From Deltaproteobacteria bacterium (GTDB lineage: Bacteria; Myxococcota_A; UBA796; GCA-2862545): a DNA stretch of 64,000 nucleotides. A program made the translations under genes and the position numbers. The notes under the pieces are model-generated. The model worked only from the letters and a program-made list of their open reading frames with translations, was not told the origin of the DNA and searched no databases. Shown here one piece after another: positions 1-64,000 of the stretch (the stretch's first letter is position 1; the number at the start of each line of letters is the position of its first letter). Location: assembly GCA_006226595.1 (NCBI GenBank), contig SBGP01000035.1, forward strand, positions 1-64,000, read 5' to 3'.

Positions 1-217
1 CCGCCCGCTGCGCGCGCTTGGGCGCTTGCACTCCGCAGGCCCGTGCACGGCGCTCGTGAGCGGGAAGCCCGAGGGGCTTCCGCGCTCGTCGCTTGTGCCC
101 GCGCCTTTGGCGCGTATCGGGGGACGTGCCGTCCCCCAGGCCGCGTACTGCCTTCCCCCTGGCTGGTTGCGAGGGACCGAGGGGAGGTGCGGTGGGCGCG
201 GGCGGGAGGGATTGGGC
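1..217. repeat. Direct repeat copy A, hairpin-rich
   Basis: This 217-bp stretch recurs almost exactly at 376-594 and may extend beyond the left edge. It contains an imperfect hairpin with a GGAAGCCC/GGGCTTCC core (about 60-82), a GCGCC-ttt-GGCGC hairpin (about 111-123) and a GGGGGACG-tgc-CGTCCCCC hairpin (about 118-136). All reading frames are open for long distances because of base composition, and none has a ribosome site or recognisable protein, so I treat it as non-coding structured repeat DNA. Confidence 0.85.
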
Positions 218-375
218 TGCGGGCTCGGAGAGGGGGGCGTCGAGGTCTCGGATTCGGAGAGCGGCGCGTCGAGGGGAGTGGCGGCTGGATCTCACGGGGC
301 CTGTCGGCCCCTGGTCGGCTCCGCGGTCCTGGAACGCGGGACGGCTTGGACCGCGTTGCGGTCCATGCCTGCGTT
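218..375. other. Hairpin-dense spacer between repeat copies
   Basis: This non-coding stretch holds short direct repeats (CGGAGAG followed by GCGTCGAGG, twice between about 224 and 285) and two perfect inverted repeats: GGGGCC-tgtc-GGCCCC at about 296-311 and GGACCGC-gtt-GCGGTCC at 348-364. I see no gene in it. Confidence 0.6.
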
Positions 376-594
376 CCGCCCGCTGCGCGCGCTTGGGCGC
401 TTGCACTCCGCAGGCGCGTGCACGGCGCTTGTTGAGCGGGAAGCCCGGATGGGCTTCCGCGCTCGTCGCTTGCGCCCGCGCCTTTGGCGCGTATCGGGGG
501 ACGTGCCGTCCCCCAGGTCGCGTACTGCCTTCCCCCTGGCTGGTTGCGGGGGACCGAGGGGAGGTGCGGTGGGCGCGGGCGGGAGGGATTGGGC
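376..594. repeat. Direct repeat copy B
   Basis: This 219-bp copy is near-identical to 1-217. The differences include changes that fall in hairpin loops: the loop of the GAAGCCC/GGGCTTC stem is different and one base longer, while the stem is kept. Conservation of stems over loops suggests selection on structure. From 595 to 685 I see no gene or clear signal. Confidence 0.85.
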
Positions 595-685
595 AGGGCT
601 CTATGCCTGACACCGCGGTTGGCTCGACGCCTGGAACGGTGCGTGGATCCTCTTGATGGACGGGTTCGCGGATAGCTGTGAGTGT

Positions 686-705
686 TTGGTTGGTTGACCA
701 ACCAA
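686..705. promoter_or_regulatory. TetR-type operator
   Basis: A perfect inverted repeat, TTGGTTGGT-tg-ACCAACCAA, lies 30 bp upstream of the TetR gene start. Its arms resemble operators of many TetR-family regulators (TTGGTTGACCAACCAA type), so it is probably the autoregulatory site controlling the regulator and the transporter behind it. Confidence 0.75.
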
Positions 706-735
706 GTGGGGGTTACGGGATGGCCAGGAGGTCGC

Positions 736-1248
736 ATGACGGACCGTCGGGAAGCGATCGTGGACGCGCTGGGAGAGCTGCTGCCGGAGCTGGGCTACGA
801 CGGCGCGTCGACGGGCAAGCTGGCTTCCCGGGCGGGGATTCGGCAGGGGCTGGTGCACTACTACTTCCCCTCGAAGGCGGCGATCCTGGAGGCGCTGGTC
901 GAGCGGCTCGCCGAGAGCATCGACGCGCGTCTGGGTGCCTGGCAGGCGCCGGAGGACCTGCTCGCGGCGGCCCTCGCCCTGGGACACGGTGAGGATGCGA
1001 GTGCGGTGGCGTTGTTCGTGGCCATCCTCGGCGAGGCGCGCCATCCCGAGGTCCACGCGGTGATCGAGCGCCAGCTGGGGGATTGGCGCGAGCGGCTCGC
1101 CCGTGGAATGGACGGCGATGATGCCGCTGCCGCGGGGCTGATCGCGACCATCCTCGGCTACTGGCAGCTGGGGGTGCGCTTTCCGGGCGTGGTACCGCGC
1201 GGCAGTGCCTGGCCCACGGCTCGACGCATGCTGGGAGGCCTCACATGA
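736..1248 (+). CDS. TetR/AcrR family transcriptional regulator
   Basis: This 170-residue DNA-binding repressor probably controls itself and the next gene. Residues about 5-50 form the N-terminal TetR domain: a helix-turn-helix reading TGKLASRAGIRQGLVHYYF, followed by the usual SKAAILEAL helix. The C-terminal half is a variable ligand domain that gives no clue to the inducer. The ATG at 736 is preferred over an upstream in-frame start at 682 because AGGAGG lies at 726-731 and the operator at 686-705 would otherwise be coding. Its stop overlaps the start of the transporter gene by 4 bases (ATGA), so the two are translationally coupled. Confidence 0.9.
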   Translation: MTDRREAIVDALGELLPELGYDGASTGKLASRAGIRQGLVHYYFPSKAAILEALVERLAESIDARLGAWQAPEDLLAAALALGHGEDASAVALFVAILGEARHPEVHAVIERQLGDWRERLARGMDGDDAAAAGLIATILGYWQLGVRFPGVVPRGSAWPTARRMLGGLT

Positions 1249-2450
1249 ACCGCGACAAGGTGGTGCTGCTCGGGAGCCTGTACCTCGCTCAGGGGCTTCC
1301 CTTCGGGTTCTTCACCCAGGCGCTTCCCGTGGTGCTCCGCGACGAGGGCTACGACCTGCCGGCCATCGGCGCTTCCTCCGCTCTCGCCCTCCCGTGGGCC
1401 TTCAAGTTCTTGTGGGCACCGCTCGTCGACCGCTACCACGCACCCAGCGTGGGCCGTCGGCGGTCGTGGCTGTTGCCGCTCCAGGCGCTCACCGTGCTGC
1501 TCGTGGCCGGTCTCGCCTTCGTGCGGCCGGGGGGCGCCATCGCCGCGCTCGCGGTGGGCATGTTCGCGACGAGCCTGCTCGCGGCTACCCAGGACATCGC
1601 CACCGATGGGCTCGCGGTCGAGGTGCTCACGCCCGAGGAACGCGGGCTCGGCAACGGGCTGCAGGTCGCCGGATACCGCCTGGGCATGATCCTCGGCGGA
1701 GGCGCGCTGCTGGTGGTCTTCGACGAGCTCGGGTGGACCGCGACCTTCGTGACAATGGCGGCACTGCTCGCCCTGGCATCCCTGCCGGTGTGGCTGCATC
1801 GCGAGGTCTCGGATCGAGCACCCGCCGAGTCTCTCGCGGCGGTGCTCCGCGCGATGCGTCGACCCGGATGGCTCGGGTGGATGGGGCTGCTCATCGCCTA
1901 CAAGGCCGGAGATGCGCTCGCGGGCGGCATGATCCGCGTGTTCCTCAAGGATGCGAACCTGTCGATGAGCGAGATCGGCCTGCTGGTCGGCGTCGCCGGC
2001 TCGGTGGCGGGTCTGCTCGGTGCCTTGCTCGGCGGCTACCTGGCGTGGCGACTCGGCCGGGTTCAGGCGCTGATCGTGTGCGGGCTCGCGCAGGCACTGG
2101 CAGTCGGGCTGTACGTGATTCCGGCGCTTGGCGAGCCGTCGCGCGAGCTGCTGTGGGCGGTCGGCTCGGTCGAGCACTTCGCGGGCGGCATGGCGACGGC
2201 TGCGCTGTTCACCGCGATGATGGACGTGTGCCGGCCCGGCGTCGAGGCCAGCGACTACACGCTCCAGGCGAGCGCCGTCGTCCTCGGAACTGGCGTCGGG
2301 GCGAGCGTCTCGGGGCTCGTCGCGAAGCAGCTCGGCTACGCGGGTCACTTCGGGCTGTCCGCGATGGTGTGCCTGGCCGGACTCGGCATCGTCATGCTGT
2401 GGCTGCCGGGGGCCGCTCGCCGACTCGGCTCCGAGGAGATGAGCGCATGA
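1245..2450 (+). CDS. AmpG-like MFS transporter
   Basis: This is a 401-residue inner-membrane protein with about 12 hydrophobic segments. Its N-terminus (LYLAQGLPFGFFTQALP, then a LPWAFKFLWAPLVDRY segment) matches the AmpG/acetyl-CoA-transporter branch of the major facilitator superfamily. Typical AmpG proteins import anhydromuropeptides, but other members of this branch carry unrelated cargo, so the substrate is uncertain. It is coupled to the TetR gene, which suggests induction by a small molecule that may be the transported compound. Confidence 0.8.
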   Translation: MNRDKVVLLGSLYLAQGLPFGFFTQALPVVLRDEGYDLPAIGASSALALPWAFKFLWAPLVDRYHAPSVGRRRSWLLPLQALTVLLVAGLAFVRPGGAIAALAVGMFATSLLAATQDIATDGLAVEVLTPEERGLGNGLQVAGYRLGMILGGGALLVVFDELGWTATFVTMAALLALASLPVWLHREVSDRAPAESLAAVLRAMRRPGWLGWMGLLIAYKAGDALAGGMIRVFLKDANLSMSEIGLLVGVAGSVAGLLGALLGGYLAWRLGRVQALIVCGLAQALAVGLYVIPALGEPSRELLWAVGSVEHFAGGMATAALFTAMMDVCRPGVEASDYTLQASAVVLGTGVGASVSGLVAKQLGYAGHFGLSAMVCLAGLGIVMLWLPGAARRLGSEEMSA

Positions 2451-2484
2451 CCGTCGATCGCGTACCCTTCGACCAGGGGGCTCC

Positions 2485-3222
2485 ATGAAGCTGCTCGTGC
2501 TCGGTGTCGGCGATGCCTTCGCCTCGAAGTACTACTCGACCTCGCTCGCCGTGGGCTTCGAGGACCAGTGGCTGCTCGTCGACTGTCCACACCCGATCCG
2601 CAAGATGCTCCGCGAGGCCGGCGAGTCCTCGGGCGTGGCCCTCGAGGTCGGCGACTTCGCGGCGCTGGTGCTCACCCACTCCCATGCGGACCACTGCTCG
2701 GGGGTCGAGGGCTACCTGTTCTTCGAGCACTTCGTGCGCGGACGCAAGGGCCCCCTCGCGGCCCATCCCGAGGTGCACGCCGCCCTGTGGCCCACGCACC
2801 TCGCTGCGGGCATGAGCCAGCTGCTCCACGCGGATGGCTGTGTGTCGCGCCACGAGGCCGCCGACTTCATCGAGCCCATCGCACTCTCCGAGAGCGACTC
2901 CACCCGGATCGGGCCCTTCACCGTCGAGATCCGGCGGACCATCCACCACATCCCCACCTTCGCGCTGCGCATCTCCGCGGGTGGGCGCTCCCTGGGCCTC
3001 TCCGCGGACACCTCCTACGACGAGGGCCTGCTCGACTGGCTGTTCGAGGCCGATCGCGTCGTTCACGAGACGAACTACGGCGTGCACACGCCCTACGCCG
3101 CCCTCGCGTCCCTGCCCGAGGAGCGTCGGGAGCGCATGTGGCTGGTGCACTACCCGGACGACTTCGATCTCGACGCTTCGGCGATCGAGCCGCTGCGCCA
3201 GGGTCAGCTGTACACGGTGTAG
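2485..3222 (+). CDS. MBL-fold metal-dependent hydrolase
   Basis: This 245-residue cytoplasmic protein belongs to the metallo-beta-lactamase superfamily. The metal-binding motif HSHADH is at about residues 60-65, followed by a conserved His in the IHHIPTFALRI region and an Asp in SADTSYDEG. The N-terminus MKLLVLGVGDAF resembles the RNase Z/phosphodiesterase-like branch. It starts 34 bases after the transporter gene with a G-rich ribosome site, so it probably shares the TetR-controlled operon. The substrate cannot be told from the sequence. Confidence 0.8.
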   Translation: MKLLVLGVGDAFASKYYSTSLAVGFEDQWLLVDCPHPIRKMLREAGESSGVALEVGDFAALVLTHSHADHCSGVEGYLFFEHFVRGRKGPLAAHPEVHAALWPTHLAAGMSQLLHADGCVSRHEAADFIEPIALSESDSTRIGPFTVEIRRTIHHIPTFALRISAGGRSLGLSADTSYDEGLLDWLFEADRVVHETNYGVHTPYAALASLPEERRERMWLVHYPDDFDLDASAIEPLRQGQLYTV

Positions 3223-3270
3223 ACGCGCGGCCGGCCGGGCCCGCACTGCAGACCCGGAGGGTGGGGGGTA

Positions 3271-4365
3271 CTAGGCCTTGTACGCGAAGTCGTGGTACGC
3301 GCGCTCGGCGAGGGCGCTCCACGCGTTGGACGCGTCCCGGAAGGCCTTGAAGCTCTCGTAGATCTTCTTGTAGCCGGCGTCCGCGGCGGCCCCTTCGGCG
3401 AGCATCTGCTCGGAGGCCTCCTTGGCGGCGGCGAGGATCTCCGGCGAGAAGGCGCGGGTGGTCACCCCGCCCGCGAGAAGGCGCTGCATCGCCGCGGGGT
3501 TCTTCGCATCGTAGCGGGTCTGCATCGCCAGTCCGCCCTCGTGGCACGCGGTCTGGAGGATGGCCTGGTACTCGGCGGGCAGCGCGTCCCACTCCTTCTG
3601 GTTCACGAAGAAGGAGAGGCTCGGTCCCGGCTCCCACCACCCCGGGTAGTAGTAGTTCTTCGCGACCTTGTGGAAGCCCAGCTTCTCGTCGTCGTACGGA
3701 CCGACCCAGTCGGTGGCGTCGATGGCCCCGCGCTCGAGGGCCGCGTAGATCTCACCGCCGGCGATGGTCTGCGTCGATACACCCAGCGCCTCCATCACGC
3801 GCCCCCCCATGCCGGGGATGCGCATCTTCAGACCCTTGAGGTCGTCCACGGCATTGACCTCGGGCACGAACCAGCCGCCCATCTGCACGCCGGTGTTGCC
3901 GCCGGGAATGGCGCGAACGCCGAAGTCCGCGTACAGCTCGTTCACGAGCTCGAGCCCGCCGCCCTCGAGCAGCCACGCGCTCTGCTGCCGTGCGGTCATG
4001 CCGAAGGGCACGCAGGTGTCGAAGGCGAGCGCGGGGTTCTTGCCGATGTAGTAGTAGGACGCGCTCTGGCCGATGGGCACGGTGCCCTGCTGCACGGCGT
4101 CGAGGACCTCGAGGCCCGGCACGAGCTCGCCGGCCGGGTAGCACTTGATGTCGAAGTTGCCGCCGCTCATCTCGCGCACGCGGTCGGCCATCACCTCGGC
4201 GGCGCCGTAGATCGTGTCCAGCGTCCGCGGGAAGGACGAAGCCAGCCGCCAGCGCACCTTCTTGCCGGTGTGGGCGGGGCCGCCGCCCGAGGAGGACTCG
4301 CCGCCGCTGCATGCCGCCAGCAGTCCGCCGGCCACGGCACCCGTGAGTAGATCGCGTCGCTTCAT
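3271..4365 (-). CDS. TRAP transporter substrate-binding lipoprotein (TakP/FcbT1-like)
   Basis: This 364-residue periplasmic receptor would capture an organic acid for a tripartite ATP-independent transporter. The start at 4365 gives MKRRDLLTG, a twin-arginine-type signal, followed by lipobox LLAAC with C19, and has GAGGAA upstream; longer in-frame starts are not needed. The region around WVGPYDDEKLGFHK and the YYYPGWWEPG stretch match the branch that includes the keto-acid receptor TakP and the chloroaromatic/mannitol receptors. The membrane subunits DctQ and DctM are not adjacent, so it is an orphan receptor here. Confidence 0.88.
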   Translation of the reverse strand: MKRRDLLTGAVAGGLLAACSGGESSSGGGPAHTGKKVRWRLASSFPRTLDTIYGAAEVMADRVREMSGGNFDIKCYPAGELVPGLEVLDAVQQGTVPIGQSASYYYIGKNPALAFDTCVPFGMTARQQSAWLLEGGGLELVNELYADFGVRAIPGGNTGVQMGGWFVPEVNAVDDLKGLKMRIPGMGGRVMEALGVSTQTIAGGEIYAALERGAIDATDWVGPYDDEKLGFHKVAKNYYYPGWWEPGPSLSFFVNQKEWDALPAEYQAILQTACHEGGLAMQTRYDAKNPAAMQRLLAGGVTTRAFSPEILAAAKEASEQMLAEGAAADAGYKKIYESFKAFRDASNAWSALAERAYHDFAYKA

Positions 4366-4587
4366 GGATTCCTCGGTCGTTCGCCGACCCTCGAAGTGGG
4401 TCCGGGCGCGGCAGCCTACCTCCCCGGCGTGAAACGATCCAGTGACCGAAACGCCGACGATCGTGATGAACACGGGCTGTTCGCCGGGATGTCAACGACT
4501 TGCTGACTTCCTGTTTGCGTCCGCTTGACCGTCACCTTACATGCGCCGCGCTCGCCCCCTCTGGGGCCCGATTTCCAGGATTTCCAG

Positions 4588-6375
4588 ATGTCTTCTGTTC
4601 GCACCGCTCTGCTCGTGTCCTTCGTTCTCACCGCCGCCTGCACGCCCGACTACGACACGTGGCGCACCGGCGACCCGAAGGCCCCCACGGCCTACCGCTA
4701 CGTCAACGGCGTCGACGATGCCGGCGCTTCCGTCACCGGCGGCGCGCACACGGTCATCGTGCCGGTCATGGACCGCCACCTCCGTGAGGCCATCGACGCC
4801 CCCAACCAGCCGACCCGTCTGCACCCCGAGCTGAAGGGCGAGGCGACGATCTTCGACCCGGAGATCAAGAACGGCGAGAGTGACTGGGACATCTTCGCCA
4901 GCTCCTGGTGGGCCCAGTCGAAGAACGGCATCGCCAAGCGCTGGACCGGCGGCACGCAGTCCTACAGCGACCACAGCCAGGTCGACAAGATGTCCCCGAC
5001 CGAGAAGTACGACCTTCTCTTCCACCCGGGACAGTCGGTCACCCTCGAAGAGGTCGAGCACCACAACTACTCCGAGCTGCGCAAGCCGGAGGAGGAGCGG
5101 GCCGCCAAGCACAAGCACGAGGCGATCACCGTCGTCGGTCCGGCCACCGCCTGGGAGCTCCGCAACCACGGCAACTACCAGACCTTCGCGCACCCGGACT
5201 CCTGGTGGGGCCACTGCAACGGCTGGGCCTCCTACGCCACCGCCGAGAAGCTCGGCGCGCCCGTCCGCGACATCCACGTGAAGGTCGTCGACGACAAGAT
5301 CATCGAGTGCGAGGACCCGTCCGCCGAGGGCTGCGTCTACATCCGCATGGGTGACATCGAAGCGATGATGTCCGAGCTGTACTTCTCCGACACCGCGACC
5401 TTCGCGGGCCGTCGCTGCAAGGAGTCGCCGGAGGAGATGGAGCGCGACGAGTACGGTCGCCCGGTGGACCCCGCCTGCCGCGACATGAACGCTGGCAGCT
5501 TCCACATCGCGATCACCGGCCTGCTCTCCCGCGGCGCGGAGAACCTCTCCACCAAGGAGCAGGGCAAGCCCCCGTTCATCATCGACCACAGCTACGACTG
5601 GGAGGTCTGGAACTTCCCGATCAAGAAGTTCGAGATCAGCGAGACGGTCGAGGTCTCCGCCGAGGAGGCCCAGGCGCTGGTCGGTGGCGAGGGCGAGTAC
5701 GCGTTCAACGGCGCCGCCAAGAAGTTCGCCCGCGTGAGCATGAAGTACTTCATGGTCAGCGACGGCGTCTCCGACAGCAAGATGATGCTCCAGGCCAAGG
5801 AGCGAAACATCGCCCTGCACCCCGTCGAGCTCAACTACGTGCTCGAGATGGCCGAGGACAACACCATCCTCGGTGGTGAGTGGATTGCCGAGCCCGAGGT
5901 CTCCTTCGGTGAGGACAGCAAGAAGCTCCACCCGGACTTCCTCTGGGCCGCGGTGAACCCGCAGGGCTGGGGTGAGCAGAGCGACGACCTCGGTGGCGAC
6001 GACGACAACCCGTACATCGCCTACAGCAAGGTCAAGGCGCTGCTCGCCTGCGCCAACGACGCCGACACCTGCAAGGCCGAGGCCGAGCCGGTGCCCTTCG
6101 AGGCCGTCTGCGACGGCAAGTGCGACAGCTCGCAGGCCCAGATCGGCCCCGACGGCGGCGCCTGCTACTGCGACGCCAGCTGCGTGTCCTACAACGACTG
6201 CTGTGACGACCGCGCGGACACCTGCGGCGGCGCCGGCACCACCGCGCCGACCCCGGCGACCTGCGAGGGCCACTGCGGCTCGAGCGACCCGGTCCCCGGC
6301 ACCGAGTGCTACTGCGACGACTCCTGTGAGGAGTACGGCGACTGCTGCGGCGACAAGGCCGACACCTGCAACTGA
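4588..6375 (+). CDS. Transglutaminase-elicitor-like lipoprotein with two somatomedin-B-like domains
   Basis: This 595-residue secreted lipoprotein has a signal peptide ending in TAAC (C18). The start at 4588 is chosen because it begins the signal peptide and has AGGA just upstream. The central region resembles the transglutaminase-elicitor (GP42) family: catalytic-type Cys210 in WWGHCNGWASYA, a candidate His306 in GSFHIAITG, and the downstream DHSYDWEVWNFPI stretch. The C-terminus carries two eight-cysteine modules, 508-546 and 559-594, each with C-x3-C, C-x-CD, C-x5-CC and a final Cys, which is the somatomedin B spacing. It probably crosslinks or cleaves extracellular protein; substrate unknown. 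It is followed by a terminator. Confidence 0.82.
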   Translation: MSSVRTALLVSFVLTAACTPDYDTWRTGDPKAPTAYRYVNGVDDAGASVTGGAHTVIVPVMDRHLREAIDAPNQPTRLHPELKGEATIFDPEIKNGESDWDIFASSWWAQSKNGIAKRWTGGTQSYSDHSQVDKMSPTEKYDLLFHPGQSVTLEEVEHHNYSELRKPEEERAAKHKHEAITVVGPATAWELRNHGNYQTFAHPDSWWGHCNGWASYATAEKLGAPVRDIHVKVVDDKIIECEDPSAEGCVYIRMGDIEAMMSELYFSDTATFAGRRCKESPEEMERDEYGRPVDPACRDMNAGSFHIAITGLLSRGAENLSTKEQGKPPFIIDHSYDWEVWNFPIKKFEISETVEVSAEEAQALVGGEGEYAFNGAAKKFARVSMKYFMVSDGVSDSKMMLQAKERNIALHPVELNYVLEMAEDNTILGGEWIAEPEVSFGEDSKKLHPDFLWAAVNPQGWGEQSDDLGGDDDNPYIAYSKVKALLACANDADTCKAEAEPVPFEAVCDGKCDSSQAQIGPDGGACYCDASCVSYNDCCDDRADTCGGAGTTAPTPATCEGHCGSSDPVPGTECYCDDSCEEYGDCCGDKADTCN

Positions 6376-6392
6376 TTGCGCTCGGCTGAAGC

Positions 6393-6427
6393 GAGGCGCG
6401 GCGTCCTTCGGGGCCCGCGCCTCTTTT
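6393..6427 (+). terminator. Rho-independent terminator
   Basis: A 9-bp perfect stem GAGGCGCGG/CCGCGCCTC with a 13-base loop is followed by TTTT. It ends the transglutaminase-like gene and sits in the gap with the convergent gene stopping at 6432. Confidence 0.85.
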
Positions 6428-6431
6428 CGTT

Positions 6432-6905
6432 TCAGGCGAAGTAGCGCTGGTACACGTACACGCCGATGGCGACCAGCAGCCCGACGCGCAGCAGGCGCGA
6501 GAACGGCGACATGCCGAGGCTGCCGTCGTACGGGCTCACATCGAAGGGCAGGGCGTCGAGTACCGGCTCCGGGTCCTGAAAGCCGATCTGCACCTCGCTC
6601 CCGTCGTCGAGGCCGAGCACGAGCAGGGCGCCGTCGCTGCCCAGCTGACGAAAGCGAAGCACACGCGCTTCGCGCACGATGTCGAAGGGCAGGACCCACC
6701 CGGCGATGCTCAGGCGCTGTGCGGTGACGAGCAGGGTGCCGCGTCGCGCGCCGATCCAGTGGGCGCCCCGCTCGGCAGCGCGTGGCGCATCACTGCGAGT
6801 GGCCTTGCACGCGCGCGCCGCGAGCACGGGCTCGTCCGGGTTCGCCTTGCGGAATCGCCGCGTCGCCGTCCCTACGCCGTACAGCAGGTCGACCAGTGCC
6901 CTCAT
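6432..6905 (-). CDS. Hypothetical protein, PH-like fold with C-terminal membrane anchor
   Basis: I do not recognise this 157-residue protein. The middle part (GTLLVTAQRLSIAGWVLPF, then a beta-rich stretch with VLGLDDGSEVQIGFQDPEPV) looks like a bacterial PH or GRAM-like beta-barrel. The last 20 residues are hydrophobic (RVGLLVAIGVYVYQRYF) and would anchor it in the membrane. It begins 21 bases after the DUF2786 gene with GGAGG upstream, so it is probably co-transcribed with it. Confidence 0.7.
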   Translation of the reverse strand: MRALVDLLYGVGTATRRFRKANPDEPVLAARACKATRSDAPRAAERGAHWIGARRGTLLVTAQRLSIAGWVLPFDIVREARVLRFRQLGSDGALLVLGLDDGSEVQIGFQDPEPVLDALPFDVSPYDGSLGMSPFSRLLRVGLLVAIGVYVYQRYFA

Positions 6906-6926
6906 CGCGCAGCCTCCGAGCCGCTT

Positions 6927-7595
6927 CTACTGCGGCTCTTCCGGCAGTGGAAGGTGCTTTGCCGAGGCCTTGCCACTCTCGTAGGCATCCATCCACACGC
7001 GGATGTTTCGCCCCTTGCCGAGGCGCAGCTTGTCCGCCACGAAGTGATCGAGGGCGGCCTGGTGTGCCTCCATCGCGGCATCCACGCGGACCAACGCCGC
7101 TGCGGGCGCCTGGGTGGCGACCTCGCGGGTCTGCTCCTGCAGGCGGCGACCGATGGTGTCGGCGGCGCCGATGCGGAAGGACTCGTGCCACTCGCGCGGC
7201 TGACCCTGGCCTTCGGTGGCCGAGAGCCACTCGATGCGCTTGAGTAGCCAGTCCCACAGGGCGTGCACCACCTCGCGGTCGCGCTCGCGGCCGACGAGCA
7301 CGATGGACGACTCCTTGCCGGACTTCAGCGTGTACGCGACACAGCCGTTCGCCTGAGCGATGGCGCCGGCGAGCACCACCTTCCACTTGCGCAGGCGACG
7401 GGCGGTCTCGAGGGGCGCATCCCGCGCATCGACGATCGGGTCGACCTCTTCGGTCTCGGCGGCGAGCCACGCTTCGAGTCGGTGCTCGGCGATCAGTCGC
7501 TGAGCCCGGGCCGCAGCGGCTGCCGCTTCGTGCACGTTGTTCGAGGTCGCGACGCCGAGCAGCTTGCGCACGCGATCGAGGATGGCCTGGTCCAT
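6927..7595 (-). CDS. DUF2786 domain protein
   Basis: This 222-residue cytoplasmic protein carries an N-terminal DUF2786 signature: ILDRVRKLLGVATSNNVHEAAAAAARAQRLI in outline, a helical region of about 40 residues. The rest resembles the domain that usually follows it in this family (about residues 70-200), which includes VVLAGAIAQANGCVAYT. The biochemical role of the family is unknown; some members are phage- or host-encoded and have been linked to DNA. The start at 7595 is used because the domain begins there. Confidence 0.75.
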   Translation of the reverse strand: MDQAILDRVRKLLGVATSNNVHEAAAAAARAQRLIAEHRLEAWLAAETEEVDPIVDARDAPLETARRLRKWKVVLAGAIAQANGCVAYTLKSGKESSIVLVGRERDREVVHALWDWLLKRIEWLSATEGQGQPREWHESFRIGAADTIGRRLQEQTREVATQAPAAALVRVDAAMEAHQAALDHFVADKLRLGKGRNIRVWMDAYESGKASAKHLPLPEEPQ

Positions 7596-7659
7596 GGGCT
7601 CGCCTAACCGCTCCGGTCCCGGACGGCGCTCACTGCGGCGGTGCGCCGCGGGATCCACG

Positions 7660-7691
7660 AAAAAGCCCCGAAGTCTCTCGACCCCGGGGCT
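7660..7691 (-). terminator. Terminator after rpsD
   Basis: On the minus strand a GC stem (AGCCCCG/CGGGGCT) is followed by TTTTT, which is a standard intrinsic terminator. It separates the ribosomal protein pair from the DUF2786 gene. Confidence 0.85.
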
Positions 7692-7711
7692 CTTCGTTCT
7701 GTCGCGGAAGA

Positions 7712-8329
7712 CTAGAGCTTCTGCGAGTAGAACTCGATGATCGCCTGCTCGTTGAGCTCGAAGGGCAGGTCACCACGCTCGGGGGCGGTGATGAGCTTGC
7801 CGGCGGCCTTGGCCGGATCGAACTCGATCCAGGACGGGCGGGGCATCGACGCGGAGCGCTCGATGGCGGCCTGCACGAACGGCTTGCTCTTGCTCTTCTC
7901 GCGGATCGAGATCTCGGCGCCGGCGGTCACGTTGAACGACGGGCGGTCGACGCGGTGGCCGTTGACCATGATGTGGCCGTGCACGACCAGCTGACGCGCA
8001 GCCGGGATGGTCGGAGCGAAGCCCATGCGCCAGACGATGTTGTCGAGGCGGCTCTGGAGCAGCTGAACCAGGTTCAGGCCCGACGGTCCCTTGCGGCGGG
8101 AGGCCTCACGCACGTAGCGCTGGAACTGCTTCTCGAGCAGGCCGAAGTGCCAACGGGCCTTCTGCTTCTCGACGAGGCGAACCTTGAAGTCGGAGGGCTT
8201 GCCCCGACGACGAGCACCGTGCTGACCCGGAGGGAACGGACGCTCGAGAGTAGCGGCCGTCGTCAGTCCGGGAAGCACCGTGCCCACAGCCCGGCACTTC
8301 TTCAGCCGGGGTCCACGATAACGCGCCAT
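7712..8329 (-). CDS. rpsD: 30S ribosomal protein S4, zinc-independent type
   Basis: This 205-residue primary rRNA-binding protein of the small subunit nucleates 16S rRNA folding. The N-terminus MARYRGPRLKKCRAVGT has a single Cys, so the four-Cys zinc site of C-plus S4 proteins is absent. The S4 RNA-binding domain follows (SRLDNIVWRMGFAPTI, then VVHGHIMVNGHRV). The ribosome site AGGAG is close to the ATG. It lies 84 bases after rpmG on the same strand, away from the usual alpha operon (rpsM, rpsK, rpoA are not present). Confidence 0.97.
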   Translation of the reverse strand: MARYRGPRLKKCRAVGTVLPGLTTAATLERPFPPGQHGARRRGKPSDFKVRLVEKQKARWHFGLLEKQFQRYVREASRRKGPSGLNLVQLLQSRLDNIVWRMGFAPTIPAARQLVVHGHIMVNGHRVDRPSFNVTAGAEISIREKSKSKPFVQAAIERSASMPRPSWIEFDPAKAAGKLITAPERGDLPFELNEQAIIEFYSQKL

Positions 8330-8413
8330 GACGCGCTCCTTTGGGTGCAGTGTGTGCGAAGGCGGGGGGTGTGATCGGAGGGATCGTGGGCCGCACTTCG
8401 CGGGGGTTGAAAG

Positions 8414-8602
8414 CTACTTGATTTCGCGGTGCAGCGTGTAGCGACGAAGGTACGGGTTGTACTTCATCAGCTCGAGACGACCCGTCGTGTTCTTCTTGTT
8501 CTTCTGGGTCGTGTACCGCGACATGCCGGGAACGCCCGAGCCCTTCTGCTCGGTGCACTCGAGGTGAATGACCTGGCGGGCGACGTTCTTCTTCTTGGCC
8601 AT
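8414..8602 (-). CDS. rpmG: 50S ribosomal protein L33, zinc-independent type
   Basis: This is a 62-residue large-subunit protein. The usual two CxxC zinc pairs are broken: the first reads CTEQ and the second reads NPYL, so it should not bind zinc. The insert between them ([11 protein letters not shown]) resembles the longer L33 form known from Bacteroidetes and relatives. The start at 8602 has GAGGAG upstream. It is transcribed ahead of rpsD. Confidence 0.95.
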
Positions 8603-8683
8603 AGAAAGCTCCTCGCACGACTGAGCGCGCTGGCGACCCGGGCGTCTATCGCAGAAAGGCAGGACCGTCAAAGACGATCCAGC

Positions 8684-9499
8684 TCACACGCGCTGGGCGA
8701 GCGACGACCTAGCGCGATGCGCCCGCTCGCGCTCCTCCTCGCTCACGCGCCGCTCGGCGAGGCGGGCGTCGAGGAAGTCGGCGAGCCACGCGACGTCGCG
8801 CGCCGTGTGGTGGCTGGCGCGCAGGACCAGGCTCCGATCGCGGAGGTCCAGGCGCAGTGCCGTGCCGTCGGCGTGCACGCGCACGAGGTCTCCCCAGGCG
8901 AGGGTGCGCTCGGGCGCGTTGCCGATCTTGTAGCGGAGGCTGCGCCCCACGCGGATGCGGGTGCCGCCCCGAACGATGGTGCCGCGGATCGTGAACTCGG
9001 CCTCGTCGAGCGTCGACGAGGGCAGGAAGGACCATGGCGCACCGTCCATCGCCTGGGCACTGCGCGGATCGGAGAGGTCGTGGGCATCGAGTGCGTCCTC
9101 ACCGTGGAACTCACCGCCCACCGCGTCGTACAGGGCTCGGGTGGCATGGCCCAGCTCCGCCGCGAAGGCCGCGCAGCCGACGAGCCACGAGATGCCCAGG
9201 AACGGGATGGCGTGCAGGGCGGTGAACGCCATGACGGCGGGGTTCGGGGTGATGAAGACGACCACGAGTACGCCGTCTCCCGCCTGGTGCAGGGTGCCCT
9301 GCATGCTCGGGCGCCAGCTGTTCCTCACCCCGGGCACGTCGTGGCGCAGGTGGAACTTTCCGGGACTCACGACGCCCGCGAGGTTGCTCTCCTGGAGTCG
9401 CCGCTCGACGTCCTCGACGGTGCCGGGCGCCCAGCACACGAAGCGGGACATCATCCCCAGGAACTGCACGAACGGCGATCGAGCCCAAGACACCCACAC
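8684..9499 (-). CDS. Hypothetical membrane-associated protein
   Basis: I do not recognise this 271-residue protein. It has hydrophobic stretches at about residues 70-115 (VLVVVFITPNPAVMAFTAL and HAIPFLGISWLVGCAAF), a soluble middle and an Arg/Glu-rich helical tail (ERRVSEEERERAH). A short beta-rich section (FTIRGTIVRGGTRIRVG) precedes the tail. It begins upstream of rpmG on the same strand but is separated by 81 bases, so co-transcription is possible but not shown. Confidence 0.6.
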   Translation of the reverse strand: MWVSWARSPFVQFLGMMSRFVCWAPGTVEDVERRLQESNLAGVVSPGKFHLRHDVPGVRNSWRPSMQGTLHQAGDGVLVVVFITPNPAVMAFTALHAIPFLGISWLVGCAAFAAELGHATRALYDAVGGEFHGEDALDAHDLSDPRSAQAMDGAPWSFLPSSTLDEAEFTIRGTIVRGGTRIRVGRSLRYKIGNAPERTLAWGDLVRVHADGTALRLDLRDRSLVLRASHHTARDVAWLADFLDARLAERRVSEEERERAHRARSSLAQRV

Positions 9500-9687
9500 T
9501 CTCCGGTCCGCCGATCATAGGCACCTGCCGCGGAAGTCCAGTGGCAATCGGTGACGGAAGGAGGAGAGGGTGCCGCGGGTGGGCCGACCTGCGAGGCCTT
9601 CGCCCGGGGGAAGTTGGGAAGGGGTGGAGTCGTTCCACCCGCGGCGTCGCCTGGTACGACGCCGGTTCTTGGTGGGGGTTCCCGGGA

Positions 9688-12600
9688 TCAGCCGCGGGCG
9701 AGCTGTGCGAGGACCCAGCGCAGGAAGCGGAACGGACGCTCCGCTTCGCTCGGCAGGAAGCGCACGGAGAGCTGCCGCACGCCGTCCTTCTCGCGGAGCT
9801 CGAAGCGCTTGGGGTGGACGCGCAGCAGGCGCTCGAGCCGCTCCTCGGGAATCGGGGTCGCCGAGTGAAGCTCGAACACCGCGCGAACCTTGAGCCAGGT
9901 ACAGCGCACGATGGCGAGCTCCCGACACAGGATCTTGGTCTGCGACAGACCCGCGAGGTTGCGGACCTCGACCGGGAGCTCCCCGTGCTCGTGCTCGAGC
10001 TCGTCGAGCAGGTGGTCGATGGCATCCGCGGTGGGCGCCGCGGAGAAGCGCCGGTACAGGTCGAGTCGCTCGTGCAGCTCGGGCACCATCTGCTGCGGCA
10101 GGAACGCGGGCAGCGGCACCTCGACCTCGGGGTCGATGCGCTCGCGCTCGATCTCGCCCTTGGCCTCGCGCACGGCGTCGGCAAGCAGCTCGAGCCACAT
10201 CTCGTAGCCGACGGCGTCGATGTTCCCGCTCTGGGCGTCGCCGAGCAGGTTGCCCGCACCGCGCAGCTCGAGGTCCGCGCTCGCAATCTGGAAGCCGGAG
10301 CCGAGGCGGGTGTGGTCGACGAGCACGCGGATGCGCTTCTTCGCCTCCTTGGTGAGTTCCTCGGGCACGAGCAACAGACAGGTCGCGCGGGTGTCGCCGC
10401 GCCCGACGCGCCCGCGGAGCTGGTACAGCTGGGCGAGTCCGAACATGTCGGCCCGGTTGACGAGCATCGTGTTCACGTTGGGCAGGTCGATGCCGCTCTC
10501 GATGATCGCCGTCGAGATGAGCACGTCGTGCTCGCCGCGGATGAACTCGACGAGAATGCGCTCGAGCTCGGCGTCTTCCATCTGGCCATGGGCGACGGCG
10601 AAGCGCAGCTCCGGGACCCACTCGCGCAGCTTGGCGGCGATGTCGTCGATGCCCTCGATGCGGTTGTGCACGAAGAAGCTCTGCCCTCCGCGGGCGTGCT
10701 CCTGCATCAGCGCGTCGCGCACCCGCACCCGGGTCATGCGGGCCACAGAGGTCCGTACCTCGAGGCGCTGGTTCGGCGGCGTGCTCATGATCGACATGTT
10801 GCGCATGCCGATGAGGCCCATCTCCAGCGTGCGCGGGATCGGCGTGGCGCTCATCGCGAGCACGTCCACCGCGGCCCGCATCTTCTTGAGCCGGTCCTTC
10901 TGCCGCACACCGAAGCGGTGCTCCTCGTCGATGATCACGAGCCCGAGGTCGTCGAACTTCACGCCGCGGGCAAGCAGCCCGGTGGTGCCGACGACGATGT
11001 CGACGGTGTGGTCCTTGAGCGCGTTCTTGATCTTCGTCTGGTCGCTGGTGCCGACGAAGCGCGACAGCATGCGGACCTCGGCGCCATACGGGGCGAAGCG
11101 CTCCTGGAAGGTCCGGAAGTGCTGGAAGGCGAGCACGGTGGTCGGGCAGAGGACCATGATCTGCTTGCCCGCTTCGAGCACCCGCATCGCCGCGCGCATC
11201 GCGACCTCGGTCTTGCCGAAGCCGACATCGCCGCACAGGAGCCGGTCCATGGGCTCCTTCTTGGAGAGGTCCGCGTGGATGGCGTCGATGGCGGCGGCCT
11301 GATCGAGCGTCTCCTCGTACGGGAACTCGGCCTCGAAGCGCTGGCTCCACTCACCGGGAGGCGGGTAGGCCTCGCGGGTCGCGAGCTCGCGGCGGGCGTA
11401 GATCGACAGCAGCTCCTGGGCCATCTTGAGCACGGAGTCGCGGACCTTGCCCTTGCGCGCGGCCCAGGTCACGCCGCCGAGCTTGTCGAGGCGGACCTTG
11501 GCGCCACTGCGGGCGGGTGCGTGGCGCGACAGCTGGTCGATGTGGGTGACCGGCAGGTACATGCGGTCGCCGTCGCGGTACTCGAGCAGCACGTAGTCCT
11601 GGACCGAGGCGCTGTTCTCGTCGGTGCCGATGACTTCGCCGCCGAGATCCACGCGGCCGGCGGCGCCGATGTCGAGGCGGGCCATGCCCTTGTACAGCCC
11701 GATGCCGTGGAAGCGGTGGACGACGAAGTCGCCCTCGCGCAGCTGCGACAGGCTGCTCACCGATGCCTTGAATGCGGCGTGTGCCTCGCGGCGACGGGAG
11801 GTTCGCTCTCCGAAGAGCACGCTGGTCGGCACGAAGGCCCAGCCGCTGTCCTCGGCCACGAAGCCGCGGGCGAGGCGTCCTTCGACGAGACCGATCTGGG
11901 ACGGGTTCAGATCGAGCGGGTGCGCGACCCACGCGGGCTCGACGCCGCGGGTGCCGAGCATCTCCTCGACGCGCTGCAGCCGTTCCTTGCCTGCGACCAG
12001 CCCGAGGCGAACCCCGTGGCCGGCGATGTCGACGAGCTTGCCGACCATCGCGTCCATGTCGGCGCCGCGCACGATCAGCCCGTCCGCCGGACGTGCGCCG
12101 AGCTCGACCGCGGCCTCGCTGGAGGTCACGTCGAACACGGCATGCCCTCGCTCGATGAGCTCGAGCACCGGATCCAGCGGCGCGTAGCGCTCCTCGGGAG
12201 GCACCAGCGGCCGCTCGTCCTCTTCCAGCGCTTCCCAGCGGCCCCGCAGGCCCGAGATCAGGTCGCGAGCCGACGCCTTCACGTCCTCGGGGTGCACGAT
12301 GATCGGGCGGAGCTCGCGCACCAGCTCCAGCGGCTCGACGGTGGGGACGAGGGCCGGCAGCCAGTCCTCGATGGCGGAGAAGCGGATGCCGTCGCGCAGC
12401 TCCTCGACCACGCGCCGACGCAGCTTGAGGCCGCGACCCTGGGTCGCCACGAGCCGGCCGAGGTTGCCCTCGAGCAGCGCGAGGCTGCGACGGTCGAGGC
12501 GCTCCTCGCGCACGGGCAGCAAGACGAGTCGCTTGAGGGGTCGACCGGAGCGCTGGGTCTCGGGGTCCATGCGCCGGATGTGCTCGATCTCGTCGTCGAA

Positions 12601-13149
12601 GAAGTCGAGGCGCGCCGCGGTGCGCAGCCCGGTGGGCCACACGTCGACCACATCCCCTCGGACGGCGAAGGTGCCGGGCTCCTCGACCCGTCCGGTCGCG
12701 AGGTAGCCAGCCTCCTGCAGGAAGCGGGTCAGGTCATCGCGGTCGAGCTCGTCGCCGGGCGACAGCGCCCGGGTTCCCCGGCGACGGGTGCTCGCATCGG
12801 GCAGACGCTGGAGCAGTGCGCGCACCGGAGCGACGAGGATGCCGTCCTTGCCCTGGTCGAGGTGGTGCAGGGTGAGCAGCCGCTCGCGGAGCACGCTCGC
12901 CGACGGGGAGAAGCCATCGTAGGGTCGGCAGTCGTCGGCGGGCAGCAGCAGTGCGCGACCGGGCTCGCGAAGGAAGAAGCGGAGCCCATCGAGCAGGCGC
13001 TCAGCGGCATCCGGCTCGTCGACCACGACCAGCCAGCGCCCAGACTGCTCGGCGAGCTGGGCGAGCACGAACGCGAGCGAGTCCCCACCGAGCCCGGCCC
13101 AGCCGCGCCCCGAGTCGAGGACGTCCCGCGCTTGCTGGAGAAAGCTCAC
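9688..13149 (-). CDS. mfd: Transcription-repair coupling factor Mfd
   Basis: This protein of about 1153 residues removes stalled RNA polymerase from damaged DNA and recruits UvrA. I choose GTG at 13149, 8 bases after the stop of the preceding gene, with GAGG upstream; a longer in-frame start would overlap that gene. N-terminal UvrB-like modules come first, then the RNA-polymerase-interaction region containing VHRFHGIGLYKG, then helicase motifs: Walker A GFGKTE near residue 640, DEEHRFG near 740, SATPIPRT, and the TRG region. The C-terminal UvrA-binding domain is present. It is the third gene of a minus-strand run. Confidence 0.96.
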   Translation of the reverse strand: MSFLQQARDVLDSGRGWAGLGGDSLAFVLAQLAEQSGRWLVVVDEPDAAERLLDGLRFFLREPGRALLLPADDCRPYDGFSPSASVLRERLLTLHHLDQGKDGILVAPVRALLQRLPDASTRRRGTRALSPGDELDRDDLTRFLQEAGYLATGRVEEPGTFAVRGDVVDVWPTGLRTAARLDFFDDEIEHIRRMDPETQRSGRPLKRLVLLPVREERLDRRSLALLEGNLGRLVATQGRGLKLRRRVVEELRDGIRFSAIEDWLPALVPTVEPLELVRELRPIIVHPEDVKASARDLISGLRGRWEALEEDERPLVPPEERYAPLDPVLELIERGHAVFDVTSSEAAVELGARPADGLIVRGADMDAMVGKLVDIAGHGVRLGLVAGKERLQRVEEMLGTRGVEPAWVAHPLDLNPSQIGLVEGRLARGFVAEDSGWAFVPTSVLFGERTSRRREAHAAFKASVSSLSQLREGDFVVHRFHGIGLYKGMARLDIGAAGRVDLGGEVIGTDENSASVQDYVLLEYRDGDRMYLPVTHIDQLSRHAPARSGAKVRLDKLGGVTWAARKGKVRDSVLKMAQELLSIYARRELATREAYPPPGEWSQRFEAEFPYEETLDQAAAIDAIHADLSKKEPMDRLLCGDVGFGKTEVAMRAAMRVLEAGKQIMVLCPTTVLAFQHFRTFQERFAPYGAEVRMLSRFVGTSDQTKIKNALKDHTVDIVVGTTGLLARGVKFDDLGLVIIDEEHRFGVRQKDRLKKMRAAVDVLAMSATPIPRTLEMGLIGMRNMSIMSTPPNQRLEVRTSVARMTRVRVRDALMQEHARGGQSFFVHNRIEGIDDIAAKLREWVPELRFAVAHGQMEDAELERILVEFIRGEHDVLISTAIIESGIDLPNVNTMLVNRADMFGLAQLYQLRGRVGRGDTRATCLLLVPEELTKEAKKRIRVLVDHTRLGSGFQIASADLELRGAGNLLGDAQSGNIDAVGYEMWLELLADAVREAKGEIERERIDPEVEVPLPAFLPQQMVPELHERLDLYRRFSAAPTADAIDHLLDELEHEHGELPVEVRNLAGLSQTKILCRELAIVRCTWLKVRAVFELHSATPIPEERLERLLRVHPKRFELREKDGVRQLSVRFLPSEAERPFRFLRWVLAQLARG

Positions 13150-13157
13150 GACGCGCT

Positions 13158-14384
13158 TCAGGCCTCGGTCGCGGGCGCCGCAACCGTCCGGCTGCGCTCG
13201 GTGTACATCTTCACCATCGACAGCTCGAAGATGGCGAAGGCCACGGCGTACAGCGCGCCGCCGGTGATCGCCGCCCACGTCGACAGCGCGAACGGGTTGA
13301 GCGCGACCTCGGAGAGCTTGCCGAAGTCGCCCATATCGGCGACGCCGACCGCCATCATCACCAGCGCTAGGCCGACACCGGGGATGAGCATGGTGCGGAG
13401 GATGCGCTGGCGGTGACCCCGGGACAGCTCACCGGCGCGGGACAGCGCGCGCGCCTCGGGCTCTTCCCACGCGACCTGGTCGACCATCGCGTACTGGGTC
13501 GCGTACATCAGACCGGGGACCACGAAGATCTGGAGGCCGATGTTGATGAGGTAGCGCACGCCCGCGTGCGGAGCCGCCATCTCGGTCAGTCGGGCCGTGG
13601 CCTGGCCGATGGCCTCGCCGCCGACCTTCTCGCCGCGCAGGTCCGCGGCACCCACGACGTGAGCGACAGACGCGGCCCACGCGCCGCCGATGGCGAACAC
13701 GGGCATGGTCGCGAAGCCCATGACGATGACGCCGATGAGCATGGCCTGCTGCGGATCGGCGGACTGGGACACGCTCGCGAGGGCCGCGGTGGCCGCGCCG
13801 GTCGCGAGGGTGCCGGGCAGGAACAGCACCGGGAAGTAGGAGGCACGCGGTGTGGTCGCGGCCTTCGACAGCTTCATGAGGAGCAGCAGACCGAGCACCG
13901 CGGACAGTCCAAGTGCGACCTGCGACACCATCTGCAGTGTCTCGACCGGCCACTCCGCGAGGTTGGGGACCTGGGCGACGACGGTCTCGGTGACGGTGGC
14001 GTCGATCAGTCCGACCGCGACGCAGGCGACGAGCACGACCGGGTTCTTGAGCAGCGTCTGGGCGCCGTAGCCGAACAGCTCCCACGCGGTCGACTCACCG
14101 GTGTGTACGCGCTGGCGGTGCTCGCGGGTCGTCTCGTTGGGCGTGCCCTCGAGCAGCTTCCAGAACAGGGCCAGGTTGCCGAGCGGGAGCATGGCGAGCA
14201 CGGCCTCGTCGCCGTCATAGCCGAGGTCGCGGGCGCGCGCGGCAGCCACGGGAACCTTGAGCAGCTGCACCGCGATGAGCGCGGTCATGATCGCGTTGCT
14301 GCCCTCGAGGCTGGTCACCGCGAAGTACTGGGCGCCGAGAAGGGCGCCGATCAGGCCAAGATAGGGGAACAGTCCGAGTCGCAA
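13158..14384 (-). CDS. Hypothetical polytopic membrane protein
   Basis: This 408-residue protein has about eight to nine hydrophobic segments, including PVVLVACVAVGLIDATVTE, ALGLSAVLGLLLLM and AMLIGVIVMGFATMPVFAI. No family was recognised with certainty. A soluble loop after the first two segments contains GYDGDEAVLAMLPLGN. It sits between the kinase gene upstream (97-base gap) and mfd downstream (8-base gap), suggesting one operon. Confidence 0.7.
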   Translation of the reverse strand: MRLGLFPYLGLIGALLGAQYFAVTSLEGSNAIMTALIAVQLLKVPVAAARARDLGYDGDEAVLAMLPLGNLALFWKLLEGTPNETTREHRQRVHTGESTAWELFGYGAQTLLKNPVVLVACVAVGLIDATVTETVVAQVPNLAEWPVETLQMVSQVALGLSAVLGLLLLMKLSKAATTPRASYFPVLFLPGTLATGAATAALASVSQSADPQQAMLIGVIVMGFATMPVFAIGGAWAASVAHVVGAADLRGEKVGGEAIGQATARLTEMAAPHAGVRYLINIGLQIFVVPGLMYATQYAMVDQVAWEEPEARALSRAGELSRGHRQRILRTMLIPGVGLALVMMAVGVADMGDFGKLSEVALNPFALSTWAAITGGALYAVAFAIFELSMVKMYTERSRTVAAPATEA

Positions 14385-14481
14385 CGTGCGTTCCTCGCAG
14401 CCGGTGCCCGGTGGGGCGGGGGAGTGGCGGGCTTATGCCGTCACCGCGCCCCTGTCAGCCGGTCGCAGACAAAGCGGGACG

Positions 14482-16590
14482 TCAGCCCTTGCAGCGAGCG
14501 GCGGTGAAGCCGTTCGACTGGTGCCCCTTCACCGCGGTGGAGGTGCTGCCGTCTTCCATGCGCCAGGCGGCGTCACCGCTCTTCTGCCGGTACTCGATGG
14601 TCGGGCCGCTGCTCCACGTCTTTGGCTCGGCATCGACGTCGGCGAGCCCTCCGCGCGGGAAGCAATAGGCCCAGGCCGCGTTCCAGCTGATGTTGACCAT
14701 CGGCGTGCCGGACTTGCCGGCGGGAGGCTCGATGCCGCTCCAGCCGGAGAGATAGTTCGCGTCGGCATGCCCGGCGGCCACGGCGGCGTCCTTGTGCCAG
14801 TCCGGGTTCTTGGCGAGCCAGCGCGCGAAGGCGCCGTGGGTGATCAGCCCGCCCTTGGCACCGCCGCCTCCGGTGGGCCGGGGGCCGGGCTTCGGGCCGG
14901 GGGCGGTGACCCGGGCCTTCGGCGTGAGCGGGTGCTCGAAGGCCGCGACCTCGCCCTGCCACGGAACGATCAGCTCTGCGACCTCGACCTCGCAGTCGTC
15001 GCAGGTCTCGTCCACGCAGGTCCACGGGTCTTCGGGACAGCGGCTACCCGCGTAGCCGAGGACCTGGTAGCGACCGGGCGCGAGCGCGCCGTCGAGGGCG
15101 ACCTCGGGGCGTGCGGCGAGCGTGACGCCGCGGGCGGCCTTGACCTCGACCTCGCGCGCTTCGGGCGCGGCGACCTCGACCGACAGGGACTGCTCGCCCT
15201 CGCCATCGACGATGTGCACGGTCTGCTCGGTCACCGCGCACCACTCGGGGCAGCCGGAGCCGGGACAGTCGACCACCGGGCAGTCCGCACCGACGACGAT
15301 GGCGACGGTCGCAGGGCCGTGTGGGGTGGTGCCGAAGCGATACACCCAGCCCTCGTGCGACTCCGGCGGGATGCCGCGCAGGCGGACCAGGGTCGGCGTG
15401 GCGGGTGGCAGTCCCGAGACGGTCACGGCCACCGGTCGCTCGAGGACCTTCACGACCGTGGGCGGTCTGGTGAACGTCCATGCGGCCCAGCCGCCCAGGC
15501 CGATCACGACCGCGGCGAAGGTGAGGCCCATGAGCGCCATGAGCACCGAGCTGCTCCCGTCCGCGGGACCCGCCGGGTGTGGCAGGGGCGCCGCCGTGTC
15601 CATCGAGCCGAGCAGCTCGGGAGGCATCGACTTCGGCGCGGGTTGTGGCGTGCTCTCCTCGTACCAGGTCGCTCCGCGCGGCTCCGCCGTGATCGGGGCC
15701 TCGCTGGTCGGCTCGTCCGGCAACGGCGCGAGCGTCATGCCGGCGCTTCGCGGCCGGTCCGGTCCGGCGGCACCGAGCAGGTGCCGGGCCTCGTCGAGGT
15801 CGATGAGTCGGTGCGCGGCATCGGAGTGGGTGAGCCGTCCGATGAGGTTGCGCAGGTCGCGACTGAACGTGGGCCCCGGATCGAGCGGGGGATGACCCTG
15901 CTTCGCGAGGATCACCTGCATCGCCTGCTGGCGTGCGCTGCCGCCACCGCTGACCGGGAAGGCCACGTCGCCGGTGAGCACTTCGTAGGCGACGACGCCG
16001 GCGGCGTAGGCATCCCAGGCCATCGGGTCGAGCTGGTCGGGCTTCACCCACTCGGGCGGCGCGTAGCTCACCGTGCCAAAGGCCATCGTGCCCTGGGTGA
16101 TCCGCGAGGTATCCGCCTCCATCGCGAGGCCGAAGTCGACGAGCTTGAGGGTGCCGTTGGACTGCACGAGCAGGTTCGCCGGCTTCACGTCGCGGTGCCG
16201 CACTCCGCGGGCGTGCAGGTAGGCGATCGCGTCGAACAGCTGGGCGATGACCGAGGTTGCCTGGTCGAAGGGCATGGCGCCCTCGCGCAGCATGTCCTCG
16301 AGGCTCCGCCCCTCGACGAACTCCATCTCGAGGTACGGCGGGTCGAGGTCGGTGCGGACGTTGCGCACCTTCACGATGTTCGGGTGGTCCAGCGAGAACA
16401 GGATCTCGGCTTCGCGGATGAAGCGCTCTTCGGCGCCCGGGATCCTCCGGATCGAGGACTCCAGGACCTTCACGGCCGCGAGAATGCGGCGGGCATGGCG
16501 GTTGTGACAGCGGTACACGCTGCCCATTCCGCCGGCGCCGAGGGCTTTCTCGACGACCCAGATGTCGATGGTCTCGCCGGGCTTGAGCAT
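14482..16590 (-). CDS. Ser/Thr protein kinase with transmembrane segment and FGE-like tail
   Basis: This 702-residue signalling protein has a complete N-terminal Hanks-type kinase: Gly loop GAGGMGSVY, VKVL lysine, HRDVKPAN catalytic loop, DFGLA and APPEW. A proline-rich linker and a membrane helix follow (VLMALMGLTFAAVVIGLGGW). The exterior part has a PEGA-like section and ends with a formylglycine-generating-enzyme/sulfatase-modifying-like fragment (PMVNISWNAAWAYC) that is shorter than the usual domain. The start at 16590 has GGAAGG upstream. Kinase-FGE fusions are known in myxobacteria. Substrates unknown. Confidence 0.88.
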   Translation of the reverse strand: MLKPGETIDIWVVEKALGAGGMGSVYRCHNRHARRILAAVKVLESSIRRIPGAEERFIREAEILFSLDHPNIVKVRNVRTDLDPPYLEMEFVEGRSLEDMLREGAMPFDQATSVIAQLFDAIAYLHARGVRHRDVKPANLLVQSNGTLKLVDFGLAMEADTSRITQGTMAFGTVSYAPPEWVKPDQLDPMAWDAYAAGVVAYEVLTGDVAFPVSGGGSARQQAMQVILAKQGHPPLDPGPTFSRDLRNLIGRLTHSDAAHRLIDLDEARHLLGAAGPDRPRSAGMTLAPLPDEPTSEAPITAEPRGATWYEESTPQPAPKSMPPELLGSMDTAAPLPHPAGPADGSSSVLMALMGLTFAAVVIGLGGWAAWTFTRPPTVVKVLERPVAVTVSGLPPATPTLVRLRGIPPESHEGWVYRFGTTPHGPATVAIVVGADCPVVDCPGSGCPEWCAVTEQTVHIVDGEGEQSLSVEVAAPEAREVEVKAARGVTLAARPEVALDGALAPGRYQVLGYAGSRCPEDPWTCVDETCDDCEVEVAELIVPWQGEVAAFEHPLTPKARVTAPGPKPGPRPTGGGGAKGGLITHGAFARWLAKNPDWHKDAAVAAGHADANYLSGWSGIEPPAGKSGTPMVNISWNAAWAYCFPRGGLADVDAEPKTWSSGPTIEYRQKSGDAAWRMEDGSTSTAVKGHQSNGFTAARCKG

Positions 16591-16870
16591 GTCCCTTCCG
16601 GCCGCCAAACATAGCGGAAGTGCGCCTGGCACGCTCGCCTCGTCCCCCGGTGAGCGGCCTGGATGGCTGGATTGCCCCGAGGAGCGCCGAAAACCTGGGG
16701 CTGGAGCATGGGGAAGATGGCGCGCACTTCGGGTGGCCCGTGGGCGCATCTCCTTGGGGTGGACCGACGCTCCCGGCTCGTCCGAGGTGACAGTGGCTCG
16801 CGCGTGGTCCACGCTTGTAGTGGCGCTCGCCACCCGTTTTCGTCCCGGGTTCCTCGCGGGTCCAAGGATC
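16591..16870. other. Divergent intergenic region
   Basis: About 280 bases separate the kinase gene (leftward) from the beta-helix gene (rightward). Reading frames cross it, but none has a ribosome site or known domain. It should hold both promoters; I cannot identify a convincing one. Confidence 0.5.
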
Positions 16871-19135
16871 ATGCTGCTCGCTCTGCTCACCTCACTGGCC
16901 TTCGGGGCCACCTGGTCCGTGCCCTCCGAGGGCACCCTGGCCATCGTCGCGCTGCTCGCCGGCGACGGCGACGTCATCGAGGTGGACGCGTCGACCTACC
17001 TGACCGAGCTCGGCGAGGTCGCACTGCGCGACGACCTGACCGTGCGAGGCATCAACGGCCGACCCACGCTGCCAGCGCTCTCGATCAGCGGAAACACCGT
17101 GCACGTCGAAGATGCGGTGCTCGGCGGACGCGTGGTGTTCGACACCATCGGGCGCAGCGTGACCGTCGAGAACGGCGGGCGGTTCACCGCGGCGAGGGTC
17201 GACTTCGTGCGACCGGACAGCATGGCCTTGCTCGTCCGGGACAGTGAGGCCGAGCTGGTGGACGTGACGATCGACGATCGGGAGAGCGAGCTGCGCGCCC
17301 TGCGGGCGGTGAACTCGTGGGTCATCGTCCGCGACAGCTTCGTCCGCCGCAACGCGCACGGCGCCATCGAGTCCGAGGGCAGCCTGATCGAGCTCGAACA
17401 GGTGGTGTTCGAGGACAACAGCGCCGTCGCCGGTGCGGACGTGTCGATGATCGGCGGCTCGCTGATCATGCGCGGCGGATCGTCGACGAACGCCGCCGCG
17501 GTGCCCGCGTCCACGGGACTCCCGCAGGACGGCGCCGGCGGCTCGATCGTCGCGGTGGGAGCGGGACTCGACGTCCGCGACGTGGAGTTCGCCTTCGCGC
17601 AGGCGCGGGTGGGCGGTGCGGTGGCCATCTCGCGCGAAGAGACCGAGGTTCCGCTCAGCGCCGTGTTCCGCGGTGTGGTGTTCCGCGCGCTCACCGCCGA
17701 CGAGGGCGCGGGGATCGGCGCCGCGGGGCCGGTGTCACTGCTCCTCGACGACTGCACCTTCGACGGGACCACCGCCAACACCGTGCGCGGCGGGGCGGTG
17801 GCGATGACCGGCGGCTGGTTGCGCATGGTCGGCGGCAAGCTCCTCGGCTTCCGCGCGCCGATTGGCGGAGCGCTCGGCGTGCTCGACACCCACGTGGTCC
17901 TCGAGGAGGTGACCGTCGACGGCGAGGCGGACACGCGTGGCGACAACGCCGGCGCCGGGGGCTTCGCGGCCCTGGTCCGTGGTTCGCTCCTCGTTCGCGG
18001 GGGCTCGTTCACGGCGGTTCAGGCCAACACCGCCGCCGCGCTCTGGCAGAGCGAGGACAGCGTGGTGCGCGTCGAGGACGTCGACTTCGGCGTGCTGAAG
18101 AGCGCGGGCACCGGGGCGATCGTGGGCGACGGTGGCGAGCTGTCGATCGTCGAGGGCCGGTTCTCCGATGTTCGCGCCGTCACCGACGCGCTCATCCAGT
18201 CCACGAGCCAGGTCGTGTTCCTCGACGGGCTCGCGGTGGTGAACAGCGAGAGCGATCTCGGCGCCTCCGCCATCCGCATCGTCGACCCCGTGGACTTCCA
18301 GATGATGCGCAGTGATGTGTGCGGCGCGAATGGCGGGGACCAGGGCGCGTTGTCGGTGGAGGGCAACCTGCTGAGGGCACGCGTCGCGGCGTCGACCTTC
18401 CACGCGAGCTCCGGCCCGATTGGCGTGGTGGCGCGGCATGGCAACGTCGACGACGGCGGCGTGCTCGAGCTGTCGCACCTCACGCTGGTCGACAACAGCG
18501 GCACCGCGGTGCGGGGCTCCGGCAACGTGTCGCTGACGAACAGCCTGCTCGTCGGCAACGGCGTGGCGCTCTCGGGCCCGGGTCTCACCGCGAGCGGCAA
18601 CCTGTACTGGGACAACGGCGACGATGCGGTGGACGGGGCGTCGGTCGGCTCGGACGCGCTGGTCGCCGACCCGCTGTTCGTGTCGCGGACGGGGGACTGC
18701 GCGGCTGATCTCGCGCTGCAGTCGGACTCGCCGGCTGCGGGGCCGCCGGAGCTCGGGGCTCACGGAGGTCCCGACGCGGGGCGCATCGACCGAGACGGGG
18801 ATGGCTGGCCCGCCGAGCAGGACTGCAACGACCTCTCGGCGAGCATCTACCCGGGCGCCGAGGACATTCCTGGCGACGACATCGATCAGGACTGCGACGG
18901 ATTCGATGCGGACGCTGACGGCGATGGGTGGTCCGCACCATCCGACTGCGACGACAGCGATCCCAGCGTGCATCCCGGCGCGACCGACATTCCCAACAAC
19001 GGCCGGGACGAAGACTGCTCGGGTGAGCCTGCAACCAGCGTCGTGGGAGGACGTGGGTGCTCGCTTGCGGTAGGCTCGCAGCCTCTCGGGTGGGTCCTGC
19101 TGCTTGGCCTCGCGACGAGAAGGAGGAGGCGCTGA
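16871..19135 (+). CDS. Right-handed beta-helix surface protein with MopE-type repeats and MYXO-CTERM-like anchor
   Basis: This 754-residue exported protein starts with a short signal peptide (MLLALLTSLAFGA). Residues about 20-640 are repeated short beta-rich units, as in parallel beta-helices. Two metal-binding motifs follow, with the DGDGW...DC(N/D)D...PGA pattern and the DQDCDG and DEDCSG ends seen in MopE-like proteins. The C-terminus has a GC motif, a hydrophobic stretch (GWVLLLGLA) and RRRRR, which fits a MYXO-CTERM sorting tag for surface attachment. The start at 16871 has AAGGA upstream. It overlaps the OmpA gene. Confidence 0.82.
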   Translation: MLLALLTSLAFGATWSVPSEGTLAIVALLAGDGDVIEVDASTYLTELGEVALRDDLTVRGINGRPTLPALSISGNTVHVEDAVLGGRVVFDTIGRSVTVENGGRFTAARVDFVRPDSMALLVRDSEAELVDVTIDDRESELRALRAVNSWVIVRDSFVRRNAHGAIESEGSLIELEQVVFEDNSAVAGADVSMIGGSLIMRGGSSTNAAAVPASTGLPQDGAGGSIVAVGAGLDVRDVEFAFAQARVGGAVAISREETEVPLSAVFRGVVFRALTADEGAGIGAAGPVSLLLDDCTFDGTTANTVRGGAVAMTGGWLRMVGGKLLGFRAPIGGALGVLDTHVVLEEVTVDGEADTRGDNAGAGGFAALVRGSLLVRGGSFTAVQANTAAALWQSEDSVVRVEDVDFGVLKSAGTGAIVGDGGELSIVEGRFSDVRAVTDALIQSTSQVVFLDGLAVVNSESDLGASAIRIVDPVDFQMMRSDVCGANGGDQGALSVEGNLLRARVAASTFHASSGPIGVVARHGNVDDGGVLELSHLTLVDNSGTAVRGSGNVSLTNSLLVGNGVALSGPGLTASGNLYWDNGDDAVDGASVGSDALVADPLFVSRTGDCAADLALQSDSPAAGPPELGAHGGPDAGRIDRDGDGWPAEQDCNDLSASIYPGAEDIPGDDIDQDCDGFDADADGDGWSAPSDCDDSDPSVHPGATDIPNNGRDEDCSGEPATSVVGGRGCSLAVGSQPLGWVLLLGLATRRRRR

Positions 19136-22100
19136 TTCGGACCCTGCCGTCCATCGTACTGGGCCTGGCCCTGTGCCTGTCGGCGAGTGCCCAGGACGTC
19201 CTCGAAGGGGACTTCGACGGCCACGGTCTGACGCCCCCCGCGACCGACGGACGCACCACCGATCCGCTCACGCTGAGCCGCCCGGGGCTGACCTCGCTCG
19301 GCAGCTTCAGCGTGGGTGTGCTCTTCGAGTACGCGAACGAGCCGCTGGTCCGCTACACCGCCGATGGCGGCGTGGTCACGCCGACGGTGCTGCTCAAGGA
19401 CGTGCCTGCGCTCAACCTGTCCGGACACGTCGGACTGCACCGTCGCGTCGGGCTCGGCATCAGCCTGCCGTTCTTCCCGATGACCTCGGCTCAGGTGCCG
19501 AGCACCGGCGATGGCGAGGCCAGCTTCGAGAGCTACGGACCGGCCCTCGGGGACGTGCAGCTGCGCGTGCCGATCGGCATCATCCTTCCGGACAACGCGG
19601 GCAACGGGCTCGCGCTCAGCGTCGCGCCGTACGCGGAGCTGCCCACGGGCGCGAACGCTCGTTTTCTCGCCGATCGCGGCGTGAGCGCCGGCGCCATCGG
19701 TCTGCTCGGCGTCGACCTCGGCCCGGTCGGGCTCACCGCCAACCTCGGCGGTGGATTCCGCGGCACCGAGAGCCAGGAGAACGTGTCCTCCGGCCTCGAG
19801 GTGCTCGGCGGCGTGGGCGGTAGCTACGGCCTCGGCGACAGCCTCGCGGTCCACGCCGAAGTGCGCGGCGCCGTCATCCCGGGCTCTGGCAGCGGACCCA
19901 CCGATGCCGACGTGCCGTCTGCCTTGCGGGCGCCGGTCGAGGGACTGCTCGGGGTTCGCGGACGCACCTCCTCCGGCCTGTGGTGGTCGGCGGGCGCCGG
20001 GAGCGGACTCACCGGTGGTGCGGGGGCGGCCAGGATCCGTGCGTTCGCCGGGGTGGGCTACTCGCGCGTGCCCGAGGACGACCCGGGATCGCTGCCCGCC
20101 GAGCCGACGCCGACCCTGCTCGTGGTCACCGACCCGGAAGGTCAGCCGATCGCGGATGCTGCCGTGTACGTCGGCGACGAAGAGATCGGACGTACCGATG
20201 CCAACGGCCAGATCGAGCTGCCGGCGAACACGCGCTGGTCCAAGGGCGTTCGCGTCGACACGGAGTTCCACCAGGGCATCGAGCTCACGCAACCCACCGA
20301 GTCCAGCCTCACGGTCGCGCTGGCCCACGACCCGGTTGGGCTGCCGATCTCGGTGCGCAACCAGGATGGCGCGCCGGTCAGCGGAACGGTCACGGCCATC
20401 GGGCCCGCCGAGCTCGCTCCCGTGCCCATCGGTGCGGATGGGGTCGCGCTGCTCGACCTGCCGCCGGGCGAGTGGGAGCTGGTCGTCGACGCGCCGAACT
20501 ACGGCGGTCAGGTCCGCAAGGTCGTGGTCGAGCCCCGTGAGGTCAGCGAGCCCGTGGAGGTCCTGCTCCTCGAGGATCTCGGCGACGCGGAGCTCGAACT
20601 CGTGATCACCGACCGCGATGGCGCGCCGCTCGAGGGCGTGGCCGTGCGCATCGACGGCGCTCCGGTCGGCGAGACCGGCGACGGAGGCGTGCTCGCGGTG
20701 CGCGGGATCGCGGCCGGCACCCACGATGTCGAGGTCATCTCCGACGCGTACCAGTCGCTCGAGAAGAGCGGACTCGAGCTCGGCACCGGCAAGACCAGCG
20801 TCGACTTCAACCTCCGGCGCGTGCCGGGTTCCGTGCTCGTGGTCGCGACTGGCGCGGATGGCCCGGCGACCGACGTGTCCGTGCGCTTCGACGGCCCGTC
20901 GCGTCTGCCCTCGGCCCAGCTCGGCGCCGATGGCTCTCGCATCTTCCCGGGCATGCGTGCCGGTACGTGGGAGGTGTGGGCGATCAGCAGCACCTACGGC
21001 ATCCAGCGCCGCGAGCTCGTGGTCGAGCCCGAGGACACGCGGCTGCTCACGGTCGAGTTCCAGATGCAGCAGCCTGAGGGCGGTGCCGCGGACCTTCGGG
21101 TCGCGGTGGTCGATCCCGACGGCAACCCGCTCGAGGACGTCGAGATCACCATCGACGGCAACTCCTACGGCAGTACCGCGAGCGGTGGTGCGGTCGAGAT
21201 CGCGGGCCTCAAGCCCGGTCCGCGCTCGCTGGCGGTGGCTGGTGAGCGCTACGAGCCTCGCGAGCCGATGCCTCTGTTCCTCGTCGAGGGCCAGCAGGAG
21301 AAGACCGTCGTGCTCGGTTGGCGGCCCGGCATCGTCCAGGTACGCGCGATCGGGCCCGACGAGCCCGTCGAGGACGGCAAGGTGCGGTTCATGGGCCCCG
21401 CCGAGGCGCCTGGTGGAGCCCTCGATGCCGACGGCATGGGGTGGTTCGAGCTCGTGAACGGCGACTGGGCGATGCTCGTCACCAGCACGGCCTACGGCCT
21501 CCAGCAGCGCGCGCTCACCGTGGACACGGCCTCCCGCCGGCTCACCCGCGCCGAGGTCGTGTTCAGCGCACCCGAGGGCGGGGAGGCCGACCTCGTGGTC
21601 ACGGCGCTGGACCCGAGCGGCCAGCCGGTGCCGAGCGCCGCCATCACCCTCGATGGGCTTCCCCTCGGCAGCACCAGCAGCGGCGGCTCGGCCTCGCTCA
21701 CGGGACTCAGCGCGGGCAGCCGCAAGCTCGAGGTCACCGCGCCGCTGTTCAAGCCGAGCACGGCGTCCGTGCGCCTCGCAAAGGGCGACAACGCGCACAC
21801 CGCCAAGCTCGGCTACAGCCCCGGAGCCGTGCACGTCGAGGTTCGCGCCGGCGGCAAGCCGGTCACCGACGCCACCGTGCGCTTCGCGGGTGCCGAGATG
21901 CAGAACCCGCTCTCCGTCGACGAGAGCGGAGATGCGTGGACCGAGCTGCCGGCGGGCGAGTGGTACGCGCTCGTCGCATCGCCGACCTACGGCCTCCAGC
22001 AGAAGGCGCTCGTGCTCGACGGCAAGAAGCCGGGGCCGCACAAGCTCGCGTTCGACCTCGAGCCCCTGGGCGAGGCCGCCGAGCTGGTCGTGCGCGTCGT

Positions 22101-22929
22101 CGACCCCGATGGTGCGCCGATTCCGGGAGCCACCGTGAGAGCGGGCGAGCGTTCCGTGGACACGCCCGAGGGCGGCGTGGCCCTGCTCACGGGCCTGGCG
22201 CCGGGCAAGGTCGCGCTCGAGATCAGCGCGCCGAACTTCGCGACCGCGACCTTGCCGGCGGCCGAGCTCGTTGCCGGCGCCCAGGAGCGCATCGTTCCGT
22301 TGTCGTGGGTCCCGGCGAAGGTCAGCGCCAAGGTGACCGATGGCGCGGGCAAGCCGCTCGCGGCCACGCTTTCCTTCGACGGACCTGCCGAGGTCGCGGA
22401 CGTCGCGGTGGATGGCAGTGGTGCGGCGACCTTCGACCTGCGCCCAGGCACGTGGAAGGTGCTCGCCTCGGCCGCGGACTTCGGCACGAAGGCGACGACC
22501 CTCGAGATCACCCCGGGTACCGAGGCCGCCGAGATCGCGGTGCAGCTCGGCGAGGCCCAGGTCAAGACCACCGACACCGAGGTCCAGCTCCTCGGCAAGG
22601 TGCAGTTCGACCTCGGCAAGGCCACGCTGCGCTCCGAGTCCGAGGCCATCCTCTCCGAGGTTGCGGCCACACTCATCGCCAATCGCAGCGTCGTGCGGGT
22701 CGAGGTCCAGGGACACACGGACCCGACCGGCGGCAACGTGATCAACCTGGCCCTGTCCCAGGCCCGCGCCGAGGCGGTGGTCGCCGACCTCGTCCGGCGC
22801 GGCGTCGCCCCCGAGCGGCTCGTCGCCCGCGGCTACGGCAGTACGCGCCCCGTGCAGCCCAACGACAGCGAAGAGGGCCGCGCGCTCAACCGCCGCGTGC
22901 AGTTCGAGATCGTCGAGCAGTCCGAGTAG
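19132..22929 (+). CDS. Large OmpA-family outer-membrane protein with carboxypeptidase-like repeats
   Basis: This protein of about 1265 residues begins with a signal peptide (LPSIVLGLALCLSASA then QDV). A beta-barrel-like region of about 300 residues is followed by some eight beta-sandwich repeats of the carboxypeptidase-regulatory type, each ending in a short PEGA-like phrase. Residues about 1150-1265 form an OmpA peptidoglycan-binding domain (VQFDLGKATLRSESEAIL, then GHTDPTGG and NRRVQFEI). No ATG, GTG or TTG is well placed; CTG at 19132, overlapping the previous TGA, or ATT at 19135 follows a strong AAGGAGGAGG. It probably links envelope and cell wall. Confidence 0.82.
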   Translation: MIRTLPSIVLGLALCLSASAQDVLEGDFDGHGLTPPATDGRTTDPLTLSRPGLTSLGSFSVGVLFEYANEPLVRYTADGGVVTPTVLLKDVPALNLSGHVGLHRRVGLGISLPFFPMTSAQVPSTGDGEASFESYGPALGDVQLRVPIGIILPDNAGNGLALSVAPYAELPTGANARFLADRGVSAGAIGLLGVDLGPVGLTANLGGGFRGTESQENVSSGLEVLGGVGGSYGLGDSLAVHAEVRGAVIPGSGSGPTDADVPSALRAPVEGLLGVRGRTSSGLWWSAGAGSGLTGGAGAARIRAFAGVGYSRVPEDDPGSLPAEPTPTLLVVTDPEGQPIADAAVYVGDEEIGRTDANGQIELPANTRWSKGVRVDTEFHQGIELTQPTESSLTVALAHDPVGLPISVRNQDGAPVSGTVTAIGPAELAPVPIGADGVALLDLPPGEWELVVDAPNYGGQVRKVVVEPREVSEPVEVLLLEDLGDAELELVITDRDGAPLEGVAVRIDGAPVGETGDGGVLAVRGIAAGTHDVEVISDAYQSLEKSGLELGTGKTSVDFNLRRVPGSVLVVATGADGPATDVSVRFDGPSRLPSAQLGADGSRIFPGMRAGTWEVWAISSTYGIQRRELVVEPEDTRLLTVEFQMQQPEGGAADLRVAVVDPDGNPLEDVEITIDGNSYGSTASGGAVEIAGLKPGPRSLAVAGERYEPREPMPLFLVEGQQEKTVVLGWRPGIVQVRAIGPDEPVEDGKVRFMGPAEAPGGALDADGMGWFELVNGDWAMLVTSTAYGLQQRALTVDTASRRLTRAEVVFSAPEGGEADLVVTALDPSGQPVPSAAITLDGLPLGSTSSGGSASLTGLSAGSRKLEVTAPLFKPSTASVRLAKGDNAHTAKLGYSPGAVHVEVRAGGKPVTDATVRFAGAEMQNPLSVDESGDAWTELPAGEWYALVASPTYGLQQKALVLDGKKPGPHKLAFDLEPLGEAAELVVRVVDPDGAPIPGATVRAGERSVDTPEGGVALLTGLAPGKVALEISAPNFATATLPAAELVAGAQERIVPLSWVPAKVSAKVTDGAGKPLAATLSFDGPAEVADVAVDGSGAATFDLRPGTWKVLASAADFGTKATTLEITPGTEAAEIAVQLGEAQVKTTDTEVQLLGKVQFDLGKATLRSESEAILSEVAATLIANRSVVRVEVQGHTDPTGGNVINLALSQARAEAVVADLVRRGVAPERLVARGYGSTRPVQPNDSEEGRALNRRVQFEIVEQSE

Positions 22930-24474
22930 CTAGAGACCCTCGGGAAGCAGCGCGCGCACCGTGGCCAGCGTGTCCGCGTCCTCGGCGCGCTTGTCCTCGC
23001 GGTAGCGCTTGACGCGCGCAAAGCGCAGCGCGACGCCACCCGGATACTGAGGGGAGCGCTGCACGTCGTTGAACGCGATCTCCACGACCAGCTCGGGACG
23101 CGCGAACACCTGCCACTCGTTGCGGTGCGTCTCGCGGGCGAGCAGCGCCTCGGTCTGCCACGCGAGCAGCGCGTCGGTGAGTCCCTTGAAGGTCTTGCCC
23201 AGCATGACGAAGTCGCCGGGGTCGCCGACCTCGCCATCCGCGTCGCGCGCTCCGAGGTGCAGGTTCGACAGCCAGCCTTGGCGACGGCCACTGCCCCACT
23301 CGGCGCCGAGCACCACGAGGTCCAGGGTGTGCGTCGCCTTGATCTTGCGCCACGCGCGGCCTCGCGCGCCGGCGGCGTAGGTCGAGGTCGGGTCCTTGGC
23401 CATGATGCCTTCGTGCCCGCCGTCGATGGCGTCCTCGTAGAACGCATCGGCCTCGGCGAGGTCCGCGGTGTGCAGCCGAGGCATGCGATGGGCTTCGGGC
23501 AGCAGGGCGTCGAGGACGTCGAGGCGCTCGGTGAGCGGCACGTCGAGCAGCTCACGGTCGTCGTGGAGGAGCACGTCGAAGAACACCGGCGTCAGCGGCA
23601 GCTCCGCGCGCATCTTCGCAACGTCGAGCTTGCGGCCGAAGCGGCGCATGGTGGTCTGGAAGGGCATGGGACCGTCGGGCCCGAGTGCGAGGGCCTCGCC
23701 GTCGAGGATCAGGCGCTCGGCGGGCAGCGAGCGCACGAGCTCGACCACCTCGGGGGCGCTCCCCGTGAGCTCGCGCAGGTGGCGCGAGAACAGCCGCACG
23801 CGGTGGCCGTCCTTGTGGGCCTGCACGCGCACGCCATCGAGCTTGTGGTCGAAGAGCACCTTGCCGTCGCCGAGCACCTCCTCGGGAGAAGCGGCGGTCT
23901 GGGCGAGCATCGGCATCAGCGGGCGAAACACCTCGACCTTGAACGCGGCCACCGCGGCCTCGCCGCCGAGCAGGGCCGCCCGCGCGACCTCGGGCAGCGA
24001 GCCGGTGAGCATGTACGCGCGACGCACGAGGGCCGGATCGAGCTCGGTGGCCTCCGCGACCGCCTCGACCATCACACCGTCCAGCGCTCCCTGGCGCAGC
24101 TCACCGACGAGCAGCATGCCCAGGAACTGGCGCTCGGCGGTGGTCGCCTCCGCGAACAGCGCGGTGAGGGCCGCCACGCGCCGGGCCTTGCTCCCGGTGC
24201 CGGAGATGCCGTCGATGTTGGAGAACACGGCGTCCACCGCGGACGTGCCCAGCTGACTCTCGTCCGGAGGCTCGGGCAGCTCGAGGTCGCGGAGCATGGC
24301 GAAGCCGACGCCAATCTTGCCCTGGGGGAGCTCCCCGGACAGCCAGTGGCAGGCGAGCACCGCGTGCGAGCGCTCGACACTCGCGAGAAGCTCGGCGAGA
24401 AGCCCGGTCTTGCGCTTGCGGCTGCGTGTGGCGCGCACCGCGTGAAAGGTCTCGACGAGGGTGTGGAGCTTCAT
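22930..24474 (-). CDS. ATP-dependent DNA ligase
   Basis: This 514-residue nucleotidyltransferase seals nicks. It has an N-terminal helical DNA-binding domain (residues 1-190), the adenylation motif HKLDGVR with active Lys211, LILDGEALAL, the FFDVLLHDD stretch, EGIMAKD, WRKIK and a C-terminal OB-fold with FARVKRYREDK. Length and order fit actinobacterial LigB-like enzymes. It is an accessory ligase beside the usual NAD-dependent LigA. The start at 24474 begins the conserved domain. Its stop touches the OmpA stop with no bases between (TAGCTA). Confidence 0.92.
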   Translation of the reverse strand: MKLHTLVETFHAVRATRSRKRKTGLLAELLASVERSHAVLACHWLSGELPQGKIGVGFAMLRDLELPEPPDESQLGTSAVDAVFSNIDGISGTGSKARRVAALTALFAEATTAERQFLGMLLVGELRQGALDGVMVEAVAEATELDPALVRRAYMLTGSLPEVARAALLGGEAAVAAFKVEVFRPLMPMLAQTAASPEEVLGDGKVLFDHKLDGVRVQAHKDGHRVRLFSRHLRELTGSAPEVVELVRSLPAERLILDGEALALGPDGPMPFQTTMRRFGRKLDVAKMRAELPLTPVFFDVLLHDDRELLDVPLTERLDVLDALLPEAHRMPRLHTADLAEADAFYEDAIDGGHEGIMAKDPTSTYAAGARGRAWRKIKATHTLDLVVLGAEWGSGRRQGWLSNLHLGARDADGEVGDPGDFVMLGKTFKGLTDALLAWQTEALLARETHRNEWQVFARPELVVEIAFNDVQRSPQYPGGVALRFARVKRYREDKRAEDADTLATVRALLPEGL

Positions 24475-24526
24475 GCGGGGATGAGAACACGGCCCGCGCG
24501 GCGGAGGCTGTCGGCTTTCGTCTTTC

Positions 24527-24542
24527 CACGTTGCGCAACGTG
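24527..24542. promoter_or_regulatory. Perfect 16-bp palindrome in divergent promoter region
   Basis: CACGTTGCGCAACGTG reads the same on both strands and lies between the leftward ligase gene and the rightward MBL gene. It is a candidate operator for a dimeric regulator; I cannot name it. Confidence 0.5.
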
Positions 24543-24631
24543 CGTCACCACGTCCCAACGGCATGAAACGCGGTGTGGGAAATTGCACACCCGAATCGCG
24601 CGTGTTCTGTGTAGGGTCGCGCTTTCGTAAG

Positions 24632-24650
24632 GAAAAAGCATCTCTTTTTC
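24632..24650. promoter_or_regulatory. AT-rich inverted repeat
   Basis: GAAAAAG-catct-CTTTTTC lies 67 bases upstream of the persulfide-dioxygenase-like gene in otherwise GC-rich DNA. It could be an operator or an upstream terminator. A second inverted repeat (GGTGTG-N8-CACACC, about 24572-24591) lies just before it. Confidence 0.45.
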
Positions 24651-24717
24651 GGTATGGTCGGCGTGCTCGGATCAAGTCGGCACGGGTTGTGCAGTGTCGT
24701 GGGCAAGGAGGATTTCC

Positions 24718-25578
24718 ATGCAGATCAAGCCTTTCTTCGACGAAGCGACCTGGACCATGACCTACGTCGTGTACGACGCGGCGACCAAGGACGCGGTCGT
24801 CATCGACCCGGTCCTCGACTTCGATCCCATCGCCGTCTCGACCTCCACGGGTTCCGTCGACGAGGTGTCGGCCTTCCTCAAGGAGAACGACCTCAACCTC
24901 CACTACATCCTCGAGACGCATGCCCATGCGGACCACCTGTCCGGCTCACAGGTGCTCAAGGAGCGCTTTGGCGCCAAGGTCGGCATCGGCGAGCACATCA
25001 CGACGGTGCAGGAGACGTTCAAGGGCATCTTCAACCTCGAGCCCGAGTTCGCGACCGACGGTTCGCAGTTCGACAAGCTGTTCTCCCACGGAGAGACGTT
25101 CACCGCGGGCTCGCTGTCCTTCGAGGTCATCCACAACCCGGGCCACACGCCGGCGTGCATCAGCTACCACATCGAGGATGCGCTGTTTACCGGAGACGCC
25201 CTGTTCATGCCGGACTTCGGCACGGGCCGCTGCGACTTCCCCGCGGGCAGCGCCACCGACCTCTACGAGTCGGTCACCGAGCGCCTGTACGCGCTGCCGG
25301 ACGAGACCCGCGTGTTCGTCGGTCACGACTACGGTCCGGGCGGCCGCGCCATCGCGTGGGAGACCACCATCGGCGAGTCCAAGGCCAAGAACAAGCAGCT
25401 GACCGTCGACACGGACCGGGAGCAGTTCATCCAGTGGCGCATGGAGCGCGATGCGACCCTCTCCCCGCCGCGGCTGCTGTTCCAAAGCGTCCAGGTCAAC
25501 GTGCGCGCTGGCCAGATGCCGCCCGCCGAGGACAACGAGCGCAGCTACATCAAGCTGCCCATCGGTCTCTTCGACTAG
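24718..25578 (+). CDS. MBL-fold protein of the persulfide dioxygenase/ETHE1-Blh type
   Basis: This 286-residue protein shows the ETHE1/Blh signature: [43 protein letters not shown] and GHDYGPGG, which supply the His and Asp residues for one iron. Members oxidise glutathione or CoA persulfide to sulfite and act in sulfide detoxification. The ATG at 24718 follows AAGGAGG with 6 bases spacing; 8 upstream residues in the open frame are excluded. Two inverted repeats lie upstream, but no regulator gene is adjacent. Confidence 0.85.
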
Positions 25579-25661
25579 GGCTGTCGTCCGCGCGAAGAAA
25601 CGCGCCAGTGCGCAAAGTCCGGGTTGCCCGCCGTGTCCGCGGGGGCCCGGCTCTTCGTGCT

Positions 25662-25703
25662 TGTCAAGGAGTCGTTGACAGGTCTCTGACGGGCCGATAG
25701 CAG
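25662..25703 (+). promoter_or_regulatory. Candidate promoter with overlapping inverted repeat
   Basis: TTGACA at 25675-25680 matches a minus-35 box, with TAGCAG 17 bases further at 25698 as a weak minus-10. The minus-35 box is one arm of TGTCAA-N7-TTGACA (25662-25680), so a bound regulator would block it. It lies upstream of the EIIA-CBS gene at 25727. Confidence 0.45.
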
Positions 25704-25726
25704 CGCCGGCTTCCGCGAGGGGAACC

Positions 25727-26635
25727 GTGCTGCACGTGCCGTTCACGGCCGACCGCCTGCTCTTGAACCTGGAGCTCACCGATCCGCTGGAGATCGTCCG
25801 CACCCTGGCGCGCGCCTTGTGCCGCGCCCCGGGCATGCCGGCGGTCCCGGGTCCCGAGGACATCGCCCTGCTCGCCGCTCGCCGCGACGAGGAGGGGGAG
25901 AGTCGCCGTTTCGGGCCGCGTGCGGTGCTGCTGCACGTGCGCCTCGACGAGATGGACGGTGCCCGCCTCGCGCTGTGCACGCTCAGCGAGCCGATTCCGT
26001 GGACCGACGGGGGCGAGGCTCGGCTGGTGGCCCTGCTTGCCGCACCGCGCGAGCGCCCGGTGCAGTCGCTGCGCTTCTTCCGCAGCCTGGGCTCGCTGCT
26101 CTCCGACCCGGCGGCCGCTGGATACATCGGCAGTGCAGACGACGCGACGGCGCTGGCCCAGTGGCTCGACGACCGCCTTGAGGAAGAGGACGGCACGCTG
26201 ACCGCGGCCGACGTGATGCGCTCGGCGACCGGCATGTACGGCGCGGACCTGTCCCTGCCGCAGCTGGCCAAGCGCATGGCCCAATACGGCCACGATGCCG
26301 CGGGCGTGACCGACGCTCATGGGCGGTTCATCGGCATGGTGACCGCCGATGCCATCTTCACCCTCGGCATGCCCGACTTCTTCAAGCAGCTCGAGAGCGT
26401 GGCCTTCCTGCCCGAGTTCGACCCCTTCGAGCGCTACTTCGCCAAGGGTCAGCAGCTGCGCGCCTCCGACGCGCTGGTGCCGAACCCCGTGGTCGTCTCG
26501 CCCGATACGCCCATCCTCGAGGTCGTGTTCGCCCTCGCCGTGAAGGGCGCACCCAAGGTCTTCGTGTGTGAAGACGGCCGCCTGGTCGGCGTGATCGACC
26601 GTATCCGCGTCATCGACCGGATCCTGGAGCTGTGA
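25727..26635 (+). CDS. EIIA(Ntr/Fru)-like domain fused to a CBS pair
   Basis: This 302-residue cytoplasmic regulator has a region (about 5-140) resembling the PTS EIIA type-2 fold. The phospho-accepting His context (usual IPHARL) appears here as LHVRL with His70. The second half (155-300) is a CBS-domain pair (ADVMRSATG; TDAHGRFIGMVTADAI; VFVCEDGRLVGVIDR) that should bind adenine nucleotides. GTG start after GAGGGGA. It overlaps the next gene, so it likely controls that transporter according to phosphorylation or energy state. Confidence 0.72.
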   Translation: MLHVPFTADRLLLNLELTDPLEIVRTLARALCRAPGMPAVPGPEDIALLAARRDEEGESRRFGPRAVLLHVRLDEMDGARLALCTLSEPIPWTDGGEARLVALLAAPRERPVQSLRFFRSLGSLLSDPAAAGYIGSADDATALAQWLDDRLEEEDGTLTAADVMRSATGMYGADLSLPQLAKRMAQYGHDAAGVTDAHGRFIGMVTADAIFTLGMPDFFKQLESVAFLPEFDPFERYFAKGQQLRASDALVPNPVVVSPDTPILEVVFALAVKGAPKVFVCEDGRLVGVIDRIRVIDRILEL

Positions 26636-27990
26636 TGATGTCCCCGCTGTTCGCCTCTGCCGCGAGCCACGTCGAGCCGAGCCAGACCGCGATGCTCGGG
26701 TCCCTCGCGGTGTTCGCGCTCGCGTACCTGGGCATCGCCACCGAGAAGGTCGACAAGACCGTCGCGGCGCTGCTCGGCGGCTGCATCGTCGTGCTCGCGC
26801 ACTGGGTGCCCTACGAGGTCGCGCTGCACGCGGTCGACCTCAACGTCATCCTCCTGCTCGTCGGCATGATGATGAGCGTGCACATCCTCGCGAGCACCGG
26901 AGTGTTCGAGTACATCGCGGTGTCGCTGGCCCGGGCGAGCGGTGGAAGCGGACTGAAGATCCTTGTGGGCTTCACCATCGCCACGGCGGTGCTCTCGGCG
27001 CTGCTCGACAACGTGACCACGGTCATCCTCGTTGCGCCGATCACCATCCTGATCTGCGAGCTGCTCGAGCTCAAGGCGACGCCGTTCCTGATCGTGGAGG
27101 CGCTGGCCAGCAACATCGGCGGCACCGCGACCCTCGTCGGCGACCCACCGAACGTGCTCATCGCGAGCAAGACCGGGCTGCACTTCAACGACTTCCTGAT
27201 CAACCTCGGACCGCCGGTCGTCGCGATGCTCGCCCTCGGCACGGTGATCGCCGCGCTGGCGCTGCGCTCCAGCATCGAGGTCCCCGAGGCCCTGCGTGCG
27301 CGCGTGCTGCGCGCTCGCCCGGAGCGCGCCATCCTGCACCCCGAGCGCCTCAAGCGGGCTGGCAGCGTGTTCGCACTGGTCCTGCTCGGTTTCCTCGTCG
27401 GTCACCCGCTGGGCCTCGAGCCGGGCGTGGTCGCGCTCGCGGGCTCGCTGGTCATGGTCCTCGTGTGCGGCATGGACATGCACAAGACGCTCGAGCGGGT
27501 GGAGTGGAACGTCGTGTTCTTCTTCACCGGTCTGTTCATGCTCATCGGCGCGCTCGAGCACAACGGCGCCATCGAGCTGCTCTCCGAGCTGATCCTCGAG
27601 TGGACCGGGGGCAAGTTCGGGCTCACCCTGATCGCCGTGCTGTGGTTCGCCGGCGTCGCCTCGTCGGTGGTCGACAACATCCCGCTCGTCATCGCGATGC
27701 TGCCGTTGCTCAAGACCATCGTCCCGGAGATCGGCGAGAACATGGGCATCCACGATGCCGAGGAGCTTCGCCGCCACGTGGAGGAGCCGCTGTACTGGGC
27801 CCTCGCGCTCGGCGCCTGTCTCGGTGGCAACGGGTCGCTGGTCGGTGCGTCCGCGAACGTCGTCATCGCCCAGATTGGCAAGCGCAACGGCCACCCGATC
27901 AAGTTCCTGCAGTTCTCCGCCGTCGGCTTCCCGACCATGCTCGGCACGCTGGGCATCGCGACCCTGTGGCTGGTGTGGCGCTACCTCTAG
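26635..27990 (+). CDS. ArsB/NhaD-family ion transporter
   Basis: This 451-residue inner-membrane protein has about 10-12 helices and the paired motifs of the ion transporter superfamily: SALLDNVTTVILVAPI, then NIGGTATLVGDPPN in the first half, and SSVVDNIPLVIAM, then LGGNGSLVGASANVV in the second. NhaD members exchange Na+ for H+, ArsB members export arsenite; the sequence does not decide. The ATG at 26635 overlaps the TGA of the EIIA-CBS gene. Confidence 0.85.
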   Translation: MMSPLFASAASHVEPSQTAMLGSLAVFALAYLGIATEKVDKTVAALLGGCIVVLAHWVPYEVALHAVDLNVILLLVGMMMSVHILASTGVFEYIAVSLARASGGSGLKILVGFTIATAVLSALLDNVTTVILVAPITILICELLELKATPFLIVEALASNIGGTATLVGDPPNVLIASKTGLHFNDFLINLGPPVVAMLALGTVIAALALRSSIEVPEALRARVLRARPERAILHPERLKRAGSVFALVLLGFLVGHPLGLEPGVVALAGSLVMVLVCGMDMHKTLERVEWNVVFFFTGLFMLIGALEHNGAIELLSELILEWTGGKFGLTLIAVLWFAGVASSVVDNIPLVIAMLPLLKTIVPEIGENMGIHDAEELRRHVEEPLYWALALGACLGGNGSLVGASANVVIAQIGKRNGHPIKFLQFSAVGFPTMLGTLGIATLWLVWRYL

Positions 27991-28051
27991 GGCCGCGCGG
28001 CTTGTTGGGCGGCCGGGCGGGGGCTATGCCCCGAGTTCCCCGGAGGATGCC

Positions 28052-28876
28052 GTGATTCGCGGACTGCGTACCGTCGTGTTTCCCGTCGACGACCTGAAGC
28101 GCGCCAAGGCGTTCTACACGGCACTGCTGGGCTACGAGCCGTACTTCGACGAGCCGTTCTACGTCGGCTTCGAGGTCGAGGGCTACGAGCTCGGGCTGTC
28201 CCCGGACCACCAGGCGAGCACCCGCGGTTCGCGCGCCTACTGGGGCGTCGAGGACGTCGAGGCGAGCATCGCGCGTGCCCTGTCTCTCGGGGCGAGCCAG
28301 CTGTCCGATGCGCGGGACGTGGGCGGCGGCATCATCATCGGTGCGGTGCGCGACCCGAGCGGCAACACGCTGGGCTTCGTGCGCAACCCGGACTTCCGCG
28401 GGGAGGTGGGCTCCGGCGTGGCCGCGGTCGGTCAGCAGCTCGAGCAGCCCATTGTCCGCACCGAGCGGGTGCACGCATCAGCTCGCGAGATCTTCGACGT
28501 GTGGACGACCAGCCAGGGCATGAGCTCGTGGCTGACCCGCGCACACATCGAGCTCCGCGTCGGCGGCCCGTTCGAGCTGTACTTCGATGCCTCGCAGCCC
28601 AAGGGCAAGCAGGGGAGCGAGGGCTGCCGTGTCCTGGCCTACCAGCCGCCGCGCCTGCTCGCGTTCACGTGGAATGCGCCGCCCCACCTCGAGACGCGGG
28701 GCCAGCGGACCTGGGTCCTGCTCGAGCTCGACGATCACGGCAGCTACACTGACGTGACGCTGACCCACACCGGGTGGCCGCGCGTGCTCTCCGGCGACTG
28801 GCCCAAGACCTACGTGTACTTCGAGGATGCGTGGACCCGGGTGCTCCAGGCCCTGGGGCGTCACTTCGGCGGATAG
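28052..28876 (+). CDS. VOC-SRPBCC fusion protein
   Basis: This 274-residue protein joins two domains. Residues 1-115 form a glyoxalase/bleomycin-resistance-like (VOC) fold (TVVFPVDDLKRAKAFYTALLG, ending DPSGNTLGFVRNPDF). Residues 130-274 form an AHSA1-type SRPBCC fold (ASAREIFDVWTTSQGMSSWL, then SYTDVTLTHTGWP). Either could bind small hydrophobic ligands; no reaction can be assigned. GTG start with GGAGG 5 bases upstream, 61 bases after the transporter gene. Confidence 0.85.
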   Translation: MIRGLRTVVFPVDDLKRAKAFYTALLGYEPYFDEPFYVGFEVEGYELGLSPDHQASTRGSRAYWGVEDVEASIARALSLGASQLSDARDVGGGIIIGAVRDPSGNTLGFVRNPDFRGEVGSGVAAVGQQLEQPIVRTERVHASAREIFDVWTTSQGMSSWLTRAHIELRVGGPFELYFDASQPKGKQGSEGCRVLAYQPPRLLAFTWNAPPHLETRGQRTWVLLELDDHGSYTDVTLTHTGWPRVLSGDWPKTYVYFEDAWTRVLQALGRHFGG

Positions 28877-29037
28877 GTCGCGGACAGCGCGACCCAGAGA
28901 CACAGTGCGAGCATCACGGTGTGCACGACAACTCCAGGTATCTGCGTGGATTGTGTCCTCGCGTGCCGACTCGTCACACCCACGTGGATCCCACAGGGGT
29001 GCGCCGGCCGTGTCATGCTCCCGTCGCTGGAGGGTTC

Positions 29038-29634
29038 ATGCCCAAGCTGACCTACTTCAACTTCCCCGGCGGACGCGGGGAGGACTGCCGTATCGCCCTG
29101 CATATTGCCGGGGTGGACTTCGAAGACGACCGGGTGAACGGACCGGACTGGCCGGCGCGCAAGCCCGGTAGCCCGTTCGGCAACATGCCGATCTACGAGG
29201 AGGACGGACGTATCCTCGGGCAGTCCAACGCCATCCTCGGCTACCTCGGCCGCAAGCACGGGCTGCTTCCGGAGGACCCCTGGGAGCAGGCGCGTCACGT
29301 CGCCATCCTCAACCATGCCGAGGACCTGCGCTGGACCATCGGCGGCACGTTCTCGCTCGATGCGGAGGCCAAGCAGGCCGCGCGCGAGAAGCTCACGGCG
29401 GGCGCGATCCCGCAGTGGGCGGCGCGAGCGGAGGCGCAGCTCGGCGAGGGGCCGTTCCTCGCTGGGGACCAGCTGTCCGTCGCGGATCTCAAGCTGTTCG
29501 TCGTCATGAAGTGGATCATCGGCGGCGGCCTCGACCACATCCCGGCCTCCGTGTTCGACGGGTCTCCGAGGTTGCTCGCGCACTTCGAGGCGGTCAGCGG
29601 CCACCCGGGTGTCCAGAGCTGGTACGCGCGGTAG
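29038..29634 (+). CDS. Glutathione S-transferase family protein
   Basis: This 198-residue cytoplasmic enzyme has a thioredoxin-like N-terminal domain ([20 protein letters not shown], with Tyr6 in the position of the sigma/alpha-class catalytic Tyr), cis-Pro in GNMPIY and the substrate-side [11 protein letters not shown]. The C-terminal helical domain ends with [17 protein letters not shown]. It resembles sigma-class GSTs. Start after GGAGG-like sequence; it stands alone between the VOC-SRPBCC gene and fumarase. Confidence 0.88.
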
Positions 29635-29645
29635 CAGGCCCGGCC

Positions 29646-29662
29646 GAGCGCGATAAGCGCTC
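29646..29662 (+). terminator. Hairpin between GST and fumarase genes
   Basis: GAGCGC-gataa-GCGCTC is a perfect 6-bp hairpin 12 bases after the GST stop, followed by CCTCTT. It may terminate the GST transcript or sit in the fumarase leader. Confidence 0.4.
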
Positions 29663-29684
29663 CTCTTACCCTGAGAGGACCGCG

Positions 29685-31289
29685 ATGGCCGAGTTCGTCT
29701 ACACCGACCCCTTCCCGCACGGCGAGGACACCACTCGCTACCGCTTTCTCGGCAACGAGGGCGTCCGCACCGAGATGTTCGGCGACAAGGAGTTCCTCGT
29801 CGTCGAGCCCGAGGCGCTGACCCGCCTGGCGAAGGCCGCGATGCACGACGTCGCGTTCTACCTGCGGACCGAGCACCAGGAATCGGTCGCGAAGATCCTC
29901 CAGGATCCCGAGGCGACCGACAACGACCGCTTCGTGGCGCGCACCCTGCTCAAGAACTCGGTGATCGCCGCGAACGGCGTGCTCCCCGTGTGCCAGGACA
30001 CCGGCACCGCCATCGTCATCGGGTACAAGGGCCAGAACGTGTACACCGGCGTCAACGACGCCGAGGCGCTCTCCCGCGGCATCTGGCGTACCTACCAGGA
30101 CGACAACCTGCGCTACAGCCAGGTCGTGCCGCTGACGATGTACGAAGAGAAGAACTCGGGGAACAACCTGCCCGCGCAGATCGACCTCTACGCGAAGCCG
30201 GGCGCCAAGTACGAGTTCTTGTTCCTCGCCAAGGGCGGCGGCTCGGCGAACAAGACCTACCTGTTCCAGAAGACCAAGGCGCTGCTCAACCCCGACAGCC
30301 TCGTCGACTTCCTCGTCGAGAAGATGAAGACGCTCGGCACCGCGGCCTGTCCGCCGTACCACGTGGCCTTCGTCGTCGGCGGCACCTCGGCCGAGACGAA
30401 CCTGAAGATGGTGAAGATGGCGAGCGCCAAGGCGCTGGACGACCTGCCGCGCGAGGGCAACATGGGCGGTCAGGCCTTCCGCGACGTGGAACTCGAGAAG
30501 CTGCTCCTCGAGAAGGCCTGGAAGACCGGCATCGGCGCCCAGTTCGGCGGCAAGTACTTCGCCCACGACGTGCGCGTCATCCGCCTGCCGCGTCACGGCG
30601 CGAGCTGTCCGGTCGGCATGGGCGTGTCCTGCTCGGCGGACCGCAACATCAAGGCTCGCATCGACAAGGACGGTCTGTGGCTCGAGCAGCTCGAGACCAA
30701 CCCGGAGCGCCTGCTGCTCGAGGCGGACAACGCCGAGGACCAGAGCGTCCGCATCGACCTGAACCAGCCGATGGATGCGATTCGCGCCGAACTGTCCAAG
30801 CACCCGGTGAAGACCCGTGTGCTGCTCAACGGCACGATCATCGTCGGCCGCGACATCGTGCACGCGAAGCTCAAGGAGCGTCTCGACAACGGCGAGGGGC
30901 TGCCCGACTACGTGAAGAACCACCCGATCTACTACGCGGGCCCCGCCAAGAAGCCCGAGGGCATGCCGTCGGGAAGCTTCGGGCCGACCACCGCGCAGCG
31001 CATGGACTCCTACGTGGACCTGCTGCAGAGCCATGGTGGCTCGCTGGTCATGCTCGCGAAGGGCAACCGCGGCCAGGAGGTCGTGGACGCGTGCGAGAAG
31101 CACGGCGGCTTCTACCTCGGCTCTATCGGCGGCCCGGCGGCGGTGCTCGCGAGCGAGAGCATCAAGAAGGTCGAGGTGCTCGACTACCCCGAACTCGGCA
31201 TGGAAGCGGTGTGGAAGATCGAGGTCGAGGACTTCCCGGCGTTCATCCTCATCGATGACAAGGGCAACGACTTCTTCCAGCAGCTGTAG
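29685..31289 (+). CDS. fumA: Fumarate hydratase class I
   Basis: This 534-residue [4Fe-4S] enzyme hydrates fumarate to L-malate in the citric acid cycle. Cluster ligands are visible at Cys103 ([10 protein letters not shown]), Cys222 (TAACPPYH) and Cys308 (GASCPVGMG). The alpha region ends about residue 345 and the C-terminal swivel domain ([22 protein letters not shown]) is present, so it is the single-chain form. ATG preceded by GAGAGGA. Monocistronic by spacing. Confidence 0.96.
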
Positions 31290-31370
31290 CAGCGCTGCGG
31301 AACAAGGCAGTCCGAACCGTCTAGCGGCTGTTGGGCGCATTCGGCCGGTCGCTTGCCGTCAACGCTGGTC

Positions 31371-31388
31371 TGTCGTCGAGCGACGACA
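31371..31388. promoter_or_regulatory. Inverted repeat, candidate operator
   Basis: TGTCGTCG-ag-CGACGACA is a perfect 8-bp inverted repeat in the 300-bp region between fumarase and the FBA-like lipoprotein. Confidence 0.45.
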
Positions 31389-31412
31389 GGCGTCGGCGAT
31401 CGGTGACTCCCC

Positions 31413-31433
31413 CCGCACGCGGGCCGCGTGCGG
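31413..31433. terminator. Strong GC hairpin
   Basis: CCGCACGCG-ggc-CGCGTGCGG is a perfect 9-bp stem with a 3-base loop, without a T run. It may be a transcription barrier or leader structure. A shorter repeat CACGT-atgg-ACGTG follows at 31476-31489. Nothing else is seen in 31290-31589. Confidence 0.45.
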
Positions 31434-31589
31434 ATCGGGCTGCTCTGGGCGGTCCCGGGTGTCGCCTGGCGTTGTCACGTATGGACGTGCGTCCCGAGAC
31501 GGAAGGGGAGCGACTATCGATGAACAGCGGGTCCAACGGTGTTTCGCGTCCTGGTACGTGACTTGCGAACCCGGCGGGTGGAGGTCTCC

Positions 31590-32276
31590 ATGCCATTCAC
31601 TCGCCGCTGTTTTGCCCTTCTCGCTGTTCTCGCTGGCTGTGAGCAGCCGGTTCTCTCCGAGGAGCTCGAGGACACCGCCTTCGTTCCCTTCGAGGAGATC
31701 GAGGACACCCCCATCGACGACACCGCCCCGCCGCCCGCTGCGGAGTACGGCATCAACCTGCTCGAGAATCCCGGACTCGAGACAGGCGATCTCACCGGGT
31801 GGGACGTCACCCAGCGCGGAGGAGACGGCCTCCAGGTGATGCAGGCGCAGCTCGCCCACACCGGTGGCTTCTATCTCCGCACCTCCTACCAGTTTTCCTC
31901 GCGGAGCCAGCGCGTGGATCTGCTGGAGGCAGGGTACACGGTCGAAGAGCTCGATGCCGAACCCCTGGTCCACGCCGCTGAGTGGTTCGCCGAGCGCTGT
32001 GAGACCGGGGACCGGTACTGGTTCCGCGTGACCCTGCTCGACGCAGAAGGCAGCGTGATCGACCAGCAGACGCTGGGCGGGCGGACCACCGCCTCGACGT
32101 CTCTTTGTAGCTACGCCGACGACGAGTGGTTCGAGCTGACGATGTCGTTCTCGGACTACGGACCGGGACTCCGGGCGGTTCTCTTCGAGGACGGAGGCCA
32201 GGACTCCGAGTGGTGGGCCGGGTACTTCGGCATCCAGATGGATGACGCCTGGCTGTCCCTGTCGCCGCCGCAGTAG
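31590..32276 (+). CDS. Lipoprotein with F-box-associated (FBA)-like domain
   Basis: This 228-residue lipoprotein has lipobox LAGC (C17), an acidic linker (18-52), then one domain (56-225) that follows the FBA fold of FBXO2/NCCRP1 step by step: NLLENPGLE..DLTGW with RGGDG, the VDLLEAGYTVEELDAEP stretch, EWFAERC, ELTMSFSDYGPGLR and FEDGGQDSEWWAGYFG. Trp209 falls where FBXO2 has its glycan-contacting Trp; the neighbouring Tyr and Lys are Trp208 and Ala210. It may bind glycans or proteins at the cell surface. Start at 31590 after GGAGG. Confidence 0.8.
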   Translation: MPFTRRCFALLAVLAGCEQPVLSEELEDTAFVPFEEIEDTPIDDTAPPPAAEYGINLLENPGLETGDLTGWDVTQRGGDGLQVMQAQLAHTGGFYLRTSYQFSSRSQRVDLLEAGYTVEELDAEPLVHAAEWFAERCETGDRYWFRVTLLDAEGSVIDQQTLGGRTTASTSLCSYADDEWFELTMSFSDYGPGLRAVLFEDGGQDSEWWAGYFGIQMDDAWLSLSPPQ

Positions 32277-32447
32277 GTGCGGATCGCCAGAGGCTCACGA
32301 AGGGACTCGGCCGACACCCGCGCCCTACGCCTTGGCGCTCGACCCCGGCCCAGGCGGACCGCGGGTTCGGAAATCGTTGGTCCGTCCGCATGAGATTGTA
32401 CTAAGGTCCTCGCTCCCGTGTGAACCGACTACTACCCGGAGACTCGA

Positions 32448-34328
32448 GTGCCCCGCATCGGCCAGCTTGCCCCACTCGCCCTCCTCTTCGCCTGCCAGGA
32501 CTACGGCCTCGGCGTCACCGCCGACGACCTAGGTGTTCCGCTCGAGTGCGACCTCGGCACCATCTACCCCGAAGACGCGCCCATCGTGGAGACCTGCCCT
32601 CAACACGAAGGCAGCTTCGACCCAGTGGTCGAGTTCGGTCTCGGTCAAGGCCAGAGCGCGCGCTCTGTTCCAGCGGTTGGTGACATCAATGGAGATGGTC
32701 TGCCGGACATCGTGAGCAACTTCTCGAGCGGCATCCTGCCCGGTAACAAAGGCAAGCTCGTCGCCTTCTCGGGCGACGGCACCGAGCTGTGGATCAACAG
32801 CTCGGCCGATCTCGGCTACGCCTGTTCGCCCTCGATCGGCGACGTGGACGGCGATGGGCGCCCGGAGATCTTCGCGGTTCGTGCGCTCGGAGGTCAAACG
32901 CCGCTTCTGGACCTGGGAGAGTTCGCGGTCGTGCGCTTCGACCACACCGGTGCCGAGGTCTGGGAGAGCGATCCGTTCCCACCCGAGAACTTCGACTACG
33001 CCACGGGCATCGCGTTGTCGGACATGGACCACGACGGAGAGGTCGAGGTGGTCGCTGGACGCGTGATCCTGCGGGCCTCGGACGGGAGCCTGCGCGGTCA
33101 GGGCCAGTTCGGCCGCGGATCGTGGGGCGAGCTCCCCAACCCGTTCGGAGCTCCCGTGTCCGAGGGCACGCTGCCCGCCGTCGCCGACCTCGATCTCGAT
33201 GGCATCGAGGAGGTGATCGCGGGCAACACGATGTACACCCCCGACGGCGAAGTGAAGTGGCACGACGCCGCACAGGCCGACGGCATGGTGGCCGTGGCCA
33301 ACCTCGACGACGACCCCGAGGGTGAGTTCGTCGTGTCGAGCTACGACAAGATTCGCGCGGTCGACACCGACGGCTCGATTCTCTGGGGACCCGTCGGGCT
33401 GCCGAATGCCAACATCGTGTCGCCGGCAGCCGTGGCCGACGTCGATGGCGACGGATCCCCCGAGATCTTCGCTGCCGGCGGCAACGCGCTCGTCGCCTTC
33501 CGCGCGGATGGCACCGAGCTGTGGAGCGCTCAGGCTATCGACGAGTCGGGGGCCACTGGACCGAGTGTGTTCGACTTCGAGTCGGACGGGCTGCTCGACG
33601 TGGTCTACATCGACGAGCAAAACATGACCGTGTTCGATGGCATGACGGGTGCCATCAAGTTCTTCAACGAGGAACACAACTCCGACACGATGATGGACTA
33701 TCCGACCATCGCAGATGTCGATGCCGACGGGCAGGCCGAGATCATCGTGGCCCACGCGAACTTTACGCGCGCCCTCTCGGTCTACGGCGACGCCAACGCG
33801 TCCTGGGGCCCCGCGCGCCGCATCTGGAACCAGCATGCCTACTCGATCAGCAACGTCGACGATGACCTCTCCATCCCGATGCATGCCGAGCAGGGCTTCA
33901 CGACCCACAACACCTGGCACTCGGCGATCGATACGCGCAACCTGAGGGGCACCCTCAACGAGCTCGGCGTCGAGATTCTCGATGTTTGCGAGGTCGATTG
34001 CCCCGACGACGAGTTCTACGTCATCGGCCGGGTGCTCAATGAGGGCACCGAGACCATTCCTGCGGGGCTGCCCGTTTCGCTGTACGGCATTCGCGGCGGC
34101 GGCGTTCCGGTGCTCATCGGCACCATCGAGACGCGCTCCGACACGCCTGCGGGAAGCACTGGCGAGCCCTTCGCCTTCACCTTCGCGGCGAGCGAGGCCA
34201 CAAGCAGCAGTGCGTTGCGCTTGGTGGTCGACGATGACGGCAGCGGACTCGGCGTGCACTTCGAGTGCGACGAGACCGACAACGCCGACGAGGTCCAAGG
34301 GCCGTTCTGTGAGGGGATTAGCCGGTAG
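32448..34328 (+). CDS. FG-GAP/VCBS repeat lipoprotein
   Basis: This 626-residue surface lipoprotein has lipobox LLFAC (C16). At least eight FG-GAP/VCBS calcium-binding motifs occur (GDINGDGLPD, GDVDGDGRPE, SDMDHDGEVE, ADLDLDGIEE, ADVDGDGSPE, ADVDADGQAE and two weaker ones), predicting a seven- or eight-bladed propeller over residues 65-480. The C-terminal 125 residues form a beta-sandwich of the CARDB type (VIGRVLNEGTETIPAGLPV). Likely adhesion or scaffold. GTG start; 171 bases after the FBA gene with no visible terminator. Confidence 0.85.
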   Translation: MPRIGQLAPLALLFACQDYGLGVTADDLGVPLECDLGTIYPEDAPIVETCPQHEGSFDPVVEFGLGQGQSARSVPAVGDINGDGLPDIVSNFSSGILPGNKGKLVAFSGDGTELWINSSADLGYACSPSIGDVDGDGRPEIFAVRALGGQTPLLDLGEFAVVRFDHTGAEVWESDPFPPENFDYATGIALSDMDHDGEVEVVAGRVILRASDGSLRGQGQFGRGSWGELPNPFGAPVSEGTLPAVADLDLDGIEEVIAGNTMYTPDGEVKWHDAAQADGMVAVANLDDDPEGEFVVSSYDKIRAVDTDGSILWGPVGLPNANIVSPAAVADVDGDGSPEIFAAGGNALVAFRADGTELWSAQAIDESGATGPSVFDFESDGLLDVVYIDEQNMTVFDGMTGAIKFFNEEHNSDTMMDYPTIADVDADGQAEIIVAHANFTRALSVYGDANASWGPARRIWNQHAYSISNVDDDLSIPMHAEQGFTTHNTWHSAIDTRNLRGTLNELGVEILDVCEVDCPDDEFYVIGRVLNEGTETIPAGLPVSLYGIRGGGVPVLIGTIETRSDTPAGSTGEPFAFTFAASEATSSSALRLVVDDDGSGLGVHFECDETDNADEVQGPFCEGISR

Positions 34329-34385
34329 GTTCCGCTTCCATCCGAACACTGGAGGATCGGCGGGGAGCATCCGGCATGGGATCAT

Positions 34386-34407
34386 CACCCCGCGGGCCCG
34401 CAGGGTG
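34386..34407. terminator. Hairpin between convergent genes
   Basis: CACCC-c-GCG / CGC-a-GGGTG forms a nearly perfect 9-bp stem over a GGCC loop in the 147-bp gap between convergent genes, and probably serves as a bidirectional terminator. Confidence 0.5.
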
Positions 34408-34475
34408 TGAAGCCCGACGCTCGCTCTCGCGGTTGGAGACTGGCTCGCGGCTGTCCCCCAGGCTTGGGAGACGTC

Positions 34476-35498
34476 CTACTCGCCCGTCGGCGTCGGCGGG
34501 AGCTGGCTGAGGTAGGCCCACATGGCCTGGAGCTCGTCGTCGGTCATGTTCGCGGAGTAGGGCAGGATCTCGGCCATCGGGACCTTCACGGGCTCGCCGT
34601 TCTTCTTCTTGCCGCGCTTCATGACCGCCAGGAAGTCGTCGTAGCTGTAGGCGCCCAAGCCGGCCTCGTGGGGGGTGAGGTTGCCGGCCGGCGGCCAGTC
34701 CGGCGGGCCGAAGGGCATCGGACCGCCATTGAACGTCTCGCGGTGACAGCCGGTGCACACCGTGGTGATGTGCTCGCCGTACTCGACCGTCGGACCGATC
34801 GGCGGCGGCTCGCCCGGATGCGCGGCCTGGTGATCGGCGACCTTGTACACATCCGGGACGAGCGTGCCGGTGGCGATGAGCATCTTGCCCATCGGGCCCC
34901 ACTCGCGAACGGTCGCGCCCCCGTCGACGGCGGGCACGCTGCGGATGTAGGCGATCATGTCCGAGAGCTCGCGGTCGGACAGGTGCTTGAAGTCGAGCAC
35001 GGGCATGATCGAGGTCGCGCCGCCGGGCAGCACGCCGTGACGCACCGCGCGATCCCAGTCGGCGACCGAGAACTCCTTGGAGGCGCGGGCGGTGAGGTTC
35101 GGGCCCTTCACCGTGCCGATGGGCGCTTCGTCGAGCATCACGCCACCGCCGAAGTTCGCGCCGTGGCACGCCGTGCACACGTAGATCGAGTTGGTGTAGT
35201 GCTCGCCCCGGGCGATGGCGCGCTCCGCGGCGATGGCGGCGAGGTCCACGTCGGCGAGCACGTCCACGCCCTCGGCGGGGGGCTCCGGCAGGGCCGCGAG
35301 CTTCTCGGCCCGCAGGGCCTCGATCTCCGCTTCGGTCAGCGGAAACGGCACGGGGAAGTCGGCCTCGTGGGTCTCCCAGGTCTCGGCGAACACCGAGTCC
35401 ACCTTCGCATTGGCCCACGTGAGGCCTCCGAAACCGCCGACGACCACCAGTCCGACGAGACCTCCGACGACTCCCAGCGCGACCTTCACCTTCGACAC
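34476..35498 (-). CDS. Membrane-anchored diheme cytochrome c
   Basis: This 340-residue electron carrier has an N-terminal hydrophobic anchor (VALGVVGGLVGLVVVGGFGG) and two c-type heme sites, CTACH at about residue 105 and CTGCH at about 250. Each is followed by a distal Met candidate (ATSIMPVLDF; AEILPYSANM). It faces the periplasm and could donate electrons to an oxidase or dehydrogenase. The GTG at 35498 follows GGAGG; longer frames upstream are not used. Confidence 0.88.
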   Translation of the reverse strand: MSKVKVALGVVGGLVGLVVVGGFGGLTWANAKVDSVFAETWETHEADFPVPFPLTEAEIEALRAEKLAALPEPPAEGVDVLADVDLAAIAAERAIARGEHYTNSIYVCTACHGANFGGGVMLDEAPIGTVKGPNLTARASKEFSVADWDRAVRHGVLPGGATSIMPVLDFKHLSDRELSDMIAYIRSVPAVDGGATVREWGPMGKMLIATGTLVPDVYKVADHQAAHPGEPPPIGPTVEYGEHITTVCTGCHRETFNGGPMPFGPPDWPPAGNLTPHEAGLGAYSYDDFLAVMKRGKKKNGEPVKVPMAEILPYSANMTDDELQAMWAYLSQLPPTPTGE

Positions 35499-35834
35499 GA
35501 GCACCTCCGACGGCGAGGATACGCACGGCGCCCCGCGGAGCGAAGAACGGGGATGCAGGCGGGCAATGCGGTCCTGTGAGTCCGCTTGACCAGCGCGTTT
35601 GCCGATGTCGCATGCGCGTCGTCGCTCGGAGCTGCGGTGACGGGGCGTTGTGCGGGCGTCTCCTCGGACGGAACGGGCTTTTCGACGACATATGTCGTGT
35701 AGTCCGCCGATGTCCGGGCGGAACGCACGTGGCGAGCGAGGCCGAGTTCCCGGATTTGGGTGCTTTCCTGCGGAAATCGCTCGTAGCGTCGGACGGTCGC
35801 CCGGCGGTATCCTCGCGGTGCCCGGAGGCTCCGC
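35499..35834. promoter_or_regulatory. Divergent promoter region with 14-bp palindrome
   Basis: These 336 bases separate the leftward cytochrome gene and the rightward fibre-like gene. A perfect palindrome, ACGACATATGTCGT, lies at 35685-35698 with an unusually AT-rich centre for this genome, and is a candidate operator. No gene is supported here. Confidence 0.5.
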
Positions 35835-37460
35835 ATGCTCACGTTGATCGCCCTCTTCTCCACTGCCCTCGCCGCCAACGGCTACATCCCTGTCCAGGGT
35901 GTGCTCACGGACTCGTCGGGGATCGCCGTGGACGGGACGGTGGAGGTCACCTTCCGGATGACCACGGACGCCACCGGCGCGACCTCCATCTGGACGGACA
36001 CCTTCGACGTCGACGTGGTCGACGGTCGCTTTGCCACCGAGCTCGGCGGCAGCTTGCCTCTCGATCTCGCGACCTTCGCGAACTACCCGGGCGCGCACCT
36101 CGGCATCCAGGTCACCGGCGACAGCGAGATGCCGCTGGTTCCGCTCGATCACGTGCCGTACGCCGCGTGGTCCGAGTCGGCTGGCGACGCGAGCACCCTC
36201 CAGGGCATGTCGCTCTCGGACCTGCGCAGCGAGATCCCGCTCACCTCGGACATCGAGTCCGCGGCGCGCAACGTCTGCTACGACACGCCCGGCGAGCTCA
36301 CCGCCGCGCTCGATGCGGACTACGCCTACACCGCGGGCACGGGCCTGGCGCTGAACACCCTCGAGTTCTCCGTGGACCAGACCACGGTCGAAGGCTGGAC
36401 CTCGGCGCAGATCACCACGCACGCGGGCGTCGCGAACGCGCACCACACGCCGTACACGGACTCGGACGCCTCCGCGCTGATCACGACGCACTCGGGCATC
36501 GCGAACGCGCACCACACGCCGTACACGGACTCCGATGCCTCGGCGCTGATCACCACGCACGCGGGCGTCGCGAACGCGCACCACACGCCGTACACGGACT
36601 CGGATGCTTCCGCGCTGATCACCACGCACGCGGGCGTCGCGAACGCACACCACACCCCGTACACGGACTCCGACGCTTCGGCGCTAATCACCACGCACAC
36701 AGGCATCGCGGACGCGCACCACGCGCCGTACACCGACGCGGACGCGATCTCGGCGATGAGCGGTGGAGCGGTGAGTGTGGGCACCGGCACGCTGTCGTTC
36801 GGCGGCGGCACGACGGCGGCCCTGCCCACGGGCTGGGAGATGGGCATGGCGGGCAGTGACAACGCGGTGATCTACGGCGCTCACGAGACGGGCACCGAGC
36901 TCAGCACGCTGTTCATCACCGCCGGCGACAACGTGGGGACGGACAAGATCTTCCTCGGCGGCGGCGCGATCTGCTGCTCGAGCACGCCGTTCCTCGGACT
37001 CGAGGTGAACACCAACGGAAACGCGCGCCTCTCCGGCACGCTCAGCTCGGGCCAGAATGCGCTGTATGCCGACGTGGCCGAGAACGTGCCGACGATGTCC
37101 GGCACCGAGGCGGGCGACGTCGTCTCGGTGCAGGCGACGGCCGGCGCGTATGGCGAGACCCCGTTCGTGAAGGCCTCCTCCGCCTACGATCCGCGCGTGG
37201 TCGGCGTGATCAGCGACTCGGCCATCCTCACCATGGCCACCGAGGACGCACGTCAGCCGCTCGCGCTCACCGGACTGGTCAAGGTCAAGGTCGACGCGGG
37301 CTACGGCGCGATCAAGCCCGGCGACCTGCTCACCTCGTCGCCGACCAACGGGCACGCGATGCGCGCAGACGAGGACGTGCCCGGCACGATCATCGGCAAG
37401 GCCCTCGAGCCGCTCGACCACGGCACCGGTCGCGTCCTGATGCTGGTGATGCCGCGCTAG
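35835..37460 (+). CDS. Secreted tail-fibre-like protein with five 23-residue HHTPYTD repeats
   Basis: This 541-residue protein begins with a signal peptide (MLTLIALFSTALA then ANG). Residues 20-115 form a beta-sandwich seen in many myxobacterial surface proteins. Residues 193-307 are five tandem 23-residue units (ITTHAGVANAHHTPYTDSD core), encoded by a 69-bp DNA repeat. The rest (330-541) is a glycine-rich fibre followed by a globular end with VLMLVMPR. HxH-type repeats are common in trimeric phage tail fibres, so I infer a trimeric stalk, possibly metal-binding. Confidence 0.75.
   Translation: MLTLIALFSTALAANGYIPVQGVLTDSSGIAVDGTVEVTFRMTTDATGATSIWTDTFDVDVVDGRFATELGGSLPLDLATFANYPGAHLGIQVTGDSEMPLVPLDHVPYAAWSESAGDASTLQGMSLSDLRSEIPLTSDIESAARNVCYDTPGELTAALDADYAYTAGTGLALNTLEFSVDQTTVEGWTSAQITTHAGVANAHHTPYTDSDASALITTHSGIANAHHTPYTDSDASALITTHAGVANAHHTPYTDSDASALITTHAGVANAHHTPYTDSDASALITTHTGIADAHHAPYTDADAISAMSGGAVSVGTGTLSFGGGTTAALPTGWEMGMAGSDNAVIYGAHETGTELSTLFITAGDNVGTDKIFLGGGAICCSSTPFLGLEVNTNGNARLSGTLSSGQNALYADVAENVPTMSGTEAGDVVSVQATAGAYGETPFVKASSAYDPRVVGVISDSAILTMATEDARQPLALTGLVKVKVDAGYGAIKPGDLLTSSPTNGHAMRADEDVPGTIIGKALEPLDHGTGRVLMLVMPR
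36411..36755 (+). repeat. Tandem 69-bp coding repeat, five units
   Basis: Units begin at 36411, 36480, 36549, 36618 and 36687. The first four are nearly identical in DNA; the fifth has diverged. Each encodes 23 residues, so unit gain or loss keeps the frame. Confidence 0.9.
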
Positions 37461-37523
37461 CAGGATACCGGGTCCTCTCGCCCATTTCGGATGCCCGGAT
37501 GCGGCGCGCGGAGGACCTGGCTC

Positions 37524-38789
37524 ATGCGCTGTCAGCTCGCGATCGTCGGCCTTGGAACTGCGGGAGCCGCGGCGGCGGCGCTCGCTGCCGAGCGGGGTCT
37601 GGACGTCATCGGTGTGGATGGCCATGCCCTCGACGGCGCCGGCGCCCAGTGGGTGAACGGCGTGCCCGCGTGGAGCTTCGACCAGGCGGGTCTCGACCGA
37701 CCGCTGGAGCCCGAGCTGCGCGGTGACGGCGCGATCTTCCACCTGCTCGGAGGCTGGGGCCCCGAGCGCGTGACCATGAGCGGCCCGCTCGAGGTGGACA
37801 TGCGGGCGCTGACCTCGCGCCTGCACCTCCAGGCCGAGCGCCACGGTGCGCGGCTGATCGGCACCACCCGCGTCACGGGCTTCGATGGTGGAGGACTCGA
37901 CACCACCGCCGGACGCATCGATGCCGACGTGATCCTCGATGCCTCCGGCCTCGCGGGAATCAACCTGCTGCGCCAGCCCAAGGTGCCGCGCGGCGATCTG
38001 TGCGTGGCCGCCCAGGGCGTGCACCACGTGGTCGACCCGTCCGGTGCGATGGCGTTCCTCAAGCAGCACGGCGCCAAGCCCGGCGAGGTCGTGTGCTTCT
38101 CGGGCATCGCCGGCGGCTACTCCATCGTCAACGTGCGCGTGGAGGAGGACCTCAAGGAGGTCAGCGTGCTCACCGGGTCGATTCCCGGCGCGGGCTACCC
38201 CTCGGGGGTGCAGCTCAAGGAGCGGTTCATCGCCGAGCGGCGGTGGATCGGGCCGATGGTGTTCGGCGGGTCGCGCGCGATCCCGCTGCATCGGCCGTGG
38301 ACGCGTATCGCGCGGGGCTCGTTCGCGTCGATCGGCGACGCGGCGGGCATGGTGCACTCCGCGCACGGCAGTGGCATCGCGATGCAGATGCTCGCGGCGC
38401 GGCTTCTCGCCGACACCCTCGCGGACGGCGGCACGCCGTGGGACTACAACGTGGCGTGGCAGCGGCAGTGGGGGGGCCTGCTCGCGGGCGCGGACCTGCA
38501 GCGCCGCTTCGTACAGGACCTGTCGACGCGCACGGTTCGGGCGCTCATCCGTCGCGGCGTGCTCTCGGTACCCATCCTCCAGGATCCGCTGCTCCAGAAG
38601 CTTCCGCGTCCATCGCCGGTTGGCGTCGCCAAGGCACTGCCGGGGCTCGCCAGCGTGCCGCGCACCGTCCGACGCATGCTGCCCGCCCTTGCTCGGGGCG
38701 AGGCGCTCGCGCTGCACTATCGGAGCTACCCCAGCGATCCGGGTGAGCTCGGTGCGTGGACCCGCCGTCTGGAGCGGATCGCGGGCTGA
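37524..38789 (+). CDS. FAD-dependent oxidoreductase, geranylgeranyl-reductase-like
   Basis: This 421-residue flavoprotein has an N-terminal dinucleotide-binding motif (AIVGLGTAGAAAAALAAERG) and the GDAAGMVHSAHGSGI motif (about residue 270) that binds FAD in the geranylgeranyl reductase/lycopene cyclase-like group. These enzymes often reduce isoprenoid chains or modify lipids, but the partner is unknown here. The ATG at 37524 follows GGAGG. Confidence 0.78.
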   Translation: MRCQLAIVGLGTAGAAAAALAAERGLDVIGVDGHALDGAGAQWVNGVPAWSFDQAGLDRPLEPELRGDGAIFHLLGGWGPERVTMSGPLEVDMRALTSRLHLQAERHGARLIGTTRVTGFDGGGLDTTAGRIDADVILDASGLAGINLLRQPKVPRGDLCVAAQGVHHVVDPSGAMAFLKQHGAKPGEVVCFSGIAGGYSIVNVRVEEDLKEVSVLTGSIPGAGYPSGVQLKERFIAERRWIGPMVFGGSRAIPLHRPWTRIARGSFASIGDAAGMVHSAHGSGIAMQMLAARLLADTLADGGTPWDYNVAWQRQWGGLLAGADLQRRFVQDLSTRTVRALIRRGVLSVPILQDPLLQKLPRPSPVGVAKALPGLASVPRTVRRMLPALARGEALALHYRSYPSDPGELGAWTRRLERIAG

Positions 38790-38828
38790 GGGCACGCGGG
38801 TCCGGCCCGGGGGAATCGCCCTCGTCCT

Positions 38829-40121
38829 ATGCTCACGCGGATGTCGCGTTCCGAGCGAGCCCGCCGCCTGGTGGAAGATCTGTTCACGCCGCTAGGCGAG
38901 CCCTTCGCCGAGCCCGAGGTGCTGCTCGTCGCGCTGCGCGTGCACGTGCTGTTCGCGCCGGTGGTGCTCGGTCCGACTGCGTGGATGTACGCGACCTCGC
39001 CGGACTTCGCGAGCACCGCGCTCCAGGCGGCGATCTGGGGCTGGTGGATGCCCGCGGCAGCAGCCTTCGTGCTGCTCGCCGCCCTCGGGAGCGCGCTTGG
39101 ACTCGCGGAGCGCGGCTCCACGCGACTTCGGGTCCAGCGAGCGCTGTGGCTGGCAGCCCTCGTGCCGATGCTCACCACCAACCACGTCACCGGGTGGATG
39201 TTCGGCACGCTGACCAACCCGTCCGCGGCGATCTTCATCGCGTTCATCGCGGCCTACCGCGTGTTCCTCGACTACGCCTCGGCGCTGGCCGTGGCGTGCA
39301 TCAGCCTCGCGGGGTTCGTCGGTCTGGCGCTGCTCGAAGTGAACGGCATCGTACCGACGCAGCCGTTCCTCGAGACCCATCCGAACTACGCGGTCCCCCA
39401 GGTCACGCAGGTGATGCTGGTCGGCGCCGTGGTGATGATCTCGCTGGTGTTCTGCACCACGAACTACGGCATGAACCAGCGCACGCGGCTGCATCACTAC
39501 ATCACCCGCAGCGTGCTTCGTCGGTACCTGCCGGAGAGTCTGGTCGAGCGGGCCTCTCGGGGGGCGTTCGACGTGGATGGCCCGCCGGAGCGCCGCGAGG
39601 TCACGGTGATGTTCACCGATCTCGTCGGATTCACCGCTCTCTCCGAGGAGCTCGGTCCCGAGGCCGTCGGGCGGGTGCTCGATCGCTACCTCGCGACCAT
39701 CGCGAACCTGGCGCACAAGCACGGCGCCACGGTGGACAAGTTCATCGGAGACGCGGTGATGGTGGTCATCGGCGCCCCGGAGGAACTGCCGGCGAAGGAG
39801 CAGGTGCGCCGCGCCGTCGCGCTCGCCGAGGACATCCACCGCACCGTGCAGCAGCTACCGTCCAGCGTGGCTCTCATCGCGCGCACCGGGCTCAACACCG
39901 GAGAGGCGGTCGTCGGCAACTTCGGCTCCGAGGTACGCAGCGACTACACGGTCATCGGCCCGGCGGTAAACGTGGCGGCACGCCTGGAATCCGCGAGTCG
40001 TCCGGGTCGGGTCCTCCTCGGTCCACGCTCCGCGGAGCTCTTCGACGGCGAGCTCGAGGATGCCGGAGAGTTCACCCTGAAAGGGGTGTCCCAGCCGATC
40101 CGCGCGTTCTTCCTGCCTTGA
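38829..40121 (+). CDS. Class III adenylate/guanylate cyclase, membrane-bound
   Basis: This 430-residue signalling enzyme has six hydrophobic segments over residues 30-215 and a C-terminal class III cyclase domain (about 255-430). Visible residues are the metal Asp in MFTDLVGFT, the metal-binding Asp in FIGDAV, Lys just before it, and the Asn/Arg pair in GPAVNVAARLES. The substrate-choosing positions do not let me decide between ATP and GTP with confidence; cAMP is more likely. Confidence 0.87.
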   Translation: MLTRMSRSERARRLVEDLFTPLGEPFAEPEVLLVALRVHVLFAPVVLGPTAWMYATSPDFASTALQAAIWGWWMPAAAAFVLLAALGSALGLAERGSTRLRVQRALWLAALVPMLTTNHVTGWMFGTLTNPSAAIFIAFIAAYRVFLDYASALAVACISLAGFVGLALLEVNGIVPTQPFLETHPNYAVPQVTQVMLVGAVVMISLVFCTTNYGMNQRTRLHHYITRSVLRRYLPESLVERASRGAFDVDGPPERREVTVMFTDLVGFTALSEELGPEAVGRVLDRYLATIANLAHKHGATVDKFIGDAVMVVIGAPEELPAKEQVRRAVALAEDIHRTVQQLPSSVALIARTGLNTGEAVVGNFGSEVRSDYTVIGPAVNVAARLESASRPGRVLLGPRSAELFDGELEDAGEFTLKGVSQPIRAFFLP

Positions 40122-40202
40122 GGCCCGGAACACGCTTCCCCACAGGGGGTTTGCTACCACCGGGCGCGGTGGTGCGATACCATCTGCCGCCTACGAGGGA
40201 AC

Positions 40203-41078
40203 ATGAACCGTCGCGACTTCCTGAAGTACTCCGCAGCCGCCACGCTGGCGTCGACCATGCCGCTCGGCGCCTTCGCCGAGAGCTACGTGCCCGGCATGGA
40301 GGTGCTCACGCCCGCCTTCGACCGTGCTCGTGAGCGCGGCAAGGCCCTCCTGTGCCTGCTCGTGCCCGAGGACCCCGCCGAGCGCTGGAAGCGCGGCGGC
40401 GCGTTCGGCGACATGCTCCTGATCTCCGACGACTCGACCATGGCCGAGCTGTCGCAGGTCGACGTGGTCTGCGTCGGTGAGCGCGTGGTGCGCTCCTACA
40501 CGGACTGGCTCGAGTGGAACGAAGGCTGCCTGATGGCGCTCATCGAGACCGCCGAGGGTGAGCCTTCGCAGCCGTGCTCGACGGCGAGCCTCCCGTCGCC
40601 GCTGATCCCCCACGACTTCGAGGGCGGTCAGATCCCGAGCGGCCATACCTACGCCGAGGTTCGCGCGCGCCGCATGGGCGCGCTCGTTCACCAGACCATC
40701 GCCCGCAACGACGACATGACCAAGCGTCGCGCCACCCAGTGCATCCAGGCGGTGGGCAAGGGGCTCGCCCAGTCCGTCATCCACGCCGTCGAGAAGGGCA
40801 AGAGCGTGCCCCCCGAGCGTGTCGACAAGGTCGCGCCGATCCTCGCGTGGCACGCGGTGACGGCCAGCGACGAGGTGCGGGAGCGCATCACCCGCCTGCT
40901 AGCCAACGCCGGTCGCACCCGCATGGTCCACAATGCGCCCTCGGGCTCCAAGTGGATCATCCCGGCCACCGAGGGTGCCGAGGCCAAGCCCGGCCCGTCC
41001 GGCGCGGTGCCCTACCTGTCCTTCGACGTGGCGCCCAAGGCCGAAGACGACAAGGGCAAGAAGAGCAAGAAGGGCTGA
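40203..41078 (+). CDS. Tat-exported protein of unknown function
   Basis: This 291-residue protein starts with MNRRDFLKYSAAATLASTMPL, a clear twin-arginine signal, so it is exported folded and may carry a cofactor. The mature part is helical, with Cys in LLCLLVPED, VVCVGERV, GCLMALI and QPCSTAS. The last 20 residues are Lys-rich. Family not recognised. Monocistronic, followed by the convergent Fe-S carrier gene. Confidence 0.65.
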   Translation: MNRRDFLKYSAAATLASTMPLGAFAESYVPGMEVLTPAFDRARERGKALLCLLVPEDPAERWKRGGAFGDMLLISDDSTMAELSQVDVVCVGERVVRSYTDWLEWNEGCLMALIETAEGEPSQPCSTASLPSPLIPHDFEGGQIPSGHTYAEVRARRMGALVHQTIARNDDMTKRRATQCIQAVGKGLAQSVIHAVEKGKSVPPERVDKVAPILAWHAVTASDEVRERITRLLANAGRTRMVHNAPSGSKWIIPATEGAEAKPGPSGAVPYLSFDVAPKAEDDKGKKSKKG

Positions 41079-41103
41079 GGCGACGCCGCCTCGGCTCGCC
41101 CCG

Positions 41104-41424
41104 CTAGAAGGGCGAGAAGCTCTCTCCGCAGGAGCAGGTCTTCGCGGCCTCGGGGTTCTTGAACACGAAGCCCGTGCGCATCAGCGTCTGCTCGAAGTCC
41201 AGCGTGGTCTGGGCGAGGAACAGGTACGACTTGATGTCGACGCACACCTTCACGTCGTCGAACTCGAACTTGCGGTCCTTGTCCGCCGGCTCGTCCACGA
41301 AGTCCATCGCGTACATGAAGCCGCTGCATCCACCGCCGCGGATGCCGAGTTTGAGCCACTGATCCGGCGTGCCGCGCTTCTCGCGGACCCGGGTGATCGC
41401 GGCGTCGGTGAGCGTGAGTGCCAT
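41104..41424 (-). CDS. A-type iron-sulfur carrier (IscA/ErpA/HesB family)
   Basis: This 106-residue scaffold delivers iron-sulfur clusters to target proteins. It has the three ligand cysteines: one in GGGCSGFMYAMDF and two in KTCSCGESFSPF. The start at 41424 follows GGAGG; the long upstream frame is excluded. It is divergent from the kinase gene with only 43 bases between the two start codons. Confidence 0.92.
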   Translation of the reverse strand: MALTLTDAAITRVREKRGTPDQWLKLGIRGGGCSGFMYAMDFVDEPADKDRKFEFDDVKVCVDIKSYLFLAQTTLDFEQTLMRTGFVFKNPEAAKTCSCGESFSPF

Positions 41425-41467
41425 GAAGCCTCCGACGCTCCGGTATCCCGCGCTACAGTGCCGCACC

Positions 41468-44400
41468 ATGGACCGGTTCGCAGGACACCCCCGCTTCACC
41501 ATCGGACCGCTGCTCGGAAGTGGTGGATTTGGGGACGTGTACCTGGCCACCGACCGGGAGTTGGGCGCCGAGGTCGCGCTCAAGGTGCTCCGCGAGCCGC
41601 GCGGCACCTCGCTCCTCGCGCTCAAGCGCGAGTTCCACAACCTCGCGCACGTGCTCCACGAGCACCTCGTCACGCTGTACGGTCTGCACGAGCACGAGGG
41701 CCTGTGGTTCGTGACGATGCAGCTCGTCCGCGGCAAGACGCTGCGCGAGATGCTGCCGCTCCAACGGGCTGCGTACACCCTGGACCTCGGCACCAGCGAC
41801 GTGCCCCTGGACCCGGCGGAACACGCGGACGGGGCGAGTGCCGCCGAGCTCGTCGACTGGCTCGGCCAGGCGGCCGTCGGCATCCAGGCACTCCACGATG
41901 CGGGGCTGGTTCACGGTGATCTCAAGCCGACCAACCTGCTCGTCGGCGACGACGGTCTGTTGCGCATCGCCGACTTCGGGCTCACCGCCGCCCTCGGCAG
42001 CCAGCACTCGGGCCACTCGAGCTATGGAACGCCGCTGTACGCCGCGCCCGAGCGGGTTCAGGGCAGTGAGCCCGCACAGTCGTCGGACTGGTACAGCTTC
42101 GGGGTCATGCTGTTCGAGGCCGTGACCGGGCGGCCGCCGTTCATGGGCTCGGCGGTGCTCGAGGACAAGCTGTCCCGCGACGCGCCACGGGCCAGCGAGG
42201 ACGCGCTGGTACCGCCCCTGCTCGACGACCTGATCGCTGCCTTGCTCGCGCGGGATCCGGCATCTCGACCCGCGGGCCCGGCGGTACTCGAGGCGCTGGG
42301 GGTGTCGTATCAGCCGTCGGCGATGCTTCGGCCGGTCGAGCGTCCCAGCGAGCTGGCTCGCATCGTCGATGTCGGACGTCAGGTGCTCGCCGAGGGCAAG
42401 CCACGGCGGGTCGACGTCGTCGGCGGCTCGGGTCTGGGCAAGAGTCCGCTGCTCCGCTCGGTGGCTCAGGCCCTGGACTGGGAGGGCTTCACGGTGCTCT
42501 CCACGCGGTGCCACGCGGCGGTCGAGGTGCCTCACCAGGCGCTGGACGGGCTCGTGGACCAGATCGCCCTCGTCGTCGACGACGTCGACGAGGACCTGAG
42601 CGCACTGGCGAGCCTGTTTCCGGTGCTGGGCGAGCACGGAGACGGCGAGGTGTTCGGCTCGGAGCGCGCGCGTCGAGCTCAGGCCGGCGCGGAGCTCGCC
42701 TGGCTGCTCGGCGAGCTCGGGCCGACGGCACTGATCATCGACAACGCCCAGTGGGGAGATGCCGACTCCGGCATCCTGCTCGCGCGCACGCTGGCCGAGG
42801 AGCTGCCGCTGCTCGTGGTGCTCGGGCGCCGCCCTGGACAGCACTCGGCCACCGCCGAGGCCCTCGCCGATGGCCTGCCGGATCTGCCGTGCACCGAGAT
42901 CGAGCTCGCGCCGCTCACGCCGTCGGACCTGGCTCGCCACGCTCCCGAGCTCGACGAGCCCACCCTCGGCCGTGTGCTCCGCGAGTCGCAGGGCAACGCG
43001 TACCTGGTGTCTCTTCAGCTGTCGCGCTCGGCGACGGGCAGCGTGATCGAGATCCTCGACGACACGGTGCGAGCGCTGGGACCCGCGGCGCTGGACCCGC
43101 TGTGCGCGGTGTGCACGAGCCCGGCGCCGCTGACTCGCGCCCGCCTGGTTTCGCTGATGGGCGGCAGCCTCGAGCCCGAAGCCATGCTCGAGCTCCGGCA
43201 CCGCGCGCTCGTGCACGTGCTCCACGACGGGCGGCTCGAGCCCTACCATGCGCGGGTTCGCGAGGTGGTGCTCGCGAGCCTGGGCGAAGAGGGCAACCGG
43301 CGGTGGTCCGAGCGCCACGTGGCCCTGCTCCTCGGGGAGGAGCGGGTCGATCACGCCGCCTTGCTCAACCACCTCGAGCAGCTCGGCGACTACGAGGCCC
43401 TGGCCTCGCATGCGGCGGTGGCCGCCGAGGAGGCCGTGGCCCAGCACGCGCCGCTGCAGGCCGCGCGGCTCTGGCGCTGGGTCCTCGACCATGGCCAGCT
43501 CGAGGACGAGGAGCGGCTGGAGCTGCTCGTCCGTCAGGGTGAGGCGTTCAGCGTGGCCGGCCGGGCCCAGGACGCAGCGGATGCCTACCTCGCGGCGGCG
43601 GAGCTCTCGCCGGAGCCCGGTCGCCTGCGGACGCGGGCCGCGGCGGCCCTGCTCAACACGGGGGACGCGGCCCGAGGCATTCCGCTGTTGCGCGAGCTGC
43701 TCTCCGAGGTCGGTGTCAGCTGGCCCTCGGGGGCGTTGGCGAGCGTTGCGCGCATCCTCGCGGCCAAGGCGAAGATCAGCTGGCTGAGAGGACGCTTCGT
43801 CGAGGGGCCCACGGAGGCTGGCGACCGGCTGCGTCTCGACGTGCTGCACGCGGCGGCCACAGGCCTCGGGCTCATCGACCCGGTGCGCGGCGCGACGCTC
43901 CAGAACGAGCACACGGTCTTCGCCCTGCGCGCGGGGGACCGCTATCGCGCGGCACGGGCCCTGTTCGTCGACGCGGCGTACTCCACGGTCACGGGTCCCT
44001 CCGCCTATCCCCAGGCTGTCCAGCGCCTCGACGAGGCGGCTCGGTTCGCGGCCGAGCTGCCACACGACGACTACCTCGACGCGCTGTCGCTGATGTCCCG
44101 CGGACTCACGGCCTACCTCTCGGCGCGCAACGAGGAGTCGGCTCAGCTGTTCGGCGAGGCCGAGGCCGTGTACCGGGCTCGGTGCCGGGACGTGCTCGCC
44201 GAGGTGTCCACCGCCGCCAGCCTGCGCGCGTTCTCGCTCGAGCAGGTCGACCGCTGGGCCGAGCTGGTGCCGTACATCCAGCCCCGGCTGCAGGAAGCCC
44301 TGCACGACGACAACATTCAGCTGATCGCCATGCTCGGCGCGCTCCAGGCCTCGCGCACGCACCTGCTCGCGGACCGGGTGGATGCCGCGTGGGCGCTGCT

Positions 44401-44923
44401 CCAGCGCACCGAGACGCGCTTGTCCGGTGTCGATGCGGTCGTCCTCGAGGAACGGCTCATCGACGCCCGCTGCGACCTGCTTCGCTACGAGGGGCGCTTC
44501 GAGGAGGCTTTCGCCTGCTGGTCCGAGAGCCACGAGCGCATGCGCCGTGCGGGGCTGCTGCGGCTGTACATCCGCGGGGTGCGCTCTCATGCGCGACTCG
44601 GCATGCTCGCGGCGGCAGCCGGGGAGCTCGGCGTGGCCCGACAGGCCCTGGCGCGCACTCGCAAGCGTGGCGGCCACCTCGCCGAGGCGGCTTCCGACGT
44701 GCTCGCCGCTCGCATCGCGCTCGCCTCCCCTCGGCCAGATGCAGGCGCGTTGCAGCGCGGTGTGGTCGGCGCGCGCATGCTCAAGCGACCGCTGCTCGAG
44801 GCGGTGGTTCGCGCCCGCATCGAGGGCCAGGAGAGCGGGGGACCCGACGGGGACGCTGCGGCCGAACGGCTGCGTGCGCAGGGGGCCGTGCGCGTCGAGC
44901 CGTGGTTCGACGTCCTGTTCTGA
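41468..44923 (+). CDS. Ser/Thr kinase fused to AAA-type ATPase and TPR-like region
   Basis: This 1151-residue protein begins with a kinase domain (1-285): Gly loop GSGGFGDVY, VALKVL, catalytic loop VHGDLKPTN with Gly in place of the usual Arg, ADFGL and APERVQ. A STAND/MalT-like ATPase follows (300-550; P-loop GGSGLGKSPLL, Walker B ALIIDNAQW). The C-terminal 580 residues are helical repeats of the TPR type. This resembles PknK-like sensors. No membrane segment is seen. Confidence 0.88.
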   Translation: MDRFAGHPRFTIGPLLGSGGFGDVYLATDRELGAEVALKVLREPRGTSLLALKREFHNLAHVLHEHLVTLYGLHEHEGLWFVTMQLVRGKTLREMLPLQRAAYTLDLGTSDVPLDPAEHADGASAAELVDWLGQAAVGIQALHDAGLVHGDLKPTNLLVGDDGLLRIADFGLTAALGSQHSGHSSYGTPLYAAPERVQGSEPAQSSDWYSFGVMLFEAVTGRPPFMGSAVLEDKLSRDAPRASEDALVPPLLDDLIAALLARDPASRPAGPAVLEALGVSYQPSAMLRPVERPSELARIVDVGRQVLAEGKPRRVDVVGGSGLGKSPLLRSVAQALDWEGFTVLSTRCHAAVEVPHQALDGLVDQIALVVDDVDEDLSALASLFPVLGEHGDGEVFGSERARRAQAGAELAWLLGELGPTALIIDNAQWGDADSGILLARTLAEELPLLVVLGRRPGQHSATAEALADGLPDLPCTEIELAPLTPSDLARHAPELDEPTLGRVLRESQGNAYLVSLQLSRSATGSVIEILDDTVRALGPAALDPLCAVCTSPAPLTRARLVSLMGGSLEPEAMLELRHRALVHVLHDGRLEPYHARVREVVLASLGEEGNRRWSERHVALLLGEERVDHAALLNHLEQLGDYEALASHAAVAAEEAVAQHAPLQAARLWRWVLDHGQLEDEERLELLVRQGEAFSVAGRAQDAADAYLAAAELSPEPGRLRTRAAAALLNTGDAARGIPLLRELLSEVGVSWPSGALASVARILAAKAKISWLRGRFVEGPTEAGDRLRLDVLHAAATGLGLIDPVRGATLQNEHTVFALRAGDRYRAARALFVDAAYSTVTGPSAYPQAVQRLDEAARFAAELPHDDYLDALSLMSRGLTAYLSARNEESAQLFGEAEAVYRARCRDVLAEVSTAASLRAFSLEQVDRWAELVPYIQPRLQEALHDDNIQLIAMLGALQASRTHLLADRVDAAWALLQRTETRLSGVDAVVLEERLIDARCDLLRYEGRFEEAFACWSESHERMRRAGLLRLYIRGVRSHARLGMLAAAAGELGVARQALARTRKRGGHLAEAASDVLAARIALASPRPDAGALQRGVVGARMLKRPLLEAVVRARIEGQESGGPDGDAAAERLRAQGAVRVEPWFDVLF

Positions 44924-44978
44924 ACTGGACGCAGGGCCCGTGCCGGGTGACATCGCATGCCCCGAAGGAGAGTCGGAC

Positions 44979-46739
44979 ATGCGTGCTTCCCGAGCCCACA
45001 TCGTCACCTACCGCGACGACCCCGCCGATGCCGAGGTCATCAGCCACAAGCTGATGGCGCGCGCTGGCTACATCTACAAGGTGTCCGCCGGCCTCTATGC
45101 CTACAGCCCGCTCATGTGGCGCGTGCTCAAGAAGGTGCAGAACATCATCCGCGACGAGCTCGACGACACGGGCGCGCTCGAGGTCCAGCTGCCCATCCTC
45201 CAGTCCGACGATCTGTGGAAGCGTTCGGGCCGCTGGGATGCGTACCAGGCGAGCGGCACGATGTTCTCGACCACCGATCGCAAGGAAGCGACCTACGGCC
45301 TCGCGCCGACCGCCGAGGAGGTCGTCACCGACTACGCGGCGAGCTCGGTCAACTCCTACAAGCAGCTGCCGATCAACCTGTACCAGATCCACACCAAGTT
45401 CCGGGACGAGATCCGCCCGCGCTTCGGCCTCCTTCGCGTGAAGGAGTTCCTGATGAAGGATGCCTACTCCTTCGACGTGGACGAGGCGGGCCTCGACGCG
45501 AGCTACGAGGCGATGCGCGTCGCCTACCACCGGATCTTCGAGCGCATGGGCCTGCGCGCCCTCGGTGTCGACGCCGACCCCGGCGACATCGGTGGCAGCG
45601 GCTCGATGGAGTTCATGCTCGCCGCCGAGACCGGTGAGGACGACATCCTCGTCGAGCCGGGCACCGGCTACGCCGCGAACGTCGAGAAGGCGGAGAGCCG
45701 GCTGTCGCCGAGCCCGTCGGTTGGCGAGGCGCCTCGTGCCCTGCGCATCGAGGACACCCCGGAGATCCGCACCGTCGCCGAGCTCGAGGGCTTCTTCCCC
45801 GAGATCGAGGCCGCGCGCATGGTGAAGACCGTGCTCGTCAAGGCCGTGCACCAGGACGAAGAGGTGCTGTGGGCCGTGCTCATCCGGGGCGACCAGGAGA
45901 TCAACGAGGTCAAGCTGAAGAACCACGTGGGTGGACTCGCGGTGCAGATGCTGACCGCCGAGGAAATCGCCAAGCACACGGGTGCTCAGCAGGGCTTCGC
46001 CGGCCCGATCGGCCTCAACGAGGCCTTCTCGATCGTCGGCGACCTCTCGGTCAAGGGCATGGTCAACCTGCTCTGCGGCTGCAACCAGACCGACAAGCAC
46101 GCGCTCGACGTCGTGCCCGGTCGCGACTTCGCCGAGCCCGCCTACGCGGACCTCCGCCTCGCGCGCCCCGGCGATCCGGGCCCTCGTGAGGGCAGGCCTC
46201 TCGAGCTGTACCGAGGCATCGAGGTCGGCCACATCTTCAAGCTCGGCACCAAGTACTCCGCGCCGATGGGCGCCACGTTCATCGGTGAAAACGGCAAGCC
46301 GCAGCCCTTCGTCATGGGCTGCTACGGCATCGGCGTGAGCCGGGTCGCCGCTTCCGCCGTCGAGCAGTACGCCGACGACAAGGGCATCGTGTGGCCCGTG
46401 CCGATCGCGCCCTTCGAGGCCATCGTCACCTGCCTCAACCCGAAGAAGGAGGAGCTCGCCTCCACCTCCGAGAGGGTCTACGAGGCGCTCAAGTCGCGCG
46501 GCATCGAGGTCATGCTCGACGATCGCAAGATGGGCCCCGGCGCCAAGCTCAAGGATGCCGAGCTCCTCGGCTTCCCGTACGCGGTGGTCGTCGGTCGTTC
46601 CTGGGAGACCGAGCAGCAGCTCGAGGTCCGCAACCGTCGCACCGGCGAGAGCGAGACCCTGGGCCTCGACGAGGCGATCGACCGCGTGGTCGCGGCCATC
46701 GAGGCCGAGCGCCCCGGACTCGAGTCCGAGGTCCAGTGA
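44979..46739 (+). CDS. proS: Prolyl-tRNA synthetase
   Basis: This 586-residue class II aminoacyl-tRNA synthetase charges tRNA-Pro. It is the bacterial-type enzyme with an editing insertion (about 230-400, YbaK-like, with AARMVKTVLVKAV). Class II motifs are visible: FRDEIRPRFGLLRVKEFLMKD (motif 2) and GCYGIGVSRVAASAVEQ (motif 3). The C-terminal anticodon-binding domain ends at the stop, which overlaps queE. Start after AAGGAGAG. Confidence 0.97.
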   Translation: MRASRAHIVTYRDDPADAEVISHKLMARAGYIYKVSAGLYAYSPLMWRVLKKVQNIIRDELDDTGALEVQLPILQSDDLWKRSGRWDAYQASGTMFSTTDRKEATYGLAPTAEEVVTDYAASSVNSYKQLPINLYQIHTKFRDEIRPRFGLLRVKEFLMKDAYSFDVDEAGLDASYEAMRVAYHRIFERMGLRALGVDADPGDIGGSGSMEFMLAAETGEDDILVEPGTGYAANVEKAESRLSPSPSVGEAPRALRIEDTPEIRTVAELEGFFPEIEAARMVKTVLVKAVHQDEEVLWAVLIRGDQEINEVKLKNHVGGLAVQMLTAEEIAKHTGAQQGFAGPIGLNEAFSIVGDLSVKGMVNLLCGCNQTDKHALDVVPGRDFAEPAYADLRLARPGDPGPREGRPLELYRGIEVGHIFKLGTKYSAPMGATFIGENGKPQPFVMGCYGIGVSRVAASAVEQYADDKGIVWPVPIAPFEAIVTCLNPKKEELASTSERVYEALKSRGIEVMLDDRKMGPGAKLKDAELLGFPYAVVVGRSWETEQQLEVRNRRTGESETLGLDEAIDRVVAAIEAERPGLESEVQ

Positions 46740-47407
46740 CCGCGCCCGCCCGGATTCCGGCTCACGAACGGCTGCGGATCAGCGAGATCTACGCATCCGT
46801 GCAGGGGGAGTCCACCCACGTGGGCAAGCCCTGCGTGTTCGTGCGTCTGACCGGGTGCAACCTGCGCTGCTCGTGGTGCGACAGCGTCTTCACCTTCACC
46901 GGTGGAGAGATGCGGCGCATCGACGATATCGTCGCGGACGCCCACGCGTTCGGCATCCACACGATCGAGGTCACGGGCGGCGAGCCGCTCGTGCAGAAGA
47001 ACGCCCCCGAGCTCATGCGTCGGTTGGTGGATCTCGGCCACGAGGTACTTCTCGAGACCTCGGGCAGCGTGTCGATCGCCGAGGTGCCGCCCGAGGTCCA
47101 CGTGATCATGGACCTCAAGGCCCCCGCCTCGGGCGAGGCCGAGCGCAACCTGTGGAGCAACCTGGACCTGCTCCAGCCGCACCACGAGGTGAAGATCGTC
47201 GTCGCCTCTCGCGAGGACTACGAGTGGGCTCGCGAGGTGGTGAGGACGCGGGCGGTGCACGAGCGCTGCCCGGTGATGATCTCCCCGGCGTGGGGCCTCG
47301 TGGACCTCGCGGCGCTCGCGGAGTGGATCGTCGAGGATCGCCTGCCCGTGCGCATGCAGCTGCAGCTGCACAAGGTGGTGTGGGGCGCAGAGGCTCAGGG
47401 CGTGTGA
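46736..47407 (+). CDS. queE: 7-carboxy-7-deazaguanine synthase (radical SAM)
   Basis: This 223-residue enzyme performs the ring contraction step of queuosine/7-deazaguanine synthesis. The cluster motif CNLRCSWC has Cys41, Cys45 and Cys48, and VTGGEPL binds AdoMet. GTG start within the proS stop (GTGA), so the pair is coupled. No other queuosine genes are close. Confidence 0.93.
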   Translation: MTAPARIPAHERLRISEIYASVQGESTHVGKPCVFVRLTGCNLRCSWCDSVFTFTGGEMRRIDDIVADAHAFGIHTIEVTGGEPLVQKNAPELMRRLVDLGHEVLLETSGSVSIAEVPPEVHVIMDLKAPASGEAERNLWSNLDLLQPHHEVKIVVASREDYEWAREVVRTRAVHERCPVMISPAWGLVDLAALAEWIVEDRLPVRMQLQLHKVVWGAEAQGV

Positions 47408-47451
47408 CCCGCTTGCCGGCCCCCCTGCGGCCGGATACCTGCGGAGGTCCA

Positions 47452-47471
47452 CGCGGATAGCTACGTCCGCG
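47452..47471 (+). terminator. Weak hairpin after queE
   Basis: CGCGGA-N8-TCCGCG lies 45 bases after the queE stop, close to the next start at 47497. It may be a terminator without a T run or part of a leader. Confidence 0.35.
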
Positions 47472-47496
47472 GTCCTTTGCTTCCAGGAGCCATCGA

Positions 47497-48264
47497 ATGT
47501 CCAAGACGGCAACGATCTCGTCGCTCGTGCGCCAGGCTGCCAAGTCCGAGCAGCTCTTCACTGAGACCAGCCAGGCTGTCCTCGAAGAGGAGTCCCACGA
47601 GCGGATCGCCGACTTCTTCGACAAGCTGAACATCCCGCGGTCGACCGGCTCCGAGACGAACTTCGAGCCCATCCCGTCGCTCACGGTGACGCCGGACCGC
47701 ATCGGCTCCTTCGAGGAGGAGCAGGCGATCAGCAACGGCATCCAGAAGTATCTGGACCGCCACGAGCGCAAGATCAAGTGGCACGCGACCCATCCGTCGG
47801 TCGAGGGCACCGAGAACGTGCTCTTCGTGTTCCGCATGATGCTCGTCGTCACCGACCTTCGTCTGCAGCGCATCGAGCACATGCTCAAGAGCAAGGACGA
47901 GCTGTCCCCGATGGAGTGGGGCGTCGCGCGCGAGAGCATGAACAAGACCTACCTCTCGTTCCGCCGCTTCCTGAACCTCACCGCGGGCATGTGGCTCGAC
48001 GCCATGCTCCAGACCGTGCCGCGTGAGCAGCTCGGCGAGGTGCTCGGTGGCTTCCACGAGTTCCTCGACGAGGCGATCGCCAAGCTCGAGGAGGCGCGTA
48101 CCCGCATCGAGGATCGCCGCCAGGAGCTCGCCGTCCTGCCCGAGGGCTTCCCCGCCGTGAAGCCGCCGGTCTACTTCGGTGGTGACCTGCTCGCGCGTGG
48201 CCCCTGGAAGCTGTTCTGGTCCCAGGTCGTGGACCGCGCCGCGCACTTCCGCGAGGCCGCGTGA
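47497..48264 (+). CDS. Hypothetical helical protein
   Basis: This 255-residue soluble protein is mostly alpha-helical, with a long coiled section (about 190-215: HEFLDEAIAKLEEARTRIED). No signal peptide, membrane segment or catalytic motif is visible and I do not recognise the family. It overlaps the following small gene (GTGA), which suggests co-expression. Start follows CAGGAG. Confidence 0.7.
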   Translation: MSKTATISSLVRQAAKSEQLFTETSQAVLEEESHERIADFFDKLNIPRSTGSETNFEPIPSLTVTPDRIGSFEEEQAISNGIQKYLDRHERKIKWHATHPSVEGTENVLFVFRMMLVVTDLRLQRIEHMLKSKDELSPMEWGVARESMNKTYLSFRRFLNLTAGMWLDAMLQTVPREQLGEVLGGFHEFLDEAIAKLEEARTRIEDRRQELAVLPEGFPAVKPPVYFGGDLLARGPWKLFWSQVVDRAAHFREAA

Positions 48265-48539
48265 TCCGCCGGCTGCCGCTCGTCCTCTTCGGTCTGTGCC
48301 TGGCGAACCCCGCGTTCGCCGGTACCGAGGCTGACACGGACACCGACACCGACACGGACACCGACACCGACACGGATACCGACACGGACACGGTCGACAC
48401 CGACACCGATCCGGCGGACAACGCCGCCTCGGGGGCGGACGAGACCGGCGGTGTCGAGTGCGGCTGTCAGAGCACCGCGCCCGCCGCGGCCTGGCTGCTG
48501 CTTCCGGCGCTCGTCGTCACCCGACGCCGACGCGCCTAG
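48261..48539 (+). CDS. Small exported DT-repeat protein with MYXO-CTERM-like tail
   Basis: This 92-residue protein has a signal peptide (LPLVLFGLCLANPAFA), a run of about 14 Asp-Thr pairs, and a C-terminal VECGCQ motif, hydrophobic segment (AAAWLLLPALVV) and RRRRA. The last part fits a MYXO-CTERM cell-surface sorting tag. The DT run is encoded by a degenerate GACAC(C/G) hexamer repeat. GTG start within the previous stop. Confidence 0.72.
   Translation: MIRRLPLVLFGLCLANPAFAGTEADTDTDTDTDTDTDTDTDTDTVDTDTDPADNAASGADETGGVECGCQSTAPAAAWLLLPALVVTRRRRA
48330..48416 (+). repeat. Hexanucleotide tandem repeat (Asp-Thr codons)
   Basis: About 14 imperfect copies of GACAC(C/G) in frame encode Asp-Thr. Slippage in units of 6 bases would change length without shifting the frame. 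Confidence 0.85.
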
Positions 48540-48560
48540 CTCGCTCGCTTCCGACACGAA

Positions 48561-48595
48561 GACGCCCGGACACTCGCGATGAGTGCCCGGGCGTC
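48561..48595. terminator. Strong hairpin between convergent genes
   Basis: A 15-bp stem with one mismatch (GACGCCCGG-a-CACTC / GAGTG-c-CCGGGCGTC, 5-base loop) separates the DT-repeat gene and the convergent FHA gene. Probably a bidirectional terminator. Confidence 0.75.
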
Positions 48596-48612
48596 TCGCG
48601 TTTCGGGGACCG

Positions 48613-50232
48613 TCAGGTCTCCTGCTTGACCAGCCAGTCGAGGATCAGGCAGTCCGCCCAACCCGGGATGTCCGGCAGGTGCTCGGGGGGCTCCTCGGAC
48701 CCGAGCGCGGCGCTGCAGTACACCGCGACGGTGCGCGCGACGAGCGAGGCCGACTCCTTGAGCACGTACTCCTTCTCGGAGGGCGTCATGTCGTCGAGGA
48801 CGACGCTCGGCGCGGTGCTGCTCGGGAAGCTAAGGCGGTCGTAGCCGTAGCCGGCGTCCGAGGCGTAGAAGGACATGATGCGGGCGAGCTGCCAGTACTG
48901 GTCGTTCTCCTCGGGCAGGCGCGGTGCGTTGGGCCCGAAGCGGGTGCCGAGGAGGCTGGCGACCGCGCGGGCATCGGTGCGTGCATCCTCGCCTGCGATG
49001 TGGAGGCACTGCTTCTCGCCCTGAGCGCCGACCTCGGCCGTTGCCACCTCGTCCTCGGCGAACTCGAGCCCGGCGCCGCCCATCTTCTGGAGCGCCGCCT
49101 TCTTCTCCGCGAGGTCGCTGCCGACGGCGACGAACTGGTCGACGAGCGCGTTGACCTGGAGAGGCACGATGCCGAGGTTCTTGCCCTGACGGTAGGTGAG
49201 CTGCGCCGGGCCACGGCCACACGCGCGCTCGCCCGTGGAGTCCTGGACCAGGGACCACTCACGCCCCTCGACCGCGTTCTCGGGCGCAGCGAGGAAGGCC
49301 ATGATTCGCGCGAGGTTCGCGGGAAGCTGGCTGCTCTCGAGGGCGCGCTTGAAGCCGATGAACGAGCGGCTGCGGCCGTCGATGACCGGCTCCAGACGCT
49401 TGATCTTGTCGCTCGTCGCGTACTTCTTGTACTCGGTGTAGTACGCCTGTCGGAAGGCGTCGTCGCCGCTGAGCGTCTCTTCCCAGCGTGTGCGGTCGTT
49501 GAGGATCGCGCCGGTGAGTCCGGGGATGGACTGGTCCTCGATCGCGCCGCTTCGGCCACGCTCCACGTCGAGGTCGGCCTCGCACTGCTCCAGGCCCGTG
49601 TTCGCCTTGGACGCAGCCTGCTGGAACCACGCCGCACTGCCGCCAGCGCCACAGGCCATGACCCAGCCCGCTGCGATGCCCATGCCCATCACGATGTAGC
49701 GGGGCTTGAGGAAGGAGCCCGACTTGATGAACGTCCACGCCTGCTGCAGGAAGTGACCGGCGTTGCTGGTGACGACCTTCGCGACGCCGACGCGCTTCAT
49801 CTCCTCCCAGACACCACCGGCGTTCAGGCCGCGGCGCGCCGCGTCGATCGCGTCCTGGGGCGTCTCGATGTCGTCGCCAGCCTGCTGGGGCCGCTCACGG
49901 AGCAGGTAGAAGCGTGGACCTTCGGGGGTCGCGAGTGCGATGGAGTCGCCGGGGCCGACCGCCATCGGGGAGGTGACTTGCTTCGGGCGGCCCTGGCCGC
50001 GGAAGGCGTAGACGGTGGCGGAGCGCTGCGTCGGCGCGATGATGAACGATCCGTCCGGCTGGATCAGGATCTTCACGTGCTCGGGCGCGATGCCGTACGC
50101 CTCGGGCAGGGTGATGTCGTTGGCCGCCGGGTCCGAGCCCAGACGGATCTCGACGCCGAGGAACGGCCCGAACTTGGTGCTGCCGAACTCTGGGGCGAGC
50201 TGCAGGTAGGTTTGTTCCTTGTTCCCCGACAT
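48613..50232 (-). CDS. FHA-domain protein with transmembrane segment
   Basis: This 539-residue protein has an N-terminal forkhead-associated-like domain (20-110: VEIRLGSDPAANDITLPE, then EHVKIL and VGPGDSIAL) that would bind phosphothreonine. A membrane helix follows at about 180-200 (YIVMGMGIAAGWVMACGAGG). The large C-terminal part (210-539) is unrecognised and has several Cys. It is a plausible reader of the nearby kinase. Start 50232 divergent from the next gene. Confidence 0.78.
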   Translation of the reverse strand: MSGNKEQTYLQLAPEFGSTKFGPFLGVEIRLGSDPAANDITLPEAYGIAPEHVKILIQPDGSFIIAPTQRSATVYAFRGQGRPKQVTSPMAVGPGDSIALATPEGPRFYLLRERPQQAGDDIETPQDAIDAARRGLNAGGVWEEMKRVGVAKVVTSNAGHFLQQAWTFIKSGSFLKPRYIVMGMGIAAGWVMACGAGGSAAWFQQAASKANTGLEQCEADLDVERGRSGAIEDQSIPGLTGAILNDRTRWEETLSGDDAFRQAYYTEYKKYATSDKIKRLEPVIDGRSRSFIGFKRALESSQLPANLARIMAFLAAPENAVEGREWSLVQDSTGERACGRGPAQLTYRQGKNLGIVPLQVNALVDQFVAVGSDLAEKKAALQKMGGAGLEFAEDEVATAEVGAQGEKQCLHIAGEDARTDARAVASLLGTRFGPNAPRLPEENDQYWQLARIMSFYASDAGYGYDRLSFPSSTAPSVVLDDMTPSEKEYVLKESASLVARTVAVYCSAALGSEEPPEHLPDIPGWADCLILDWLVKQET

Positions 50233-50364
50233 CCACTCTCCGTCGCACCGGTCGCCCGGTGGTCACTCGCTCGCGCTGCGCGCGGGCCTGGCTCGGCGCA
50301 TGCTACCTCGGGAGATGCCGCGGACTGGCACCTGCGGTAGAGTCGGCCCCCTGCGGAGACCTCG

Positions 50365-51381
50365 ATGAACATCTACCTGGTGCCTCACAACTGGGCCCGC
50401 CACGTGGCGGTTGGCCTCGTCGTGGGTGGTGCAGGCTTGCTGGCGTGGTGGAGCTTCTTGTTCATCGCCCTGCAGCTGGGCCCTTCGCTGTTCTCGATCG
50501 GCCTGTTCTGGACGAGCGGCATGGAGGGCTGGTGGTTGCTCTCCTGGGCGGCGACCATCATCGGCGCCGCCTCCGTGGCCGCCGAGCTCGGACTGCGCCG
50601 CGCGCCGGTGCTCCAGCGCGTCGGCCTTCCGCTGATCGCCGGCTTCGCGAGCTTCCTGATCGCGCAGCTGTTCATGAGCACCGCCTCCTGCGTGAGCGGG
50701 GTGCTCGTCAGTGAGGCCATGGCGCCGCTGCGCGCGGATGGCTCGCTGGTCAGCCTTCGCTACTCGCTTCCGCTATGGGTGACCGCGGGCCTGTCGAGCG
50801 CACTCGGCCCGCTGGCCGTTCGTCGCTTCGGTGGCATCGCGAATCACGTCGGAGCGGGGCTGATCTGCGGCCCGCTCGCCGCCGCGACCTGGCACTGGCT
50901 GTCCTACTACATCTTCCACGACCTGTACCTTGCGACCGGCGCAGCGCTGTTCGTGTGGGGCCTGATCCACGGTCTGTTCGCCTGGCCCGTGCCGGACGAG
51001 CTCTACGCGGGCTGGGTCCGGGTGCTCTCGGATCGCCGCTTCGGCTATCGCGTGCCGATCGACAGCCCGACCCTGCCCGTGAGCGAGCGCTTCATCGGGC
51101 ACTTCCCGCGTGGCCTCGACCTGTTCCTGCCCGTGGAGGACGGCATCGCCGAGCTGCACGTGTCCTTCGTGCGCACGTCGGACGGCCGGTACACGGTGCG
51201 CGGGCTGTCGCAGTGGCCGACGACGGTGAATCGCTTCCTCGAGACCATCGACCTGCGCTACGACCCGCGCCACCCCGCGCCGCTCGAGACCGAGCTCTCT
51301 TCCGGAGACACCGTCCTCATGTCCGATGGCGTGCACACCACCGTGGTCGAGTTCGTGATGCTGCCGAAGGAGGAGCGGTGA
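50365..51381 (+). CDS. Polytopic membrane protein with FHA-like C-terminal domain
   Basis: This 338-residue protein has about seven hydrophobic segments over residues 10-215, then a beta-rich soluble part (residues 225-338; RFGYRVPIDSPTL, IAELHVSFVRTSDGRYTV, TTVNRFL) that resembles an FHA fold. The phospho-binding residues are not certain, so FHA is tentative. It overlaps the VWA gene (GTGA), so they are coupled. Confidence 0.6.
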   Translation: MNIYLVPHNWARHVAVGLVVGGAGLLAWWSFLFIALQLGPSLFSIGLFWTSGMEGWWLLSWAATIIGAASVAAELGLRRAPVLQRVGLPLIAGFASFLIAQLFMSTASCVSGVLVSEAMAPLRADGSLVSLRYSLPLWVTAGLSSALGPLAVRRFGGIANHVGAGLICGPLAAATWHWLSYYIFHDLYLATGAALFVWGLIHGLFAWPVPDELYAGWVRVLSDRRFGYRVPIDSPTLPVSERFIGHFPRGLDLFLPVEDGIAELHVSFVRTSDGRYTVRGLSQWPTTVNRFLETIDLRYDPRHPAPLETELSSGDTVLMSDGVHTTVVEFVMLPKEER

Positions 51382-52886
51382 GGAAGCTCCTTCTCACGAT
51401 GGTGCTCTACCTCGCGGGCTGCGCCAATTCCGAGACGGGTTCGGTGCCGATCGAGGGCTCGACCTACCGCATGTCCTCGGTCACGCAGATGGAGGACAGC
51501 GAGCTCGACGTCGAGATCTTCCGTACGCGCCAGGAGTGCCGCGCCGCCGTGGGGCCGCCGCCGGCGGAGGACCTCTGCGTTCCTCAGGTGGACCGCCAGA
51601 ACGGCGAGGTCCGCATGTCCTTCCGGCTTCGTCGGCCGCGCACCGGCGACCTGCACGCGCTGTCCCTGACCAAGGACGTGGTCCAGGTCTCGCACATGGG
51701 CTCGGTGGTCGGCGTCGGCGCGAAGCAGGCGGTCGAGCTCACCCCGATGGAAGAGCAGCGGGCGGGCCAGCTGTTCATCGTGCTCATCGACGGCTCCGGC
51801 TCGATGTACGAGAACGACGCTGCCGCCCTGACCAAGGTGTACAACGCGCTGCGCGACCGCGAGGTCATCGACGCGTTCTACCCGGGCAAGGTCGACACGG
51901 GCGTGGTCCTGCTGCGGTTCACGAAGACGGTGAAGGGGCTCGACGGACTCCCGCCGGTCGTGCTCAACACGCGCTCCGAGTACAAGGCCATGCTCGAGTA
52001 CATCTCGAGCGGCGAGCGCGGCTTCACGCACCTCTACGACGCGGTGTCCTACTCGGTCACCGACCTGATGGAAGAGCAGTCGATCAAGGACTGGAAGACC
52101 ATCCACTCCGCGGAGCCGACGATCATCGCGCTGACCGATGGCTTCAACAACGAGGCGGGCAGCGACTCCTGCGCGACGAACGCGCCACGTCTGCAGAAGG
52201 TGCTCGAGACGGTCTCGCTCGCGCGTCAGGAAGCCTCGTTCCAGGACCGGCCCACGGTGTACACCGTCGGCCTCGGCAAGGCGATTCGCCCGCGCTTCGA
52301 GGTCCCGGACGACAAGCAGGTTCGACCGAACGTACTGTGCGGCAAGTACCAGAACAGCGTGATCAACGGTGGTCTCGAGCGCCAGGGCATCGACAACGTG
52401 TCCCTGTCGTGGATGGCCAAGGTCGGCGGTGGCGAGAGCTTCGTGCGCAACGACGACAACGGCCTCGCCGAGGTCTTCAAGGCCGCCGCGGCGGTGCGCT
52501 ACGGCTGGTACCAGGTGCGCTACCGGGTCGACGGCTTCCACCACCGCCGCTCCTTCGAGTCGCGGATCAAGCTGCTCGCGTTCGCGCGTGCCGGCGCCAC
52601 CGTGACGTTCGAGCCGAGCGCATGGATCGACGGGCCGTCGACGAGCGCGGGAGGCGCGTGGCGCAAGCCGCTGCCGTTCTGGGCCACGCTCGGACCGGTG
52701 ATGACCCTCCTCGGGATCCTGGTGCTCATCCACTTCTCGGGCCCCGCCGGGTTCAACGCGCGACGCGCGGTGTTCCGACGCGCCCAGCCTACCGGAGCCC
52801 AGGGCGGAGGCGCCGCGGAACCGCAGGCGCAGGCTGGGGTCGACCCGAACCAGCCCCCGCCGCAGGCTCCGCCGCCGCAGGGGTAG
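51378..52886 (+). CDS. VWA-domain lipoprotein
   Basis: This 502-residue lipoprotein has lipobox LAGC (C15). The von Willebrand A domain (about 125-375) has a complete metal-ion site start LIDGSGSM and a TDGFNN motif. A hydrophobic segment (about 435-455) and a Pro/Gln-rich tail end it. VWA domains usually mediate protein-protein contact. GTG start after AAGGAGGAG. Confidence 0.83.
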   Translation: MRKLLLTMVLYLAGCANSETGSVPIEGSTYRMSSVTQMEDSELDVEIFRTRQECRAAVGPPPAEDLCVPQVDRQNGEVRMSFRLRRPRTGDLHALSLTKDVVQVSHMGSVVGVGAKQAVELTPMEEQRAGQLFIVLIDGSGSMYENDAAALTKVYNALRDREVIDAFYPGKVDTGVVLLRFTKTVKGLDGLPPVVLNTRSEYKAMLEYISSGERGFTHLYDAVSYSVTDLMEEQSIKDWKTIHSAEPTIIALTDGFNNEAGSDSCATNAPRLQKVLETVSLARQEASFQDRPTVYTVGLGKAIRPRFEVPDDKQVRPNVLCGKYQNSVINGGLERQGIDNVSLSWMAKVGGGESFVRNDDNGLAEVFKAAAAVRYGWYQVRYRVDGFHHRRSFESRIKLLAFARAGATVTFEPSAWIDGPSTSAGGAWRKPLPFWATLGPVMTLLGILVLIHFSGPAGFNARRAVFRRAQPTGAQGGGAAEPQAQAGVDPNQPPPQAPPPQG

Positions 52887-52921
52887 ACTGAAGCCGGCGC
52901 GCGCGCGCCGGGAGGCCGTCG

Positions 52922-55099
<2,178 letters not shown>

Positions 55100-55273
55100 T
55101 CGGCGAACCCGCTCGACGACGCGTCGTCGCCGGATCGGCGGCGGCGGGTCGCGGGACCCGGGTTTGGGGCGATTCGAGCGCGGTCTCGGCGAGCCCGGCC
55201 CGGCCGTGCCCCATCGCGAGGCTCCCCCGTGGTAGACAGGGGCCTCGCACGTCCACACGGGGGAGAGTGCTCG

Positions 55274-57127
55274 ATGCTCAAGTGGGTCATCCTTGGTCTC
55301 GGCCTTGCGACCTCCGCGCAAGCGGCTGAGGTTCCCGAGACCACACCAGTTCCGGCTTTCGCGGGACCGCTCGACGATCTCAAGGCCGAGCAGGAAGCGA
55401 AGCAGGCCGAGAAGGACGCCGCCGCCGAGGCTCGCCTCGCCGAGCTCGAGAAGGCGCGATCCGGCAAGATGGCGCGCGTCGTCGTCCTCAAGTGGAAGGG
55501 CAGCAACGCCGGCTATGACAACGACACCGTGCAGCGCACGGTGAAGACGCGCATCGCCCGGCCGGACGCGAAGTTCATCTCCGAGATCGACCTGTACCAG
55601 GCCGGCCGAAAGGAGCCCGATCGCACCAAGCGGCCGTTCGAGCAGCGCGGTAGCGTGCCGGACGAGATCATCCCCGTCATCGACGGCGCCGTGGCCGACA
55701 TCGAGACGGTGCCGTGGAACGGCATGTCCGAGGCCGACTGGGGCATCACCGCGAACAACCTCCGCGACCTCGCGAAGCAGGTGTGGTTCGTCGATCGTCC
55801 CGAGCTGCGCGAGCCGCTGTTCAAGCTCTACGTGCAGATCGGCCGCGCGGCCGAGAACCAGAACTACTCGGCCCCGCCGTTCTACGAGAACATCGGCGGT
55901 CAGCCGGTGAACTACTATTGGTTCCTCGCCGGCGCGCTGGCCCACGAGGACGGCGAGCTGCTCGCCTCCCTGTCGAGCGCGGACCTGCGTGGTGCCATCG
56001 AGTACTACAAAGGCGCGATCGAGAGCGGTCAGATCCCGAAGATGACCCTGGCCTTCGAGATGGAGGACAAGTGGGATCCGAAGGAGTTCGCGGGCGAGTA
56101 CGAGGTCTTCATCAACGGCCTTCCGTACATCATCAGTGACCCGGACTCGCTGCTCAAGGTGCCGCCCGGACGCGTGGACGTGTACCTCAAGCGCTCCGAT
56201 GGCCACTCGATCTCCGACTCCATCCAGCTCGACAAGCTCGACGACAAGATCTACTTCGTGCGCGACGTCGCCCGAAAGAAGATGGGCATCGACTTCATCG
56301 ACCAGCTGATGGAGAACCCGAACCTCTGCAACCCCGAGGTCGACGGCGACATCCTCACGTACCTCGCTATCTACGCGAAGCTGCATCCGGATGCCGAGAT
56401 CTACATTGGCGTCGCCGAGGCTGGAAACCCCAACAAGATGCTCATCTGGAAGTACGACCGTCCGACGGCGACCATCCAGAAGATCCTCGACCCCACCGGC
56501 GGCTTCCCGGTTCGCTTCGCGGCGTACATGGGCGCGGGTGTGACGTTCAACGGCGCGTCGGTCAGCGAGCCCGAGGTCACCTGTGATGACCCGCTCGACC
56601 CGACCTCGTGTACGCAGACGCCTCCGGCTCCGAGCTTCGGCATCGGCGGCATCCCGCTGTGGTTCCAGCTGCGCGCGCACTACGGGCGCCTGATGGTTCC
56701 GATGGGCATCGAGTACAACGCCACCGTCGCCAAGGATGACGAGGACAACCCGCAGCCGTATTTCGACCTGTTCCAGAGCGATGGCTACGACACGGTGACC
56801 AGCGGCGGCGACCTCGCGTACCGCGAGCGCTTGTTCTCCCGCCTGATCTACACCGGTGTCGGCGTGATGCTCGGCAAGGACGCGGCGGTGGGCCTTGGTC
56901 CGCGCGGCTACATCCGCACCGGCTGGTACAACGTGCCGCACATGCTCGATATGACCGGGCACGTCGGCTACACGACCCAGGCGCCCATCGACAAGAACAG
57001 CGGTCGCGTGCGCCTCGTCGTCGATGCCGATGCGTACTTCGGGTTCATGATTCCGATCAAGCACACGATCCGCGAGGATGTGCCGCCCACCTTCGGCATT
57101 CAGGCCGCGGCCGGCATCACCTTCTGA
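55274..57127 (+). CDS. Secreted protein with C-terminal beta-rich region
   Basis: This 617-residue exported protein has a signal peptide (MLKWVILGLGLATSAQA then AEV) and a short coiled coil (residues 35-65). The middle contains a PEGA-like segment (EYEVFINGLPYIISDPDSL, KVPPGRVDVYL). The C-terminal 200 residues are beta-rich with alternating hydrophobics and end in an aromatic residue (ITF), which fits an outer-membrane barrel. Family not recognised. Confidence 0.7.
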   Translation: MLKWVILGLGLATSAQAAEVPETTPVPAFAGPLDDLKAEQEAKQAEKDAAAEARLAELEKARSGKMARVVVLKWKGSNAGYDNDTVQRTVKTRIARPDAKFISEIDLYQAGRKEPDRTKRPFEQRGSVPDEIIPVIDGAVADIETVPWNGMSEADWGITANNLRDLAKQVWFVDRPELREPLFKLYVQIGRAAENQNYSAPPFYENIGGQPVNYYWFLAGALAHEDGELLASLSSADLRGAIEYYKGAIESGQIPKMTLAFEMEDKWDPKEFAGEYEVFINGLPYIISDPDSLLKVPPGRVDVYLKRSDGHSISDSIQLDKLDDKIYFVRDVARKKMGIDFIDQLMENPNLCNPEVDGDILTYLAIYAKLHPDAEIYIGVAEAGNPNKMLIWKYDRPTATIQKILDPTGGFPVRFAAYMGAGVTFNGASVSEPEVTCDDPLDPTSCTQTPPAPSFGIGGIPLWFQLRAHYGRLMVPMGIEYNATVAKDDEDNPQPYFDLFQSDGYDTVTSGGDLAYRERLFSRLIYTGVGVMLGKDAAVGLGPRGYIRTGWYNVPHMLDMTGHVGYTTQAPIDKNSGRVRLVVDADAYFGFMIPIKHTIREDVPPTFGIQAAAGITF

Positions 57128-57128
57128 C

Positions 57129-57971
57129 GTGGACGTCTCCGCCGCCCTCGGCGCGAGCCCGCACGCCCCGCTCCTCCTCGAGGGGAACGGGGCGTGCGCC
57201 GTTGCGCACCATCCACCCGCCCCGGCGCTCGCGCAGCTGAGCTCGCCGCACGTGCTGCCGTGCGTGGGCTTCGTCGACGTGGGCGGGCAGGCGAGGGGGC
57301 TGTACCCGTACCACCCCGGCGCCGATCTCGAGGTCCTTGCCGAGCGTCACCCGGATGGGCTGCCCGCGCCGTGGGCCGAGGCCATTGCCGCCGATCTGCT
57401 CGCGGCGGTCGATGCCCTGGCCCCGCACGGACTCGCACCGGTCGTACGCGAGGAGGACCTTCGGGTCGGAGCGGACGGCGTGGCGGTGGTCGTGCGCGTC
57501 CGCGAGAGCTCGCCGGACGATGCGAGACGAGCCCTCGCCGACCTCATCGAGCGGCTCACCGAAGAGTCCGAGGCGGAGCGCGTGTCGGCGGCCGTGCTCG
57601 ACGGCACCGTGGGACCGGGCGAGCGCCGCGCCGTCGCGGATGTGCCCCGACGCGTGCCCACGGCGCTTCAGGTGGATGCGGCAAAGGCCAGCGCGCCACC
57701 ACCGAAGTTGGTCGTGGCCCGCATCGGCGTGCTCATCCTCGCGCTCGGCCTGTCCATGGGCTGGATGATGGCGCCGCGCGCCTCGAGCACCCCCCGGATT
57801 GATGTGCCCGGAGCGGTCGGCATGTCGCTGCAATGCACCGACGCCAGCTGCGAGGTCCACGCGACGTTCGCCGATGGCGACGCGTCGGGTAGGGTGGACG
57901 TGGCGACCGCGCAGCACTACGTCTGCCAACGCACCGCGAGAACCCTGGAATGCACCGTCTCCTCCCCCTGA
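57129..57971 (+). CDS. Degenerate Ser/Thr kinase-like protein with membrane helix
   Basis: This 280-residue protein follows a shrunken kinase fold: a hinge-like section (LSSPHVLPCVGFVDVGGQARGLYPYH) and a helix (EAIAADLLAAVDALAPHGL). In place of the HRDLKPEN loop it has APVVREEDLRVGADG, so the catalytic Asp, Lys and DFG are missing. A membrane helix at about 200-218 (VVARIGVLILALGLSMGWMM) and a short Cys-containing exterior end follow. GTG start right after the previous stop. Confidence 0.6.
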   Translation: MDVSAALGASPHAPLLLEGNGACAVAHHPPAPALAQLSSPHVLPCVGFVDVGGQARGLYPYHPGADLEVLAERHPDGLPAPWAEAIAADLLAAVDALAPHGLAPVVREEDLRVGADGVAVVVRVRESSPDDARRALADLIERLTEESEAERVSAAVLDGTVGPGERRAVADVPRRVPTALQVDAAKASAPPPKLVVARIGVLILALGLSMGWMMAPRASSTPRIDVPGAVGMSLQCTDASCEVHATFADGDASGRVDVATAQHYVCQRTARTLECTVSSP

Positions 57972-59419
57972 TTGCCGTCCTCCTCGGCTCTGTTGCCCAG
58001 GCCGCGCCCACTGTCGTGTGGCTCGAGCCCGAAGTGCCGGACGAGACGGCGCGGAAGAAGGTCGAGCGCCTGCTCGAGCTCGAGGCGACGCACATCTCGC
58101 ACCCGGAGCTCGCGTTTCCGCCCGCGCCGCTGACCGACGAGGATGCCGCGGACTACGAGCGCCTTGCCGACCTCATGCTCGAGGCCCGCACGCGCTGGAA
58201 CGAGTACGAGGTCGAGTACGGACTGGCCGAAGATCTCTCCGGGGCGCTGCGCCAGATCGACGTCCTTCGCGATGGCAAGGATCTCCGCGCGGTGGTCGAC
58301 GCGAACCTCGTGATCGGTGCTGCGATGGCGATGGCGACGACCCCCGAGGAGCTCCGCGGGGCTGCCCGTGCCGAGCCCTACCGGGTCACCCTCTCCGGGG
58401 TGCCGATGAGTCGCGGCTGGGTGCAGGCGAGCGCGCTGGATCCCGATCGCGAGGTGGTCCGCGCCGACCTCGTCGATGGCTCGCGCTACCCGCAGTACAC
58501 CGAGTTCGCGTCGAGCTACGGACAGCTTCCCGAGGGCTCGATCGATCTCACGGCCGCGCCCCGCGGCACGGTCGTGATGGTGGACGGTGAGCCGGTCGAG
58601 CCCGGCACCGCCGAGGTGTTCGCGCCGGCGGGCATGCACTACGTGCACCTCGACATGGACGGCAAGGTCATCGGACGCATGACCGTGGACGTCGCGCCAC
58701 AGAAGGTCGCCGCGCTGCCGCTCGCCGTGTCACTGCCGGACCTCGGCCAGGCGCGCAGCGCGTTGCTCGAGGGCAGCACCGAGTTCCCGAAGGCCGTGAG
58801 CGAGGCGCTCGAGGGCCTGGCGACCGACCGGACGCTGTACGTGGCCGCCGTCGACGACGGAAAGGTGTCGCTCGAGCCGTGGACCGGCAACGCCGCCAAG
58901 GCCAAGCGCCGCCCGGTGACCGTGGTCGCCGCGGGCGAGCTCGGCGCCGGCGTGGTGATGTCCACGATCTTCGAGGGCTCCGATGGCGAGAAGGAGACCG
59001 TGCTCGCGGGCAACGGCTCGCTGGGCTTCGAGGTCGGCATCTACAACTTCGCCATCCTCTTTGGCAGCGATGTCGCCATCACCCCGGGACGCGTGATCCT
59101 CTACGGCAACAGCGACATGACCGCGAACGAGGCCACGAGCGTGCTGCCGATGCCCTATGGCGGCTTCGGCGCGTACGTGATGCGCCCGCGTGGCCGCAAC
59201 GCGACCTTGCTCCTCGCCGGCACCTACGGCTGGCAGGGCCCGGCCCACTGGGGACTCGGCGGGCGGGTGGCCCTCGGCATCCCGACCGGCGAGACGAGCT
59301 GGGTGCGCTTGTCGCTCGGCGGCACCCATGCCGGCAAGAGCGCGTGGGACGAGGCCCTCGGCCAGACGATTCCGCTCCAGTCGCTGTACTTCCGCATCGG
59401 AATCGGCGCGCGACTGTAG
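57950..59419 (+). CDS. Secreted protein with C-terminal barrel-like region
   Basis: This 489-residue exported protein has a signal peptide (MHRLLPLIAVLLGSVAQA then APT). Helical residues 30-130 are followed by a PEGA-like section (PRGTVVMVDGEPVEPG) and a beta-rich C-terminus ending in ARL. It resembles its neighbour at 55274 in layout but not in detailed sequence. It overlaps the pseudokinase gene by 22 bases, so the two are translationally linked. Confidence 0.7.
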   Translation: MHRLLPLIAVLLGSVAQAAPTVVWLEPEVPDETARKKVERLLELEATHISHPELAFPPAPLTDEDAADYERLADLMLEARTRWNEYEVEYGLAEDLSGALRQIDVLRDGKDLRAVVDANLVIGAAMAMATTPEELRGAARAEPYRVTLSGVPMSRGWVQASALDPDREVVRADLVDGSRYPQYTEFASSYGQLPEGSIDLTAAPRGTVVMVDGEPVEPGTAEVFAPAGMHYVHLDMDGKVIGRMTVDVAPQKVAALPLAVSLPDLGQARSALLEGSTEFPKAVSEALEGLATDRTLYVAAVDDGKVSLEPWTGNAAKAKRRPVTVVAAGELGAGVVMSTIFEGSDGEKETVLAGNGSLGFEVGIYNFAILFGSDVAITPGRVILYGNSDMTANEATSVLPMPYGGFGAYVMRPRGRNATLLLAGTYGWQGPAHWGLGGRVALGIPTGETSWVRLSLGGTHAGKSAWDEALGQTIPLQSLYFRIGIGARL

Positions 59420-59464
59420 TCGAACGCCGGCTGGGGGACGCGCCACTCGCGCATCCCGGCGCTG

Positions 59465-61564
59465 CTAGTACATGCCGTCCACGTAGTGGAAGTGCTCGCC
59501 GAAGTGCACGCGGTTGATCTGCTTGCCCATCTTGTAGAGCTCACCGGCGATCGCGACGATGCAGTGCTTCATCGACACGGGCTCGTTCTCGCTCGCGGCG
59601 ACGATGCAGGCGTTGATCGCCGAGTTGATGATGTTGCCGCCCGCGATGTGGAACTGGGTCGCGAGGTAGTCGACATCGAGGTCCTCGTGACGCGGGGCGT
59701 ACTCCGGGATGGCGCGCTGCCACAGCTTGCGACGCTCGTTGGCCGACGGCATCGGAAACTCGATGACCGCGCCGAAGCGACGAAGGAACGCCTCGTCGAT
59801 GTTCTCCTGGAGGTTGGTGGTCAGGATCGCGCAGCCCTCGAAGACCTCGAGGCGCTGCAGGAGGAAGCTGACCTCCTGGTTGGCGAACCGGTCCTGGGCC
59901 TGCTTCACGTCACCGCGCGAGCCGAACAGGGAGTCGGCCTCGTCGAAGAGGATGACCGCGTTGCCGCCCTCGGCGGCGTCGAAGATCTCCTTGAGGTTCT
60001 TCTCGGTCTCACCGACCCAGCGGCTGATGACCGCGGAGAGGTCGACGCGGAACATGTCGTAGCCGAGCGACCCCGCGATCACCTCGGCACACATCGTCTT
60101 TCCGGTACCCGGACCGCCCGAGAACAGCGCCTTGATGCCGTAGCCACGCGCGCGTACCTTCGAGCCGCCCCAGCGGTGGTACACGGTCTCCTGCTGGGCC
60201 AGGTAGTTCTCGAGGTGCTTGAGCTGGTTGAGGATCTTGTCCGGGAGGATGAGGTCTTCCCAGCGGTAGCGAGGCACGACGTGCTCGGCGAGACCGCTGA
60301 ACTCGGGGCGCGCTGCCTCGCGACAGGCCGCCCAGATCGTGTCGAGATCGGGCTCCTCGCCGCCGGCCTCCGCGAGCGAGCGCTCGCACACGTACTCGAT
60401 GGTGGTGCCGCCCACGGAGAAGAAGCGCTCACTGATCTCCGGGGCCTTCGAGATGTCCCAGCCACGCTTGGTGAGTGCGTTCTTCCATGCGTCGCGCCGC
60501 TCCTGGTTGGTCGCGCGCCCCACGGGGATCGTCACGTTGGGGCGGTCGGTGCCGAGCATGGTCGCCACCGCTCGTCGGTCGTTGCCGCCCACACACACCG
60601 GGTAGCGGAGCGAGGCGATGGCGGTGCCGAGCGACATCATCTTCATCCGCAGCTGAGGCTCGTCCTGGGTGTCCGGGACGTTGATCAGGTAGGGGATGGT
60701 GCCGTCGAGCTGCAGGTCGCGGATCAGCTCGTAGGGCTGGTCGAGGTAGTTCTTGCACCGCTCGATGTCGACGCGCACCAGCGGTCGGCCGGCCTGGCGC
60801 GCAATCTCGATGGCGACGCCCTCGCGCATACCGGCCGTGCCGCCGACGACCGCACAGGTGATCGCGGTGTTCAGCGACTTGCCCAGCTTCTGGAGGCGCT
60901 CGCGCGAGCTCTTGGGGACGAAGGGCTCGAGGTGGGTGTCGAGCTGCTTGGTGCCATCGCCGAGGGTGACGTGATCCTGGAGGATCCACCGCAGCAGGTG
61001 CGGTGCGGGGTGCACGCGCCGGGTGGTGTGGGTCTCGAAGCCGTCCGGCGGGTTGAGCAGCAGCAGGCGGTTCTGGATCAGCGGCGCACCCGGCAACAGC
61101 CGGGACTGAAGCGACAGGCGCTGGCGGCGCTCCTGACGCAGTACGCGCGTGGCCAGATCGACCGTGAGGTAGGCCTGGTTCAGATTGTCGTTGAGGTACG
61201 CGAAGATCTTGCCGTAGCCGGCGCTGATCTCGGGCGCGAGCGACAGGAGGATGAGGTCCAGGTCGTCGCCGTCGAGCTCGAACGCGCGCCGCAGGCGGCT
61301 GAACTTTCCACCTGGCGCATCCCGGTAGGCCGCCGAGGCGGCGATCGCGTCCTCGAGGCCGTCGGCGCCGACGACGTAGTCGATCTCGCCGTGGGCACGG
61401 AGCAGGCTGTCGACCTCGTCGTCGGTGATCACCGAGCCCCAGAACTGGCCCTTGGCGCGCATGGCGGGGCGGGCCCGCTGTCGGCGCACCGCGCGGAGCA
61501 GGAGGAGGTCGGTGCGACGCAGGCGTCGCGCGAGGTCACTGTAGTAGGAGCCGCGGGTAGACAT
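59465..61564 (-). CDS. AAA+ ATPase of the eCIS-associated type
   Basis: This 699-residue ATPase has a long N-terminal region (1-440) with a degenerate first ATPase-like half ([23 protein letters not shown]) and a classical AAA+ module: Walker A GGPGTGKT near 482, Walker [12 protein letters not shown] near 540, sensor LTTN and Arg finger [10 protein letters not shown]. This layout is that of ATPases in extracellular contractile injection loci (Afp15-like). The start at 61564 lies 197 bases after the DUF4157 gene on the same strand. Confidence 0.85.
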
Positions 61565-61761
61565 GGCCGAAGGCTACCAGCGGAGCGGCTCTCCTGACGC
61601 GCCTGCGGGCTTCGTCACGGCAGGCGGCGCGATGTGGCCCTGCTCATGGGGCGTTCGGACCCGCGGCGGGGCCGACCTCGCGGAGACGCTCACGATCGAC
61701 CGTGACCGGGCGGCGCGCATCCCGATCGCGGCGGATGGCGTCGCCCGCGAAGGGCAGGGGG

Positions 61762-62340
61762 CTAGAAGCTGTTCACCGGCGCGGAGCGGTAGTTCGTCGA
61801 CTCCTGCTGGGACATCATCGTGAACACGACGAATTGCGCGAGATCGCGCACGATCTGCTCGTGGGACTTGCCCTGCTTGCGGAGCGCCTTGTAGGCCTTC
61901 ATGACCTCGTCCTCGGCGCCGCTGGCCTTGCCGGCCTGGTCCTGGCCGCGAACCTTGGCGGTGCCCGGGCCCTGCGACTTCACGTCGCGCATGATCTCGC
62001 CGAAGTCGTCGCCCTTGGCGGAGCGATGGAGCACCATGCGCTCGATGGCCTGGGCCGCGGCTTCCTCGGCGTCGTGCTGGGCGTGACCATCTTCCATGCC
62101 GCCGGACTCCATCTGGTGATGGAGCTCGTGCGCGTAGAGCGCGGCGTCTTCGGGATCGTTCGGATCAAAGTCGTCAGCGACGAAGATGTTCCGATCCATG
62201 GTCATCGCTCGGGCGCCGAGTGCGCGCAGTGCGCGGGTCGCGGTGGGTCCGGTGTAGACCTCTCCGCCATCCGGCATGCTCTTGCGGCGAATTCCACCCT
62301 GGCGCGCCATGAGCCGAGCGGTGAGCTTGGAGTCCGACAT
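61762..62340 (-). CDS. DUF4157/eCIS-core protein with HExxH
   Basis: This 192-residue protein has the eCIS-core (DUF4157) pattern DRNIFVADDFDPNDP, then HELHHQ with His71, Glu72 and His75. In eCIS loci this domain precedes effectors or marks a chaperone-like component. Here there is no C-terminal toxin, only a helical tail. It has GGAGAG upstream and is divergent from hutF with 26 bases between start codons. Confidence 0.8.
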   Translation of the reverse strand: MSDSKLTARLMARQGGIRRKSMPDGGEVYTGPTATRALRALGARAMTMDRNIFVADDFDPNDPEDAALYAHELHHQMESGGMEDGHAQHDAEEAAAQAIERMVLHRSAKGDDFGEIMRDVKSQGPGTAKVRGQDQAGKASGAEDEVMKAYKALRKQGKSHEQIVRDLAQFVVFTMMSQQESTNYRSAPVNSF

Positions 62341-62366
62341 GTGCTCTCCAATCGCGAGGAGGTTCG

Positions 62367-63692
62367 ATGGAGGTCCTGCGCCCCGACTGGGTGTTCACCG
62401 CGGCCGGGCTTCGACGTGACGTCGCCGTCTGCGTAGACGGTGACCGTATTGTAGGCCTCCTTCCAGCGGAGCGCCAGCCTGACGACGTGGTTCGGCTGCC
62501 AGGGCGGGTCCTGGTGCCCTCCCTGGTCAACGCCCACAGCCACGCGTTTCAGCGCGCGTTCCGCGGTCACGTGCAGTGGTCCGAGGGCGACGACGACTTC
62601 TGGACCTGGCGCAAGGCGATGTACGGCGTGGCCAACAGCCTCGATCCGGACGGTATCGAGGCCATCTCGCGCCTCGCGTTCCTCGAGATGGCCGAGTCCG
62701 GAATCGGTCACGTGGGCGAGTTCCACTACCTGCACCATCGTCCCGGCGGTGGGCGCTATGACGATCCGGACGAGCTTGCGCGCCGGGTGATCTGCGCGGC
62801 GCTCGACGTCGGCATCCGGATCACGCTCTTGCGCGTGGTGTACGGGCGACACAGTCCGGGGCGGCCACTCGAGCGCGACCAGGCACGCTTCGGAGATCGC
62901 GATCCGGTCGAGGCGCTCGCGGCGGCCGAGCGCCTGGCCGCGCATCCGGATCCGCGCGTCACGGCGGGCATCGCGCCCCATTCCGTTCGCGCCGTGCCTC
63001 CGGAGTGGCTTGGCGAGCTCGCGCAGTGGGATGGGGTGGTGCACGCCCATGTCGCCGAGCAGCCCGCCGAAGTCGCGGGGTGCTTCGCGGAGCACGGCTG
63101 CTCGCCGCTCCAGGCCTTTGGCAACGCGGGCCTCGTCGGCCCTGGCTTCAGCGCGGTGCACCTCACGCATCCGAGCCAGGGCGATCTCCCGTACCTGCGC
63201 GCCGCCGAGGGCAACGTGGTCGCCTGTCCGACGACGGAGATGGATCTCGGTGACGGCTTCCTACCGGTCGAAGCGCGCGACCTGCACGTGGCGCTCGGAT
63301 CGGACAGCCACGCGGCGATCGACCTGTTGTGGGAGGCGCGTACCCTGGAGCTGCACGCGCGCGCGATGGCCGGACGTCGCAACGTGCTCTCTCCGCCGGG
63401 TGAGCGGCACGGACTCGCGGAGCGCTTGCTTCGCGCGGCGACGATCGACGGCAGTCGATCGCTCGGCGTCGACAGCGAGGGCATCAAGGTGGGCGCGCCC
63501 GCGGATCTCTGCGCCATCGACCTTCGGCGGGTGGCGGCGGTGGGCATGCCTGCACTCGAGGCCGTGGTGTTCGCGGCGAACCCGGACTGGGTCAGCGACG
63601 TGTGGGTCGCCGGCAAGCGCATCGTCGAGGAAGGGCGGCACCCGGGCCGCGAGCGCATCATCCGCGAGGCGCGTGCGCACCTGCTCCGCTAG
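62367..63692 (+). CDS. hutF: Formimidoylglutamate deiminase
   Basis: This 441-residue amidohydrolase converts N-formimino-L-glutamate to N-formyl-glutamate and ammonia in histidine breakdown. Metal ligands are His57 and His59 in NAHSHAFQRAFRG, with later His in APHSVRAVPPEW, HAHVAEQ and Asp in LGSDSHAAIDLLWEAR. The start at 62367 follows GAGGAGG. Other hut genes are not in the window, except a possible M20 peptidase downstream. Confidence 0.92.
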   Translation: MEVLRPDWVFTAAGLRRDVAVCVDGDRIVGLLPAERQPDDVVRLPGRVLVPSLVNAHSHAFQRAFRGHVQWSEGDDDFWTWRKAMYGVANSLDPDGIEAISRLAFLEMAESGIGHVGEFHYLHHRPGGGRYDDPDELARRVICAALDVGIRITLLRVVYGRHSPGRPLERDQARFGDRDPVEALAAAERLAAHPDPRVTAGIAPHSVRAVPPEWLGELAQWDGVVHAHVAEQPAEVAGCFAEHGCSPLQAFGNAGLVGPGFSAVHLTHPSQGDLPYLRAAEGNVVACPTTEMDLGDGFLPVEARDLHVALGSDSHAAIDLLWEARTLELHARAMAGRRNVLSPPGERHGLAERLLRAATIDGSRSLGVDSEGIKVGAPADLCAIDLRRVAAVGMPALEAVVFAANPDWVSDVWVAGKRIVEEGRHPGRERIIREARAHLLR

Positions 63693-63696
63693 CCGA

Positions 63697-64000
63697 TCAG
63701 GGCTGGCAGCAGGCGCGGCGCACCACGTCCTCGATCACGTCGACGGCGCGGATCAGATCGGCGGTGGCGATCCACTCGTCGGCCTGGTGCGCGACGGTGA
63801 TGGAGCCGGGGCCGAAGATCAGGGGGGCGCTCCCCGCACGCGCGAGGTTGCCGCCGTCGGTGGCGAAGCTCGCTGCCGGTCGCGCGCAGGGCGTGGCGTG
63901 TGGCGCGAGCAGCCCCGCGAGAGCGGTGCCGTCCTCGGTGAGCAGGGAAGGGGTGACGCGGATCAGGTCGGTGCTCGCTTCGGCATCGCCGAGGGACAGG
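63697..64000 (-). CDS. M20-family peptidase/deacylase, C-terminal part
   Basis: This is an incomplete gene whose start lies beyond the right edge. Its 100 visible residues end with FATDGGNLARAGSAP, LIFGPGSITVAHQADEW and a final helix, which match the end of ArgE/DapE/ACY1-like metallopeptidases, including the conserved late His. It stops 4 bases after hutF, convergently. The acylated substrate cannot be told from this fragment. Confidence 0.8.
   Translation of the reverse strand, partial: LSLGDAEASTDLIRVTPSLLTEDGTALAGLLAPHATPCARPAASFATDGGNLARAGSAPLIFGPGSITVAHQADEWIATADLIRAVDVIEDVVRRACCQP

Follow-up and report, generated by a model that had tools for sequence, protein, structure and literature searches.

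How does a sugar-binding domain of vertebrate ubiquitin ligases come to sit on a bacterial lipoprotein, and what might it do there? Fbs proteins, which carry this FBA domain, have been described as vertebrate-only (PMC6389600). Within the 64,000-nucleotide stretch of DNA that was analysed (the window), from a deltaproteobacterial, myxobacterium-like genome, an initial annotation nevertheless claimed an FBA-like domain on a bacterial lipoprotein, here a protein of 228 residues. The open reading frame has coding-like codon use, and both parts of that claim stood. The protein starts with a lipoprotein signal, MPFTRRCFALLAVLAGC, which has the lipobox LLAVLAGC. Signal peptide, lipobox and cysteine are all present; lipidation itself is a prediction. 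Behind an acidic linker, a single domain reaches to the C-terminus (Table 1). Apart from this sugar-binding domain, which is that of the vertebrate quality-control proteins FBXO2 and FBXO6, the small surface-type lipoprotein has no folded part.

Table 1. Features of the FBA gene and its downstream neighbour, in positions of the window.
Feature	Position	Strand	Basis
Shine-Dalgarno-like GGAGG, ATG 5 nt further on	31580..31584	+	read directly
Whole gene, 228-residue lipoprotein with FBA domain	31590..32276	+	ORF call, codon use, Pfam
Lipoprotein signal peptide, MPFTRRCFALLAVLAG followed by C; lipobox LAGC	31590..31640	+	sequence; lipobox regex match, common to homologues
Cys17, predicted to be lipidated	31638..31640	+	lipobox position
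Acidic linker rich in Pro/Asp/Glu/Thr, residues 18-52	31641..31745	+	sequence; homologues have stalks here
FBA domain, PF04300 positions 6-171 of 175, beta-sandwich	31746..32249	+	Pfam, AlphaFold2, Foldseek
Tyr100, equivalent to Phe177 of mouse FBXO2 (Tyr in FBXO6)	31887..31889	+	alignment; contact named in PMC4603797
Trp208-Trp209, equivalent to Tyr279-Trp280 of mouse FBXO2	32211..32216	+	alignment; Trp209 invariant in all bacterial FBA
FG-GAP repeat protein, lipoprotein-like start (LLFAC), 171 bp downstream of the FBA gene	32448..34328	+	

The identity of the domain can be established in several ways. The Pfam family FBA (PF04300) has a cut-off of 32.4 bits and matches at 89.8 bits, with an E-value of 2.4e-25. 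It is the only Pfam family above its cut-off; only the signal peptide and linker precede it, and no F-box was found, in line with the initial annotation. The carbohydrate-binding module (CBM) families CBM61, CBM16, CBM22 and CBM_4_9 are not among the Pfam matches listed for the protein up to an E-value of 10, NCBIfam gives no match, and no catalytic domain is present. In a phmmer search against the PDB, FBXO6 (9.2e-23), FBXO2 (8.2e-22) and FBXO44 (1.2e-18) were found, and all eight significant matches are Fbs or FBG proteins; with a profile of 23 bacterial rows, FBXO2 is matched at 7e-43. Conversely, a profile built only from FBXO2 and FBXO6 gives the real domain 99.9 bits, compared with 8.5 for the best of 2000 shuffles. 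The motif series proposed earlier (NLLENP, GW, GGDG, VDLLEAGYTVEELD, EWF, DYGPG, FEDGGQDSEWWAGYFG) is complete and in the proposed order.

Structure prediction points the same way. The AlphaFold2 model made with the 23 bacterial rows has a pLDDT of 92.8 and a pTM of 0.89, and a model from five rows (pLDDT 73.7) retrieves the same ten PDB folds first. In Foldseek, these ten places are taken by Fbs1, Fbs2 and FBG3, with E-values from 4e-17 to 3e-14 and TM scores of 0.80-0.84. After a gap follow CBM61, CBM16 and CBM22 at about 1e-7, the best of them at 9e-8. FBA domains and CBMs do have the same broad fold, so a mere resemblance to distant galactose-binding-like or CBM folds, with no true FBA domain, has to be considered. 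With the Pfam match lying 57 bits over the cut-off, no CBM family near its threshold, and the Foldseek distance between Fbs1 and the best CBM, such a resemblance is exceedingly improbable, and a simple CBM or galactose-binding identity was ruled out by the Pfam, phmmer and Foldseek results together. Neither a different fold nor significant matches limited to unrelated galactose-binding domains, the outcomes named beforehand as contrary to the FBA claim, appeared.

What the protein has in common with CBM61, CBM16, CBM22 and CBM_4_9 is the beta-sandwich, secretion and an N-terminal NLLxNPGxExG..GW motif; one structure, 2xom, shows a weak N-terminal similarity (7e-4 with the 23-row profile). The CBMs match much more weakly, however (TM about 0.6), and lack the C-terminal signature GGxDxExWxGxYG. 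Among viral proteins in BFVD, the best fold matches are five with neighbouring accessions (A0A346G414, A0A346G422, A0A346G412, A0A346G4A3 and A0A346G3Y3), at about 1e-11; they are closer in fold than any CBM.

FBXO2/Fbs1 and FBXO6/Fbs2, which are adaptors of SCF ubiquitin ligases, share with the bacterial protein the whole FBA domain at 35-36% identity and the same predicted fold. Unlike them, the bacterial protein has neither a Skp1 linker nor the N-terminal Skp1-binding F-box of the Fbs proteins, and it is an exported lipoprotein rather than a cytosolic protein. NCCRP1 has likewise been described as carrying an FBA domain and giving no F-box match (PMC3210139), but it is intracellular and of animal origin.

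In mouse Fbs1, contact with GlcNAc-GlcNAc is made by three essential residues, Phe177, Tyr279 and Trp280 (PMC4603797). Their equivalents in the alignment are Tyr100, Trp208 and Trp209, so that all three positions are aromatic, as in FBXO2 and FBXO6, and Trp209 occupies the glycan-contacting position proposed for it. Of the 25 bacterial FBA and FBA-like domains, every one has Trp where FBXO2 has Trp280, and 22 have an aromatic residue (F, Y or W) where it has Phe177, the others having His or Asn. Position 279 is not consistently aromatic in the bacterial relatives, where G, S, T, N and V also occur. At positions 177, 279, 280 and 281, the N-glycan binder FBXO6 has Tyr/Phe/Trp/Ala, compared with Tyr/Trp/Trp/Ala here. 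Variants of human Fbs1 that bind complex N-glycans more tightly have F173Y, which corresponds to position 177, among their substitutions (PMC5457524). Other parts of the pocket differ from FBXO2: Lys281 is replaced by Ala (also found in FBXO6), Asp216 by Glu, and the beta2-beta3 loop, which holds Asp158 and Asn159 in FBXO2, is shorter in this protein and in other bacterial FBA domains.

The conserved aromatic contacts make sugar binding by the bacterial domain likely, with one caution: in FBXO44 the set Tyr/Tyr/Trp is retained, yet differences in the loops prevent sugar binding (PMC4603797). It is this caution that keeps the surface lectin of the initial annotation at the level of inference. 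FBXO44 also serves as precedent for a different function, in which the beta-sandwich would have lost sugar binding while keeping its fold and pocket residues, and would act as a protein-binding or structural part of a stalked envelope scaffold. Of the polar residues in the pocket, Lys281 and Asp158/Asn159 are indeed not conserved in the 228-residue protein. Such a scaffold is nonetheless unlikely, given that the Trp is invariant over very divergent bacterial domains, the FBA-like group included, that the nearest bacterial folds are CBMs, and that a C-type lectin domain co-occurs with FBA in one relative.

The protein is, with good probability, a secreted and lipid-anchored carbohydrate-binding protein (a lectin) that presents an FBA module. 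The basis for this reading is the domain identity, the predicted fold, the aromatic positions, the lipobox, and the recurrence of the domain on stalked lipoproteins; from these we infer that it binds glycans, is exposed at the surface and takes part in attachment or in the capture of substrate. Mechanistically, the simplest proposal is a lectin that its lipid holds on the outer membrane, where it would attach to or capture glycans. The signal peptide would lead to export and Cys17 would be lipidated, after which the short acidic stalk would hold the single FBA beta-sandwich outside the membrane. An apical aromatic platform of Tyr100, Trp208 and Trp209 would then stack on the sugar rings of an external glycan or one of the cell's own, just as the three Fbs1 residues do on GlcNAc-GlcNAc. 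Because there is no F-box and no enzyme domain, the protein would act by adhesion or capture, not by ubiquitination.

The genes on either side give no further hint. A fumarase lies upstream and the FG-GAP lipoprotein downstream, followed by a cytochrome c on the opposite strand, and no glycan pathway or evident operon partner is found among these neighbours. No common system was seen around FBA genes, and the gene neighbourhood differs from family to family. In two related genomes, a large membrane sulfatase-like gene, recognized by reading the sequence only, adjoins or lies near the FBA gene (locus L010, 3584-6367; locus L011, 3873-6716).

Relatives of the protein show a recurring design. Many bacterial FBA proteins are lipoproteins whose stalks are either acidic or built of EGF repeats; at the position of the linker stand EGF repeats or tracts of (DT)n, (DA)n or (DS)n. 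A strict pattern of lipobox plus hydrophobic stretch, which also gave two false matches inside Cys-rich repeats, recognizes a convincing signal in 10 of the 18 open reading frames examined. Some of the remaining frames end at the edge of their locus, and in some a lipobox can be seen on inspection, for example LLIATGC (L003) or LTGC (L056). Most homologues with a readable N-terminus have a lipobox. The most elaborate architecture is an 852-residue frame (L066, G450:C265) in which bacterial Ig-like repeats and a C-type lectin domain (2e-17) accompany two tandem FBA domains.

Sampling of bacterial FBA domains was confined to the genomes of one phylum, where their occurrence is patchy. In an even draw of the phylum, 5 of 379 genomes have a match above the Pfam cut-off; the domain occurs in 2 of 71 genomes of the window's class and in 11 of 318 of another class. 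Altogether, 13 genomes yielded 20 FBA domains, two of which lie in one 16-Mb genome assembled as a single contig. The source genome (7.2 Mb, 117 contigs) has a single one. Eukaryotic contamination was ruled out by this recurrence, by the single-contig genome and by the bacterial flanks. At the sensitivity used (tblastn and pattern search), no close relatives of the 228-residue protein were found in plasmids, phages or viral contigs. For another of the FBA domains, plasmids gave no relatives and phages one weak match, an FBA-like stretch (8e-3) in a large hypothetical protein of Actinomycetia phage DSL-LC01 (OQ999401.1; L068, 2836-5670). No papers on bacterial FBA domains were found in the literature searched, whose coverage leaves out most subscription journals, and database entries for bacterial members of PF04300 may well already exist. 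The roughly 20 natural domains are candidate glycan-capture reagents, like those engineered from Fbs1 (PMC5457524).

The related bacterial proteins also bear on the origin of the vertebrate domain. A bacterial profile of strict FBA and FBA-like domains has matches in 36 of the 379 genomes, mostly to more distant CBM-like modules. In profile-profile comparison, strict FBA matches FBA-like domains at 6e-24, FBA-like domains match generic modules at 4e-19, and strict FBA matches generic modules at 1.5e-16. A profile of generic modules only finds FBXO2 as its best PDB match (1.3e-5), then phage tailspikes, with CBM61 lower. Judged by these profiles, the bacterial domains grade from generic CBM-like modules, by way of FBA-like ones, into true FBA. 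Animal protein quality control could have drawn its N-glycan-reading domain from such a series, a proposal concrete enough to be tested. The series suggests that the animal domain descended from bacterial carbohydrate-binding modules. Same-phylum genomes hold a widespread family of secreted modules (L026-L046), whose profile has FBXO2 as its best PDB match and whose tested members have no Pfam match or one below threshold; it seems to be the wider family out of which FBA arose.

Maximum likelihood trees were rooted on FBA-like or generic bacterial modules, with FBXO2 and FBXO6 as the only vertebrate rows. Both fall inside the bacterial FBA rows. In the larger trees rooted on FBA-like domains, the vertebrates group with 15 or 14 bacterial rows at 98/95 and 97/96 support, leaving the EGF-stalked members outside. 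With generic modules as outgroup, the position of the vertebrates inside bacterial FBA is not resolved. The first tree, of five bacterial rows, gave one EGF-stalked member a basal place that was not upheld, and with 20 rows the basal part is less resolved.

Should the transfer have gone from animals to bacteria, the bacterial copies would be derived; this direction is improbable, though compatible with lectin function. It would fit the patchy occurrence (5 of 379 and 11 of 318 genomes), and an AU test does not reject bacterial monophyly, with p of 0.13 for the five-row tree and 0.075 and 0.053 for the 20-row trees. On the other hand, bacterial FBA domains are nearly as diverse among themselves (36-49% identity) as they are distant from vertebrates (35-39%), and bootstrap trees that unite the bacterial rows without the vertebrates number zero in the larger trees and 2% in the five-row tree. 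In addition, the EGF-stalked members and the FBA-like outgroup share a C-terminal extension domain (43-60% identity), and that outgroup grades into generic bacterial modules.

The favoured, though unproven, reading is therefore that the vertebrate domain originated in bacteria and was transferred into the animal line; the AU values are 0.05-0.13, and the trees cover two vertebrate sequences and one bacterial phylum. Of the earlier suggestion of an ancestor or a transfer, the lean toward bacterial ancestry stood and statistical proof did not follow. The full scenario is that the FBA domain of SCF ligases arose in bacteria as a secreted CBM, was transferred horizontally to animals and joined to an F-box, and is still used by bacteria extracellularly as a glycan-binding lectin. 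It is a serious possibility, at slightly less than an even chance.

The extension domain occurs behind FBA in an EGF-stalked member and after FBA-like domains in two genomes of another family. This C-terminal beta domain (VRxSNDxxxWxxWxxF...TKTVxVxF; L013 and L048-L052) is therefore found in two distant families, and the strand that precedes FBA there indicates that FBA may have been inserted into an Ig-like host domain. At one further locus (L014, G157:C627, about 307-474), the C-terminal domain lies in a different frame from the FBA-like domain, a probable assembly frameshift.
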